Program-made: the position numbers and the translations under genes
Shown: positions 1 through 50,704 of the stretch, piece after piece
Layout of the letters: the number at the start of each line of letters is the position of its first letter
Position numbering within the stretch: the stretch's first letter is position 1
NCBI GenBank assembly: GCA_012840345.1
Contig: DULO01000073.1
Span: 1-50,704 of the forward strand
Direction of reading: 5' to 3'
DNA: 50,704 bases
Source of the DNA: Candidatus Fermentithermobacillaceae bacterium
GTDB taxonomy: Bacteria; Bacillota; Sulfobacillia; Fermentithermobacillales; Fermentithermobacillaceae
The notes under the pieces: generated by a model
Seen by the model: the letters and a program-made list of their open reading frames with translations, nothing else
Told to the model about the DNA's origin: nothing
Database searches by the model: none

Positions 1-479
1 GTGAGGACCACTTGGGTATCAGCCGGTCCCCTGATCATCCCCGCCGCTTCGTCGCTGGTTCTCACGGTCTTCCCGTCCACTCTGAGGATCACGTCGCCTT
101 CACGCAGGCCGGCCTGTTCAGCGGGAGTACCTTTCATGGGGCTGGCGATTCGCACTCTATCCTCACGGACATCGATGGTAACGCCTATGCCCGAATACTG
201 CCCTGATGCGCGAATTCGAAACTCTTCCCACTCATCTTGGGTCATATAGAGGGAGTATGGGTCTCCCAGGCTGGAGACGACCCCGCGGTAGGCTCCCTCC
301 ACGAGTTCCTCACGGTCGACCGGACGGTAAAACACGGTGTCAAGCAGGTTAACGATCCCGTATATCTTGGCGATGGGCCCAATCCTGTAAAACACGTATA
401 CGGCCAATCCGCTCGCGAGCAACGCCGATACAAGGGAGCACAGCAAGCAGAGCTTCCATACTTTGGATTTCGCCATCAT
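1..479 (-). CDS. ctpA: C-terminal processing serine protease (S41 family), 3' part cut off by the window
   Basis: The visible N-terminal ~159 residues begin with a short basic stretch and one hydrophobic segment (about residues 8-26), so the protein is probably membrane-anchored or exported. A CtpA-type N-terminal region follows (GAYRGVVSSLGDPYSLYM), then a PDZ domain (SGIGVTI ... GTPAEQAGLREGDVILRVDG). The catalytic Ser/Lys part lies beyond the left edge. Two ATG codons stand in tandem; a purine-rich AGGAGGGGG lies 12-15 nt upstream of the first. It is the last visible gene after ftsE-ftsX-M23, as in B. subtilis where ctpB follows ftsEX. The family cleaves exported proteins; in B. subtilis CtpB cleaves SpoIVFA during sporulation. 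Whether this one is the CtpA or CtpB type cannot be decided from the fragment. Confidence 0.85.
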   Translation of the reverse strand, partial: MMAKSKVWKLCLLCSLVSALLASGLAVYVFYRIGPIAKIYGIVNLLDTVFYRPVDREELVEGAYRGVVSSLGDPYSLYMTQDEWEEFRIRASGQYSGIGVTIDVREDRVRIASPMKGTPAEQAGLREGDVILRVDGKTVRTSDEAAGMIRGPADTQVVL

Positions 480-579
480 TAAACCGGGAATCCCCCTCCT
501 GGGGCGCCATTCGAATAGGTGCAAGACTTCTACCTTGTATTAAGTCTAGCACATCCGAATGCGCGCCTCCAACGAAGGG

Positions 580-1734
580 TTAAGGCTTGCACCAATCCAA
601 GGGGTTCGTGGTCTCTCCGTTCACGCGGACTTCAAAATGCAGGTGGGGTCCTGTGGACAACCCGGTGGAGCCGACCAGAGCGATCTTTTGGCCCTTGATA
701 ACCTGGTCTCCTTTAGAAACCAAGAGCTTGTTGGCATGCCCGTAGAGGGTCGATATGCCGCCGCCATGGTCGATGATGACGCAAAGCCCGTACCCGCCGT
801 TTGAACCGGCCAGGATGACCACGCCTGATTCAGCTGCCAAAATGGGGGAGTTTGTGTTGGCGGCGTAGTCAACCCCCGAGTGGAAACGGTCGTAACCCAA
901 CACGGGGTGTTCACGCCAGCCGTATGGGGAGCTGATCCATCCTCCGGAAGCGGGCCAAATCATCTTGAGTTCTCTAGCTCCCAGAGAACTTTGGGCCTGA
1001 AGCCTCCTGATCTCTTCCTCAAGGGCCTTGGACTGCGCTTCCATTTCATCCAAAGACCGCTCCAACGCCTTCTTGTCGGCCTGTATTTGCGCCAGGTACC
1101 TTTCCCTGTCTTGGCTCCTGGAAGCCACCTCAAACCTCTTGTTCTCGTAATCGCGCTTCTGGCCTTCTAAGTCGGCGAGGTTTATCTGCAGGGTCGCTTT
1201 CTTGTTCATAAGCTCCTTGCGTCCTGCGTTGTATTCCTCGATTAGGAGCGAGTCTTGTTGGGCGATCTCTCTAAGGTAGTGGATCCTAGCCATGAAATCG
1301 GTAAGGCTTTCCGACTGGAACAAGACCTCCAAGTAGGAAACGGTCCCGGCCTTGTACATGCTGGTAAGACGGGCTTCGAAAGCCTCTTTCTGGGCGGCCA
1401 ATTGCTCCTCGATGGTGTTGATAGCGGCGGTAGTCTCGGCTATGTCCTTGTTCAAATAGGTCATGCGAGTGTTTATGTACGCGAGCTCTTTGTCGGCCAA
1501 AGCGATTTGCTTCTCAAGGTAGTCAAGTTCCTGCAGGACAGACTTCTCCGTCTGCTGTCTTGAGCTTAGTTGTCTCTTGTACTCCTCGATTTCTTTCTGG
1601 AGGCTCGCTAGCTCATCATACTTGTCGTCCAACGCGTCCGCTCTTGCCAAAGGCGTGGACGCGAACATGGTGAAAAGCATGAAGAAGCAAACAGCAGTGG
1701 ATAGAACTCTTGAAAAAGCCCTCAATCGAGGCAC
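580..1734 (-). CDS. Coiled-coil M23 (LytM) peptidoglycan endopeptidase, EnvC/CwlO-like FtsEX partner
   Basis: A 384-residue exported murein hydrolase. Residues 1-32 are a signal peptide ending in ARA. Residues ~35-255 are a long coiled coil rich in Glu, Lys and Gln. Residues ~262-384 are a LytM domain with the zinc-site motifs intact: H285-x3-D289 (HSGVDYA), H333 (YGH) and H364-x-H366 (HLHFEV). It should therefore be catalytically active, unlike E. coli EnvC. It starts 17 nt after ftsX. FtsEX complexes are known to control a coiled-coil wall hydrolase (EnvC, PcsB or CwlO depending on lineage), so this is very likely the cognate hydrolase. It lacks the NlpC/P60 domain of CwlO and the CHAP domain of PcsB. 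The family is certain; the partnership is inferred from context. Confidence 0.9.
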   Translation of the reverse strand: MPRLRAFSRVLSTAVCFFMLFTMFASTPLARADALDDKYDELASLQKEIEEYKRQLSSRQQTEKSVLQELDYLEKQIALADKELAYINTRMTYLNKDIAETTAAINTIEEQLAAQKEAFEARLTSMYKAGTVSYLEVLFQSESLTDFMARIHYLREIAQQDSLLIEEYNAGRKELMNKKATLQINLADLEGQKRDYENKRFEVASRSQDRERYLAQIQADKKALERSLDEMEAQSKALEEEIRRLQAQSSLGARELKMIWPASGGWISSPYGWREHPVLGYDRFHSGVDYAANTNSPILAAESGVVILAGSNGGYGLCVIIDHGGGISTLYGHANKLLVSKGDQVIKGQKIALVGSTGLSTGPHLHFEVRVNGETTNPLDWCKP

Positions 1735-1751
1735 CTCCCGGAAAGAAATAC

Positions 1752-2642
1752 CTAAACCCTCAGGTAGCGCCTGAGGGAGATTGTCGAACCGAGAACGCCG
1801 ACCACCACTCCGGTGGAAAGCATCACGATGAGCATGTCCACGGCCGTCTCAACAGTAAGGTTCAGAATAGGAACGAAAGGAAGCAACTCCTGAATGGTCG
1901 AGACTACCCAAGAGTACAACCCGATAGCCAGCGACGCTCCAAATACCCCACCTAGAACCCCAAGGACAATTCCGGTGAGGATAAACGGTCCGACAATAAG
2001 TTCATCGGTCGCTCCGACCAGTTTCATTATGGCGATCTCGTGGCGTTTGGCATCGACGGTAAGCCTTATCGAGTTGCTGATGACCATGATCGCCACAAGA
2101 CCTACAACCGCCATTCCGCCCAGAGAGACGGCTTGGGAAACCCGGCCCAGCGAAGCCAGCCTGCTCGCGGCCTCGGCCTGGTATTCTACGTCGTCCACCC
2201 CGGGAATCTGCTCTATCGCAGCCACCGTCTCTGGAATCATGGCGGCTTCTACCATGTTCACCCTAACGCTGGCGGGAAGGGGGTTGTCCTCCCCCAAGCC
2301 CTCAAGAACCGAGGCTTTGTCACGAAACATCTCTTTCAACTCTTCCAAAGCGTCGGCCTTGCTTACATACTTGACTTCGGCGACGCCCGGCATCGCCTTA
2401 ACCGCCTCGTAAATCTCGGCGTAAGCGTCTTCCGATAACTCCTTGTCCAGGTAGACCTGGATTTCCATTTGTTTTTGGACTACCTGAAACATGAAACCGA
2501 GGTTCAGGTTGATTATGAACGCCACACCCAAGAGGAACAGGGCCAAAGCGGTGGTACCGCACGATAGCAAAGACGACAGCTTATTCCTCCAAATGCTCTT
2601 CCCGGTTTCACCCAACAGATAGCCGGCCAGGGACGTTCTCAA
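1752..2642 (-). CDS. ftsX: Cell division ABC-type membrane protein FtsX
   Basis: A 296-residue integral membrane protein. One N-terminal transmembrane segment (about 25-48) is followed by an extracellular domain (~55-160) with the family pattern in which acidic 'KELSEDAYAEIY' and 'VKYVSKADALEEL' elements occur. Three C-terminal segments (~173-196, 220-250 and 265-290) form the FtsX permease core. It anchors FtsE and transmits ATP-driven movement to a periplasmic or extracellular hydrolase. The start ATG overlaps the ftsE stop by 4 nt, showing translational coupling, and the coiled-coil M23 hydrolase follows directly. Length and topology are typical. Confidence 0.95.
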   Translation of the reverse strand: MRTSLAGYLLGETGKSIWRNKLSSLLSCGTTALALFLLGVAFIINLNLGFMFQVVQKQMEIQVYLDKELSEDAYAEIYEAVKAMPGVAEVKYVSKADALEELKEMFRDKASVLEGLGEDNPLPASVRVNMVEAAMIPETVAAIEQIPGVDDVEYQAEAASRLASLGRVSQAVSLGGMAVVGLVAIMVISNSIRLTVDAKRHEIAIMKLVGATDELIVGPFILTGIVLGVLGGVFGASLAIGLYSWVVSTIQELLPFVPILNLTVETAVDMLIVMLSTGVVVGVLGSTISLRRYLRV

Positions 2643-3319
2643 CGGTCGTATGCTCCTCTCCGGTCATCTCTGACCACCGAGCCGCTCTTGATCTCGATGA
2701 CTCTCTTTCTCATAGAGTCCACGATGTGCCTGGCATGGGTGGCTACCACAACAGTGGTTCCGTAAATGTTGGCCCTTTCGATAAGCCTAAATATCTCTAG
2801 AGATGTTTTTGGATCAAGGTTTCCTGTAGGTTCGTCCGCCAGGAGTATTTCGGGGTTCCTGATCAGCGCCCTCGCGATGGCGACCCTTTGCTGTTCGCCG
2901 CCGGACAACTGGTTGGGATAAGCGTTTTGCCGGCCTTTTAGGCCTACCACGGAGATCATCTGCATGACCCGCCTGATGACATCTCGCCCGGCAGCGCCTG
3001 TGACGATCAGGGCGAAAGCTATGTTCTCCGCCACCGTTCGGTCGTATAGGAGTTTAAAGTCCTGAAACACTACCCCGATCTTCCTGCGGAAGTAAGGGAT
3101 CTCCCGGCGGCGCATGGTTCCGAGGTCGTTACCTGCCACCACTACCTGGCCTTCGGTAGGGACCTCTTGCCGGTACAGGAGTTTGATTAAGGTCGACTTT
3201 CCCGCCCCGCTGGGGCCGACCACGAAAACAAACTCACCTTTTCTTATTTCAAGGTTTACCCGGTCCAGAGCGAGCACTCCAGCGTCGTAAACCTTCGACA
3301 CATCTTTCATCCTAATCAA
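2639..3319 (-). CDS. ftsE: Cell division ATP-binding protein FtsE
   Basis: An ABC ATPase with Walker A (GPSGAGKST), Q-loop, signature LSGGEQQRVAIARAL, Walker B (ILLADEPTGNLD) and H-loop (VVATHARH). I start it at the TTG at 3319. This gives 226 residues beginning MIRMKDVSKVY, which matches the usual FtsE start, and an AGGTGAT ribosome site stands 4 nt upstream of the TTG. ATG codons at 3325 and 3355 are alternatives, but the latter lies inside a perfect palindrome. FtsE energises FtsX to control wall hydrolysis at the septum, and in B. subtilis also entry into sporulation. It is the first gene of the ftsE-ftsX-M23-ctpA unit. Confidence 0.95.
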   Translation of the reverse strand: MIRMKDVSKVYDAGVLALDRVNLEIRKGEFVFVVGPSGAGKSTLIKLLYRQEVPTEGQVVVAGNDLGTMRRREIPYFRRKIGVVFQDFKLLYDRTVAENIAFALIVTGAAGRDVIRRVMQMISVVGLKGRQNAYPNQLSGGEQQRVAIARALIRNPEILLADEPTGNLDPKTSLEIFRLIERANIYGTTVVVATHARHIVDSMRKRVIEIKSGSVVRDDRRGAYDR

Positions 3320-3336
3320 CGACATCACCTGCCGGA

Positions 3337-3365
3337 ATGGTGGAACAAACAGCATGTTCCACCAT
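3337..3365. repeat. Perfect 11-bp inverted repeat with 7-bp spacer before ftsE
   Basis: ATGGTGGAACA (3337-3347) and TGTTCCACCAT (3355-3365) are exact reverse complements separated by AACAGCA. The palindrome begins immediately downstream of the candidate SigH -10 element of ftsE, so it would cover the transcription start. That placement suits a repressor operator. No T-run follows on either strand, so it is not an intrinsic terminator. Confidence 0.8.
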
Positions 3366-3394
3366 ATATTCGACAGGCGTGGAAGCTCTCCTGT
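3366..3394 (-). promoter_or_regulatory. Candidate SigH promoter of ftsE
   Basis: On the minus strand ACAGGAGAG, 11 nt, then GTCGAATAT. The SigH consensus is RNAGGAWWW-N11-12-RNNGAATWW, so the -10 part matches 9/9 and the -35 part 7/9. It lies between the transketolase terminator and ftsE. Read by eye; no other promoter of similar quality is seen here. Confidence 0.4.
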
Positions 3395-3397
3395 TCC

Positions 3398-3429
3398 AAA
3401 AAACCCAATTTCCTCAGGAATTTCGGGTT
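3398..3429 (-). terminator. Intrinsic terminator of the transketolase operon
   Basis: Downstream of the small-subunit stop, the minus strand reads AACCCGAAATTCC, then TGAG, then GAAATTGGGTT followed by a run of six T. The arms pair as AACCC/GGGTT plus an imperfect inner stem. The position separates the transketolase genes from ftsE. Confidence 0.65.
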
Positions 3430-3437
3430 CTATCAGG

Positions 3438-4409
3438 TTAAAGCTTAAGCGCTTCCTTCGCGGCGGAAACCAGGTCTCCCGCGGTCAGTCCGTAAGCCCT
3501 GAGCAACTCGGGAGCCTCTCCCGATTGTCCGAAGACGTCTTTGACACCCACACGCTTCACCGGAACGGGATGAAGAGAACATACGCTCTCACATACGGCG
3601 CTCCCGAGACCGCCGATCACGTTGTGCTCCTCTGCCGTGACTATGGCCTTGCTGTGCCTGGCGATGGCGTGCAAGAGTTCCTCGTCCAAAGGCTTGATTG
3701 ACGCGAAGTCCGCTGCCAGACACTTGAGCCCTTCCCGGGACAGCGCTTCGCTTGCCTCGAGAGCGGCCTTCACCATCACCCCGCAAGCGATGAACGCCAC
3801 GTCGAAGAGAGGTTCATCGCTCACTTTAGACAGGAGGTCCTCCCTGGTAACCCCGGGCGAAAGGACTATGCCTTTTCCTATCTCAAAACGCGTTCCTTCC
3901 GGCAGGACGAACGGGACGGGCTCCCTGCCAAGACGTATGTACACCGGGCCGTCGTAAGCGGCTGCCGCCTCCACGGCGTCCTTCGTCTCGTTTCCGTCGC
4001 ACGGCACAAGCACGGTCATCCCCGGTATCGCCCTCATGAGCGCGATGTCTTCCAGAGCTTGATGGGACCCGCCGTCGGGCCCTACCGTAAGCCCGGCGTG
4101 AGAGGCCACGACCTTCACGTTCGCTTTAGTGTAAGCGATAGACTGCCTTATCTGGTCGTAAGCCCTTCCCGTGGCGAATACGGCGAAAGTTGAGGCGAAG
4201 ACCGTTTTCCCTGAGAGGGCCAGCCCCGCGGCTATGCCCATCAGGTTGGCTTCAGCTATTCCCACGTTGAAGAAGCGGTCGGGAAACGCCTTCTTGAACT
4301 TCTCCGTCTTTGTGGAAGCCGACAAATCGGCGTCCAGAACAACCACATTCTGGTTTTCTTTGCCCAGATCGACCAGAGCTTCTCCGTAAGCGTCTCTTGT
4401 GGCGATCAT
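3438..4409 (-). CDS. Transketolase, C-terminal (pyrimidine-binding and C-domain) subunit
   Basis: A 323-residue protein matching the second half of transketolase: a Transket_pyr domain (about 1-165; TRDAYGEALVDLG, then VGIAEANLMGIAAGLALSGK with the catalytic Glu that activates thiamine diphosphate) and a C-terminal domain (~185-310). With the neighbouring subunit it moves two-carbon units between sugar phosphates in the non-oxidative pentose phosphate pathway. Splitting into two genes is common in clostridia and archaea and is not a frameshift here: the start ATG overlaps the upstream stop by 4 nt and both chains are complete. A TktB-like or DXS-like assignment is less likely because of the partner gene. 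Confidence 0.92.
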   Translation of the reverse strand: MIATRDAYGEALVDLGKENQNVVVLDADLSASTKTEKFKKAFPDRFFNVGIAEANLMGIAAGLALSGKTVFASTFAVFATGRAYDQIRQSIAYTKANVKVVASHAGLTVGPDGGSHQALEDIALMRAIPGMTVLVPCDGNETKDAVEAAAAYDGPVYIRLGREPVPFVLPEGTRFEIGKGIVLSPGVTREDLLSKVSDEPLFDVAFIACGVMVKAALEASEALSREGLKCLAADFASIKPLDEELLHAIARHSKAIVTAEEHNVIGGLGSAVCESVCSLHPVPVKRVGVKDVFGQSGEAPELLRAYGLTAGDLVSAAKEALKL

Positions 4410-5281
4410 TGCTCGTTCACCTTCCCCAGTTCAGTAAGGGCCCGCACAAGTTCTTCACCCTTGGGGGCCTTGCCGTGCCAGCCTACGGCGCCTTCCATGA
4501 ACCCGACGCCCTTCCCCTTGATCGTATCCGCCACAACACAGATGGGTCTTTCGCCGTTTCTTGGCAGGGAGGTGAAAAGCCTCAAGAGTCCTTCCACGTC
4601 GTGGCCGTCCACCACGTGGACCTCAAATCCGAAGGACTGGAACTTGGCCGAGATTGGCTCCGGGGACATTACTTCGGCAACGGGCCCGTCTATTTGAAGT
4701 CCGTTGTGATCGACCACCGCGACCAAGTTGCCCAGTTTGTAATGGCTCGCCGCCATGGCGGCTTCCCATACTTGCCCTTCTTCGCATTCTCCGTCGCCTA
4801 AGATCGCCCAGACTCTTGAATCTCGTCCGTCCAGCCTGGTTGCCAGGGCCATTCCCACCGCGATGGACAGGCCTTGCCCGAGGGAACCTGTGGACGCGTC
4901 TACGCCGGGAGTCTTCCGGCAATCGGGATGCCCCTGGAGAGGGGATCCCAGTTTCCTTAGGGTAGGCAGGATTCCCTTGTCAAAGAAACCCTTCTCGGCC
5001 AACACGGCGTAAAGAGCCGGAGCGCTGTGCCCCTTGGACAGGACCAACCTGTCTCGTTCCGGCCAAGAGGGGTTCTTGGGATCAACCCTTAGCACCCCGC
5101 CAAAATAGAGGACCGACAGGATGTCGGTGACCGAGAGGGACCCGCCCGGGTGCCCCGACCCGGCCTCCCCGATCATCTCGATCACATGGCGACGCACGAC
5201 TTTTGCCATGTCCTTGACCTGCCCGGCGGTCCGGGACAGGTCCTCTTCCCTGGCCTGGTTACCACAACTGGTTAACGGCAT
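4406..5281 (-). CDS. Transketolase, N-terminal (thiamine diphosphate-binding) subunit
   Basis: A 291-residue chain if started at the ATG at 5281, which has a GAGGGAG ribosome site about 10 nt upstream. An open frame continues to 5338, but that would overlap the preceding gene more. It carries GHPGGSLSVTDIL, LSKGHSAPALYAVLAEKG and the thiamine diphosphate/Mg motif GDGECEEGQ...DHNGLQIDG typical of transketolase N-domains. It forms the active site together with the downstream C-terminal subunit. It overlaps the end of the glycosyltransferase gene by 23 nt, so the three genes look like one transcription unit. Confidence 0.92.
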   Translation of the reverse strand: MPLTSCGNQAREEDLSRTAGQVKDMAKVVRRHVIEMIGEAGSGHPGGSLSVTDILSVLYFGGVLRVDPKNPSWPERDRLVLSKGHSAPALYAVLAEKGFFDKGILPTLRKLGSPLQGHPDCRKTPGVDASTGSLGQGLSIAVGMALATRLDGRDSRVWAILGDGECEEGQVWEAAMAASHYKLGNLVAVVDHNGLQIDGPVAEVMSPEPISAKFQSFGFEVHVVDGHDVEGLLRLFTSLPRNGERPICVVADTIKGKGVGFMEGAVGWHGKAPKGEELVRALTELGKVNEQ

Positions 5282-6038
5282 CGTCTTCTTCTCCCTCTTG
5301 CTTCGTTTTTCGCTGCCGAAAAGCCTGAGCCTCGACACGGGCCACGAATTCCAAAAGCCCCAGGTCGGCCTTGAGACGCCTCGGTTCTCTCACAAGCCTA
5401 AAAAGCCATTCCAACCCGGCCTTTTGAAAGCTCTCCGGCGCCCTGGTCGCTTGGCCTGAAAGAATATCCAGCACCCCGCCGACACCTACCGCTACCTTGG
5501 CCCCAAGCCGGTGGCGGTTCTTCCATATGAACTTCTCTTGTTTGGGCGAGCCCATGCCGACAAACAGGACATCGGGCTTCTTTTCAGCGATGGCCTGCAC
5601 CACTTTGTCTTCCTCGGCGGCGTGGAAGTAACCGTGGTGTGTCCCGCAAATCCTCACTCCGGGCATGTCTTTCTCCGCGGCCAACCGGGCTTTTTCGGCG
5701 ACGCCCGGCTTCCCTCCCAAGAGGAAAACCCTAGGAGAAGGCCGCATCTGGAGAGTGCGGTACACCAGGCTTACCCCGTCGACCCGCTCCGGGAGTTTCT
5801 TGCCCAGCTTTTGGGCTGCCCAGAGTATGCCCACCCCGTCAGGAACCATCAGGTCCGCGCTCCTAAGTATGGACATGAACTCAGGGTCCTTTTGGGCGGC
5901 AATCACCATCAAGGGATTCCCGGTCACCACAAGGCGAGTCCGCCCGTCGTCCCTGGACAGCATCCAGTCGACCGCTTGCATGGCGCCCTCGAGCGTTATC
6001 GGGTAAAACTCGACTCCAAGTATCTCGATCCTGCCCAC
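5259..6038 (-). CDS. tagA: WecG/TagA/CpsF family glycosyltransferase
   Basis: About 259 residues from the GTG at 6038, chosen because GAAAGGTGAT lies just upstream and the product then begins MGRIEILGV as in the family (an ATG at 6092 is a longer alternative). Family motifs seen: TGNPLMV near the N-terminus, ADLMVPDGVGILWAAQKLG, VFLLGGKPGVAEKA, DVLFVGMGSPKQEKFI and GVGGVLDILSGQATRAP. TagA-type enzymes add N-acetylmannosamine to undecaprenyl-diphospho-GlcNAc, the second step of teichoic-acid linkage units. The window also encodes the presumed first-step enzyme (wecA/tagO-like) and the ManNAc-forming epimerase wecB, which supports that role, but the donor sugar is not proven. Confidence 0.88.
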   Translation of the reverse strand: MGRIEILGVEFYPITLEGAMQAVDWMLSRDDGRTRLVVTGNPLMVIAAQKDPEFMSILRSADLMVPDGVGILWAAQKLGKKLPERVDGVSLVYRTLQMRPSPRVFLLGGKPGVAEKARLAAEKDMPGVRICGTHHGYFHAAEEDKVVQAIAEKKPDVLFVGMGSPKQEKFIWKNRHRLGAKVAVGVGGVLDILSGQATRAPESFQKAGLEWLFRLVREPRRLKADLGLLEFVARVEAQAFRQRKTKQEGEEDDAVNQLW

Positions 6039-6138
6039 GCGATCACCTTTCCTGACGAAAGAGGGAATGAACAACCTATTACAGTGTGCCACAATTCTAC
6101 ATGGACCGCTGCGGCTCCTTTCGAGTAAATCCCCCGTT

Positions 6139-6167
6139 TTTACAGAGGAGTCCGTTTCTGCTATGAT
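6139..6167 (+). promoter_or_regulatory. Housekeeping (SigA) promoter of csaB
   Basis: TTTACA and TATGAT separated by 17 bp on the plus strand, 53 bp before the csaB start codon. Both hexamers match the consensus at 5/6. Confidence 0.65.
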
Positions 6168-6220
6168 CCGGTCAGGAAAGGCGGTCTTTTTCCATCATCC
6201 GGAAGAAAGGGTGCGTTAAG

Positions 6221-7339
6221 TTGCCTAGGGTCCTTCTTTCCGGGTATTACGGGTTCGGGAACATCGGCGACGAGGCCATCCTCGCGGCAACCGTCTCCAG
6301 TCTCCGTTCCAGGCGGCCCGATTTGGGCATCTCTGTCCTGACTCAATCCCCCGAGGAAACCTCAAAGGATTATGGTGTGGACGCGTTTTACCGCATGTCT
6401 GTGCCTCTGGTACTAAAAGCTTTCCGGCAGGCAGACCTTGTGGTTTTCGGGGGAGGAAGCCTTCTCCAAGACTCAACGTCCTTCAGATCCCTGGCCTACT
6501 ATCTGTCCATCCTTTTCTTGGCCAAGGTAACGGGAAAACCGGTCATCGTGTACGCCAACGGCGTGGGCCCCTTGAGGTCCTCCTTCGGGAGGTATCTTAC
6601 GAGAATTCTCTTGGGAACCGTGGCCTACATCACGGTGAGAGACGAGGAGTCTCTTGGGCTCTTGAGGGAAATCGGAGTCAAGAAGGAAGTAAAGGTGACC
6701 GCCGATCCGGCCTTCTTGCTCACCCCGGCGCCGCAGCCCCGCGTCCTGGAAATCCTGACATCGTCGGGTATAGACCCGACCCGGCCGCTGGCGTGGCTGG
6801 CCCTAAGGCCCCGGAGAACGCTGGGCGACTTCTACGGTTCACTCGCGAGAGCAGTCTCGGACCTCAGGCGAGAGGGGCTGCTCCCATGCCTGCTGGTAAT
6901 GCAAGCGCGGGACCTGCCGGTTGTAGAAGCCTTAAACCGTGCCTTGGCTGATATCGGCGAAGAAAGAGTACCGCACACGGCGGGGCTTACGCCCGAGGAA
7001 GCTCTGGGCGTTCTCGAGAAGGGCGAGTTTTGTTTCGGAATGAGGCTGCACACCTTGATCCTCGCCGCGCGGGCCGGAGTGCCGTCCATCGGTGTCGAGA
7101 TAGATCCGAAGATCGGCGCCTTTTGCCGGAGCCTAGAGTTCCCCGTGTTACCCGACCCCGCCCATGTCGCTGACCCTGGTGTGGAGCAGGCAATCAAAGA
7201 CTTCGTGTCCGACAGAAACAGTAGAGCCAGAGATCTTCAAGCCCGGCTGCCCCGGCTTATATCTCTGGCCCAAGAAAACGTCGATCTTATCCTTCAAGCC
7301 CTCACTCGATGCGATAATCACCGCGAACCAAGACAATGA
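6221..7339 (+). CDS. csaB: Polysaccharide pyruvyl transferase CsaB
   Basis: A 372-residue protein starting at TTG, with AGAAAGGGTG upstream. The N-terminus VLLSGYYGFGNIGDEAIL and the middle DLVVFGGGSLLQDSTS...YANGVGPL are the hallmarks of the CsaB/PssM pyruvyl transferase fold; the C-terminal half has FCFGMRLHTLILAARAGVP with the conserved Arg-His. CsaB adds pyruvate ketals to secondary wall polymer, the ligand of S-layer homology (SLH) domains. The gene is one of only two on the plus strand and is divergent from tagA. Its 3' end overlaps the next minus-strand gene tail-to-tail by 38 bp. Confidence 0.93.
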   Translation: MPRVLLSGYYGFGNIGDEAILAATVSSLRSRRPDLGISVLTQSPEETSKDYGVDAFYRMSVPLVLKAFRQADLVVFGGGSLLQDSTSFRSLAYYLSILFLAKVTGKPVIVYANGVGPLRSSFGRYLTRILLGTVAYITVRDEESLGLLREIGVKKEVKVTADPAFLLTPAPQPRVLEILTSSGIDPTRPLAWLALRPRRTLGDFYGSLARAVSDLRREGLLPCLLVMQARDLPVVEALNRALADIGEERVPHTAGLTPEEALGVLEKGEFCFGMRLHTLILAARAGVPSIGVEIDPKIGAFCRSLEFPVLPDPAHVADPGVEQAIKDFVSDRNSRARDLQARLPRLISLAQENVDLILQALTRCDNHREPRQ

Positions 7340-7715
7340 CCTCGCTTTGCGCCGTAATCCCTCGCCCGTCATCCCTTGGAACGATCAGAAGGTGATTCCT
7401 GGGAACCTGGGTCCCTTTTCTCAGGTCGACCCCATCGGTAACGTCGGATAGCCCGCCCGACTCCGAATCCACCACAGTAGCGTTTCCGGAACGCAGGATC
7501 AGCTCTGTGCCGGCCCCTGCCACCAGCCGCTTTCCGGGCGCCATCTCAACCACGTTCAGTTTCAGTTTTTCCTCAACGTAACTCCGGGTCACTAACGGGT
7601 CTTGCTGGCTTCCGGGAAGCGGCGCGTCTGCAGCCGCCAGGCCATTGCCGATCCAGCTTGCCGACAGTACCAAAGCCAACGCGAGCGCGCCTATCAACAG
7701 GTATCTAGATCTCAT
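7302..7715 (-). CDS. Small secreted protein of unknown function
   Basis: A 137-residue protein with a clear signal peptide (basic start MRSRYLL, hydrophobic 6-28, likely cut near GLAAADA). The mature part has no membrane segment and no cysteine. It contains a repeated Gly/Val-rich beta-type pattern (GTELILRSGNATVV, GVDLRKGTQVPRNHLLIVPRDDGRGI). I recognise a similar organisation from hypothetical proteins near prfB/csaB in clostridia but no named family. It follows prfB by 23 nt and is probably cotranscribed. Its end overlaps csaB on the other strand. Confidence 0.75.
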   Translation of the reverse strand: MRSRYLLIGALALALVLSASWIGNGLAAADAPLPGSQQDPLVTRSYVEEKLKLNVVEMAPGKRLVAGAGTELILRSGNATVVDSESGGLSDVTDGVDLRKGTQVPRNHLLIVPRDDGRGITAQSEVIVLVRGDYRIE

Positions 7716-7738
7716 CCTCAGGTTCTCCTTCTAAGGTC

Positions 7739-8855
7739 TCAGCGGACCGGATCCGCCCCGCTGGCGTCTTGTTGAAGTTTGGCGTAAATGAACTCGTCGA
7801 TATCGCCATCCATGACCCTTTCCACGCTGCCTATCTCTGTTCCGGTACGGTGGTCTTTGACCAGCGTGTAAGGCTGGAACACGTAGGACCGGATCTGGCT
7901 TCCCCACGCGATGTCTTTTTGGGGGCCGCGCAGAGACTCAAACTCTTTCTTCCGTTCCTCCTCGCGGAGGGCAAGGAGCTTGGCCGCCAGAAGCCTCATG
8001 GCCACGGTCTTGTTGGCGTACTGGGACCTTTCGTTCTGGCACGAAACCACTATCCCCGTAGGGATATGGGTTATCCTTACCGCCGATTCCACTTTTTGAA
8101 CGTTCTGCCCGCCCGCGCCGGACGACCTAAAGGTGTCAACCCGGATTTCGTCGGGGTTTATTTGAACTTCGTCTTCCTCGGCGATGTCGGGCAGGACGTC
8201 GACGGAAGCGAAAGACGTGTGTCTCCGCGCGTTAGCGTCAAAAGGAGATATCCTCACCAGGCGGTGGACTCCCTTTTCGCTCCTTAAGAAACCGTAAGCG
8301 TAGTCGCCTTTGACGCTCATTGTCACGCTCTTTAGCCCGGCTTCTTCTCCGGGGAGCATGTCCAGGACTTCGCTCTTGAAGCCCCGGCGCTCCGTCCATC
8401 TCGTGTACATCCTGTAGAGCATCTCGACCCAGTCCATGGCCTCGGTGCCACCGGCCCCGGCATGGAGGGACAGGATCGCGTCGTGGGAGTCGTAGGGACC
8501 CGAAAGCAGGGTGGTCAACTCCAACTCCATCACTTTCTTCTCCAGATCCTTCGCGGCGGCGGTGAGCTCCGGCAAGAGGTCCAGTTCGCCTTCGTCTTGC
8601 GCCAAGAGGGCCATTTCCAAAGTGTCTTGAACTTCGGCGTTAAGCTTCTGCCAGGCTTCTATCTTGGCCTGAATCCTGGCCATCTTCTTCCCGATCTCTT
8701 GGGCGCGCTTCTGGTCTTGCCAGATCGAAGGGTCTTCCATTTGGCTCTTGAGTCTTGAAAGTTCACCGGTTAAGCGTTCTAGGTCAAAGAGACCTCCCGA
8801 TGCTCATTAGTTTGTCCTGCTGGACCTGCAGATCTCTGACAATTCCCTCGTACAT
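7739..8855 (-). CDS. prfB: Peptide chain release factor 2, made by programmed +1 frameshift
   Basis: RF2 recognises UGA and UAA stops. The zero frame begins at ATG 8855 (GGGAGG ribosome site at 8865-8870) and runs 23 codons, MYEGIVRDLQ...IGRSL, to an in-frame TGA at 8784-8786. Skipping the T at 8786 continues as DLERLTGELSRL... to 7739, giving 371 residues, the normal RF2 size. The product has the SPF anticodon-like tripeptide (VRISPFDANARRHT) and the GGQ catalytic loop (SSGAGGQNVQKV). Without the frameshift only the stretch from the internal ATG at 8740 is visible. It follows secA by 14 nt, the order also seen in B. subtilis. Confidence 0.95.
8783..8798 (-). promoter_or_regulatory. RF2 autoregulatory frameshift site
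   Basis: On the minus strand GGGAGG (8798-8793) is followed by TCT and the slippery CTT-TGA-C (8789-8783). This matches the known RF2 recoding signal: an internal Shine-Dalgarno-like element 3 nt before CUU, then a UGA stop followed by C. When RF2 is scarce, termination at this UGA is slow and the ribosome shifts +1. Confidence 0.93.
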
Positions 8856-8869
8856 GTCAAGTTGCCTCC

Positions 8870-11596
8870 CTATGACACTTTCCCGCAGCAGTGCTTGTAC
8901 TTCAGGCCGCTTCCGCATGGGCACGGGTCGTTTCTGCCGACTTTACGCGCTGTCTTAGCCTGGACGGTCCTTTGGCCCTGGCCCGAAACCGGTCTGGCTT
9001 CTCGCGTGGGCGCTTTTTGGGCGGGAGCGGCGGTCCTGCCCTCTCCTTCCTTCTTGACCGTAACCCTAAAAAGCCACCGGACCGTATCTTCTTCGATGGT
9101 CTGGATGCGGCTCTGGAACATCTCGAATCCCTGCCGCGTGTATTCCACCAGGGGATCTTTTTGACCGTACGCCTGAAGCCCTATGCCTTCGCGCAGGTCT
9201 TCCATGGTCCTGAGCTGTTCCACCCATTGCATGTCTATCACCCGAAGGAGCACGATCCTCAAAAACCTGTTGGCCTCGGGCCCCAGCAAGTTGACCTTAG
9301 CGTCGAAAACTGCCTTGAACGCTTCCGTCAGGCGGGCCAAGAACTCCTCCCGGTCGCCGGCGTCATCCAACACGGGTTTCACGTCGATCTCAGGTGACAT
9401 GCTTCTCAGGTAGGCGACCAACGAATCCAGGTCTGCTTCCGTCTTCTTAGTCTTGCCCGGCCAGTACAGGTCCAACGCTCTCTCCAGCACCCTCTCGGTC
9501 ATGCCCCAGACTACTCCCGGGAGGTTCTCCTCATGGAGCACCTTGGTACGCTCCTCATAGATGACCTGTCTCTGCCTGTTCAAGACGTTGTCGTACTCAA
9601 GCACGTTTTTCCTGATGGAGAAGTTGTGGGACTCTATCCTCTTCTGCGCTGTCTCCACAGACTTGGCAACCAGCGGATGCTCGATGGGTTCGTCGTCGGG
9701 GAAACCGATCTTCTCCATGAGAGTTGAGATCATATCTCCTCCGAAAAGCCGCATCAGCTCGTCTTCCAGGGACAAATAGAACCTGGACGAGCCGGGATCT
9801 CCCTGCCTTCCGGCCCGGCCGCGAAGCTGGTTATCTATTCGCCTGGCTTCGTGTCGCTCAGTCCCCAGGACGTGCAGCCCGCCCAGGCTCACAACCTCCT
9901 CGTGTTCTTTGTCGGTTATGGCCTTGGCTTGGGCGTACAGCTCCCGATACCTTTCCCTCGCCTTAAGGATAGTCTCAACGAACTCGTCGGTCTCGTTGGC
10001 CTCGACACGCTTGGCGATATCCTGGGGGAGAACCTTTTCGGAAGCGATGGCCACAACCTCGGGCTCAAAGCCTTCTTGCCGCAATGCTCGTTTGGCCAGG
10101 AATTCAGGGTTGCCTCCCAGCAGGATGTCGGTACCGCGGCCCGCCATGTTGGTGGCTATGGTAACCTGTCCCTTTCGCCCCGCTTGGGCAACTATCTCCG
10201 CCTCACGCTCATGGTGCTTGGCGTTTAGCACTTCGTGGGGAACACCCCGCCTGGTGAGGAGAGCCGAAAGCAACTCGGACTTCTCGATAGACCGGGTACC
10301 AACCAAGACCGGGCGGCCCTTTCGATGGCACTCTATAATCTCCTCGACAGCAGCGTTGAACTTCATCTTCTCGGTCTTCCAGATCGAGTCGGTCAAGGTA
10401 TCGCGGATGAGTGGCTTGTTGGTGGGGATGACCACCACGTCCAGGCCGTAAATCTCCCGAAACTCAGATTCCTCGGTCAAGGCGGTTCCCGTCATGCCCG
10501 CGAGTTTCTTGTACATACGGAAGTAGTTCTGGACAGTGATGGTCGCCAAAGTATCGGTCTCTTCCCGGATCTTGACCCCTTCCTTGGCTTCGATGGCCTG
10601 GTGGAGCCCGTCTGAAAAACGCCTCCCGGGCAGGATGCGGCCGGTGAACTCGTCTACTATCAGCACCTCGCCGTCCTTCACCACATAGTCGACGTCTCTA
10701 TGCATGAGTTCTTTGGCCTTGAGAGACTGCCTGATGTACGCGTAGGCGCCGATGTTTTCTTGAGCGCTGAGACTCATCCCCAGCCACTCCTCGGCCCGCC
10801 TCTCCCCTTCGTCCGTGAGAGCCACGATCTTGCTCTTTTCGTCGACCGTGTAGTCGCGGTCTCGTTTCAAGACCGCCGCGAGGTCTTTGTACTTGCGGTA
10901 AACCTCTGTGGAACCTTCGCTGGGCCCGGAGATGATGAGGGGCGTCCTCGCTTCGTCGATAAGAATTGAGTCAACCTCGTCTATGATGGCAAAGTCCAAA
11001 GGGCTTTGAACTACGTCCTCGATTTGCCAGGCCATGTGGTCCCTCAGGTAATCGAAGCCAAACTCGGTGTTGGTCCCGTATATGATCGGGCAGCTGTACG
11101 ACCGCCTTTTCTCCACGGTGCTCATGTTCGGGATTACGAGGCCGACGTCTAGGCCTAGGAACCTGTGTATCTGCCCCATCCATTCCCGGTCCCTGCGGGC
11201 CAGATAGTCGTTTACTGTGACAACGTGCACCGTTCTCCCCGCCACAGCGTTTAGGTATGATGGTAGCGTAGCCACCAGGGTCTTGCCTTCACCGGTCTGC
11301 ATTTCGGCGATTCGACCTTGATGGAGCACCACAGCGCCGATGATCTGAACGTCGAAGGGCCTCATGTCCAGGACTCTACGGGAGACCTCTCTCACGACCG
11401 CGTAGGCTTCGGGGAGAATACGATCGGGGCTCTCTCCGTTTTCGATGCGCTGCCTGAACTCGGCTGTTTTTCGAGCCAGAGAAGCGTCGTCGAACTCCCT
11501 CATGGAAGGCTCAAGCGAGGAAACGGCTTCTACTATGGGCCTTATCTTGTTTAGTTCTCTTTCGTTTGGGTTTAAGAGATTACGAAAAAAAGACAA
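8870..11596 (-). CDS. secA: Preprotein translocase ATPase SecA
   Basis: A 908-residue motor of the Sec export pathway. Motifs in order: Q-motif region, Walker A MQTGEGKT (102-106 GEGKT), DEVDSILIDEARTPLIISG (Walker B and start of the preprotein-binding region), GMTGTA, TNMAGRGTDI (motif VI region), the helical scaffold/wing, and a C-terminal zinc-binding tail with CPCGSGLKYKHCC. The start is TTG with GGGGGAG 5 nt upstream. Length is a little above the Bacillus protein (841) because of the C-terminal linker and zinc tail. It is followed closely by prfB. Confidence 0.98.
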   Translation of the reverse strand: MSFFRNLLNPNERELNKIRPIVEAVSSLEPSMREFDDASLARKTAEFRQRIENGESPDRILPEAYAVVREVSRRVLDMRPFDVQIIGAVVLHQGRIAEMQTGEGKTLVATLPSYLNAVAGRTVHVVTVNDYLARRDREWMGQIHRFLGLDVGLVIPNMSTVEKRRSYSCPIIYGTNTEFGFDYLRDHMAWQIEDVVQSPLDFAIIDEVDSILIDEARTPLIISGPSEGSTEVYRKYKDLAAVLKRDRDYTVDEKSKIVALTDEGERRAEEWLGMSLSAQENIGAYAYIRQSLKAKELMHRDVDYVVKDGEVLIVDEFTGRILPGRRFSDGLHQAIEAKEGVKIREETDTLATITVQNYFRMYKKLAGMTGTALTEESEFREIYGLDVVVIPTNKPLIRDTLTDSIWKTEKMKFNAAVEEIIECHRKGRPVLVGTRSIEKSELLSALLTRRGVPHEVLNAKHHEREAEIVAQAGRKGQVTIATNMAGRGTDILLGGNPEFLAKRALRQEGFEPEVVAIASEKVLPQDIAKRVEANETDEFVETILKARERYRELYAQAKAITDKEHEEVVSLGGLHVLGTERHEARRIDNQLRGRAGRQGDPGSSRFYLSLEDELMRLFGGDMISTLMEKIGFPDDEPIEHPLVAKSVETAQKRIESHNFSIRKNVLEYDNVLNRQRQVIYEERTKVLHEENLPGVVWGMTERVLERALDLYWPGKTKKTEADLDSLVAYLRSMSPEIDVKPVLDDAGDREEFLARLTEAFKAVFDAKVNLLGPEANRFLRIVLLRVIDMQWVEQLRTMEDLREGIGLQAYGQKDPLVEYTRQGFEMFQSRIQTIEEDTVRWLFRVTVKKEGEGRTAAPAQKAPTREARPVSGQGQRTVQAKTARKVGRNDPCPCGSGLKYKHCCGKVS

Positions 11597-11641
11597 TAAC
11601 TCTCCCCCTTAAGGGTAAGCGTGATCCTATTCCAGGCTTCT

Positions 11642-12211
11642 TCAGCCAATTCTACCATCATCCCGCGCCGGCGGAAAACCGCGTAGCATCACGGTGATAA
11701 CCAGAATGGCGGCGCCCACGGCCAAGACAACGTCTCCAACGCTGAAGACAGACACTTTGCCGAAGGGCATGGACCAGCGGAACACGTCGGCCAAGAAGGT
11801 TAGCCTCATGTCGGGGAGAAGAGCTTGGTGGGTCAGGCTCGCCGACAACCTCGCCGCTTCGGGCAACACCGCGTCAGGCGAGAGCCGTTCCAAGCTAACC
11901 GGCATCCTGCCTGAGTTGACGATCACCACAGCCAGGTTCATGAGCGTTCCAGCCAAGACCGCCTTCATCCCGGGCAGCCTGTAGTTGGCCCGGATCCCCA
12001 ATAGCAGAGTTCCGTAGCACAAGAGCGCCACGGTAACGCTCAAAGCGGGAGTTGGCTCGACTTTGCCTGATAGGAACTGAGCGCAGTATCTTACGCAGTA
12101 GGAACCGATTATCCAAAAAGCACCGCGGACAGGGATGTTTCCAAGGCGGGAAATCTCGCCGCCCAGCGCCAAGCCTATTAGAACGGAACCAAGCAGCAAG
12201 ACGGCAAACAT
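11642..12211 (-). CDS. DUF5317-type membrane protein
   Basis: A 189-residue hydrophobic protein with about five or six membrane segments (near 2-22, 30-48, 56-76, 82-100 and 155-178). A conserved-looking central motif VNSGRMPVS occurs, with a following 'PFGKVSVFSVGDVVLAVG' segment, which is the pattern I associate with the DUF5317 family; function unknown. The ATG has AGGAAG nearby and lies 4 nt after the HD-GYP stop, so the two genes are presumably coupled and the protein may work with that c-di-GMP-type sensor. Confidence 0.7.
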   Translation of the reverse strand: MFAVLLLGSVLIGLALGGEISRLGNIPVRGAFWIIGSYCVRYCAQFLSGKVEPTPALSVTVALLCYGTLLLGIRANYRLPGMKAVLAGTLMNLAVVIVNSGRMPVSLERLSPDAVLPEAARLSASLTHQALLPDMRLTFLADVFRWSMPFGKVSVFSVGDVVLAVGAAILVITVMLRGFPPARDDGRIG

Positions 12212-12215
12212 CGGG

Positions 12216-13463
12216 TCACTTCCTGTTTGCGATCAGCTTATCGATGACCGCCATCATGGCCTGCACAACGCGGGGATCAAATTGGGTGCCGCTGCAGCGC
12301 AGGAGTTCTTCGCGGGCGTCCTCAAAAGACATGCGTTGTTTGTAGGGCCGGTCGGTGGTCATAGCGTCAAACGAGTCGGCGCACGCGAGGATCCTTGCCT
12401 CCAGGGGTATCTCTTCCCCGGCCAATCCGTCGGGAAACCCTTTACCGTCCCACCGCTCGTGATGGTAACGGACCCAGTCTTGCCCCCGTCCCAAGAACTT
12501 CATGCCCATGAGCATATCCGCGCCCATCTTGGCGTGGCTTTTCATCTCTTCGTATTCGTCAAAAGTAAACCTTCCGGGCTTCTTCATGATGGCGTCACGG
12601 ATCCCTACCTTGCCGACGTCATGAAGGAGTCCCACATACCTGATAAGCTCAACGCGGTCGTCGGGAAGCTTCAGTTCTTTGGCCAGCATGACGGCGTACT
12701 CAGCTACGCGTTCCGAGTGGCCCCTGGTGTAGGAGTCCCTGAAGTCAATGGCGTTGGCTAGGGCGCCGGCCATTTCCGCGTAAGCGTCGCGGAGTTCAAT
12801 GTACTTTTCCAAGGAGTACTTGGCTACGAACATCGGCAATAAGAAGATGAGAAGGTACAAAGGCCCGCCCTGCGCGCACACCAAAACCATGAGCAACCCG
12901 AAAGGAAAGAGGGCAAACATGTTGGGGAGGCTCCAGATGATGTTTGTCCTCCAGACGCTGATGAGGGAAGTACGCAGCATAAAGGCAAATTCGATAGAGA
13001 CGAGAAACGCGTTTATCACGGTGTACGTTGTAGCCGCCGCGATGAACGCGGGAACATCCCGGGCCAAACTGAATACTCCCTGAACTCCTCCAAGGAGCGC
13101 GTAAACCTTGCAAAAGCCGTAAATCGACAAGCTAAGCATTCCGCGGTTAAACAGCACTATGGGTATGGGCACCTGTCCCAGAAGGTCCTTCTTGCGTATG
13201 GTCGCGATGCAGGCTATCCAGACGGCCAATCCGGGGCCGTATAGGACCGCTACCGTGAAGAGAAGGGGCGGAGAGACAGATATGCTTCCGTCGCCTCGGG
13301 GAACAGGTACGGGGGAATACTCGCCGATAAGCACCAGAAGCAGAAGAAAGAAGGCCTCTACCGGCCTGCTCAAGTCGGGAACATTCCTGGCCAAAACATA
13401 GAAGCCCAGACCGGCTATGAATAAGGTATATAGCGTCTCAAAGGTTCCGAGCTTCCGCTTCAT
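12216..13463 (-). CDS. Membrane-anchored HD-GYP domain protein (putative c-di-GMP phosphodiesterase)
   Basis: 415 residues. The N-terminal ~205 contain roughly six to eight membrane helices forming a sensor-like module. Residues ~220-410 are an HD-GYP domain: DSYTRGHSERVAEYA, GLLHDVGKVGI (HD), HHERWDGKGFPDGL (the GYP region reads GFP) and EARILACADSFDAMTTDRPYK. Active HD-GYP proteins hydrolyse cyclic di-GMP to GMP; the metal-binding HD residues are present. The GYP motif is altered, as in many Bacillota members. The gene sits in the hpf-secA interval with a DUF5317 membrane protein. The signal it senses is unknown. Confidence 0.88.
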   Translation of the reverse strand: MKRKLGTFETLYTLFIAGLGFYVLARNVPDLSRPVEAFFLLLLVLIGEYSPVPVPRGDGSISVSPPLLFTVAVLYGPGLAVWIACIATIRKKDLLGQVPIPIVLFNRGMLSLSIYGFCKVYALLGGVQGVFSLARDVPAFIAAATTYTVINAFLVSIEFAFMLRTSLISVWRTNIIWSLPNMFALFPFGLLMVLVCAQGGPLYLLIFLLPMFVAKYSLEKYIELRDAYAEMAGALANAIDFRDSYTRGHSERVAEYAVMLAKELKLPDDRVELIRYVGLLHDVGKVGIRDAIMKKPGRFTFDEYEEMKSHAKMGADMLMGMKFLGRGQDWVRYHHERWDGKGFPDGLAGEEIPLEARILACADSFDAMTTDRPYKQRMSFEDAREELLRCSGTQFDPRVVQAMMAVIDKLIANRK

Positions 13464-13713
13464 GCGTTAGTCTCTCCCCAGTGTCAGCCGGCAGCCGACA
13501 TATCATGTCATTAGCCCGCCTGCCAATTCGAAGCTCCCGCCAAAACCAAAGCGAATATGGCAAGAAAGACCTTGAACAGCTTGTTCACGAGTAACCCCCC
13601 GGAGTTCACCTTTCCGAACCGCTAACCCGGATGGACGCCTCCGCTACATGAACTAAGGCTGCCGGCCTGACAAGTATTTTCTACGTCGGGGAAGAATAAC
13701 CTTTTTTCGACTC
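13464..13713 (-). other. 250-bp gap before the HD-GYP gene
   Basis: It holds the 25-codon ORF at 13511-13588. Upstream of it AGTTCAT (13651-13645 region) can pair with GTGAACT next to the ORF's ribosome site. I looked for a c-di-GMP riboswitch because an HD-GYP gene follows, but the conserved core is not there. Confidence 0.35.
13511..13588 (-). CDS. Possible 25-residue hydrophobic peptide
   Basis: GTG start with GGGGGG 6 nt upstream; the reading is MNKLFKVFLAIFALVLAGASNWQAG followed by TAA. It looks like a signal peptide or single membrane helix with a short Trp-containing tail. It fills the gap between the 233-codon-frame unknown gene and the HD-GYP gene, ending 47 nt before the latter. 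It could be a genuine small membrane peptide, a cut exported peptide, or a leader ORF. I have only the ribosome site, the composition and the position as support. Confidence 0.4.
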   Translation of the reverse strand: MNKLFKVFLAIFALVLAGASNWQAG

Positions 13714-14364
13714 CTAGTCTTCCTGTTCGAGGAGTTGCGCGAGTCGCCTGTTAACCGCGTCCAAAGTGGCCTTGACCACCGCTTCCCGCTCATCGTAGCT
13801 GACAGGACACGAGCCTGTAAGCAACTGCTGATGCCCGAAAGCGTTTAAGACTAAAGTCACAAGCGCCACCCTTATGGTCTTGGACATCATCACGCATACA
13901 TCCTGAAGGTCAAAGGATACGTCCGGAGTAAACTGTTCCAACGCGTTGATGGTCGCCCTCGCCGATGCCCTTAGCCAAGCTCGCTGCGTCGGTTGGGCCA
14001 CTTCGCTTCCTTTCACCTCACGGGACCGTACTTGAAGGAACACATTCACTTCCGCCCGGTCAGATTGGGAGACTATCTCCACCCTTCGAAGCTGGACCCT
14101 GTTTGTGTTCTTAGCTGACTCTCCGGCCCCGATTTGAGCCACCGAGATCTTCCTTCGATCCACCGGGACGCCGAAGGCGGCAATTAGAGAAGACTCAATG
14201 TCCCGGACTATGTATTTTACGGCCCGTCCAGAAGAAGCCAGTACATGGATCTCGGCTATGCCGCCGTCTCCCGCCAAGACAACGCGAGCCGTGATGACGT
14301 CCTTAACCTTCTTAAGAATCTCCTCATACTCTCTAGCGGGAACCTTGGGCGTATCGTCAGCCAT
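13714..14364 (-). CDS. Conserved-looking protein of unknown function
   Basis: About 216 residues from the ATG at 14364 (MADDTPKV), preferred to an upstream start at 14415 because GGAAGGTGG stands at the right distance. No signal peptide or membrane segment. The N-terminal third reads like a small alpha/beta domain (EEILKKVKDVITARVVL, GGIAEIHVLA, IVRDIESSLIAAFGVPVDRRKISVAQI). The C-terminal part contains two longer helices around residues 110-210. I recall unnamed homologues in other Bacillota but no functional family. It is followed downstream by the tiny ORF and HD-GYP gene and preceded by the nucleotidyltransferase-like gene, 47 nt away. Confidence 0.75.
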   Translation of the reverse strand: MADDTPKVPAREYEEILKKVKDVITARVVLAGDGGIAEIHVLASSGRAVKYIVRDIESSLIAAFGVPVDRRKISVAQIGAGESAKNTNRVQLRRVEIVSQSDRAEVNVFLQVRSREVKGSEVAQPTQRAWLRASARATINALEQFTPDVSFDLQDVCVMMSKTIRVALVTLVLNAFGHQQLLTGSCPVSYDEREAVVKATLDAVNRRLAQLLEQED

Positions 14365-14411
14365 TATTCCACCTTCCCGATTTCTCAAAAAGCGATCCTC
14401 TCCCGAGAGTG

Positions 14412-15569
14412 TCAATCGGGGGAAAGAACAAACGTGTTACGGCGATATCCCGACGCCTCTCTCTCTTTCACGATCATCTCGGCCATCAACCAAAGACCTG
14501 CCGCCACCAAGCTGTGCCCTCCCAAGACCACCGGTATGGGTGCTTCGCGCGCGGCCTTAGTGAAATCCCTTGTCCACTCATCTTCTATTAACCGGTAGTT
14601 GCCAAGGTCCGAATGGAAACGGTCCCAATCGCTCAAGCGCTTCCTAAGATGGCCGAACACGACCCTGGTGTCGATGAATGCCACGTCGCAGACGGAAGAT
14701 AGATACTGGAAAAACTTAGGAGCGCCCAGATCGCGTATCATGAAACCGAGGAGCGAAACCACTTCCCCTCTTTCTTCACGCCCGAGTGCCTTCATACCTC
14801 TTTCTTCGGAAAAGACCCGCATTCTGTGTACCATGTTGGCGTTTATATAGTGAATAACCGAGGGTCCCACTCTGCCTATGACGGCAACTTCTTTTGAAGG
14901 CTGGCGAAGGACCTCAAAGGCCCTCTGGATATTGTCCCGTGGCCAATCAAGTGAGTCGATAATCGCTTTGGTTCTCGGGCCGCAGTCAGGGTGATTCCCC
15001 AGTATAAGAATGTCAGTCGGCGTGTCCAGGTCGAAATTGACCCTGCCTGAGTTCGGGATCAGTACTCTCCTCATCCCGATATCCCTAAGAAGGATCCCCA
15101 AGGGATTGTCCTTATCAGGAAGCTCAATTTCATCTATGGCTCTCGCCGGCGTAAACGCCACCAAGTCCGCCGACTGGACGTTGTTCATTATGACGACGTT
15201 GCGTTCCCGCTTCAGAGCCATGGCGATCTGCCCGAAGTCTTCGGAAGTTAAAAGAGGGGCGGCGACGCCGCCCATGTACAACACGTTTTCGATTCCGCGC
15301 TTTACTATGATCTCTCTCAAACGCCTTCCAAAGTGGAACTTGGGGGCATCGGGACCTTCCAGGTCCACCGAGACTCCCATTCGCCGGGCTCTGTCGGCCA
15401 AGTCCGGATAATTGGTGGCAAGCACTACCTCTGAGATCGACCTGCAGAGCAGGATCTTCTCCAGGGTGTCCAAGACGACTTCTTTCCGGATTCCAGTGAT
15501 GATCCGGTCGAGTTCGGTCTTGGCTTGTCCACCCTCAAACAAAACCGCTGTTACCTTGGGCTGCAGCAC
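14412..15569 (-). CDS. Nucleotidyltransferase-like (GT-A fold) protein of unknown function
   Basis: 385 residues from GTG 15569 (AGAAGGAA upstream). The first ~200 residues look like a sugar-nucleotide or CofC/MobA-type nucleotidyltransferase fold: LDTLEKILLCRSISEVVLATN, VLYMGGVAAPLLTSEDF (position of a metal-binding acidic loop) and the late D-T-P-x-D motif (FDLDTPTDILIL). The classic N-terminal GGxGxR nucleotide loop is not evident (LFEGGQAKTELDRI takes its place), so catalysis is uncertain. Residues ~210-385 are unlike anything I recognise and end with a segment PVVLGGHSLVAAGLWLMAE. It lies between hpf and the other unknown gene, 28 nt downstream of hpf. Confidence 0.6.
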   Translation of the reverse strand: MLQPKVTAVLFEGGQAKTELDRIITGIRKEVVLDTLEKILLCRSISEVVLATNYPDLADRARRMGVSVDLEGPDAPKFHFGRRLREIIVKRGIENVLYMGGVAAPLLTSEDFGQIAMALKRERNVVIMNNVQSADLVAFTPARAIDEIELPDKDNPLGILLRDIGMRRVLIPNSGRVNFDLDTPTDILILGNHPDCGPRTKAIIDSLDWPRDNIQRAFEVLRQPSKEVAVIGRVGPSVIHYINANMVHRMRVFSEERGMKALGREERGEVVSLLGFMIRDLGAPKFFQYLSSVCDVAFIDTRVVFGHLRKRLSDWDRFHSDLGNYRLIEDEWTRDFTKAAREAPIPVVLGGHSLVAAGLWLMAEMIVKEREASGYRRNTFVLSPD

Positions 15570-15597
15570 CGAGATTCCTTCTTTCTAAACCTGTGAG

Positions 15598-16113
15598 CTA
15601 TTCCTCGGGCTCGATGAGTCCGTAGTCTCCGTCCTTTCGTCGATAAACCACGTTGACGCTGCCCGTCTCACTGTTCCGGAAAACGTAGAAATCGTGACCT
15701 AGGAGCTCCATCTGCATGGTAGCTTCTTCGGGGCTCATCGGTTTCACGGGAAACTTCTTTACTTTGGCGATACGTCCGCCTCCGGTATCCTCGCGGAAAG
15801 AGCCGTTGGGAGCGTCCCCTTTGTCCCTCTTGAAGATCCTTGTCCGGTACTTCTCTATCTGCTTCTCCAGTTTCTCGATGACCATGTCGACGGCCGTCAC
15901 CGCGTCGTGCGCGGTTTCTTCGGCCCTGAGCAGGTAACCGTTCAGAGGTATGGTGACTTCCAGCACGTAGTTGCCACGCTCCGTGGAAAACGTAGCCTGG
16001 CAAGACAACGGCGACTGGCGGAGGTAGCGGTCAATTTTGGAAAGCTTTTTTTCGGCGTATTGCTTGACCGCAGGGTTTACGTCTATATTCTTCCCTCTCA
16101 CGTTGATCTCCAT
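15598..16113 (-). CDS. hpf: Ribosome hibernation promoting factor, long form
   Basis: 171 residues. The N-terminal ~100 are the ribosome-binding RaiA/HPF domain (MEINVRGKNIDVNPAVKQYAEKKLSKIDRYL). A linker follows, then a C-terminal dimerisation domain (~115-171; RIAKVKKFPVKPMSPEEA, MELLGHDFYVFRNSETG, NVVYRRKDGDYGLIEPEE). Long HPF joins two 70S ribosomes into inactive 100S dimers in stationary phase. The ATG has CGGGAGG upstream. In B. subtilis the orthologue yvyD is under SigB and SigH; a strong SigH-type motif lies 33 nt upstream here. secA, its usual neighbour, is separated by the unknown-gene block. Confidence 0.96.
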   Translation of the reverse strand: MEINVRGKNIDVNPAVKQYAEKKLSKIDRYLRQSPLSCQATFSTERGNYVLEVTIPLNGYLLRAEETAHDAVTAVDMVIEKLEKQIEKYRTRIFKRDKGDAPNGSFREDTGGGRIAKVKKFPVKPMSPEEATMQMELLGHDFYVFRNSETGSVNVVYRRKDGDYGLIEPEE

Positions 16114-16145
16114 TGGCGAACCTCCCGTTACCCATTTGAGCTATA

Positions 16146-16174
16146 GTATTCCCTCTCCGGGGACTAAATCCTTC
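16146..16174 (-). promoter_or_regulatory. Candidate SigH promoter of hpf
   Basis: Minus strand GAAGGATTT, 11 nt, AGGGAATAC. Against RNAGGAWWW-N11-12-RNNGAATWW this is 9/9 and 8/9 with allowed spacing, and the start site would fall about 25 nt before the hpf ATG. SigH control agrees with what is known for B. subtilis yvyD. An overlapping SigA-like pair (TTTAGT, 17 bp, TATAGC) is weaker. Confidence 0.6.
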
Positions 16175-16355
16175 CAGTATAAGGGGCATATATAGGTCCT
16201 CTTCCCTAACAAGGGCCAAAAAATCCGACGTTTCCCGACCCAAGTTTCGACGTATGCTGACAATCCACAACCATATCCCCAAGATCAAAACGGCTCTTAA
16301 CTGCTTATCAACAGAGTTACTCACAATATCCACAGGCGCGCGACGGAAATGTCTG
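16175..16355. promoter_or_regulatory. Divergent hpf/cspA intergenic region with three DnaA-box-like sites
   Basis: The 346-bp hpf-cspA gap (16114-16459) holds no gene. Besides the hpf and cspA promoters it contains three DnaA-box-like nonamers in one orientation: CAATCCACA (16261-16269), TTATCAACA (16305-16313) and ATATCCACA (16326-16334). They match TTATCCACA at 7, 8 and 8 of 9 positions. Start-to-start spacing is 44 and 21 bp, near whole helical turns. The last ends 21 bp before the cspA -35. Confidence 0.35.
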
Positions 16356-16384
16356 TTGACTCGCCCTTTAGGGAATGCTATAGT
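16356..16384 (+). promoter_or_regulatory. Housekeeping (SigA) promoter of cspA
   Basis: TTGACT, 17 bp, TATAGT on the plus strand; each hexamer matches at 5/6. The transcript would have a leader of about 70 nt, as is common for cold-shock genes. Confidence 0.75.
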
Positions 16385-16459
16385 TCGAGAACGAGCACCA
16401 AGCTCCAGGAGACGACGTTAGCCGGGAGCCTGTCAAGGAATTAGGAGGAATGTCCCCAA

Positions 16460-16660
16460 ATGCAAGGTAAAGTCAAGTGGTTTAACGCTGAGAAAGGTTA
16501 CGGCTTCATAGAACGCGAAGATGGCCCCGATGTTTTTGTCCACTACACCGCTATCCAGAGCGAAGGGTTCCGCACACTGAACCAAGGCGACCTAGTTGAG
16601 TTCGACATCGTAGAAGGCCCAAAGGGACTCCAAGCTGCTAACGTCGCGAAGGTCTCCTAA
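16460..16660 (+). CDS. cspA: Cold shock protein (CspA/CspB family)
   Basis: A 66-residue single cold-shock domain. RNP1 KGYGFIERE and RNP2 VFVHYTAI are present, and the start [17 protein letters not shown] is typical. It binds single-stranded RNA and acts as an RNA chaperone. TTAGGAGGAATG lies upstream of the ATG; a second, out-of-frame ATG overlaps the ribosome site and is not used. The gene stands alone on the plus strand with its own promoter and terminator, between fliT-like and hpf on the minus strand. Confidence 0.97.
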
Positions 16661-16674
16661 CCGATCTTGAGATC

Positions 16675-16709
16675 AACCCCGGTCATTCCGGCCGGGGTTT
16701 TTCATTTTT
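16675..16709 (+). terminator. Intrinsic terminator of cspA
   Basis: AACCCCGG (16675-16682) and CCGGGGTT (16692-16699) form a perfect 8-bp stem followed by TTTTTCATTTTT. It begins 15 nt after the stop codon. Confidence 0.9.
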
Positions 16710-16750
16710 CGAGCCGTTCTCGTCATCCTTCGCCTTTGTGTCGACGCTCG

Positions 16751-17131
16751 TTATTTTTGCCTGTCGAAGTTCTGCGGTTTGGGGAGCGCCCTGTCGTAAG
16801 CCGAGAACGCTTTTGACCTCGCTGTAATGTCAAGGATAGCCCGTTGGTCCGCGGCCATTTCTCTCCTCAAGACCTTAGCGATCTCTTCATCGATCTTTAC
16901 GACGGCCGTCAGTATGTCTCTTGCCGGCTCGCGCGCTTCGGCGGGGAGACTCTCCAGGTCGCCGAAGTCCTTAAGTGTCTTGATAGCCATAGTCCTCTGA
17001 TCAATTGCCGCGGCCAGCAACACGAAATCTCTGGCCGCCGCGTGATTGTAGGCCAGTTGGGATGCCGCCAGCAACTCCCTTAAGGCCGCCATGACGTTCT
17101 CAGTATCCGGACCAAGGCCTTCACTAGGCAT
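16751..17131 (-). CDS. FliT-like flagellar chaperone candidate
   Basis: A 126-residue, almost wholly helical protein with no membrane segment, consistent with the FliT/FlgN-type chaperone fold (TENVMAALRELLAASQLAYNHAAARDF, then a second helix AAAIDQRTMAIKTLKDFGDLE and a C-terminal helix). Its start overlaps the end of fliS by 8 nt, which is the usual place of fliT. FliT binds the cap protein FliD before export. The sequence family is weakly conserved, so the call rests mainly on position, size and helical composition. Confidence 0.65.
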   Translation of the reverse strand: MPSEGLGPDTENVMAALRELLAASQLAYNHAAARDFVLLAAAIDQRTMAIKTLKDFGDLESLPAEAREPARDILTAVVKIDEEIAKVLRREMAADQRAILDITARSKAFSAYDRALPKPQNFDRQK

Positions 17132-17528
17132 TTCTATGAATCAGATCCTCCCAACCGTCCCTCAACTCCGTAACCACTTTCAGGACGTTCTCCACCATTT
17201 CCGGGTCTTTTTTCACGTTGGCCGAAAGGAGGGTCGTGTAGGCGAAGTCGTACACGCTGGCCAACTGCTTGGCTATGTCTCCTCCCAAGGCCAAGTTCAG
17301 GGAGCCTCTCAGCTCGTCTATGATGTCCTGAGCCTTCAACAGCCTCTTGTTGCTCTCGGTAAAGTTCTTTTCTTTCATGTGCCCGATGCTGTCTCTCATG
17401 CACCTTAGCGCTTCGTTATACAACATCAGGACCAGTTCGCCGGGACTCGCGGTCTCAACGCTCCTCGTCCTGTACGCGTTGAGTGCCCTGTCGCGTCCCG
17501 CGGAAAACCTCTCTACCGCGTCTATCAA
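17124..17528 (-). CDS. fliS: Flagellar export chaperone FliS
   Basis: About 134 residues. FliS signatures are present: AYRTRSVETASPGELVLMLYNEALRCMRDSI, then helices ending LASVYDFAYTTLL...VLKVVTELRDGWEDLI. It binds the C-terminus of flagellin and prevents early polymerisation. The start is uncertain: GAAAGGTGAT is followed by tandem TTG codons (17531 and 17528), both better spaced than the GTG at 17537. It lies 38 nt downstream of fliD. Confidence 0.93.
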   Translation of the reverse strand: MIDAVERFSAGRDRALNAYRTRSVETASPGELVLMLYNEALRCMRDSIGHMKEKNFTESNKRLLKAQDIIDELRGSLNLALGGDIAKQLASVYDFAYTTLLSANVKKDPEMVENVLKVVTELRDGWEDLIHRNA

Positions 17529-17566
17529 CAAAATCACCTTTCAATCGTCTTCATCTGTGACTAGGA

Positions 17567-19369
17567 CTACATGTTGCTGTACAGGCCGGCCAGTTGAGAA
17601 GAGAGCCACGCTCCTTGCGTATTCAGTCTCGATAGCAAGACTTCCAGCGCGCTGAACTGCCTCTGCAAGTATGCCAGCCTCATGTCCAGACTGCGCTGCT
17701 TGCTCGCGATCTGGCGGGCCAAGGCCTCGTCTTCAGCCTCGATTTGAGCCTTTCTCATGGGGAGATAGCCATCAACAGCCGAGTACCTTCTCACGGCCGT
17801 CCTGAGCGCGTTCAGAATGCCTGTGTTTTCTTGATACACCTGCACTTCCGTTATGCGGGAGTGTTGGCCGTCATTGGAGCCGTTGCACACCAGGCGGATC
17901 TTATCGGTGGTAACCGGTGTGAAGGTAAGGCTGATAGTGCCTCCGCTATTGCCGCTAACCTCGCCCACGGTCACCCAATCCGAACCGTCCCAGTATTGAA
18001 CCGTAACGTCCTTAATCCCGTATTGGGCGGCGGGCATGGAATCACTGTTTACTGTGCTTATGAGCACCCGGTCGATGGTCTTTTGACCGGCAAACGATAT
18101 CTCTAGGGTATCTGGGAACTCTCCGGGCGTATCGTCCTGCCACATGCCGGCGGAAAGGTCTCCGTCAATCACGCAGAGCGGGCTTGTCCCGGCCGCGGTG
18201 CTCGACGCCGAGGCTTGGGCGCCGGCGGAACTGCGCGATACGTTCACGGTCTTTGCCCCGAAAAACGCCGCGACTGCTTCCCGGTTCTCGGCGAGGGCTT
18301 TGGTGAGCTTGGCTTCATCAAGAGTCAGCTTCCCGTCCTTGGAGTAGGTGCCGGCGGCGCCTGTGCTGATTCCAAGCTGGCTCGCGAACCGAAACCCATC
18401 CGGGGCTCCATCGACTTCCCGGAATAACACGCTCTGGATATCCCGCAACAACCTCTGCAACAAGGGGTCGCCAAACAATACCCCGCCTTGCTTAGTGTCA
18501 GCATTCCATGAGTCGTACTTCTTCACGGTATCAATCAACGAGTTGTACTCGGCGATAAACGCTTTCACTTGGGAGACTACGGCTTGGTCATCGTAACCGA
18601 CCGTGACCACGGTCTTACCGCCGGCGCCCGTAACCGGGTCCGCCGCGGCCGCGAGGTTCAGCGTAACCCCGGGAATAGCGTCGGCTACTTTGTTTGAGTC
18701 TCTCAAGAAGGTGATGCCGTTGATGGTGAAACGCGCGTCGCTTGCCGAACGGACCTCGTTTAGGGTACCGTCCGCGTCCCTAACCCCTAACAGCGTCCAT
18801 CCGGCTTCGTCTCCAAAGGACATGCTGCCCGCCGTACCTTCCTTTTCGGCCGTAAGGGTCAGCCTGTACTCGCCCGGCGCTACTTGCAGTACCGCGGCGG
18901 ATACCCCTATGCCTTCGGTGTCGTTGATCCGGGCCGCCAGCGACTCCAAGGTCTCAGTGCCCATCAAAGTAATGGTCTTGCCGTTAAGCGTGAGATCTCC
19001 GGTGATGCCGAGGGCAGTGTTGGAAGTGCCGAAGGATCCTGAGGTGACGACCTGGCTCCTGGCCAACGACAGCACCTGTATCTCGTAGGAGCCCGTGGGA
19101 GCGGAACTCTCCGCGCTGGCGCTTAGGACCGCGGAATCAGATACCGATACGGTCTTCTGGCCAAAACCGCCTACGCTCAGAAGGGACGTAAGACTGGACG
19201 CGAGGGAATCGAGCTTGGTCTTAATCGCGTCCCATGCCTGCTTGCGTACATCAAGACTGGTGCGCCTGGCTTCAAGTTGCTGAAGAGGCTGGCGCTCGAC
19301 TTTCATGAGTTCGTTTATCAGAGTTTCCGTATCGAGGCCCGATACGCCGATAGTAATCCCGGTACCCAA
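17567..19369 (-). CDS. fliD: Flagellar cap protein FliD with an inserted discoidin-like domain
   Basis: 600 residues from the TTG at 19369, which has AAAGGAGG correctly placed; a longer frame reaches 19417. The N-terminus GTGITIGVSGLDTETLINELMKVERQPL and the C-terminal helices (ALARQIASKQRSLDMRLAYLQRQFSALEVLLSRLNTQ, split across two coils) are FliD_N and FliD_C. Between them, about residues 376-515, sits a domain unlike FliD: CVIDGDLSAGMWQDD, TLEISFAGQKTIDRVLIST, VTVQYWDGSDWVTVGEV, DKIRLVCNGS and RITEVQVYQE. That is the order of the F5/8 type C (discoidin, CBM32-like) beta-sandwich. FliD caps the filament, so the domain would be displayed at the tip. A SigD-type promoter precedes the gene. 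Confidence 0.93.
   Translation of the reverse strand: MGTGITIGVSGLDTETLINELMKVERQPLQQLEARRTSLDVRKQAWDAIKTKLDSLASSLTSLLSVGGFGQKTVSVSDSAVLSASAESSAPTGSYEIQVLSLARSQVVTSGSFGTSNTALGITGDLTLNGKTITLMGTETLESLAARINDTEGIGVSAAVLQVAPGEYRLTLTAEKEGTAGSMSFGDEAGWTLLGVRDADGTLNEVRSASDARFTINGITFLRDSNKVADAIPGVTLNLAAAADPVTGAGGKTVVTVGYDDQAVVSQVKAFIAEYNSLIDTVKKYDSWNADTKQGGVLFGDPLLQRLLRDIQSVLFREVDGAPDGFRFASQLGISTGAAGTYSKDGKLTLDEAKLTKALAENREAVAAFFGAKTVNVSRSSAGAQASASSTAAGTSPLCVIDGDLSAGMWQDDTPGEFPDTLEISFAGQKTIDRVLISTVNSDSMPAAQYGIKDVTVQYWDGSDWVTVGEVSGNSGGTISLTFTPVTTDKIRLVCNGSNDGQHSRITEVQVYQENTGILNALRTAVRRYSAVDGYLPMRKAQIEAEDEALARQIASKQRSLDMRLAYLQRQFSALEVLLSRLNTQGAWLSSQLAGLYSNM
17825..18244 (-). other. Segment of fliD encoding the discoidin (F5/8 type C)-like domain
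   Basis: The segment begins in a Ser/Ala/Thr-rich linker (SSAGAQASASSTAAG) and ends at VQVYQENTG before the FliD C-terminal helices resume. The pattern 'IDGD...W', two hydrophobic beta strands with Asp-Arg, 'YWDGSDW' and a closing 'ITEVQVY' is that of carbohydrate- or lipid-binding galactose-binding-like folds. Domain boundaries are approximate. Confidence 0.75.
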
Positions 19370-19422
19370 AGGCGGGTCCTCCTTTCGAGAAGACAACGGA
19401 ACAACGGGTAAACACACTTTGT

Positions 19423-19450
19423 CTATCGGAATTATCGCGGGCTCACTTGA
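19423..19450 (-). promoter_or_regulatory. Candidate SigD (sigma-28) promoter of fliD
   Basis: Minus strand TCAA, 16 nt, TCCGATAG, against TAAA-N14-16-GCCGATAT. It lies in the csrA-fliD gap, 54 nt before the fliD start. fliD is a SigD-dependent late gene in B. subtilis. Confidence 0.45.
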
Positions 19451-19463
19451 GTGGATCAGGCGG

Positions 19464-19703
19464 TTATTGCTCTTTCACTTTGTCTCCGAGCAGAGATATG
19501 TCAAAAGCGGGGTCTTTGGCGAGGTCCATCTCCTGAGCGACTTCTCGCTCGACTTCCTCTCTCAGTACTTTTGTGCCCGGCGGGGCGGTGATCCCGAGCT
19601 TTACAATAGACTTGGAACCTTTCCCCCTAATCTCGGTAACGGTTATGACGACGTCGTCCCCTATCTTTATCGCCTGTCCCCGTTTTCGGGTTAGAACGAG
19701 CAT
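19464..19703 (-). CDS. csrA: Carbon storage regulator CsrA
   Basis: A 79-residue RNA-binding regulator. The start MLVLTRKRGQAIKIGDDVVI and KLGITAPPGTKVLREEV contain the RNA-contacting first and last strands of the CsrA fold. It represses translation by binding GGA motifs near ribosome sites, in B. subtilis that of flagellin hag. The gene follows fliW by 3 nt, the standard partner pair: FliW binds and inactivates CsrA, and flagellin competes for FliW. Here fliD, not hag, follows. The C-terminal extension (after residue ~60) is longer than in E. coli, as usual for Bacillota with FliW. Confidence 0.97.
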   Translation of the reverse strand: MLVLTRKRGQAIKIGDDVVITVTEIRGKGSKSIVKLGITAPPGTKVLREEVEREVAQEMDLAKDPAFDISLLGDKVKEQ

Positions 19704-19706
19704 TAA

Positions 19707-20162
19707 TTACCCCGTCCTCTTCATGAGACTCTCGAGCGTCGAAAACACGTAGTGTCTTGTAGTATACTCCGGCGACATGACAATAACCTGCTTCCCTAAC
19801 CGCGTCGCGGGATTTAGGACCAGGGGCGCCTGAAGGTTAGCGGTCATCTTGCGAATGTCGGGCGGGACTGTCACTACGCTTAAGAGAACGAGGTCGTCCG
19901 GAGACGCCCCCCCAAGATCGGCCAGGTCGGACGGGCAAAACTCCGGGTCGTAGTCGGGAAAGACGTCGTACAGAGACAAAGTCACAAACCCAAGGGAAGG
20001 CTCTTGAACCGACTGAAGCCACCGCAAAACGCTGTTTCCTCCTGCGAAGTCCAAGACCACGTACTCCTTGAACTCTGGGAAACCAATAAGCCCATTGGGG
20101 AAGGTAATAACCCGCGACGAGTCGATTTCCACCTGTCCGAATCTCTTGGTTTGAACTAGCAT
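19707..20162 (-). CDS. fliW: Flagellar assembly factor FliW
   Basis: 151 residues. Family features: VITFPNGLIGFPEFKEYVVLDF, the segment PSLGFVTLSLYDVFPDYDPEF and the late region APLVLNPATRLGKQVI. FliW is an antagonist of CsrA and a chaperone-like binder of flagellin. It is adjacent to csrA and follows flgL after 27 nt. The typical yviE gene between flgL and fliW is missing. Confidence 0.95.
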   Translation of the reverse strand: MLVQTKRFGQVEIDSSRVITFPNGLIGFPEFKEYVVLDFAGGNSVLRWLQSVQEPSLGFVTLSLYDVFPDYDPEFCPSDLADLGGASPDDLVLLSVVTVPPDIRKMTANLQAPLVLNPATRLGKQVIVMSPEYTTRHYVFSTLESLMKRTG

Positions 20163-20189
20163 TCGGCGAAAGCCTCCTTTACGAGGGCC

Positions 20190-20999
20190 CTATTTCAAGT
20201 AATCAAGGAGCGTCGGTTGTATCAACCTGGCGCCGACTGCCAAAGCCGCTTGATAGGCCGCCTCAGCCGATTGGAGTCTTACCAGAAGTTCCGATAGGTC
20301 GACGTCCTCAGAACTGGACAAGAGTTTCTTGTACTCGATGTCCAGGGATGTCATCTTCCCGTTGAGCATTTCCAAGCGGTTGATCCTGGCGCCGTTCTCC
20401 GCTCTTTGTGACAGGACCGCGTCGGCGGCTACTTCTAGGGCCGCCCTGCCGGCTCGTATTTGGGACACGTCCGATGCGGAGAGGCCGTTCTCCAGAGTCA
20501 AAAGGTCGTCCGCCAACTGGTTTAGTAGCCCGGTCAGATCATTGACGGTGACAGTGAGGCCGGGACCAACTTTCCACACCGGCATGGTACCGATAAGAAG
20601 GCTCTTGCCTTCCATAGTTCGCTGGGCGATGCTCATGACTTCGTCCCGTAGCTGGTGGATTTCCATGGCTATGTACGCACGGGCGTCATCGGGAGTGGTC
20701 GCCGTCTCCCCCTGGATAGCCAGGTCCTGCGCCCGGTTGATTATCTGGTTGATGTCTCCGAGAGCTTGCTCGACCTGGGACATCCAAGCCAAAGCCCGAT
20801 CGGCGTTCCGAAGGTACTGCTGGTTAATGGCTATATGGTGCCTTAACGCAATGGACCTCTCCACCCCGATGGGATCATCCTGGGGCTTGGAGTAGTTCAT
20901 CCCAGTCGTCACCATATCTTGGAGTTTAGCCAGCTTGGACTCAGCGTGGTTTACGCTGTATAGGTAGTTCCTCTCAACGGTGCGGTCAGTCACTCTCAC
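20190..20999 (-). CDS. flgL: Flagellar hook-filament junction protein FlgL (HAP3)
   Basis: 269 residues, a little shorter than B. subtilis FlgL (298). The flagellin-like N-terminal helix (MRVTDRTVERNYLYSVNHAESKLAKLQDMVTTG in two parts) carries PQDDPIGVERSIALR, and a coiled segment AWMSQVEQALGDINQIINRAQDLAIQG follows. The C-terminal part (ALEVAADAVLSQRAENGARINRLEML ... LVRLQSAEAAYQAALAVGARLIQPTLLDYL) is the matching flagellin_C. FlgL joins hook and filament with FlgK, whose gene precedes it by 24 nt. Confidence 0.94.
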   Translation of the reverse strand: MRVTDRTVERNYLYSVNHAESKLAKLQDMVTTGMNYSKPQDDPIGVERSIALRHHIAINQQYLRNADRALAWMSQVEQALGDINQIINRAQDLAIQGETATTPDDARAYIAMEIHQLRDEVMSIAQRTMEGKSLLIGTMPVWKVGPGLTVTVNDLTGLLNQLADDLLTLENGLSASDVSQIRAGRAALEVAADAVLSQRAENGARINRLEMLNGKMTSLDIEYKKLLSSSEDVDLSELLVRLQSAEAAYQAALAVGARLIQPTLLDYLK

Positions 21000-21023
21000 G
21001 CTCTCCGTACCTCCCTTGCCCCG

Positions 21024-22409
21024 CTACCTGCCGGCAATGCCCATCCTGCTGATAATGGTATCGATCATCTCGTCCGCTATGGTTATCACCCTGCTGGCGG
21101 CGTTGAAAGCGTGTTGCTGCCTTACCAGGGTGGCGACTTCCTCGTCAATCGAGACACCGCTGATGCTGTCTTTGCGGTTCTGGAGCTCCTTGACCAGGAT
21201 TTCCTGTACCCCAAAGCCGCTGTCCACCTTCTGACCCACCGCTCCCAGCCGGCCTATTATCGCGCTCCACATGTCGTTGTAAGTGGGGCTGCTCGCTCCA
21301 TCGTCACCCTCGATCCTGTCGGCAATGGCCAAAGCGATAGAGCCGTCCAAGGGGTCGCCCGGCACTCCGGCCGCGCAAATGGTACCGGGATCGGCCACTA
21401 TCCATGGGGCTACTTGAGCCGAGTGCAGATAATCGGCGCCGTCGGTAACAAAAAAGTCACCGGGCGTACCCGTTAGGGGGAAACCGTTTCTGTGGATGGC
21501 GTTGATCTCGTCAACGATGGTCCTAAAAAGGTTCTCGACTTCGGTCTTGAAGTCTCTGACCAGAACATCCCGGGCTTCCTTGTAACCGCCGAGCTTCCCT
21601 CCGACCGATGGGATAACCGTGTATTCGCCGGGAGCGCTGACCCACCTTACCTCGGTCCCTCCCAAAGTGAACGCGACCTCAAGTTTGTAGCTATGGTCCT
21701 TATCCACGAGGGGGAAACCGTTGACAGTAACCCGGACCGACTCTCCTTCGGCTATGTGAGTGACTGTGGCTCCGGTCAATTCAGCCAGTTCGTCTAGAAG
21801 GATGTCTCTTTGGTCCATTAAGTCAGAGGCAGGCTCCCGCCTTGCCAAAGCCCTGGATATTTCCAAGTTGAGGCTCACAATTCTTTCGCTGAGCAGGTTC
21901 ACCCGCCTGACACAAGCCTCGATGCTGGCTTCCAGGTCCACGGACATGGCGTCAATCTGTCCGCCTATGTGCTTGAACAAGTCTACCAAAGACCTGCCCC
22001 GCTCCATCACCTGGGCACGGGCGCTCGCCGAACTGGCGTCCACGCTCAAGTCGTGCCACGCTGACCAGAACAAATCCAGAGAAGTCCTTATGCTGGCATC
22101 TGAAGGTTCGGACGCCACCACCTGCAGGTACTCCATGACATCTTTCTGGACTTGAAAAGCCGCTTTCTTGGCGGACTCGGCTCTTAGGACCGAATCTACA
22201 AACTGGTCTCTGAGCCTGCGTACGTCGATCACTCTTACTCCGGCTCCCGATACCGCCGCCTGCCTTTGTATGATGGGCTCCAAAACGGCTTCCTGACGGG
22301 AGTAACCGATTGTGGAGGCATTGGCCACGTTGTGGCTGGTAACGTCCATGGTCCGCTTAGCGGTCATTAGAGCGGATCTCCCGATTTCGAAGATGGAAAA
22401 CGTCGACAT
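21024..22409 (-). CDS. flgK: Flagellar hook-filament junction protein FlgK (HAP1)
   Basis: 461 residues. The N-terminus MSTFSIFEIGRSALMTAKRTMDVTSHNVANASTIGYSRQ (quoted in outline) contains the rod/hook-family NVANASTIGYSRQ motif. The C-terminus ISGVSIDEEVATLVRQQHAFNAASRVI is the flg_bbr_C / HAP1 signature. The middle is variable. The start has AGGTGTTAAG upstream. It is followed by flgL and preceded by flgN, whose product is its export chaperone. Confidence 0.96.
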   Translation of the reverse strand: MSTFSIFEIGRSALMTAKRTMDVTSHNVANASTIGYSRQEAVLEPIIQRQAAVSGAGVRVIDVRRLRDQFVDSVLRAESAKKAAFQVQKDVMEYLQVVASEPSDASIRTSLDLFWSAWHDLSVDASSASARAQVMERGRSLVDLFKHIGGQIDAMSVDLEASIEACVRRVNLLSERIVSLNLEISRALARREPASDLMDQRDILLDELAELTGATVTHIAEGESVRVTVNGFPLVDKDHSYKLEVAFTLGGTEVRWVSAPGEYTVIPSVGGKLGGYKEARDVLVRDFKTEVENLFRTIVDEINAIHRNGFPLTGTPGDFFVTDGADYLHSAQVAPWIVADPGTICAAGVPGDPLDGSIALAIADRIEGDDGASSPTYNDMWSAIIGRLGAVGQKVDSGFGVQEILVKELQNRKDSISGVSIDEEVATLVRQQHAFNAASRVITIADEMIDTIISRMGIAGR

Positions 22410-22427
22410 CTCTTAACACCTCCCGGT

Positions 22428-22862
22428 TTAAGACTTCCGGTCGAACACCAGCGGCCCGGTCGTGGAAGCGTTCCCGTAACCGCTTTGTTGGGGCAGCAGG
22501 ATCTTAAGCCCGTGTTGAACCACCTGCAGCGAGGACTTAACCAAGGCCATGTTGACCTCGTTAAGGCGCCTAAGCTGAAGCAGCTTCTTTCTCAAGGTCT
22601 CGGAAACGCCATCGGAGCCGGCCTCTTCCGTAGAGTCCTTCGCGTCCGAAAACGGATGAAGCCGAACCCGCTCCTGTTCTAGCTGGTCCAGCTTCGTCAC
22701 CAAGCCTTCCTCTGACGCGACAAGTTCCGAAAGCCTTGAGACATCACCTCTCACCAAGACGTCACGCTTTTCCTCGGATAGGCCTATAAGCCTATCGAGA
22801 ACACAAGCCATTTCAGACAATGAGGAACTAAGGGATTGAGATGTCGCCATGAATTGAAGCAC
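22428..22862 (-). CDS. flgN: FlgN-type flagellar export chaperone
   Basis: A 144-residue helical protein with long amphipathic helices (VLDRLIGLSEEKRDVLVRGDVSRLSELVASEEGLVTKLDQLEQERVRL in outline) and a C-terminal segment NMALVKSSLQVVQHGLKIL, the FlgN pattern. The tail GYGNASTTGPLVFDRKS resembles the end of many clostridial FlgN proteins. It chaperones FlgK and FlgL, encoded directly downstream. Start may be GTG 22862 or ATG 22850. B. subtilis calls this gene yvyG. Confidence 0.85.
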   Translation of the reverse strand: MLQFMATSQSLSSSLSEMACVLDRLIGLSEEKRDVLVRGDVSRLSELVASEEGLVTKLDQLEQERVRLHPFSDAKDSTEEAGSDGVSETLRKKLLQLRRLNEVNMALVKSSLQVVQHGLKILLPQQSGYGNASTTGPLVFDRKS

Positions 22863-22884
22863 CGCCTAACGGGGGCAAGGGTTC

Positions 22885-23184
22885 TTATTTGATCTTGTCC
22901 GCGAGCAGTCTGCCCATCATTCTGTCCGCTACTTCAGTGGGGTCAACCTTGTAAGTACCGTCCCGCACCGCCTGAGCCAACTCCTGGATCCTGTCCTGCC
23001 TGAGGTCCGGGAGCTTCTTAACCTGCTCATTGACCTTTTCTATGTCGCCCTGGTTGACAGTCAGCTTCATGCTGTCTTTTGAGGCGGCTTTCGCGGGCTC
23101 CAAGCCCGAGGTCAAAGCTCGGGACGCGCCTTGAGCTTTGTAGACCTTGATGATCTGGCCGATTTGGGCTTTTGAGATCCTCAC
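22885..23184 (-). CDS. flgM: Anti-sigma-28 factor FlgM
   Basis: 99 residues from GTG 23184 with AAAGGA 10 nt upstream. The FlgM C-terminal SigD-binding region is seen as DIEKVNEQVKKLPDLRQDRIQELAQAV and GTYKVDPTEVADRMMGRLL. FlgM holds SigD until the hook is complete and is then exported. A SigD promoter candidate directly upstream fits the known autoregulatory loop. It starts the flgM-flgN-flgK-flgL run. Confidence 0.95.
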   Translation of the reverse strand: MRISKAQIGQIIKVYKAQGASRALTSGLEPAKAASKDSMKLTVNQGDIEKVNEQVKKLPDLRQDRIQELAQAVRDGTYKVDPTEVADRMMGRLLADKIK

Positions 23185-23226
23185 CTTGCACCATTCCTTT
23201 TGGATAACTCATGCCGTCCATGGGAT

Positions 23227-23253
23227 TCATCGAAAAGTTGCCCACATCGTTTA
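23227..23253 (-). promoter_or_regulatory. Candidate SigD (sigma-28) promoter of flgM
   Basis: Minus strand TAAA, 15 nt, TTCGATGA, close to TAAA-N15-GCCGATAT. It lies about 43 nt before the flgM start in the yvyF-flgM gap and would give a leader of about 36 nt. Confidence 0.5.
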
Positions 23254-23274
23254 GCTTAACGGCGGATGCGCGAG

Positions 23275-23685
23275 CTAGGTCCTTCTTCTCGTGATGATAT
23301 CATTATAGTACATCCTCTGAGATGATTCGGCGGCTTGGGCCTCCCGGGCCCTAAGCGGCGCCTGCAGCTTCCTCTGACATTCAGGGCATACCACGAAACC
23401 CGACGGTACCGGCGCCTTGCATATTCTACAAACAAGTTCCGTATTGAGGACCGGGTTCACTTGAGCCAATAGTCCCCTTCTAAGAAAATCGGTGATGACT
23501 CCCGCGGGGACGCCTGTAGCCTTACTGGCTTCGGACACGGTTGCCCTGGGATTCTCAAGGAGAAACTCTTTCAACAACGCGTACTGTTCTTCTTCTTTCT
23601 CGATACACTCGGGACAGATCTCAACACCCGCGCTAGAAAAAAGCCTGCCGCACCTCCGGCAATTGTCCAGTTTCAAACCCTTCAC
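23275..23685 (-). CDS. yvyF: YvyF-type flagellar operon protein with two zinc ribbons
   Basis: 136 residues with CRRC...CPEC near the N-terminus and CRIC...CPEC near the C-terminus (two four-cysteine zinc knuckles). Between them is a MerR/winged-helix-like helix-turn-helix (TVSEASKATGVPAGVITDFLRRGLL). This is the family called TIGR03826/YvyF, always found beside flgM. In B. subtilis it is linked to control of flagellar gene expression. It sits between comFC and flgM, as expected. Confidence 0.88.
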   Translation of the reverse strand: MKGLKLDNCRRCGRLFSSAGVEICPECIEKEEEQYALLKEFLLENPRATVSEASKATGVPAGVITDFLRRGLLAQVNPVLNTELVCRICKAPVPSGFVVCPECQRKLQAPLRAREAQAAESSQRMYYNDIITRRRT

Positions 23686-23699
23686 CTTCTCACCCTCCG

Positions 23700-24434
23700 T
23701 TAATGCCGAACGGTCCTGGCAACTGTGACCGCCAAAACCGTTTTGGCTCCCATACCCTTGAGAACTCTTGCCGCTTCGTTCAAAGTGGCGCCGGTTGTCA
23801 TGACGTCATCAACCAGGAGCACCGTCTTCCCGCTGACATCGACCTCGCCATTGGGAGCCATGGAGCCTATGATGTTTCTCCATCTCTTACTTCGACTAAG
23901 CGCGGCTTGATGTTCACCTCTTTGAGCGCGAACGAGAGCTCTGGCGATAGGGATCGAAAGATGGACTGAGGCTTCGAGCGCCAAGTCCTCCGCTTGGTTG
24001 AAGCCCCTCTTGGAAGCGCTCTTGGGGTCCAGGGGAACAGGAACGATCATGTCCGCGCTTTCCAGACGAGCGGCGGTTTCGGCGAGAAGCCTGCCGAGGG
24101 GACGGGAGAGCCAACGCTCTCCGCCGTATTTCATGCGCGCGATGGCGGAACGAAGGTGCCCCCGGTAGAGCCCCGCGGAACGTTGGCAGTCGAAACTGTG
24201 GAGGCGCTTAAGGCATTCGGGGCAGCACCGTGTCGAAGACCGCACCGGAATGCCGCAGTAAAGGCACACGCGAGACATTTCAATGGCCATTTCTCCCCGG
24301 CATTCCGGGCATACTCCGTGACATTCAGGGTGGCCGCTTATGGGTCTTTGGCACAGCGCGCAGTTGGCGGGAATCCCCCATAAAGCCCGGGAGAAGGTGT
24401 CGAGAAGGCGTGGTATAACCTCTATTCGTCCCAA
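23700..24434 (-). CDS. comFC: ComF family phosphoribosyltransferase-like protein
   Basis: 244 residues. The N-terminal part has zinc-ribbon cysteines (CALCQRPISGHPECHGVCPEC, then CLYC and CCPEC). The C-terminal part has the phosphoribosyl-diphosphate loop VLLVDDVMTTGATLNEAA and the ComF motif KSASKRGFNQAEDLA. ComFC is needed for DNA uptake in B. subtilis, but comFA and comFB are not here. The gene is coupled to yvyF (14 nt gap), the same order as in B. subtilis. Confidence 0.93.
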   Translation of the reverse strand: MGRIEVIPRLLDTFSRALWGIPANCALCQRPISGHPECHGVCPECRGEMAIEMSRVCLYCGIPVRSSTRCCPECLKRLHSFDCQRSAGLYRGHLRSAIARMKYGGERWLSRPLGRLLAETAARLESADMIVPVPLDPKSASKRGFNQAEDLALEASVHLSIPIARALVRAQRGEHQAALSRSKRWRNIIGSMAPNGEVDVSGKTVLLVDDVMTTGATLNEAARVLKGMGAKTVLAVTVARTVRH

Positions 24435-24446
24435 CTGACCACCTCT

Positions 24447-24767
24447 CTAGACGCGCATCACCAAGTCCGGCTCAAAGTCAGGAAGCGGTAGAGTCACCAG
24501 CTCATCGCGAAGTAGTAACCGCACTATAGGGTGGGCGTCACCGGACGGTTCTTGGAGCGCGACCGCTATTTCGATTGGAAGCGCCTTAAGAAACCCCATC
24601 TCCCAGTGAAGCCGGCGGACAATCCCTTCGGTCAAGTGAGGGTTTGCGCTCACAACCAGCAGTATTCGAACCAGGTCCCCGTCTGGAGCCAACAGGCGGA
24701 CCCTGGCGATTTCCAGAATACACCAAGTAACGACGGCGAGCAAGGTCATCTTCTGAGGCGTAAACAA
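24447..24767 (-). CDS. Hypothetical protein
   Basis: 106 residues from TTG 24767, with GGGGGGAG 5-6 nt upstream. The first ~30 residues are hydrophobic (LLAVVTWCILEIARVRLLA). The rest alternates hydrophobic and charged residues (GDLVRILLVVSANPHLTEGIVRRLHWEMG, then LPIEIAVALQEPSGDAHPIVRLLLRDEL). I do not recognise a family. It fits tightly between metK and comFC, and its frame has ordinary codon use, so it is probably real. Confidence 0.55.
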   Translation of the reverse strand: MFTPQKMTLLAVVTWCILEIARVRLLAPDGDLVRILLVVSANPHLTEGIVRRLHWEMGFLKALPIEIAVALQEPSGDAHPIVRLLLRDELVTLPLPDFEPDLVMRV

Positions 24768-24771
24768 AGAA

Positions 24772-24804
24772 CTCCCCCCTTCGCACTATATGCTCAGGAG
24801 GGGA
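24772..24804 (-). promoter_or_regulatory. Hairpin over the ribosome site of the hypothetical gene
   Basis: CTCCCCTC (minus strand, 24804-24797) can pair with GAAGGGGGGAG down to 24772. The 3' arm is the ribosome-binding site of the gene starting at 24767, followed by TTCTTTGTTT. It could be a weak metK terminator, an attenuator or a translational switch. Confidence 0.3.
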
Positions 24805-24879
24805 GCCTTGCTTTGGTCTTGTCCTTCTATAGACGCTGCTTGGACCTCACCCGCTCGCGCTAACTCTTATGAACGGGAA

Positions 24880-26067
24880 CTAGACGTACCTCAAGATCTC
24901 ATCCTTCAGGTCCAGTTTCTCCCACGGCAGGTCAAGGTCGTCGCGGCCGAAATGGCCGTACGTGGCTACCTGGAGGTAGATGGGCCGTCTCAACTGGAAC
25001 CTTTCGATGATGGCCGCCGGCCGGAAGTCAAAAGCTTTGCCTACGGCCTGCTCCAACAAGTCTTCGGGAACCTTGGCGGTGCCTTTGGTGTCCACGGCGA
25101 TAGAGACCGGCCTCGCGACTCCGATTACGTAGGCGACTTGGATCTCGCACTCCTTGGCCAAACCGGCAGCCACCACGTTCTTGGCGACGTACCTGGCCGC
25201 GTACGCAGCCGAACGGTCTACCTTGGTGGGGTCTTTGCCTGAGAAAGAACCGCCTCCATGACGGGCGAACCCGCCGTAAGTGTCGACGATGATCTTCCTT
25301 CCGGAAAGGCCGCTATCCCCTTGAGGCCCGCCTACCACAAATCTTCCGGTGGCGTTAACAAGTATCCTTGTCTTGTCGTCGATCAAGTTCTTAGGGATGG
25401 TCTTATCGATGACTTCGGATATCACGTCGCGCCTTAGGGTATCGAGCCCGACGTCGGCGGCATGCTGCGCCGATACGACCACGGTGTGGATCCTGGTAGG
25501 CACCCCGTCGTGATACTCCAAGGTCACCTGGGTCTTTCCGTCAGGCCGTAGGTAAGGCATAATCCCGTCATGCCTCACTGTAGCCAGCCTGCGGGCAAGC
25601 CTGTTGGCCAAGTAAATAGCCATGGGCATGTACGTGGCTGTCTCGTCGCACGCGTACCCGAACATCATTCCCTGGTCGCCCGCTCCGAGGGTGTCCGGCA
25701 TTTCGCCTTCCTTGGACTCAAGAGCCTTATCAACCCCCAAAGCGATATCCGGGGATTGATCCTCAATGGCGGTGAGCACCGCGCAAGTGTCGGCGTCGAA
25801 TCCGTACTTGGCACGGGTATAGCCGATCTTTCTCAGCGTATCCCTGACGATAAACGGCATGTCTACGTAACAGTCTGTCGAGATCTCGCCCGCCACCAGG
25901 ACAAACCCGGTTTTCACCACACACTCGCAAGCGACCCGGGCCGCTGGGTCCTTGGCAAGGATGGAGTCCAGAATGGCGTCGGCTATCTGATCGGCGACCT
26001 TATCAGGGTGCCCTTCAGTCACAGACTCGGAAGTGAAGTATCTTAGGCCCTTTCCGATGGTTGGCAA
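24880..26067 (-). CDS. metK: S-adenosylmethionine synthetase
   Basis: 395 residues, the normal length. It makes S-adenosylmethionine from methionine and ATP. Motifs: [14 protein letters not shown] (ATP/methionine), [12 protein letters not shown] and the phosphate loop [16 protein letters not shown], all intact. AGGAGG precedes the ATG. In many clostridia metK has a SAM riboswitch; here the space between the likely promoter and start (about 35 nt) is too small for one. Confidence 0.98.
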
Positions 26068-26106
26068 GGCAAAACCTCCTCAAGGCAGGCATCAATCAGC
26101 ACATGG

Positions 26107-26136
26107 ATGTTAACACCAGGGATGGAAGCGTGTCAA
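26107..26136 (-). promoter_or_regulatory. Possible SigA promoter of metK
   Basis: Minus strand TTGACA (consensus), 18 bp, TAACAT (4/6). The TGA inside TTGACA is the stop codon of fabZ. Moderate support only. Confidence 0.4.
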
Positions 26137-26585
26137 TTTGGCACGGCGAAGGCTATAACCGCGCGGGCGGCTTCGGAGTCTCCTACAAAAACCGAGCCAT
26201 AAGCACGGCCTATTCCCCGTTTCAGGGTTCCCATGGTCATAACGGCGCGGAGAGTCTCGCCGGGCTTGACCGGCCTCTTGAAGCGTGCCGACTCCACTCC
26301 TGCCAAGAGGGCTATCTTTCCCTTCATGTTCTCCAGGGAAAGCAGGGCCAAAGCACCGGCTTGCGCCAACACCTCAAGGATGATGACGCCGGGAAGTATG
26401 GGTTCTTGGGGGAAATGGCCCTCAAAAATGGAAAGGTCTTTCGGGACGTCGTATTCGGCCACGGCCTTTTCGCCGGGCTCAAGTTCAATAATGCGGCTTA
26501 TAAACAAAAAAGGAGCTCTATGCGGCAGTATTGACTCAATTACCGCTCTCATCTGATCCTTGTTCAACTGGCTCAACTGGTTCAT
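26133..26585 (-). CDS. fabZ: 3-hydroxyacyl-ACP dehydratase FabZ
   Basis: 150 residues of the hot-dog fold. The catalytic His lies in EGHFPQEPILPGVI and the Glu in LEVLAQAGAL. FabZ dehydrates hydroxyacyl-ACP in fatty acid elongation. It follows the rod-binding gene by 9 nt. Its place after the flgG pair is the same as ywpB (fabZ) after flhP in B. subtilis. Confidence 0.96.
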   Translation of the reverse strand: MNQLSQLNKDQMRAVIESILPHRAPFLFISRIIELEPGEKAVAEYDVPKDLSIFEGHFPQEPILPGVIILEVLAQAGALALLSLENMKGKIALLAGVESARFKRPVKPGETLRAVMTMGTLKRGIGRAYGSVFVGDSEAARAVIAFAVPN

Positions 26586-26594
26586 CCCCCGACG

Positions 26595-26885
26595 TTATCT
26601 CGGAGAGTACTTCGCCACTCTTTCGTAAATAACCTTCGCGAGTCCGATTCCTCCGGCTTGCGCCCACTTTTGCCCGATGGCTTGCTGGCCTATGACATCC
26701 CAGCCCCCCAAGTCCACGCCTGCGGACTTGGACATCTCTCCCCACAAGAAGGACAGGAACACCGCCTCAAAGTCTTGGCACGCCTTCATGGTCTTCGGAT
26801 CTACATTCGTGTCCTTGGCCACCTTGCTTGCCGGGACGGTGCGCACCACAGTAGTATTCTCAGAGTTCACCGAACTTACTTGCAT
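26595..26885 (-). CDS. Rod-binding protein, FlgJ N-terminal type
   Basis: 96 residues; the region KACQDFEAVFLSFLWGEMSKSAG and QQAIGQKWAQAGGIGLAKVIYE is the Rod-binding (FlgJ_N) signature. It lacks the muramidase half of proteobacterial FlgJ, as usual in Bacillota. It assists assembly of the flagellar rod and follows flgG by 15 nt. Confidence 0.88.
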   Translation of the reverse strand: MQVSSVNSENTTVVRTVPASKVAKDTNVDPKTMKACQDFEAVFLSFLWGEMSKSAGVDLGGWDVIGQQAIGQKWAQAGGIGLAKVIYERVAKYSPR

Positions 26886-26900
26886 GTGTGCCTCCTGTCA

Positions 26901-27656
26901 CTAGGCCTTTACGTTGTTAGCGATGGCCCACATTTGGTCCGCTGTCTCCACGGTCTTGGAATTAAGCTCAAACGCCCGCTGGGCCACGATCAGGTTTACC
27001 ATTTCCGTTACAATGTCCACGTTTGAAGTCTCGAGGTAGGACCCTCTTAGAACGCCGGCTCCGTTCTCTCCGGGCATGAGCTCCTGGGGTTCGCCTGAAG
27101 CCCTGGTAGCGACGTACAGGTTACCTCCGATGGCCTCCAGTCCCGCGGGGTTCTGAAACACACACAACATGATGCGGCCGAACTCCTGGACGACCCCGTT
27201 TACGCGGCCGACGACCGCGCCGTTCTCCAGAATGGCTATGTCTGTGGCGCCCGGAGGCACTTGGATCCCGCCTCCTGACAAAAGATAGCCCGCGGAAGTG
27301 ACCAAGCGTCCGGCTCCGTCCAGTCTAAACGATCCGTCCCTGGTAAAAGCTTGCCCGCGGCCTGTCTCCACGGCGAAGAAGCCTTCGCCTTCTATAGCGG
27401 CGTGCAGCGGGTCTCCCGATTCCTCCAGGTTTCCCTGCTGGAACATTCGCTGGGTCGCGACAACCCTAGAGCCGTTGCCTACCGAAGCCGTGGATCCGAC
27501 GCCCATGGGAATGTTGGCGTAATAGAGGTCTTGAAACTGGACTCTTTGCTTCTTGTACCCGGTAGTGTTTACGTTAGCCAGGTTGTTTGAGATGGTGTCT
27601 ATAAGGAGTTGCTGGGAGGACATTCCCGTGGCTCCAGTCCAGAGCGCTCTTAGCAT
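26901..27656 (-). CDS. flgG: Flagellar distal rod protein FlgG (FlhP-like)
   Basis: 251 residues. The N-terminal MLRALWTGATGMSSQQLLIDTISNNLANVNTTGYKKQ (in outline) has the flg_bb_rod motif NNLANVNTTGYKK; the C-terminus YLETSNVDIVTEMVNLIVAQRAFELNSKTV is the flg_bbr_C signature. It would form the distal rod. It lies downstream of the flgF gene and corresponds to flhP of B. subtilis. Confidence 0.93.
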   Translation of the reverse strand: MLRALWTGATGMSSQQLLIDTISNNLANVNTTGYKKQRVQFQDLYYANIPMGVGSTASVGNGSRVVATQRMFQQGNLEESGDPLHAAIEGEGFFAVETGRGQAFTRDGSFRLDGAGRLVTSAGYLLSGGGIQVPPGATDIAILENGAVVGRVNGVVQEFGRIMLCVFQNPAGLEAIGGNLYVATRASGEPQELMPGENGAGVLRGSYLETSNVDIVTEMVNLIVAQRAFELNSKTVETADQMWAIANNVKA

Positions 27657-27719
27657 GGGTAAAACTCGCCCCTTCGTTAAACTCTTCTCGTCAAATCCTT
27701 CTCGTTAGACTCTGTCGCG

Positions 27720-27744
27720 CCGGTAACCCGACGGGTTTGCCGGG
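27720..27744. repeat. Hairpin in the flgF-flgG gap
   Basis: CCGGTAACCCG and CGGGTTTGCCGG pair as CCGG/CCGG and AACCCG/CGGGTT around one base. No T-run follows. It may be an RNA processing or stability element between the two genes. Confidence 0.4.
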
Positions 27745-27748
27745 CACG

Positions 27749-28492
27749 CTACACTCTGCCTACTTGGTTTACGGCTTTATCGGTGGCCTCGTCGTGGGCC
27801 TTTATGGCGCGTTGGGCCGCCTCGTAAGAACGCATGGCCCTTATCAAGTCGACCATTTCGCTGACTGGGTCCACCGAGGACTTCTCAAGAGTTCCGCACA
27901 TCAAGCTGGGGACGTCGATGCCCCTCACGTTGGAATCGGCGGTAACAAAAAGGGAGTTGCCTTCCTTGAACAAATCATCTTCGTTTAGTACCTGCACTAC
28001 CCGCAAGACGTCGACGGCGGTGTCACCGTCCATCACGGTCCCGTCCTCGGCAATGCTGCACGAGCGGCCTGAAGATACCTTAATGGCTCCGGATTTCCCA
28101 AGCACACGGAATCCGCCCACCGATAGGTAACCGTCAACGCCGACTTGAAGGTCACCGCGGCGCGTATACCGGATCCCGGCTGAAGTCTCGACGCATAGGT
28201 ATTCGCCCGCCGGCAGCGCGATATCAAGGGGGTTACCTGTGGTTTCCATGGGCCCGACATCGCGGATCGTCTGGACGTCTTGCACCACGGTTCCGCCGGT
28301 GTATACCCCGATCGGGACCGAAAACTGCGAGGGTTGACACTTGTACATGAGGACATCATTAAAACTGGAGAAGACGGCTTTGTCTTTGTTAAAAGCAGCC
28401 GTATCGGCGTTGGCCAGGTTGTTGGCGATTACCTCTTGGTTTAGCACCTGACCTCTCATCGCCATGACGCCTGACATTATTCCTCTTAGCAT
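27749..28492 (-). CDS. flgF: Flagellar rod protein FlgF (FlhO-like)
   Basis: 247 residues. The start MLRGIMSGVMAMRGQ and NNLANADTAAFNKD are the rod-family motif. The C-terminus (LEKSSVDPVSEMVDLIRAMRSYEAAQRAIKAHDEATDKAVNQVGRV in outline) is flg_bbr_C. It is the flhO counterpart of the spoIIID-mbl-flhO-flhP cluster. A SigD-type promoter lies directly upstream. FlgF/FlgG assignment of such paralogues is by order and length. Confidence 0.9.
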   Translation of the reverse strand: MLRGIMSGVMAMRGQVLNQEVIANNLANADTAAFNKDKAVFSSFNDVLMYKCQPSQFSVPIGVYTGGTVVQDVQTIRDVGPMETTGNPLDIALPAGEYLCVETSAGIRYTRRGDLQVGVDGYLSVGGFRVLGKSGAIKVSSGRSCSIAEDGTVMDGDTAVDVLRVVQVLNEDDLFKEGNSLFVTADSNVRGIDVPSLMCGTLEKSSVDPVSEMVDLIRAMRSYEAAQRAIKAHDEATDKAVNQVGRV

Positions 28493-28513
28493 AAAGTCTC
28501 CCCCCTTCTCTCT

Positions 28514-28540
28514 CTATCGAAACAGAAAGAGAAAAGTTGA
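28514..28540 (-). promoter_or_regulatory. Candidate SigD (sigma-28) promoter of flgF-flgG
   Basis: Minus strand TCAA, 15 nt, TTCGATAG in the 58-nt gap between mbl and flgF. B. subtilis flhOP is reported as SigD-dependent, which fits. Confidence 0.45.
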
Positions 28541-28550
28541 GCCTTTTGCC

Positions 28551-29555
28551 CTATACGGATATCTTTTTCATGTGGTCTTGGTAGGAAGCGATGGCGTCAA
28601 GCACCTTCTCGGTGCCCCGCGCCACGCATGAGACCGGGTCTTCCACCACGTTCGCCGGCAAGCCGGTTTCATTGGAAAGGAAACGGTCCAAACCGTCCAG
28701 CAAAGCCCCACCGCCAGTGAGCACAATTCCGCGGTCTATGATGTCTCCCAGAAGCTCCGGTGGAGTGCTGTCCAAGACTTGCCTCACGGCTCGCCTTATG
28801 ACCCCTAAAGGCTCGTCTATGGCTTCACGAAGCGTGTAAGAATCGATGATGAGCCCTCTCGGAAGACCTGTCACAAGGTTCCGGCCCCTGATCTCGGTCT
28901 CTTTTCGTTCCATCGGCATGGCCGAACCTACCGCGATCTTGGCCTGCTCCGCGGTACTCTCACCGATCACCATGTTGAAAGCCCGCCTGACGTATCTTAC
29001 GATGGCCTCGTCGAAAGCATCTCCGCCCACTCTAGTGGATATCTGCCTGACCATCTCGTTCATGGAGAGCACGGCAATGTCGCTGGTGCCGCCTCCTATG
29101 TCAACGATCATGTGCCCGCGAGGGCCGGATATGTCCAATCCCGCGCCAAGGGCGGCCAAGATCGGCTCTTCCATGAGATACACTTGACCGCCGCCGGCCT
29201 CTCTTCCGGCCTGGGCCACGGCGCGCCTCTCAACCGAGGTGATGGAAGCGGGGATGGCAATAAGCAACCGGGGACGACCGATACTGAACCCGGGAGCGGC
29301 TTTTTGAAGGAAGTGCTTCAGCATAATCAGAGTAACGTCGAATTCGGTGATTACGCCTTTCTTGAGCGGCCTTACGGCTGTTACGTCGGTGGGAGTCCTC
29401 CCTACCATACGCTTCGCCTCTTGGCCTACGGCTATGATCTTGTCCGTGCGGTTGTTTTTTGCCACGATAGCGGGCTCGCGCAAGACAACCCCCTTGCCGG
29501 CCACAAACACCAACACAGTGCACGTGCCCAGGTCTATACCTATGTCTCTGGCCAT
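28551..29555 (-). CDS. mbl: Rod-shape-determining actin homologue MreB/Mbl
   Basis: 334 residues of the actin/Hsp70 fold. Phosphate 1 ARDIGIDLGTCTVLVFVAGKG, connect 1 AVAQAGREAGG, phosphate 2 MIVDIGGGTSDIAVLS, and adenosine motif GIVLTGGGALLDGLD. It polymerises along the membrane and guides wall synthesis. The symbol mbl is chosen because the gene follows spoIIID and precedes flgF/flgG, the same order as B. subtilis mbl; it could equally be called mreB. Confidence 0.95.
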   Translation of the reverse strand: MARDIGIDLGTCTVLVFVAGKGVVLREPAIVAKNNRTDKIIAVGQEAKRMVGRTPTDVTAVRPLKKGVITEFDVTLIMLKHFLQKAAPGFSIGRPRLLIAIPASITSVERRAVAQAGREAGGGQVYLMEEPILAALGAGLDISGPRGHMIVDIGGGTSDIAVLSMNEMVRQISTRVGGDAFDEAIVRYVRRAFNMVIGESTAEQAKIAVGSAMPMERKETEIRGRNLVTGLPRGLIIDSYTLREAIDEPLGVIRRAVRQVLDSTPPELLGDIIDRGIVLTGGGALLDGLDRFLSNETGLPANVVEDPVSCVARGTEKVLDAIASYQDHMKKISV

Positions 29556-29629
29556 GTACGGGTCCCCCGGTTTTGTCGATTTCGGGAGAATTCGACGGGC
29601 ATAATGCCTGTTCCTTCCAGATAAACGCG

Positions 29630-29666
29630 ATAACCCAGGAGTCTGAGTCGAAATCCCCTGGGTTAT
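29630..29666. repeat. 10-bp inverted repeat between spoIIID and mbl
   Basis: ATAACCCAGG (29630-29639) and CCTGGGTTAT (29657-29666) are exact complements with a 17-nt loop. No clear T-run follows on the minus strand. It may stall or partly terminate spoIIID transcripts before mbl. Confidence 0.55.
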
Positions 29667-29692
29667 GAACTGATGTGAGACATCATAGGGAA

Positions 29693-29944
29693 TCAGTCGG
29701 GGGCGTTGTATTTCTTCCTTGTGGCTTCACCTCCTCTTATGTGCCGCTCAGCCTTGTTTAGGTCCAGCACTTCCCGGACCATTTTGGCCAGCTGCGGTCG
29801 GATCTTAGGCAATCTATCTGTGACATCCTTGTGAACCGTGCTCTTAGACACGCCGAACGCGCGGGCCGTCTCGCGGACCGTGGCATGACTCTTTTGTATG
29901 TATTCGCCCACAGCGACCGCGCGCTTCCATATGACGTCATTCAT
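29693..29944 (-). CDS. spoIIID: Sporulation transcription factor SpoIIID
   Basis: An 83-residue DNA-binding protein with the helix-turn-helix TVRETARAFGVSKSTVHKDV and a basic C-terminal tail (RHIRGGEATRKKY). SpoIIID works in the mother cell to modulate SigE genes and prepare SigK expression. AAAAGGAGG lies 9 nt before the ATG, and a SigE-type promoter is just upstream. The position before mbl is conserved in Bacillota. Confidence 0.97.
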   Translation of the reverse strand: MNDVIWKRAVAVGEYIQKSHATVRETARAFGVSKSTVHKDVTDRLPKIRPQLAKMVREVLDLNKAERHIRGGEATRKKYNAPD

Positions 29945-29974
29945 GGCCCGGTCCCTCCTTTTCGAAGGTTCGCT

Positions 29975-30004
29975 AATGTATATGCCCAGAGAGATGGATC
30001 ATTC
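29975..30004 (-). promoter_or_regulatory. Candidate SigE promoter of spoIIID
   Basis: Minus strand GAATGAT, 15 nt, TATACATT. Against KMATATT-N13-15-CATACAHT this is 5/7 and 7/8. The start would lie about 25 nt before the ATG. spoIIID is a SigE gene in B. subtilis. Confidence 0.5.
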
Positions 30005-30026
30005 GGCTTTCTGAGGCCCAAGAACG

Positions 30027-30746
30027 TCATCTAGCCTGGGTTAAATAGTCTGCCGGATTTTCCGCGTCCCCATTCTTCGTGATTCGGAAGGTTAGCGTTT
30101 CTCCCAGAAGTCGAGCGATGGTCTGTCCCTGGGCGACTTGGTCTCCTTCGCGGAGCGCGGGTATGTCAATCCCGCCGTATTCTGTCAGGATGCCTGAGCC
30201 GTGATCCAGGACGATGACTTTCCCCCACAAGGGATCCGTGTCTATGGACTTGACGGTGCCGGGGAGGGCCGCGCGGACTTCTCTTCGCGAATCGCCGGTT
30301 ATCTGGACTCCGGACAGGTAATGCCACTCGCCCAAGTCCTGCGAGTAGTACCAACCGGGCTCCCGCGTTATCTGCCCAAAACAAGGCCAGGCCAGGTCGT
30401 TCAAGTCCGCTACGATCGCTAAGGTCTCTGTCGCTTCTTCATCTTCATTTCCTTTTGGCGTTCCCTGCCCAGGATCTTCCTCATAAGAGGCACCGGCCGG
30501 AACGGTAGGCGAGAGGTCAGTTGGCGAGAGAACAGGGTCTGACGTTCCGTCGGTCCCAGCGGGTATGGTGTAGTCAGGGATAAGAACCGGAGGGGCGGGC
30601 TCCTTGACCGACAACAATCCCATGTATACTCCGCAAGCAAAGAGAGTTAGGCAACACACCGTGACCCAAGCCATCCGCGCTACTCCTGCTTGCTCGGCTA
30701 AGGCCTTGCGTCTTGACCTGCGGCTGGCGATATCTTCTTGCTCCAT
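30027..30746 (-). CDS. spoIIQ: SpoIIQ-like membrane protein with a degenerate LytM domain
   Basis: 239 residues from ATG 30746 (GGAGGTG upstream). Residues ~24-46 form one membrane helix after a basic head (RRSRRKA). A Pro/Thr/Glu-rich linker follows. The C-terminal ~130 residues are an M23/LytM fold, but every catalytic position is replaced: LSGVQI instead of HxGxDI, YGG instead of YGH, LTFRI instead of HxHFE. It is probably a structural, not enzymatic, protein. SpoIIQ spans the forespore membrane and binds SpoIIIAH of the mother cell. Position before spoIIID and a SigF-type promoter support the call. B. subtilis SpoIIQ is also inactive; clostridial ones usually keep the zinc site. Confidence 0.88.
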   Translation of the reverse strand: MEQEDIASRRSRRKALAEQAGVARMAWVTVCCLTLFACGVYMGLLSVKEPAPPVLIPDYTIPAGTDGTSDPVLSPTDLSPTVPAGASYEEDPGQGTPKGNEDEEATETLAIVADLNDLAWPCFGQITREPGWYYSQDLGEWHYLSGVQITGDSRREVRAALPGTVKSIDTDPLWGKVIVLDHGSGILTEYGGIDIPALREGDQVAQGQTIARLLGETLTFRITKNGDAENPADYLTQAR

Positions 30747-30769
30747 GGAAAAAGAACACCTCCGGCTGT

Positions 30770-30799
30770 TATGATTGCCATAATTTGCCGGAGGTATGC
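30770..30799 (-). promoter_or_regulatory. Candidate SigF promoter of spoIIQ
   Basis: Minus strand GCATA, 15 nt, GGCAATCATA. The SigF consensus GYWTA-N15-GGNRANAMTW is met 5/5 and 9/10 at exact spacing. The leader would be short, with the ribosome site close to the 5' end. SigF control is known for B. subtilis spoIIQ. Confidence 0.6.
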
Positions 30800-30957
30800 A
30801 CAGCAGCACTATGGTCGTTATCAGTCATATGTAAGCCCCGGTGTTAGGGAGGATGGAGCAAGGCGTCCAGCCGAGCCGTAGCCAATCAGTCGTCTACAGA
30901 AAACCAAGAAGAACCGAATCCTGTTAAGGCTAGAATAGGTCGGTGTCAGAAGCTGGT

Positions 30958-31344
30958 TCAGTCAACTTTATGGCTTTCCAGTGCCTTTTCCACCAGACCG
31001 ATCATCGACTTACCAGCTCCAAGATCTACGTCCCTCAACCATCGCCTGAATCTGTCCGTGCATAAATGCACCGTCGTATTGCCACGTGTCAGATTGCTGA
31101 GTACCACCACGACATTCACATAGTCACCTGTTCTTGCAAACCACTTCGCCAACATCAGGGTGACAACGGTACCAGAAGGACAGTCAATCCGGTAATTGTC
31201 TACCAGGATCACGGGACGTTCTAATAGATCGTACTCCGGGTTTTTCCGGGCTCCCAAGGCTTCGATAATTGCTGAAGCTGCTTCTTCTGGAGAGAGTGTC
31301 ACAACTAAGTCCTTGACCATGGCCCTTTGGTCCCTCCCTTCCAT
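30958..31344 (-). CDS. Small protein of unknown function in the sporulation cluster (possibly DUF6054-like)
   Basis: 128 residues from ATG 31344, or 120 from the ATG at 31320; both have purine-rich stretches upstream (GAGGGG and GGGAGGG). It is a soluble alpha/beta protein: LVVTLSPEEAASAIIEALGARKN, then VVTLMLAKWFARTGDYVNVVVVLSN, and a C-terminal helix SMIGLVEKAL. The order 'slspeeA..ii...', 'yf.R...y.n..vvl' and 'd.GaG.s.i' reminds me of DUF6054, but I cannot confirm it. It lies between spoIID and spoIIQ. Confidence 0.6.
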   Translation of the reverse strand: MEGRDQRAMVKDLVVTLSPEEAASAIIEALGARKNPEYDLLERPVILVDNYRIDCPSGTVVTLMLAKWFARTGDYVNVVVVLSNLTRGNTTVHLCTDRFRRWLRDVDLGAGKSMIGLVEKALESHKVD

Positions 31345-31556
31345 GGGCCCCTCATTGTTTGTTGGGTAGTATACTGTGCCGGCGTCCGCTTTACCTTCTT
31401 AGAGTGCGCGACTTCCACACCGCCACAGAAACCGACCTCTTTCCCTGGAAAACCAGTATAGTTCTCTGTTCTTGAGAGCCTATCTGGCAGGAACTTACGC
31501 GGCGCTGAATTGAGGGCGTATTACACAGTCATCCACGGCGATGATATCGACAACAG

Positions 31557-32537
31557 CTATTCCTCGAAGATCTGCGCGGTTGTGGCGCCCTGGTAGTAGT
31601 AGGAAAGGATTTCGGTATAGGTGCGTCCTTCTTTTGCCATGCCCATGGCGCCGTATTGACACATGCCGGCGCCGTGGCCGTAGCCTTTGACTTGAAATAC
31701 TACCGAATCTCCTCTTGTTGACCAAGAGAGGTAAGTAGACTTCAGGCCTAAAGCCGTGCGGAACTCAAGCCCTCGCATAGTCTTCCCGTTAACCGAAACT
31801 TGTTTGATCCTTCCTGTAGGAGATACCGAAGTCACGGAAAACGCTTGCCCTCCCCTTATGGCCGACACCGGCACGCTGGCTCCCGCGTTGCCTAGAAGCG
31901 AAGACACTTCGGACGCTTTCATGGTCACCGTCTGAGGACGGTAGTAAGGAGAGTCCTGACAAAAACTACATTGGACGCTCTGGAGGTAAGGCACGTCACG
32001 CCCCCACACATCTTTCGCGGCTTCGGTCTGCCCCGCGCACGTGGAATGATATACAACGTCACAAGGAACGCCGTTGTAAGTGAGTATTATGCCTCGCGTT
32101 TCCTGGACCGCCCTCTCTATTTTGGGCCAGTTCAGCCAAAACGACATGGCGCCCCAGCGCTCTTTGAAGTAGCTCTCGGGGTTCCAGGCTTGATCTATGC
32201 GGTGGTCTGACGTTACATCCGCGTCGGGCCGGGATGGGTTTCCTCCCAGCACCCGCATTTTCCTGACGGCTACGGTCCTCGCCGCCACCGCTTGGGCTTT
32301 CAGGGCTTCAATACCGGCTGATACGGGCATTTCGGAGGCGACCACCCCTTTGATGTATGTCTCCAAGTCCATGGTAAGCACCTGACCGGTTGGAGCGTAG
32401 TAAACGTCTATGGTGAGAAGAGGGTCAGGGGCGCCTGACGGGGCACCGGTTCCAATATTCGACCCTCCAGATGAGGCATTGGGTATACCCAGCATAATGC
32501 CAAAGACGAATAGGAGCAGGTATATTACTCGTTTCAA
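31557..32537 (-). CDS. spoIID: Stage II sporulation protein D, peptidoglycan lytic transglycosylase
   Basis: 326 residues starting at TTG 32537. Residues 1-23 form a signal anchor. The SpoIID domain shows LETYIKGVVASEMP (with the catalytic Glu in ASEMP), LKAQAVAARTVAVRK, VVYHSTCAGQTEAAKDVWG, PYLQSVQCSFC and the ending GYGHGAGMCQYGAMGMAKEG. SpoIID trims glycan strands during engulfment with SpoIIM and SpoIIP. Two Cys (C-S-F-C) are present as in other SpoIID zinc sites. The GGAGGT ribosome site can be sequestered by upstream sequence. Confidence 0.96.
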   Translation of the reverse strand: MKRVIYLLLFVFGIMLGIPNASSGGSNIGTGAPSGAPDPLLTIDVYYAPTGQVLTMDLETYIKGVVASEMPVSAGIEALKAQAVAARTVAVRKMRVLGGNPSRPDADVTSDHRIDQAWNPESYFKERWGAMSFWLNWPKIERAVQETRGIILTYNGVPCDVVYHSTCAGQTEAAKDVWGRDVPYLQSVQCSFCQDSPYYRPQTVTMKASEVSSLLGNAGASVPVSAIRGGQAFSVTSVSPTGRIKQVSVNGKTMRGLEFRTALGLKSTYLSWSTRGDSVVFQVKGYGHGAGMCQYGAMGMAKEGRTYTEILSYYYQGATTAQIFEE

Positions 32538-32545
32538 GAGCGCCT

Positions 32546-32614
32546 ACCTCCACCCAATAGCGCTTAGCGCCGTCAGTCTTGATCCCATGGCTGCCTATAG
32601 GTATTGGGTGAGGT
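32546..32614 (-). promoter_or_regulatory. Spoiler hairpin over the spoIID ribosome-binding site
   Basis: On the minus strand ACCTCACCCAATA (32614-32602) is complementary to TATTGGGTGGAGGT (32559-32546), a 13-bp stem with one bulged base. The 3' arm contains the GGAGGT that stands 8 nt before the spoIID start codon. The 42-nt loop contains further small palindromes (CCTATAGG and GCGCTAAGCGC). Confidence 0.65.
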
Positions 32615-32627
32615 GACCGGTTTATGA
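32598..32627 (-). promoter_or_regulatory. Weak SigE-like promoter of spoIID
   Basis: Minus strand TCATAAA, 15 nt, AATACCTA; 5/7 and 5/8 against KMATATT-N13-15-CATACAHT. It is placed such that its transcript would lack most of the 5' arm of the ribosome-site hairpin. Low support on sequence alone. Confidence 0.25.
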
Positions 32628-32641
32628 CTACTTGGGGATGC

Positions 32642-32731
32642 CCGACTAGGTCCAAGTCTAGTCGGTAGCGTCCTTCAGGACGTGATGAGCCTATATGAGG
32701 CTGGGGATAAAGGGGATAAGCCGAACCGCCG
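32642..32731 (-). repeat. Run of small hairpins in the murA-spoIID gap
   Basis: On the minus strand, in order: AGCCG/CGGCT overlapping the murA stop, AGCCT-CATAT-AGGCT, CGTCC-TGAA-GGACG, and CCGACTAG-8 nt-CTAGTCGG (32642-32665). No T-run follows any of them. Together with the ribosome-site hairpin nearly the whole 195-nt gap can fold. Confidence 0.5.
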
Positions 32732-32732
32732 G

Positions 32733-34016
32733 CTACGGTCTGGCTATGCCCCGGTGGAATCGGTTAGAAGCCTCGGTACTTACAACATCGGCGCCTAACC
32801 CGCGGAGTTTCTCGACAAAGTCGCAGTAGCCGCGTTCGATGTGCTCGGTGCCGATTACTTCTGTTTCGCCTTCGGCCGCGAGTCCCGCCAGGGAGAGGGC
32901 GGCGCCGGCCCTTAAGTCAGTGGCCTGGACCTGAGCGCCCGCCAGCCGGGGCACTCCTTCAATGACTGCGTTAGGTCCTTCGATCCGGATTCTCGCGCCC
33001 ATCCTCCCGAGCTCTTCGGCGTGGGCAAAACGGTTCTCGAAAACAGTTTCAGAAATAATGCTAGTTCCGGCGGCAATGGTGCACAAGGCCATATAAGGCG
33101 CTTGAACATCAGTCGGGAAGCCGGGATACGGTTGGGTCTTTATGTTGGTCGGTTCCGGCCTTTGAAGCATCTCGATGTCAATTGATCGGGCGCCCTCAAA
33201 TATGTAAGCGCCGCATTCTTTGATTTTGGCCAAGACTGAACGCAGGTGGGTCGGGATCACGTTTTCTATTGTAACCTTCCCTTTCGTCATGGCCGCGGCT
33301 ATCGCGAAGGTTGCCGCCTCAATGCGATCTGGGATTATGCTGTACTCGACACCGTGCAATTCCTTTACGCCGGAGATCCTAATGCGGGTAGTGCCGCCTC
33401 CCTTAATGTCGGCCCCCATCGCGTTCAGGAAATTGGCCAGATCTACTACTTCAGGCTCTTGGGCCGCGTTCTCGATAACGGTTTCTCCATCGGCCAAAGC
33501 GGCCGCCATCATAATGTTTTCCGTGGCGCCAACAGACGGAATATCAAGGTAGATTTCCGCCCCCTTAAGCCGGTTGGCTTTGGCTATGATGAATCCGTGC
33601 TCCACAGAAACGGTGGCGCCCATCGCTTGAAAGCCTTTGAGGTGCAAGTCAACGGGCCTTTGACCTATAGCGCATCCGCCTGGAAGAGGCACTGCGGCGG
33701 TGCCGCATCTTGCCAGCAAAGGCCCCATGACCAAAAAGGAGGCACGCATCCTGCGGACCAAATCGTAGGGAGCTTCGGGCTGCAGCCGGCGCCCGGGAGA
33801 CATTTTGGCGGAACGACCCGAGTAAACAGCGTTGACGCCGATGGCCCTCAAGACCGAAAGCATGGTCTCGACGTCCAATAGGAACGGCACATTCTTGATT
33901 TCCACCGAGTCATCGGTAAGGATAGCCCCGGCCATTATCGGAAGCGCCGCGTTTTTGGCTCCGTCACACCAAACCTTTCCTTTTAAGGGCTTGCCGCCTC
34001 GAATCAGGATGCTCAT
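32733..34016 (-). CDS. murA: UDP-N-acetylglucosamine 1-carboxyvinyltransferase MurA
   Basis: 427 residues. It transfers enolpyruvate to UDP-GlcNAc, the first committed step of peptidoglycan synthesis. Substrate Lys/Asn are in CDGAKNAALP, and the catalytic loop LPGGCAIGQRPVDLHLKG has Cys115, the fosfomycin target. Length and motif positions are normal. It lies upstream of spoIID, as murAA does in B. subtilis. Confidence 0.98.
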   Translation of the reverse strand: MSILIRGGKPLKGKVWCDGAKNAALPIMAGAILTDDSVEIKNVPFLLDVETMLSVLRAIGVNAVYSGRSAKMSPGRRLQPEAPYDLVRRMRASFLVMGPLLARCGTAAVPLPGGCAIGQRPVDLHLKGFQAMGATVSVEHGFIIAKANRLKGAEIYLDIPSVGATENIMMAAALADGETVIENAAQEPEVVDLANFLNAMGADIKGGGTTRIRISGVKELHGVEYSIIPDRIEAATFAIAAAMTKGKVTIENVIPTHLRSVLAKIKECGAYIFEGARSIDIEMLQRPEPTNIKTQPYPGFPTDVQAPYMALCTIAAGTSIISETVFENRFAHAEELGRMGARIRIEGPNAVIEGVPRLAGAQVQATDLRAGAALSLAGLAAEGETEVIGTEHIERGYCDFVEKLRGLGADVVSTEASNRFHRGIARP

Positions 34017-34126
34017 AGCCGTGCTCCTCCACCTGTTCTACGTTGTTAGTGTCCAGTCTTGAGAGGAGCCCTATGCCCGGAAATGGCGGTGTGTTTCAGG
34101 CAAAAAGACCAGCGGTAAAGGGCGGG

Positions 34127-34762
34127 TTATCTCGCCCTGACTATGTCTTTCACCTTCATAAGCCTAGACGCGGTGGAACGATCCACTTCCTCTAACCTCA
34201 TTTCCACATCTTTGGCCGCCGCTTCCAACTCAGGTATAAGTACGTACTCAAGGGCATTGACTCTTCGTCTGGTTTTTTCTATTTCATCAGCCAAAAGGCC
34301 GATCTTGCGCTCTACTTCCGACAACTTCACCAAGATCGTGAGTATTCCCCGGAACTCGCGAAGAGCGTCATCCAAGTCCGAAGACGTTGACGCCAAACCG
34401 TAAGGCATTACGTCAGTATTTTGCTCATCTTCGCGCTCTCTAAGCTCCATTTCGGGCACGACTACGTTCATAATGTGCCGGTGCCTTACGGAAACTTCCT
34501 GGGGTCCGCCCGCGACCATCAAGGCCTCTTCCAAAACAGCAGGCGAAAGCCATGCCCTCGCTTGCGCGAAGCTTTTGTAGGCCTTGGCCAGCCTCGACTC
34601 GAGTTCCTCGCGCAGTCTTTGGTTCTCGTGAACTATGGCAAGAAACTCTTTCATTAACTGGTCCCTTTTGTCTTTTAAAAGCTTATGGCCACGCGATGCC
34701 ATCTTTATCCTGGCACGGAGCCGTGTCAGTTCCTGACGGGTAGCGTTCACCTTGATAGTCAA
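34127..34762 (-). CDS. atpD: V/A-type ATP synthase subunit D (central stalk)
   Basis: 211 residues, mostly two long helices: MTIKVNATRQELTRLRARIKMASRGHKLLKDKRDQLM (in outline) at the N-terminus and KIGLLADEIEKTRRRVNALEYVLIPEL near the C-terminus, the ATP-synt_D signature. It forms the rotor shaft inside A3B3. Last gene of the ATPase operon; 15 nt after subunit B. The V-type symbol here must not be confused with F-type atpD. Confidence 0.95.
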   Translation of the reverse strand: MTIKVNATRQELTRLRARIKMASRGHKLLKDKRDQLMKEFLAIVHENQRLREELESRLAKAYKSFAQARAWLSPAVLEEALMVAGGPQEVSVRHRHIMNVVVPEMELREREDEQNTDVMPYGLASTSSDLDDALREFRGILTILVKLSEVERKIGLLADEIEKTRRRVNALEYVLIPELEAAAKDVEMRLEEVDRSTASRLMKVKDIVRAR

Positions 34763-34777
34763 TGGAAAGCCACCTCT

Positions 34778-36175
34778 CTAACCGGAAGCCTTGCTTTGAG
34801 CCCCCGGTTTGGGCAGGTACTTCTCAGCGTTTTGGTCTGAGACGCGTTTCAGTTCGCTTCTCGGGAGTAGCGCCATCAGCTCCCAGCCGATATCCAAAGT
34901 GGTCTCGATGCTTCTGTTCTCGTTCATACCTTGCCTCACAAACCTGTTTTCGAACTCGTCGGCAAACTTCAGGAACAAACGGTCTGTGTCGGTCAAGGCA
35001 GCCTCGCCAAGTACTACCGCAAGCTCTCTTGCTTCCCGACCCCTGTCATAGGCGTCGGACATCTGGTTTAGTACGTCCGAGTGGTCCTCTCTGGTCTTGC
35101 CTTTGCCGATGCCCTTGTCCTTAAGACGTGAGAGGGAGATGGAAATGTTCACGGGCGGGTAGATGCCTTTCTTATGCAGCTCTCGAGAAAGGATGATCTG
35201 GCCCTCGGTAATGTACCCCGTAAGGTCGGGAATCGGGTGCGTCTTGTCATCCTCGGGCATGGTCAAAATAGGGATCTGGGTGATAGACCCTTGCTTTCCC
35301 CGTATCCTTCCCGCGCGCTCGTACATCTGGGACAAGTCCGTATACATGTAGCCGGGATAGCCGCGGCGTCCCGGAACTTCTTTGCGGGCGGCGGAAACTT
35401 CGCGCAAGGCTTCGGCGTAGTTAGTCATGTCGGTCATGATAACCAGAACGTGCATTCCCTGCTCAAACGCCAGGTATTCGGCGACGGTCAAGGCCATGCG
35501 CGGGGTCGCTATTCTCTCAATAACAGGGTCGTTTGCCAGGTTTATGAACAGGACGCTGCGGTCAATAGCGCCTGTCCTGCGGAAGTCGGAGATAAAATAG
35601 TCGGCTTCCTCAAACGTAATACCCATGGCAGCAAACACTACGGCAAACGGTTCGTTTGACCCCAACACCGTAGCTTGCCTGGCGATTTGAGCCGCCATCT
35701 GGGCGTGGGGCAAACCCGATCCCGAAAAGATGGGGAGTTTTTGCCCCCTAACCAGCGGGTTCATGCAGTCGATGGCAGATATGCCCGTCTGAATGAACTC
35801 GGAAGGATAAGCCCTGGCGTAGGGGTTTATCGGGTTTCCGTTAATATCCAAACGCTTGTCGGGTATGAGTTTGGGCCCGCCGTCGATAGGCTTCCCGGCG
35901 CCGTCAAAAACCCGTCCAAGAATATCCGGGGACACGGGGATCTCCAAGACCTTCCCTAGAAAGCGCACCTTGGACGCCGTAACGTCAAGACCCGTTGTGC
36001 CCTCAAAAAGCTGCACAAGCGCTCTGCCTGTCGCGGCCTCCAGAACCCTGCCTCGCCGGACCTCACCGGTGTGAGTCTCAATCTCAACCAGCTCGTCGTA
36101 GTGAACTTCTCGCACCTGCTCCACTACTACGAGCGGACCCGATATCTGAGTAATGGTCGTATATTCCAGCGGCAT
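34778..36175 (-). CDS. atpB: V/A-type ATP synthase subunit B (regulatory nucleotide-binding)
   Basis: 465 residues from ATG 36175 (MPLEYT; GGAGGAATTG upstream). It shows [36 protein letters not shown] in place of a Walker A loop, and [32 protein letters not shown] (in outline). This non-catalytic subunit alternates with A in the hexamer. The C-terminal part carries [15 protein letters not shown]. Confidence 0.97.
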
Positions 36176-36204
36176 CGCAATTCCTCCATCACATCTCAAA
36201 ACTG

Positions 36205-37971
36205 TCAGGCGACAGGCGTAACCTCCGCATCGATGGCAGCTAGGATCTGGTCATACTCTGAAGGCCACTTGTCTTCCGGGGTGACCCTAGCCCTGGCGAT
36301 CCTGTCCCGCACCGGGAGCGTTAACAGCTTTTCGAGCTTAACCCCTCTATCGAGTGCTTCTAAGCACTTCTCGTGGAGCGTCAAGATGACCTTGAGGATA
36401 CCATACTGCTTCTTTTGAGAGCAGTAGGTGTCAACGTCGTGAAACGCGCTCTGGTACAGGAAGTCCTCTCGAAGGGACTTGGCCGTCTCAAGAAGCATCC
36501 GCTGTTTCGGCGACAAAGCGTCCAGTCCCACAAGGCGGACGATCTCGTTCAATTCCTGTTCTTGCTGGAGAATCGCCATTGCTTGGTCGCGCATCTCTGG
36601 GAAATCCTTCCCCGTGGCCTTTCTGAAGTACTCGTCCAACCGTTCGCTGTACAAAGAGTAGCTGGTCAACCAGTTGATGGCGGGGAAGTGTTTCCTAGCC
36701 GCCAGCCTGTCGTCTAGGCCCCAGAACACCTTGACGATTCGCAATGTGGCCTGGGTCACAGGTTCGGACAAGTCTCCGCCGGGGGGAGACACGGCGCCGA
36801 TAGCGCTCAAGGCTCCCTCGCGGTCGTCACCGCCAAGCAGTTTGGCCTTTCCCGCACGCTCGTAGAAGCTGGCCAAGCGAGAACCCAAATACGCCGGGTA
36901 GCCTTCTTCGCCCGGCATCTCCTCGAGGCGTCCGGATATCTCGCGCAAGGCCTCCGCCCATCTCGAGGTGGAGTCGGCCATGAGAGCGACGTCATAACCC
37001 ATATCGCGGTAGTACTCCGCGAGGGTGATGCCCGTATAAATAGAAGCTTCGCGAGCGGCAACCGGCATATTGGAAGTATTGGCTACCAGAATGGTGCGTT
37101 CCATCAAGGGACGACCGGTTTTCGGGTCTTTAAGTTCAGGGAACTCAAGCAACACGTCGGTCATCTCATTGCCGCGCTCGCCGCAACCGATGTACACGAT
37201 GATGTCGGCATTAGCCCATTTCGCGAGCTGGTGCTGGATAACCGTCTTGCCGCTTCCGAACGGTCCCGGTACGCACGCGGTGCCGCCTTTCGCGATGGGG
37301 AAGAAAGCGTCTATGACCCTCTGCCCTGTAACCAATTGCTCTGACGGGGCCAGTTTCTCCTTGACCGGTCTAGGTTGCCTCACAGGCCACCTTTGGAGCA
37401 TGGATAGTTGGCGGTCGTGCCCGTCGACCGTAAGGGTGCAGATCCCCTCGGTTACCGTAAAATCGCCTTCAGCAATATGGACGACTTGGGCCTCCGCGAT
37501 GTCGGGAGGAACCATGACGCGATGCTCGACAACCGGCGTCTCCTGGACGACTCCGAGCACGTCCCCTGCCCTAACTGCATCCCCGACTTTGACTCTGGGA
37601 ACAAAGTGCCACTTCTTCTCCCTATCCAGACCGGGCACTTCCAGTCCGCGCTCTATATAACTTCCGGCCATTTCTTGTATGACGTTTAGGGGCCTCTGGA
37701 TCCCGTCAAAAATCGCGCCCATAAGCCCGGGTCCAAGCTCCACGCTCAGAGGGACTCCGGTGGAAACCACCTTTTCCCCTGGGCCAACGCCCGAAGTTTC
37801 CTCGTAGACTTGGATGGAAGCCGTGTCGCCCCTGAGTTCGATGATCTCGCCTATAACTCCCTTGTCACCGACCCGCACAACGTCATACATGCGGCAACCT
37901 GCCATGCCTGAAGCTACAACCAAGGGGCCGGATACTTTTTCGATCCGTCCTTCAATCTGGCCTACCGCCAT
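36205..37971 (-). CDS. atpA: V/A-type ATP synthase catalytic subunit A
   Basis: 588 residues. Walker A is GPFGSGKT at 236-243, followed by [17 protein letters not shown] and [29 protein letters not shown] (in outline). The extra 'non-homologous' region of V/A-type subunit A (~110-200) is present. It hydrolyses or makes ATP at the A/B interface. It ends 29 nt before subunit B. Confidence 0.98.
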
Positions 37972-37977
37972 GCCGCA

Positions 37978-38310
37978 TCATTCCTCTCGCTTTACCAAAA
38001 TGTTGACACCGACGGCCCGCTCTACTCGCTTGCGAAGAAGCTCCATGCCCATTCCGTGGGGAGTCTTAGAGTCCGGCAAAACGGTCACAACGGGCTGCGG
38101 GCTATCATAGAGGGGCGCCAGCTCGTCCTTAAGCAGAGCCGCGATATCCTCAGTAATCAGCAATATGGCGTAGTCGCCTTTCTTTACTTCTTCCAGAGCA
38201 AGCCTGGCCTCCTCGGCGCTGTCGGCCGCGAAGACAACGGCCCCGCTTGCCTTAAAACCAAGCACCGCGTCTCTTTGTCCAAGTACCGCGACCTTAGACA
38301 TAGGGCTCAC
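37978..38310 (-). CDS. atpF: V/A-type ATP synthase subunit F
   Basis: 110 residues from GTG 38310 with GGAGAGG upstream; overlaps the end of subunit C by 17 nt. The Rossmann-like fold VAVLGQRDAVLGFKASG ... YAILLITEDIAALL and a final amphipathic helix are typical of ATP-synt_F. It caps the central stalk with D. In the Enterococcus ntp operon this position is called NtpG. Confidence 0.92.
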   Translation of the reverse strand: MSPMSKVAVLGQRDAVLGFKASGAVVFAADSAEEARLALEEVKKGDYAILLITEDIAALLKDELAPLYDSPQPVVTVLPDSKTPHGMGMELLRKRVERAVGVNILVKREE

Positions 38311-39343
38311 GCAACCTCTCCGATATCTCCCTGGCCGAAACTTGAGACAGCTTGCCCGAAAGTATAACCCTCAAGTTTCTGGTCTCTATCTCCCGTCCAT
38401 AAACATAGCCGTAGGCCGGCTCAGGCCCCATGGGACTTAAGCGAGCCCTCTTAATCACGTTCATCAAGGCGTCGTCACAGGCCTTTTCCCACGAGGTCAA
38501 TGAAGCTCTCTCCGCCGTGAGCTTAATCCCCTGAATTGCCAAAGACTCGAAGGGGGAGCTTTTGAACAGTTCTTTGAGAGCCTCGTCCCGCGAATAAGCC
38601 TCAGTTAGGTCTAACGCCGCGATAGTCCCGCCCGGGAGGAACACGGACGCCATTATCTTCGCGTCCAGCCCCTGCTTCCTTCCGCGCAAAGACATCCTGA
38701 GGTTTATAAGATCAACTTCGTGCTCCGCGTAAGTTATCAAAGAATCGTACCCGTGCCGTTTCATGACTCTGACAAACCAGGCATAATACGCCCGGTCTAT
38801 CAGCGCGTCCATTCTAAGCGCCACGAGAGCGGGGCCATAGTCTCCGCCGTCATCCTGCTCAAATTCGGCGGTGGCTTCGTACGTCTCTCTTAAGACGCTC
38901 AACTCGTCGTCCTTCCTAGGACGTTTCTCTTCGCTCGCGGCCAGTCCCCCTTGAAGCCACAGCTTCAATTGGCCGGGATCGAAATTGCCAATCAGGGAGA
39001 AGGCTTCTTCCTGAACCGGCATGCCCATTCTCTGGTTCTTGGCTATCACTTTCAGATTGTGAAAATCATGTCTTCCTCGAAAAGCCGCGATAACCATGGG
39101 CTCCGGAGCCATGCGCGAGATCAGGTCGTACTCCGCGGCAAGGCTTTCTCTCAAAGCGTCGTCGTACGATTCGATTCCCCGCATCTTCGCGATGTAGGGT
39201 CCATAGGTCGTATCCCGCAGCGCGGCCAAGGCCGACTCAAGGCTGGCCGATGCCGCTAGTTGCTCCAACTCCGCTCTGGACAGGAATCGCTTCTCCAGAA
39301 TCCGTATTCTACCTACCGCGCTGGCCCAACTGTATTCGTCCAA
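38294..39343 (-). CDS. atpC: V/A-type ATP synthase subunit C
   Basis: 349 residues from TTG 39343, AAGGTGGG upstream. The ATP-synt_C/AC39 family pattern: SAVGRIRILEKRFLSRAELEQLA, FRGRHDFHNLKVIAKNQ, GRKQGLDAKIMASVFLPGG and a C-terminal NLRVILSGKLSQVSAREISERLREPYV (outline). It is the funnel joining the central stalk to the membrane ring. Confidence 0.95.
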   Translation of the reverse strand: MDEYSWASAVGRIRILEKRFLSRAELEQLAASASLESALAALRDTTYGPYIAKMRGIESYDDALRESLAAEYDLISRMAPEPMVIAAFRGRHDFHNLKVIAKNQRMGMPVQEEAFSLIGNFDPGQLKLWLQGGLAASEEKRPRKDDELSVLRETYEATAEFEQDDGGDYGPALVALRMDALIDRAYYAWFVRVMKRHGYDSLITYAEHEVDLINLRMSLRGRKQGLDAKIMASVFLPGGTIAALDLTEAYSRDEALKELFKSSPFESLAIQGIKLTAERASLTSWEKACDDALMNVIKRARLSPMGPEPAYGYVYGREIETRNLRVILSGKLSQVSAREISERLREPYV

Positions 39344-39383
39344 GATCTACCCACCTTCAAAGAAACCGCCCCGAAAGCCTGAT

Positions 39384-39980
39384 CTATTCGCTGAACAGAC
39401 AGCGCGCGACCTCTATCTCAAGTTCATCCAAAAGCCTCTGCATTATCGCCGGGAAAGTCAGGTTAAGCGACAGCCCGCCCTGCTTAACGATAAAACCGCC
39501 GCCGCGGACGGAATCGCCGTAGCTAACGCTCACGTCTTCCGGCTTGCCTTGTGCTTTAAGTTCGGACTTAAGCATATTGAGGAACTCGGGGCCCAACCGG
39601 GCCTCGTCCGCCGATCCGAGCATAACCTCTTCTCCGCCCGTCATGGCCTTTGCGATGGCTTTCGCGAGGAAACCCCTGTACTCGGCATCGGGCATCGAAG
39701 CTAGTTCCTTCAGCGCCTCCTCGAACACAGACGCCACTAAACGCTGTTTCTCCCGCAAGACGGCTTGACGACGTTCGGTTTCCGCCCTTGCCAGCGCAAT
39801 TGCTTTATCACGGTTGATGACAGACAGAGCCTCATCCAACCGCTTGGCGGCCAGATTAGAAGCCTCCTCAGCGGCCTTGGCTATCCTGGCCTTGGCCTTT
39901 TCGTCCGCGTCACTGACTATCGCCTCGGCTTGGGCGGTAGCCTGTGCCTTTATCTTTGTGAGAATATCCTCCAAGGGCAT
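39384..39980 (-). CDS. atpE: V/A-type ATP synthase subunit E (peripheral stalk)
   Basis: 198 residues. An N-terminal coiled coil rich in Ala, Glu and Lys (ILTKIKAQATAQAEAIVSDADEKAKARIAKAAEEA in outline) is followed by a globular C-domain with VSYGDSVRGGGFIVKQGG. It pairs with the G/H-type subunit to form the stator. It lies 11 nt after K's neighbour gap in the fixed order K-E-C. Confidence 0.93.
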   Translation of the reverse strand: MPLEDILTKIKAQATAQAEAIVSDADEKAKARIAKAAEEASNLAAKRLDEALSVINRDKAIALARAETERRQAVLREKQRLVASVFEEALKELASMPDAEYRGFLAKAIAKAMTGGEEVMLGSADEARLGPEFLNMLKSELKAQGKPEDVSVSYGDSVRGGGFIVKQGGLSLNLTFPAIMQRLLDELEIEVARCLFSE

Positions 39981-39991
39981 TTCCCTGCCCC

Positions 39992-40552
39992 CTACACTCT
40001 GACAGCGAACATAATAAGAAGCACGGAAGCCAAGAGACCCAGAACGGCGTAAGTCTCGACCATCGCAGGCATAATCAAAGCTTTACCTGACTCTTCAGGG
40101 TGCTTGGCTACGATGTCCATGGCGGCCACAGACACTCTGGCCTGGTATAAGGCTGAAATCAAGCAAGAAAGGGCCGCGGGGAGGCACGCGAAGAAAAACT
40201 GCCACCCTTGCTCCAAGGTAAGGGACATTCCGCCAGAGAAAGCGCCCATCCTAAAAATCGCCAAGAAGCCGACGAGAAATCCGTAAATTCCCTGGGTTCC
40301 GGGGAGAGCCTGCAACAGAAGCAAACGGCCGAACTTGTCAGGGTCCTCGGAAGTAATGCCCGCCGCTTTTTCTCCCGCGATACCGACGGCGACGGAAGAA
40401 CCTAGGCCAGCGACAAACACGGCCACGCCGGCTCCCATCAACGCCAAGGCGTTGCCGCCCAACGCCTCACCGAAAAACGCCCCGACCGCGCCAACAAGAC
40501 CCGTCACAAGAACGCCCATCGCTATCCAAGCACCTGCTGAACCGCCAAACAA
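39992..40552 (-). CDS. atpK: V/A-type ATP synthase subunit K (rotor ring proteolipid)
   Basis: 186 residues from TTG 40552, where GGGAGGG stands 6 nt upstream (a TTG at 40567 lies inside that ribosome site). It is a duplicated c-type proteolipid of four core helices plus an extra N-terminal hydrophobic stretch of ~30 residues. The Na+-site residues known in Enterococcus hirae NtpK (L61, T64, Q65, Q110, E139) all have counterparts: LPGTQG gives L83, T86 and Q87; LYQARV gives Q137; MVETYAVLG gives E166. The acidic residue is only in the second hairpin, so the ring has half the sites per helix of an F-type ring. Confidence 0.95.
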   Translation of the reverse strand: MFGGSAGAWIAMGVLVTGLVGAVGAFFGEALGGNALALMGAGVAVFVAGLGSSVAVGIAGEKAAGITSEDPDKFGRLLLLQALPGTQGIYGFLVGFLAIFRMGAFSGGMSLTLEQGWQFFFACLPAALSCLISALYQARVSVAAMDIVAKHPEESGKALIMPAMVETYAVLGLLASVLLIMFAVRV

Positions 40553-40611
40553 AACAATCCCTCCCAATCTTCAAAACCTAGTACTCTCGACTCGAACCGA
40601 AATGGCTGCTA

Positions 40612-42603
40612 TTAGTTCACGGAAACGTTGTCGCTCACTCTCTTGAGAGGTCTGAAGGGCCTGCCACCCCCCTCGAAAAACTTGGTGAAGAACTCAACAA
40701 ACTGGAGGCGGCCTGAGTGGATAAAGCTCCCCAGAACGTTGATAACCAGGTTGAAGACGTGGCCCCCCAAGAGAATCAAGGGCACGAAGACCCAGCCAAC
40801 CACCGGCACCATGCTGACCACAAGTTCAGCGATCTTGTTGACCACTACACCGATGACCGCGCTGGCCAAGCCGAGCGCGAGAAGTCTGGAATAGGACATC
40901 GTGTCGGAGAAATAGCCCACGATGCTGTAGAGGCCGTACAGGCCCGAAAAAGGCTTCAGAAGGATGTTCTTCTGCCCGCGCGAGGCTGAATACACAACCA
41001 TCAGAGCTCCCAAGTAGGTTACATAAAGGGGAACGGTGGAGTCCAAGACTCCGGCCATCTGGGCTATCACGCCCATTAGTCCGGGGATCAAGATCCCCCA
41101 CGATCCTTGGGACAGGATGGCCTCTTTGACCTCACCCGCCCTGATCAAGGCGTACATCTTCACGAGGATACCCACCCAAATCTGGATGATCCCCAAGATG
41201 AAGGAGATTACGAGAAGGGTGAGAGGATCTCCGATAGGATCCAACACCGCTACGGACTTGGCAAACCGTTCGATGATCGTACCGCCGAAAAACACGGTGG
41301 GAAGGTCGGCAAACCAGCTCCCCATGAGAGCTCCCATGATGATGGTTGAAATGCCCGAGTACATGAGCAGTCGAACCAGCTTCTCCCCGCCTTCGCCGAG
41401 TTTCTGGGTCTTCAAAAAGACCCAACAAACAAGGGACAAGATAATCCCGTATACCGCGTCTCCCAAGCAAATGCCGAAGAAGACCCAGAAGAACGGCGCC
41501 AACACGGGCGTCGGGTCGATTTCGTTGTACTGGGGAAACCCAAATATGTTTGTTATGACCTCGAAGGGTCTTAGTAGCGGCGGGTTGTCTAGGTACACGG
41601 GCGGGTCGTCTTCCATGCCGGGCTCTTCATCGGCGATTACCATCTCAGTGAACTCGCTGAGGCCCTGCCGCAACTTGTCCATGTCTTTGGCCCTTACGAA
41701 CCCTCTGATGACGAAAGTGTACTCGGTCCTTTGCAGCGAGTTGGTGACCTCTTTGAGGTTCTTCTGATCCTGATAGTAGTCCCAAAGCCCCAACACGGCC
41801 ACAAGGTCCTCCGCCATGGCTTTATCCGATGCCAATATCCGCTCCTGCTCTTGCCTGACGGCTTCGCCCTCGGCGCGAAGAGCATCTATGACCGAAGCCA
41901 CAGTGCCTGTTGAACGCGTTTGCCCCGCTGCCTGGCGGAGGTCAACAACGCTGCCGCCAATTGAGGACACAAACAGGCGGGCTTTGTCGACATCTTCCAA
42001 AGAAGCCACAAACCACAAACCCGTTCTGGAGGAGTTGGACCAGACTTTGACGCCGTGGACGGCCCCGTTCAACGACTCGCCGGACCTGGACTCCCACGCC
42101 AGAGTAGGAACCACCGCCAAGAAGTTTTCGGTGTAGACCGTTTTCCGTCCGAGGTCCTTGATGGGTATGTCTAGCTCAGCCCAAGCTGAAAGGGCTTCGA
42201 TCGAGGACTCCAACCCCACGAGCTTTTGCCCCAACTCCTTAAGGCGTTCCTCGTTTTCCCTGATCTTCTCGAAAGTACGGTCGACATCGTACTCCCTAAC
42301 GGCCTGCCAGAGGTCGTCTTGGGAAAGCTCGGGCTTCTTACCGGTGAACATGTCGATGAAGCCCTTCTTAACCGGGTTGTACTTCTGAAAATACGAGGCG
42401 ACATACTGAAGCCTGGATATCTTCGATTGGATGTCAGGCGGGATTTCTTCCCTCTCTTGATGCCTCGACTCCTCTGTTTCTCTGACCTCCATCAGTTCAA
42501 GGTCTCGGAGTTTCTCCAGGACAGCGTCTTTCTTGTCCCTAGTTATGAAAATGGTCACCTTGCGCATTCTGGCGACAGCCACGACGGCGCTGCCCGACGA
42601 CAA
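40612..42603 (-). CDS. atpI: V/A-type ATP synthase subunit I (membrane stator, a-subunit)
   Basis: 663 residues. The N-terminal ~340 are cytosolic with coiled coils. The C-terminal ~320 hold seven or eight membrane helices with FWVFFGICLGDAVYGIILSLVC, ILGIIQIWVGILVKM, YFSDTMSYSRLLALGLASAVIG with the essential Arg (SRLLALGLA), and GGHVFNLVINVLGSFIHSGRLQFVEFFTKFF (outline). It forms the ion path with K. The start is uncertain: TTG 42603 has GGGAGG rather far away; GTG 42582 (MAVARMRKVTIF) looks more like the family. Confidence 0.95.
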   Translation of the reverse strand: MSSGSAVVAVARMRKVTIFITRDKKDAVLEKLRDLELMEVRETEESRHQEREEIPPDIQSKISRLQYVASYFQKYNPVKKGFIDMFTGKKPELSQDDLWQAVREYDVDRTFEKIRENEERLKELGQKLVGLESSIEALSAWAELDIPIKDLGRKTVYTENFLAVVPTLAWESRSGESLNGAVHGVKVWSNSSRTGLWFVASLEDVDKARLFVSSIGGSVVDLRQAAGQTRSTGTVASVIDALRAEGEAVRQEQERILASDKAMAEDLVAVLGLWDYYQDQKNLKEVTNSLQRTEYTFVIRGFVRAKDMDKLRQGLSEFTEMVIADEEPGMEDDPPVYLDNPPLLRPFEVITNIFGFPQYNEIDPTPVLAPFFWVFFGICLGDAVYGIILSLVCWVFLKTQKLGEGGEKLVRLLMYSGISTIIMGALMGSWFADLPTVFFGGTIIERFAKSVAVLDPIGDPLTLLVISFILGIIQIWVGILVKMYALIRAGEVKEAILSQGSWGILIPGLMGVIAQMAGVLDSTVPLYVTYLGALMVVYSASRGQKNILLKPFSGLYGLYSIVGYFSDTMSYSRLLALGLASAVIGVVVNKIAELVVSMVPVVGWVFVPLILLGGHVFNLVINVLGSFIHSGRLQFVEFFTKFFEGGGRPFRPLKRVSDNVSVN

Positions 42604-42626
42604 TGTCGATAGCAGCTATCCTCCCT

Positions 42627-42944
42627 TCACATGGCCTCGGTAATTCTTTTGGTCACCAAGTTCACGGCCTCTTTGATTCTAGGAGCGGCCATCTGCCTCA
42701 GGTTTTCGATCTCGCGAAGAGCCTCTTCTTTGGCGGCCCTTTGGGCGTCCTCGGCTTCCCGACGCGCGGCATCCATGGCGGCATTGGCCTCTGCTTCCGC
42801 CTTATCCAAAGCCTCCGCCAACAGGCGTTTCGCTTCGACCTCCGCCTCCTCGGCCAGGGACTTAGCCTTAACCTTGGCAGTCTCGATTATGTCAGCGGCT
42901 TCCTTTTCAGCCTGCAATATAGCGTCAAGTTCCTTCTGTGCCAA
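42627..42944 (-). CDS. atpH: V/A-type ATP synthase subunit G/H (peripheral stalk)
   Basis: 105 residues from TTG 42944, with GGGAGGG 6 nt upstream. It is an almost unbroken Ala/Glu/Lys coiled coil (LAQKELDAILQAEKEAADIIETAK, then repeated EAEAEA-type heptads), as in archaeal/Thermus subunit G (H). It pairs with E. It is the first gene of the operon, 10 nt after wecB. Confidence 0.88.
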   Translation of the reverse strand: MAQKELDAILQAEKEAADIIETAKVKAKSLAEEAEVEAKRLLAEALDKAEAEANAAMDAARREAEDAQRAAKEEALREIENLRQMAAPRIKEAVNLVTKRITEAM

Positions 42945-42969
42945 GCCGCACCCTCCCATACAAAACAGC

Positions 42970-44151
42970 CTAACTGGGGTTATTCTCTACTGTTCCTAAG
43001 AACTCCTGCGGAGGTTCCGAAGCCAATCCGGCCCTGTAAAGCAGGGCTTGCACAATACGTGTTGATGCCATGCCGTCCCCAAAGGGATTGGATGCGCGCG
43101 ACATGGCATCATACCTCGTCCTATTATCGAGCAAATCCAAAACTGTGTCCACTATCAGTTGCCTATCAGTTCCGACCAGTACCAGTGTTCCGGCAGCTAG
43201 GGCTTCGGGCCTCTCGGTCTTTTCACGGCACAAGACTACCGGCACTCCGACCGAAGGAGCTTCCTCCTGAATGCCTCCTGAATCGCTGACTACTAGGTAA
43301 GAACGGCTTATGAGGTTCACATAGTCCGGATAGTCCAGCGGCTCAAACAGCACCGCGGACGGGATATCGCCTAGGTGACGACGGATGGGCTCACCGGCAT
43401 TCGGGTTCTTGTGGACGGACACTAAGAGCCGGACGTCGGGACGGCGTTGGGCTATGGCCCTTAAGGCAAGGCCAATGTTCTCCATGCCTTCCCCGAAGTT
43501 CTCCCTCCGGTGGACCTCCACAACTATGTTGGTCTTCTCCCCGAAATCGAGCCGGTCCAAAGTTGGGTTCATAAAAGAATAGTCGCGTTTCACGGTCATT
43601 AGCAGCGTATCCACGGCGGTGTTGCCGGTGACGAAAATGCCGTCCGCGGGGATACCCTCTTTCAAGAGGTTGTCCCTGGACCGTGACGTCGGAGCGAAAT
43701 GCACGTCTGAGATTGCGTCAGCGATCTTGCGCATCACTTCTTCAGGGAACGGGGCGTACTTATCTCCGGTCCTAAGGCCGGCTTCCACGTGTCCGACAGG
43801 GATCTTGAGATAGTAGGCGGCAAGCGCGGCGGAGCCTGTCGTAGCCGTGTCGCCGTGGATAAGCACGATGTCCGGACGTTCCGCCTGAAGCACGGGCGTA
43901 AGATGTTCCAATACCCGCCTGGTCGTCTCTGACAGGGTCTGGTTCTCCCGCATGATGTCGAGGTCATAGTCGCTCTTCAAATGGAAGTAGTTAAGCACTT
44001 GGTCCAGCATTTCCCTGTGCTGAGCCGTGACCAATACTTTCGACTCTACTAACTCTTCCTTCTGAAGGGCTTTGATCAGGGGCACCATCTTTGTGGCTTC
44101 GGGGCGGGTTCCGAAAACGGACATTACCTTGAGGCGCTTACGTGAGGGCAA
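42970..44151 (-). CDS. wecB: UDP-N-acetylglucosamine 2-epimerase (non-hydrolysing)
   Basis: 393 residues. Signatures: VMSVFGTRPEATKMVPLIKAL, VLVTAQHREMLDQVL, VLIHGDTATTGSAALAAYY, GHVEAGLRTGDKYAPFPEE, VEVHRRENFGEGM and VVSDSGGIQEEAPSVGVPVVLCREKTERPE (outline). It converts UDP-GlcNAc to UDP-ManNAc, the donor for the teichoic-acid linkage unit. Orthologue of B. subtilis mnaA, also found just upstream of the ATP synthase operon. Confidence 0.97.
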   Translation of the reverse strand: MPSRKRLKVMSVFGTRPEATKMVPLIKALQKEELVESKVLVTAQHREMLDQVLNYFHLKSDYDLDIMRENQTLSETTRRVLEHLTPVLQAERPDIVLIHGDTATTGSAALAAYYLKIPVGHVEAGLRTGDKYAPFPEEVMRKIADAISDVHFAPTSRSRDNLLKEGIPADGIFVTGNTAVDTLLMTVKRDYSFMNPTLDRLDFGEKTNIVVEVHRRENFGEGMENIGLALRAIAQRRPDVRLLVSVHKNPNAGEPIRRHLGDIPSAVLFEPLDYPDYVNLISRSYLVVSDSGGIQEEAPSVGVPVVLCREKTERPEALAAGTLVLVGTDRQLIVDTVLDLLDNRTRYDAMSRASNPFGDGMASTRIVQALLYRAGLASEPPQEFLGTVENNPS

Positions 44152-44184
44152 TTTCTCAACACCTTTCGCCTTGCTCGTATTCAG

Positions 44185-45270
44185 CTATCCATGGTGAGAT
44201 TCGTGACCCTTGTGTTTTTTCTTCACTGATATGGTCAACAGGCCTGCCTTATATGCTACCGCCAGCAACCCTAGTATGGCCAAACCGGCGATGGGCCCTC
44301 CTTGCGTCACGGGGACGAAACTCGAGATCATTCCAAGGATTCCGAAGCCGATGCTAACGGCGTAAATGATGAGCACCGCCTGTCTTTGGCCCATTCCGAG
44401 CTCCAGGAGGCGGTGGTGAAGGTGGTCGTGGTCCTTTCTGGCAAACGAGGTACCGGCCAAGCTCCTCCGTATAACGGCAAAAGCCGCGTCTGATATAGGC
44501 ACCATCAGCGTGAGAAGTGGGACCAGGATGGACATGAATACCGCGGACTTAGCCAGACCCTGGACCGACAACACCGCCAACGCCAGGCCTATATACATGG
44601 CTCCCGCGTCGCCCATAAAAATCGAGGCCGGGTGAAAGTTGAAAGGAAGGAAGCCAAACACGCTTCCGGCCAAAGCGGCCGCCGCCGTCGTTATCCCGCC
44701 CGCCCCGGCCTTAGCCGCGGCAAAGACCATGACCAGAGCGGTAATTCCGGTCACCCCCGCCGCGAGCCCGTCAAGCCCGTCGGAGAAATTCACCAGGTTT
44801 TCAAATGAAATGACCCACAAGAGCGTGAGTGGGATAGCAAAGGCTCCTAGGAGCCTTACCGCGCCGGTAAAGGGGTTTGTGACGAACGAAATACTCAGCC
44901 CCAGCCAGATGACAGCGCCGGCGGAAACGCACTGCCCCAGGAACTTCCACAACGGGGTAAGTTCATAAAGGTCATCTATCACGCCCACTGCCAAGATGAT
45001 GAAGCCACCGATGATGACCGAGTTCAACGCGACGCTGTCGTTGGGCGGGAAGACCAGCATGGCTATTACTGACGCCAGATAAATGGCGACTCCGCCTAGG
45101 TAAGGAATGGGTTTACGGTGCACGCTGTGAATGTTGGGGTAACACATAGCCTTAGTCTTGCGGGCAAACCACCTTACAACGGGAGTAAGGATCAGGGATA
45201 GACCAAACGCGACCGCAAAGGCATAGACCGTAGCGTAAGATGTTCGCAACAAGTAGGGGTTCCCCCTCAA
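44185..45270 (-). CDS. tagO: Undecaprenyl-phosphate GlcNAc-1-phosphate transferase (WecA/TagO family)
   Basis: 361 residues with about 10-11 membrane helices. Family motifs: HSVHRKPIPYLGGVAIYLA, GVIDDLYEL (metal-binding DD), NLVNFSDGLDGLAAGVTG, FLPFNFHPASIFMGDAGAMYIG and the C-terminal RKDHDHLHHRLLELGMGQRQAV. It starts undecaprenyl-linked polymer synthesis. With wecB, tagA-like and csaB in the window, a secondary wall polymer route seems likely. A good SigA promoter lies upstream. WecA and TagO cannot be told apart by sequence. Confidence 0.93.
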   Translation of the reverse strand: MRGNPYLLRTSYATVYAFAVAFGLSLILTPVVRWFARKTKAMCYPNIHSVHRKPIPYLGGVAIYLASVIAMLVFPPNDSVALNSVIIGGFIILAVGVIDDLYELTPLWKFLGQCVSAGAVIWLGLSISFVTNPFTGAVRLLGAFAIPLTLLWVISFENLVNFSDGLDGLAAGVTGITALVMVFAAAKAGAGGITTAAAALAGSVFGFLPFNFHPASIFMGDAGAMYIGLALAVLSVQGLAKSAVFMSILVPLLTLMVPISDAAFAVIRRSLAGTSFARKDHDHLHHRLLELGMGQRQAVLIIYAVSIGFGILGMISSFVPVTQGGPIAGLAILGLLAVAYKAGLLTISVKKKHKGHESHHG

Positions 45271-45306
45271 AGCGCTGCGTGCGCCGTTAGATTCCCTCTA
45301 TCCGCG

Positions 45307-45335
45307 ATTCTAACCGAGCATGTCCAACGGGTCAA
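45307..45335 (-). promoter_or_regulatory. SigA promoter of tagO/wecA (and perhaps wecB and the ATPase operon)
   Basis: Minus strand TTGACC, 17 bp, TAGAAT (5/6 and 5/6) in the gap before the tagO gene, 37 nt before its start. All genes from here to subunit D follow with short gaps, so one transcript is possible. Confidence 0.65.
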
Positions 45336-45356
45336 TCTACGGCCAAGGGCATATGC

Positions 45357-45809
45357 CTAACGAAACTTCTCCACCGACACCCCCGCGCCGCTCAGGAGTT
45401 CCCGGGAAAGCGGGTCCGGGTATTCCTCCCGGTAGACCACTCTCCTTATCCCGGCGTTAATGATCATCTTCGCGCACATACTGCAGGGTTCGGTGGTGGT
45501 GTAGATGCTCGCGCCCTCAATTACCGTGCCGTACCTCGCGGCCTGAACGATGGCGTTCTGCTCCGCGTGGAGGGCCCTGCACAGTTCCTGGCGCTCGCCT
45601 GAGGGAATGTGTAGCCGTTCCTTTATGCACCCAATCTCGGAACAATGAGGCAACCCGGTCGGAGCCCCGTTGTACCCGGTTGCGAGTATCCTCTTGTCCC
45701 TCACGATGACCGCGCCTATGTTCCTTCTAAGGCACGTCGAGCGCGTGGCGACCACATCCGCCACCTGCATAAAATACTCGTCCCATTCGGGCCGTTTATG
45801 ACCGTTCAT
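45357..45809 (-). CDS. dCMP deaminase (ComEB-like)
   Basis: 150 residues of the cytidine/deoxycytidylate deaminase family. Zinc site: [14 protein letters not shown] with the catalytic Glu, and [15 protein letters not shown] second set of zinc-type residues ([17 protein letters not shown] with GER) is as in dCMP deaminases. It makes dUMP for thymidylate synthesis. Starts 44 nt after the DUF436 gene. Confidence 0.93.
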
Positions 45810-45853
45810 GTACTTTGACTCCTCCGGCTCGGTTTTGGTTTCCTGTAAAGCCC

Positions 45854-46459
45854 TTATTTTGACTGGTCTCTCAGCGTCTTGTCTTGTATCTCGGTCAGAG
45901 CGTAAACGGGCCTGTTGCCGCCGATAAGCTTGGGCCTTGTCCGAGCCATGGTCACATGGGCATGCCCCACCGCAATGTTCGGCAGCCTTACAGGCACGGC
46001 GACGGGGCGCAAGTGCATGCCGATGAACGTGTCTCCGATATCGATCCCAGCGTGAGCCTGTATAGACTCGACCACTACAGGGTCTTCAAGCCGCCTCAAC
46101 GCGGTCGCCGCGGTGGCGCCGCCGGCATGAGGAACCGGGATCACCGACACTTCCGTTAGGTTGTACTTCTCCATGACTTCCCGTTTGACCACTAACGCGC
46201 GGTTTAGGTGCTCGCAGCACTGGACCGCCAAATAGACTCCGGTTCCTTGCAACGCTTCGTCTACGCCGTCCAGTATGGCGTTGGCTATGTCGCTGCTGCC
46301 CGCGGACCCGATCCGGTTGCCCTGAACTTCGCTGGTGGAACAACCCAAGACGAGGATTTGGCCGGGCCGCAAACGCGCGGCCTTAAGAAGCCCGGAGACC
46401 GCCTCTCTGGCTTGACTTTTCAAGACCGAAAGGTCAAGGGGTTCTGAAGAACTGTGCAA
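45854..46459 (-). CDS. ywlG: DUF436/YwlG family protein (TIGR01440)
   Basis: 201 residues from TTG 46459. Family-typical stretches: [67 protein letters not shown] and [15 protein letters not shown] (outline). Function is unknown. It follows rpiB by 17 nt as ywlG follows ywlF in B. subtilis. Confidence 0.9.
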
Positions 46460-46476
46460 GGATCTCCCCTCCCGAT

Positions 46477-46929
46477 CTAGGAACGTTTCCCAAACTCCGA
46501 CTCAATGTCGGCTATCTTTTGAACGCGTATGGAATGCCTTCCCCCGGCGAATTTACCTGAGAGAAACGCCGAGACTATATCAGCGGCGAGGCCGGGGCCC
46601 ACCACCCTGGCGCCGATGCACAAGACATTGGCGTCATTGTGTTCCCTGCCCATGCGCGCCGAAAATGGGTCAGAGCAAACGACTGCCCGGATTCCGGGGA
46701 ATTTGTTCGCGGAGATCGCCATGCCCAGCCCTGTGCCGCACACAAGGATGCCCAGTTCCGCTTCCTTGGCCCGGACCGCCTCGCAGACTTTTCGGGCGAA
46801 GTCCGGATAGTGGACCGACTGTTCGCTGTCTGTGCCCATGTCGAGCACGTCGTTGGCCTCCGAGAGCCACTCGCGCAGTTCTTCCTTGAGAGCGTAGCCG
46901 GCGTGATCACTGCCAATCGCTATCTTCAA
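46477..46929 (-). CDS. rpiB: Ribose-5-phosphate isomerase B
   Basis: 150 residues: MKIAIGSDHAGYALKEEL, ILVCGTGLGMAISANKFPGIRA with the catalytic Cys, and REHNDANVLCIGARVVG. It interconverts ribose-5- and ribulose-5-phosphate. Overlaps the end of the preceding fusion gene by 23 nt. Equivalent of B. subtilis ywlF. Confidence 0.97.
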   Translation of the reverse strand: MKIAIGSDHAGYALKEELREWLSEANDVLDMGTDSEQSVHYPDFARKVCEAVRAKEAELGILVCGTGLGMAISANKFPGIRAVVCSDPFSARMGREHNDANVLCIGARVVGPGLAADIVSAFLSGKFAGGRHSIRVQKIADIESEFGKRS

Positions 46930-48463
46930 TGTGTCCCCTCCTAATCCCTGCCAGCATTGAGGCCAGCCCGGTAAGCCCGCGCTTCAGGAGAAGCGCCGTT
47001 TGCCTATAGACCGCCTGCCCCATACCGATGGGGTCGTCCACGTCACCATTGACGACTCCGGGAACAAGTTCGGATAAAGTATATATCTTCTTCGCGAATA
47101 GCGGGAAGCGAGCAAGCAACGCGCTTTTGTGGGACCTCGCCATAGCTATTACCAAGTCCGCGTTCTCCATGTCCGGGACGAGGACCCCGCGGGAGCGGTG
47201 AGATGACAGGTCAAGCCCGAATTCCCTTACGGCCGTCACAGCTTCGCCGGTAGCGGGCAAGCCAGGCGCCGCCGACGTCCCCGCGGAAGCGACGGTGACC
47301 GGGTAAGGCGCCCCGACCGCTTCCCAAGCCCGCTTGAAAACAACTTCCGCCATTGGGCTCCTGCACGTGTTTCCTGTGCAGACCATGAGGATGCTTAACT
47401 TCGGTGAAGAAAGCGTCTTCCCGCCGCTGGCCCGGTCCAGCCGGTTTTGAACGGCAAGCCCCAAGCCGTGTTCCGGGAACGACTCTGCCAGGATAACGGA
47501 AGCGCCGGCGGAATCAGAGTACCTCAAGCTCGTAAAGAGGCGCGACGCGACGGGCGCCAGGTCTTCCCTGGGCCCCAACTCGATGACGACCAAGGATTGG
47601 CCGAAAGCTTCCTTAAGCCGCTCATACCTCGGCAAGTTGTCGGTGGACGCCAAAAGCGCCACCTTGTGCCCGGAAGCTATGGCGGAAACCGCGCCTGCGA
47701 TGATCGAGTTGGCCTGCTCCTCAGGAGCGCCCGAGGCCAAGAACACCTGGCCTTTGGGCGCGTAGTGTCTGTACTTCATTCCCGGAGAGGGCGCGGGCCC
47801 CTCCCCTTGGAAGTGAAAAACTTCCAGAGGTCCAAGAACGCCGGACAACTCCTCCGCGGACAGCCCGCCGGGCCTCAGTATTCTGGGCGAGGGAGTGGAG
47901 AGGTCTACGACGGTCGACTCCACCCCGATCTCCGCTTGTCCGCCGTCAATAATGAAGTCCACTTTGCCGTACAGGTCCGCGATGACGGCTTCCGCTGTCG
48001 TGGGGCTTGGACGCCCGGAAATGTTGGCTGAAGGTGCCGCTACGGGAACTCCCGCCAAGTCCAAGAGCCTGTGGGCTACGGGGTGGTCCGGCATCCGAAT
48101 ACCTACACTGGGAAGGCCTGCCGTAACGTGTTCCGGGACGAGGCCTGACTTCGGGAAAAGGATGGTAAGCGGTCCCGGCCAGAAGTTTCGCATGAGGAGA
48201 CGGGCGCTCTCGCTTATCTCCAGAACAAGCGGGGGCACCGCTTCAAGGCGGGATACGTGAACGATCAACGGGTTGTCTTGAGGGCGGCCCTTGGCTTGGA
48301 ACACCCGTTCCACGGCGTCGGGCATGAGTGCGTTGGCTCCCAATCCGTAAACGGTCTCAGTGGGGAAAGCCACGAGCTTTCCTTCCCTCAACGCCTCCGC
48401 GCAAGGCATAAGAAGACTGTCGTCAGGGTGAAGCGGATCAACCTTTACGATCCTCGTCTCCAC
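46907..48463 (-). CDS. Fusion of Sua5/YwlC threonylcarbamoyl-AMP synthase with a YwlE-type protein-arginine phosphatase
   Basis: 518 residues from GTG 48463, directly after the prmC TAA. Residues ~1-210 are the Sua5/YrdC domain (GKLVAFPTETVYGLGANA, KGRPQDNPLIVHV, SANISGRPSP), ~225-345 the Sua5 C-domain (GMKYRHYAPKGQV), and ~355-510 a low-molecular-weight phosphatase. The latter has C362-TGNT-C-R368 and the DDP loop (D476-D477). Threonine 366 in the C-T-G-N-T-C-R loop, rather than the Ile of tyrosine phosphatases, is the residue linked to phosphoarginine specificity in YwlE. In B. subtilis ywlC and ywlE are separate genes of the same cluster. Sua5 makes the t6A37 precursor for tRNA; YwlE reverses McsB phosphorylation. 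Confidence 0.92.
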   Translation of the reverse strand: METRIVKVDPLHPDDSLLMPCAEALREGKLVAFPTETVYGLGANALMPDAVERVFQAKGRPQDNPLIVHVSRLEAVPPLVLEISESARLLMRNFWPGPLTILFPKSGLVPEHVTAGLPSVGIRMPDHPVAHRLLDLAGVPVAAPSANISGRPSPTTAEAVIADLYGKVDFIIDGGQAEIGVESTVVDLSTPSPRILRPGGLSAEELSGVLGPLEVFHFQGEGPAPSPGMKYRHYAPKGQVFLASGAPEEQANSIIAGAVSAIASGHKVALLASTDNLPRYERLKEAFGQSLVVIELGPREDLAPVASRLFTSLRYSDSAGASVILAESFPEHGLGLAVQNRLDRASGGKTLSSPKLSILMVCTGNTCRSPMAEVVFKRAWEAVGAPYPVTVASAGTSAAPGLPATGEAVTAVREFGLDLSSHRSRGVLVPDMENADLVIAMARSHKSALLARFPLFAKKIYTLSELVPGVVNGDVDDPIGMGQAVYRQTALLLKRGLTGLASMLAGIRRGHIEDSDWQ

Positions 48464-49411
48464 TTATTTACCCCCTTTGAACCCCAGGGCCACTCTATTT
48501 AGGCCTGCCAAGTCAGGCACGATCTTCGGGTCTTGCCAGCCCGAACCCTGCAAGAGATCCAGGACCTCCCCTGCCTGCCCATCGTCTATCTCAAGAATGA
48601 GCATACCACCCGGGCGGACAAAAGGGCCGGCTTCTCGGATGAGCCGCGCAATGTGAAGAAGCCCCCCAGGGCCGCCGTCCAGCGCCAGCGCGGGCTCATG
48701 GCGAACTTCCGCGGGCAAGCCGTCCATGTCGTGAGACGGGATATAGGGGAGGTTGGAAGCGATCACGTCCAGGTCGCGGATTTCCGCTGAGCGCAGCGGG
48801 TCCAGTAGATCGCCGCGCAAGAACAGCAGTCGTTCGGGTGTTTCGCCGTTCGGGCCGGAGGTCTCCGCCTGCAATCCCAGGGCATCGGCGTTCGATCTCG
48901 CCACCCGCAGCGCGTCTTCAGATACATCGGTCAAGATCACTCTCGCGGAGGGGCAGAACTTGGCGAGCGACAGCCCGATCGCTCCGGAACCGCATCCTAT
49001 GTCGGCGACTGTAAACCTTTTAGACGGCTCCTCGCGCCCTTGGGAAAAGGGCTCACCCTCTCCTTGGGTCTCAAGAAACCTGAGGACTTCCTCAACCAGG
49101 ATTTCCGTCTCCGGCCTGGGGATCAGGACGCGTTTGTCCACGGCAAACTTGAGTCCCATAAACTCCGTAATTCCGCGCAAGTAAGCTACCGGTTCCCCGT
49201 TCCGCCGTCGTGCCAGTAAGTTCATGTATTCCCGAGCGCGCCCGGAATCAAGGGGATCGGCCGGACGCAAGTAAAGGTATTCAGGGGGAGTACCGAGCAC
49301 GTGGGCAAGCAGCAGGCAAGCGTCCCTGGCGGCATCCTGAGATGCCCCAGAGAGGAAGGTTCTCCCCCATACCATGGCTTCGCCGACAGTCTTCCACGGT
49401 TCTCCGTTCAT
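48464..49411 (-). CDS. prmC: Release factor glutamine methyltransferase PrmC
   Basis: 315 residues. N-terminal helical domain (1-~95) binding the release factor, then a SAM-binding fold with [16 protein letters not shown] (motif I), [18 protein letters not shown] and the active-site motif ASNLPYIPS. The last is NPPY in most PrmC; here it is NLPY. A Pro-rich linker with E-rich segment lies before motif I. It methylates the GGQ glutamine of RF1 and RF2. Starts 4 nt inside the prfA end. Confidence 0.95.
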
Positions 49412-50508
49412 TGAGCCTGTTCGAGCTTGAGTTTCTCGTCTTCCGTCGCGAGCGCGTCTATGATCTCGTCGAGGTCTCCGTCAAGGACTTCGGTCAGCCT
49501 GTGGCTTGTGAAGCCGATCCGGTGGTCGGTGACCCGGTTCTGGGGGAAGTTGTATGTCCGTATCTTCTCGGCGCGATCGCCGCTGCCGACTTGAGACCGC
49601 CTGTTGTTTGTGAGTTCCCGGTTCCGCTCCTCTTCCGCCATCGCCTCTAGACGGGAACGCAAGATTCGCATAGCTCGCTCACGGTTCTGAAGCTGGGACC
49701 GTTCATCTTGGCACGTTACAACAGTACCGGTAGGCAGGTGAGTAATCCGGACAGCCGAATAGGTGGTGTTTACGCCCTGACCGCCCTTCCCCGAAGAACA
49801 GTACGTGTCTATCCTCAGGTCTTCAGGATTGATCTCAACAGAGATTTCGTCGCCCGCTTCGGGAAGCACGGCCACGGTGGCGGTAGACGTATGGATCCGC
49901 CCGCCGGCCTCTGTCACGGGAATCCGCTGGACCCTGTGAACGCCGCCCTCGTACTTGAGGCGGCTGTAGACATCCGTCCCTTCTATGGCGAACACCACTT
50001 CCTTGAAGCCGCCCAAATCCGTTGGGTTGGAGCTCAGGATTTCCGTCTTCCACCCGCGCTCTTCAGCGTACCGGCCGTACATCCTAAAGAGTTCCCCGGC
50101 GAAAAGAGCTGCTTCTTCTCCTCCTGTGCCTGCCCGGATCTCCATAATCACGTCCTTCTCGTCGTTAGGATCCCTGGGGATCAGGGCCCGGCGAAGGTCC
50201 AGCTCCAGCGTTTCACGTTCGCCAACCAGCGCGTTGAGGTCCTCTTCAGCCATGGCCACGAGGTCCGGGTCGGTCTCGGTCCTAAGGATCTCTTTGTTGC
50301 CCTCGATATCCGAAAGCACCTTCTTGTAACGGGCATACTTGGATACGACCGCCTCCAGCCTTCCCCTCTCTTTGGCCAGGTCCTTGTACTTCTTTGGGTT
50401 GGAAAACACCTCGGGGTCCTCGAGAGAGGCGCTAAGCGCCTCAAAGCGTTCAGCCAAGGAATCCAATTTGCTTAAGAGCCCGCCTGCGTCGTGCCCTTCT
50501 ATCATCAC
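49408..50508 (-). CDS. prfA: Peptide chain release factor 1
   Basis: 366 residues. RF1 reads UAA and UAG. The stop-recognition tripeptide is PVT ([18 protein letters not shown]) and the catalytic loop is [19 protein letters not shown]; the GGQ is followed by GVN instead of HVN. Overlaps prmC (4 nt) and the DUF1385 gene (4 nt). Confidence 0.97.
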
Positions 50509-50704
50509 GAAACACCTCTCTCCGCCTCAATCAACAGCGCCAGGCTATTGGCGGCCACTTCCAGCTGGGAAGCGTCCGGAGTTCGGGTGGTAAGCTTTTG
50601 AAGCCCAATTCCCGGCGCCCTAATAATCTCCCATATGATGCCCTCGTGACCCGCCGAGGCCTTGAGCGCCTCGTATGACAGACCGGCTACCAGCGGCATG
50701 AGCA
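50505..50704 (-). CDS. DUF1385/YqhQ family protein, 5' part cut off by the window
   Basis: The last ~65 residues: [50 protein letters not shown]. The PG-x-LQKLTTR-P-D-x-S-Q-xEVA pattern is that of the end of DUF1385 (YqhQ) membrane proteins, which often precede prfA in clostridia. The frame is open to the right edge. Confidence 0.8.

What the first reader, a model, noticed from the sequence alone, without database searches (positions are those of the whole stretch)
17825..18244. Flagellar cap protein FliD carries an inserted discoidin-like domain
About 140 residues between the FliD core and its C-terminal coils have the strand order and end motif (ITEVQVY) of F5/8 type C / CBM32 domains, preceded by a Ser/Ala linker. 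FliD sits at the filament tip, so the cell may use its flagellum tip to bind sugars or surfaces. The variable FliD domains are known to differ, but I do not know of this fold there.
Basis: partly seen in the sequence, partly recalled or inferred. Interest (0 to 1): 0.66.

Follow-up and report, generated by a model that had tools for sequence, protein, structure and literature searches.

The report
Flagellar tip cap carrying sugar-binding domain
The protein that caps the tip of this bacterium's flagellum contains an extra domain with the fold of carbohydrate-binding modules from secreted enzymes, and the same arrangement recurs in about twenty other Bacillota species, which suggests (but does not show) that these bacteria use the flagellum tip to stick to sugars.

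Summary
The FliD gene (17567-19369, minus strand) encodes a flagellar cap with a ~147-residue CBM32 / F5-8 type C (discoidin) domain at 17807-18253. Pfam PF22633 scores above its cut-off (E 1.2e-10). AlphaFold models the domain at pLDDT 92.7, and its best structural match is the galactose-binding CBM32 of NanJ (2v72, TM 0.80/0.86). The domain interrupts FliD_C inside D1, next to the C-terminal helix, at the same junction as the uncharacterised D4 domain of Campylobacter jejuni FliD. It is not a D2/D3 head domain. Sister species in the same family lack it and align straight through the site. In the GTDB class, all 16 genomes matching the domain profile (of 154; 123 have FliD) carry it in FliD, one copy each. 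Five more Bacillota genomes from other classes also have it in FliD. Two genomes carry it at a second FliD site, in the head. Between families it is often better conserved than the FliD core. Sugar or surface binding at the tip is the best explanation but is untested, and the window's copy has lost a 7-residue loop that the others keep. No held paper reports this. I rate it a new variant of a known kind (FliD with an accessory D4 domain).

The parts
17567..19369 (-). fliD, flagellar cap protein, 600 aa from TTG 19369 (the longest ORF begins at GTG 19417)
   Evidence: FliD_N and FliD_C far above cut-off; start and ribosome-binding site read from the sequence
19378..19385 (-). Shine-Dalgarno sequence AAAGGAGG of fliD
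   Evidence: sequence, 8 bases before TTG
19052..19342 (-). FliD_N (PF02465)
   Evidence: E 3.1e-26
18256..18745 (-). FliD_C (PF07195), first part: end of the D2-D3 head and most of D1
17807..18253 (-). inserted CBM32 / F5-8 type C (discoidin-like) domain
   Evidence: PF22633; absent in sister FliDs; AlphaFold pLDDT 92.7; Foldseek best match CBM32 2v72
17891..18172 (-). core match to PF22633 within the domain
17621..17806 (-). FliD_C, last part: C-terminal D1/D0 helix
17124..17537 (-). fliS (context)
   Evidence: PF02561 6.6e-38
16751..17131 (-). probable fliT (context)
   Evidence: PF05400 2.6e-5, below the curated cut-off
19464..19703 (-). csrA (context)
   Evidence: recognised by sequence; not scanned
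19707..20162 (-). fliW (context)
   Evidence: recognised by sequence; not scanned
20190..20999 (-). flgL (context)
   Evidence: Flagellin_N 4.2e-17 and position next to flgK
21024..22409 (-). flgK (context)
   Evidence: FlgK_D1 6.5e-47
22428..22862 (-). flgN (context)
   Evidence: PF05130 4.5e-16

Best explanation
The protein is a flagellar cap (FliD) that has gained a CBM32-type carbohydrate-binding domain as its D4 domain. Shown: the cap homology, the CBM32 fold (predicted with high confidence), the insertion into D1 beside the C-terminal helix, recurrence in 21 genomes, and restriction of this domain subtype to FliD within the class. Inferred: FliD assembles as a pentamer as in other species, so five domains sit around the filament tip, away from the flagellin exit cavity, and together bind a glycan or glycan-coated surface (particle, cell wall, partner cell). 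The tip would then hold the cell to a surface without altering filament assembly. The ligand is unknown.
For: Pfam, AlphaFold and Foldseek (top matches are sugar-binding CBM32s) fix the identity. The insertion site is that of C. jejuni D4, which is far from the cap cavity and was proposed to bind heparin. All 16 class genomes with the domain carry one copy, in FliD. Between families it is often better conserved than the core. The nearest relatives outside FliD that were examined are F5/8 type C domains in dehydrogenase or alpha-galactosidase-associated proteins. Caps are reported to mediate adhesion in several bacteria.
Against: No ligand or binding test. CBM32-type folds include members that bind no sugar (for example APC10 and IFT25 among the Foldseek matches). 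The window copy lacks a 7-residue loop kept in 19 of 20 FliD copies and has a longer domain branch than core branch. Closely related caps do without the domain.
Confidence: 0.6

Rival explanations
1. The domain is a structural spacer: it stabilises the cap, or sets the angle between D1 and the D2-D3 plate, and binds no sugar.
For: In C. jejuni the D4 domain lies between a neighbour's D3 and FlgL, and is offered as the reason for a different cap angle (PMC12221982). Strong conservation would also fit a packing role.
Against: Sister species have a cap without it, with no other change visible at the site. The same domain sits at a different place, in the head, in L032 and L033, where it could not play the same packing role.
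Confidence: 0.2
2. The domain binds glycans of the cell's own flagellum or envelope (glycosylated flagellin or cell wall), helping cap assembly or filament growth rather than attachment to outside surfaces.
For: The site is next to the top of the filament. Domain and core are inherited together in the window's family.
Against: No flagellin glycosylation was looked for. Sister caps in the same family need no such domain.
Confidence: 0.1
3. In this organism the domain is a decaying passenger that no longer binds anything.
For: Loss of a 7-residue loop with an aromatic and a glycine that other copies keep; lower model confidence there; longer branch in the domain than in the core (0.82 against 0.48).
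Against: Intact frame; identity to relatives is as high as in the core (51-53% against 48-52%); good overall model.
Confidence: 0.09
4. The stretch is an ordinary FliD D2/D3 head domain, or an assembly artefact.
For: FliD heads are variable and beta-rich (general knowledge).
Against: The D2-D3 head is present separately and the insert matches CBM32, not FliD. The same architecture is in the closed chromosome CP062796.1 (L049) and in many independent genomes.
Confidence: 0.01

Closest known systems
FliD of Campylobacter jejuni with its D4 domain (6SIH, 9GSX; PMC7316729, PMC12221982)
   Same: An accessory domain of similar size at the same D1 junction before the C-terminal helix; D4 was proposed to account for heparin binding.
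   Different: No sequence similarity between the CBM32 profile and C. jejuni FliD at E up to 1. The fold of C. jejuni D4 was not compared here.
FliD of Vibrio and Helicobacter with D4 / D4-D5 domains (PMC13106801)
   Same: FliD with an extra domain not needed for filament assembly (Vibrio).
   Different: The Vibrio D4 is helical, sits on top of the cap and was linked to the membrane sheath.
CBM32 / F5-8 type C modules of secreted enzymes (NanJ 2V72, NedA, chitosan-binding modules 4ZXE and 4ZY9)
   Same: Same fold (TM 0.80/0.86 to 2V72) and Pfam families PF22633 and PF00754.
   Different: Those are attached to enzymes; here the host protein is a flagellar cap. Only about 18-23% identity to the solved ones.
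FliD of Pelotomaculum thermopropionicum, reported to bind methanogen cells (review PMC4009794)
   Same: A thermophilic Bacillota whose cap protein binds methanogen cells: a precedent for a cap that recognises partner cells.
   Different: Whether that FliD has a CBM32 insert was not tested here.

Membership tests
FliD (flagellar cap) | FliD_N and FliD_C domains | tested here: met
   3.1e-26 and 2.4e-43, far above cut-off
FliD (flagellar cap) | fold of solved caps | tested here: met
   Foldseek: Salmonella cap 9gnz E 2.5e-27, Campylobacter cap 9gsx 3.3e-26
FliD (flagellar cap) | fliS and other late flagellar genes next door | tested here: met
   fliS, flgL, flgK, flgN
FliD (flagellar cap) | assembles as an oligomer at the filament tip | not testable with these tools
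   known from other species
CBM32 / F5-8 type C (discoidin) fold | profile match above the curated cut-off | tested here: met
   PF22633 42.3 bits against 27.8; 12 of 12 homologues match
CBM32 / F5-8 type C (discoidin) fold | jelly-roll fold like solved CBM32s | tested here: met
   model pLDDT 92.7; 2v72 TM 0.80/0.86
CBM32 / F5-8 type C (discoidin) fold | residues that contact sugar or calcium | not tested
   no coordinates to superpose; the window copy lacks a conserved 7-residue loop
CBM32 / F5-8 type C (discoidin) fold | binds carbohydrate | not testable with these tools
   needs a binding experiment
FliD D4 domain of the C. jejuni kind | insert within the D1 bundle before the C-terminal helix | tested here: met
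   C. jejuni residues 418 to 558 flank the same profile junction
FliD D4 domain of the C. jejuni kind | homology of the inserted domain itself | tested here: inconclusive
   no sequence match at E up to 1; folds not compared

The most novel reading that the evidence does not exclude
A dedicated lectin-tipped flagellum: a CBM32 subtype that, within its class, occurs only in FliD, has been gained or lost repeatedly and occupies two different cap sites, and is held as tightly as the cap itself or more so because it recognises one shared ligand, for example a polymer or a partner cell's surface in anaerobic communities.
Probability: 0.3. Interest if true: 0.75.

Novelty: new variant of a known kind. 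Interest (0 to 1): 0.52.

Why it matters
Adhesion by the flagellar cap has been reported for several bacteria, often without direct proof or a recognisable binding domain in FliD. Here FliD has an identifiable carbohydrate-binding fold in a defined slot, present in some species and cleanly absent in sisters, so whether the cap is an adhesin can be tested by isolating or removing one domain. It also points to the D1 junction as a general slot for accessory domains.

Tried and rejected
Ordinary D2/D3 domain: rejected. Assembly artefact: rejected, since a closed chromosome has the same architecture (L049). Several such domains per genome: not found. Thermomicrobium roseum FliD, which tblastn aligned over 96% of the query, looked like a case in another phylum, but it has a different ~85-residue insert without a CBM32 match. 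A single origin of the FliD domains was neither shown nor rejected (AU p 0.25). Literature searches for FliD with discoidin (no papers), FliD with galactose-binding (6 papers) and CBM32 with flagell- (46 papers, 20 listed) showed, by title and abstract, no paper on such a cap; the library lacks most subscription journals.

Full report
What is there. The minus-strand ORF 17567-19417 is FliD, in a standard late flagellar cluster: flgN, flgK, flgL, fliW, csrA, fliD, fliS and a probable fliT. The start is probably TTG 19369, eight bases after AAAGGAGG, giving 600 aa. FliD_N and FliD_C both score far above cut-off. FliD_C is interrupted, and the gap holds PF22633, a galactose-binding F5/8 type C family, at E 1.2e-10 and above its cut-off. 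It is the only match to that family in the genome.

Fold. From 12 homologues AlphaFold models the domain at mean pLDDT 92.7. Foldseek's best match in the PDB is the CBM32 of C. perfringens NanJ with galactose (2v72, E 9.7e-12, TM 0.80/0.86), followed by chitosan-binding CBM32s of Paenibacillus, CBM32s in complex with Tn antigen or galactose, and EndoD's CBM32. The full-length model (pLDDT 86.3, pTM 0.64) matches the Salmonella and Campylobacter caps, and CBM32s with the insert.

Site. A profile of FliDs without the domain was laid on solved caps. The D2-D3 construct of Salmonella (5h5t) covers profile positions 65-246, and the D1-D2-D3 construct of E. coli (5h5v) covers 37-391. The insert falls after about position 360, so in D1, just before the C-terminal helix. 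In C. jejuni FliD, position 359 is residue 418 and the C-terminal helix begins at 558, so the D4 domain of C. jejuni sits at the same junction. That D4 was described as an insert in the D1 helix bundle and postulated to be related to heparin binding (PMC7316729). [quoted passage not shown]

Presence and absence. Named relatives place the genome near Candidatus Fermentithermobacillaceae. Within that family the window's genus and two others have the domain and two genera lack it; the three genomes searched from another family of the order also lack it. The lacking FliDs align straight from ...LF to the C-terminal helix. Across the class, 123 of 154 genomes have FliD_C and 16 of 154 have a match to the domain profile, one each, all inside FliD. 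In 398 genomes of the phylum, four more FliD cases score above 100 bits, while every other match apart from the window's own scores under 50 bits, and none of those examined lies in a FliD frame. A fifth case came from one of those classes. In the classes of the other cases they stand alone: 1 of 83, 1 of 98 and 1 of 15 genomes. On a FliD core tree (a quick search with SH-aLRT support only) presence changes at least eight times.

Two sites. In L032 and L033 the same domain lies in the D2-D3 head (profile about 198-200) instead of D1. These two form a supported pair on both the domain tree and the core tree. The trees do not show whether the domain moved within FliD or was acquired twice; a single origin of all FliD copies is not rejected (AU p 0.25).

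Constraint. Outer domains of flagellar proteins are usually the variable part (general knowledge). Here, comparing the domain-bearing FliDs of the window's family with those of families f10, f13 and f16, the insert is more conserved than the core in every pair: for example L004/L011 55% against 38%, window/L011 47% against 35%, L002/L010 48% against 36%. In pairs with f25 (L012) it is about equal. Shared selection and gene transfer between caps could both give this. Columns more uniform in FliD copies than in the non-FliD relatives include D61 (19 of 20 against 7 of 24), P74 (19 against 8) and N127 (19 against 7).

The window copy. It lacks seven residues of the loop after DGDLS, with an aromatic and a glycine that 19 of 20 FliD copies keep. 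The model is less sure there (block mean pLDDT 78), and the copy's domain branch is longer than its core branch (0.82 against 0.48). The reading frame is intact. This copy may have changed ligand or weakened binding.

Mechanism. Shown: the predicted fold, the site, the recurrence, and the restriction of this subtype to FliD within the class. Inferred from other species: FliD is a pentamer at the tip, so five copies are displayed there. Inferred from the fold: glycan binding with avidity. The one flagellin found besides FlgL is a 279-aa frame elsewhere in the genome, and no such domain was found outside FliD, so any binding by this domain would be at the tip. Ligand candidates are only leads: the closed relative Ca. 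F. carboniphilus is reported to have few glycoside hydrolases apart from GlcNAc-related ones (GH18, GH3; PMC10215811), and FliD of Pelotomaculum thermopropionicum binds methanogen cells (review PMC4009794).

Novelty. Accessory FliD domains are known (C. jejuni D4; Vibrio helical D4, PMC13106801). I found no paper in the held library that reports a CBM32/discoidin domain in FliD. It is a new variant of a known kind.

Noticed in passing
L123:2974-4950 (Thermomicrobium roseum megaplasmid fliD): FliD with a different ~85-residue insert (about residues 486-574) at the same D1 site, without any Pfam match; supports the site as a general slot for accessory domains.
   Followed up: partly
L032, L033: The same CBM32 domain sits in the D2-D3 head of FliD instead of D1.
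   Followed up: yes
L034, L035: FliDs whose head region (D2-D3) appears to be duplicated.
   Followed up: no
L036, L037: FliDs with another, unidentified insert of about 100 residues at the head site.
   Followed up: no
G000:C1:59867-60283 (L116): The only flagellin found besides flgL lies on another contig, in a 279-aa frame, and is not part of the fliD cluster.
   Followed up: partly
window 13714-14415 and 14412-15569, minus strand: Two overlapping ORFs next to the flagellar cluster with no Pfam match at E 0.001.
   Followed up: no
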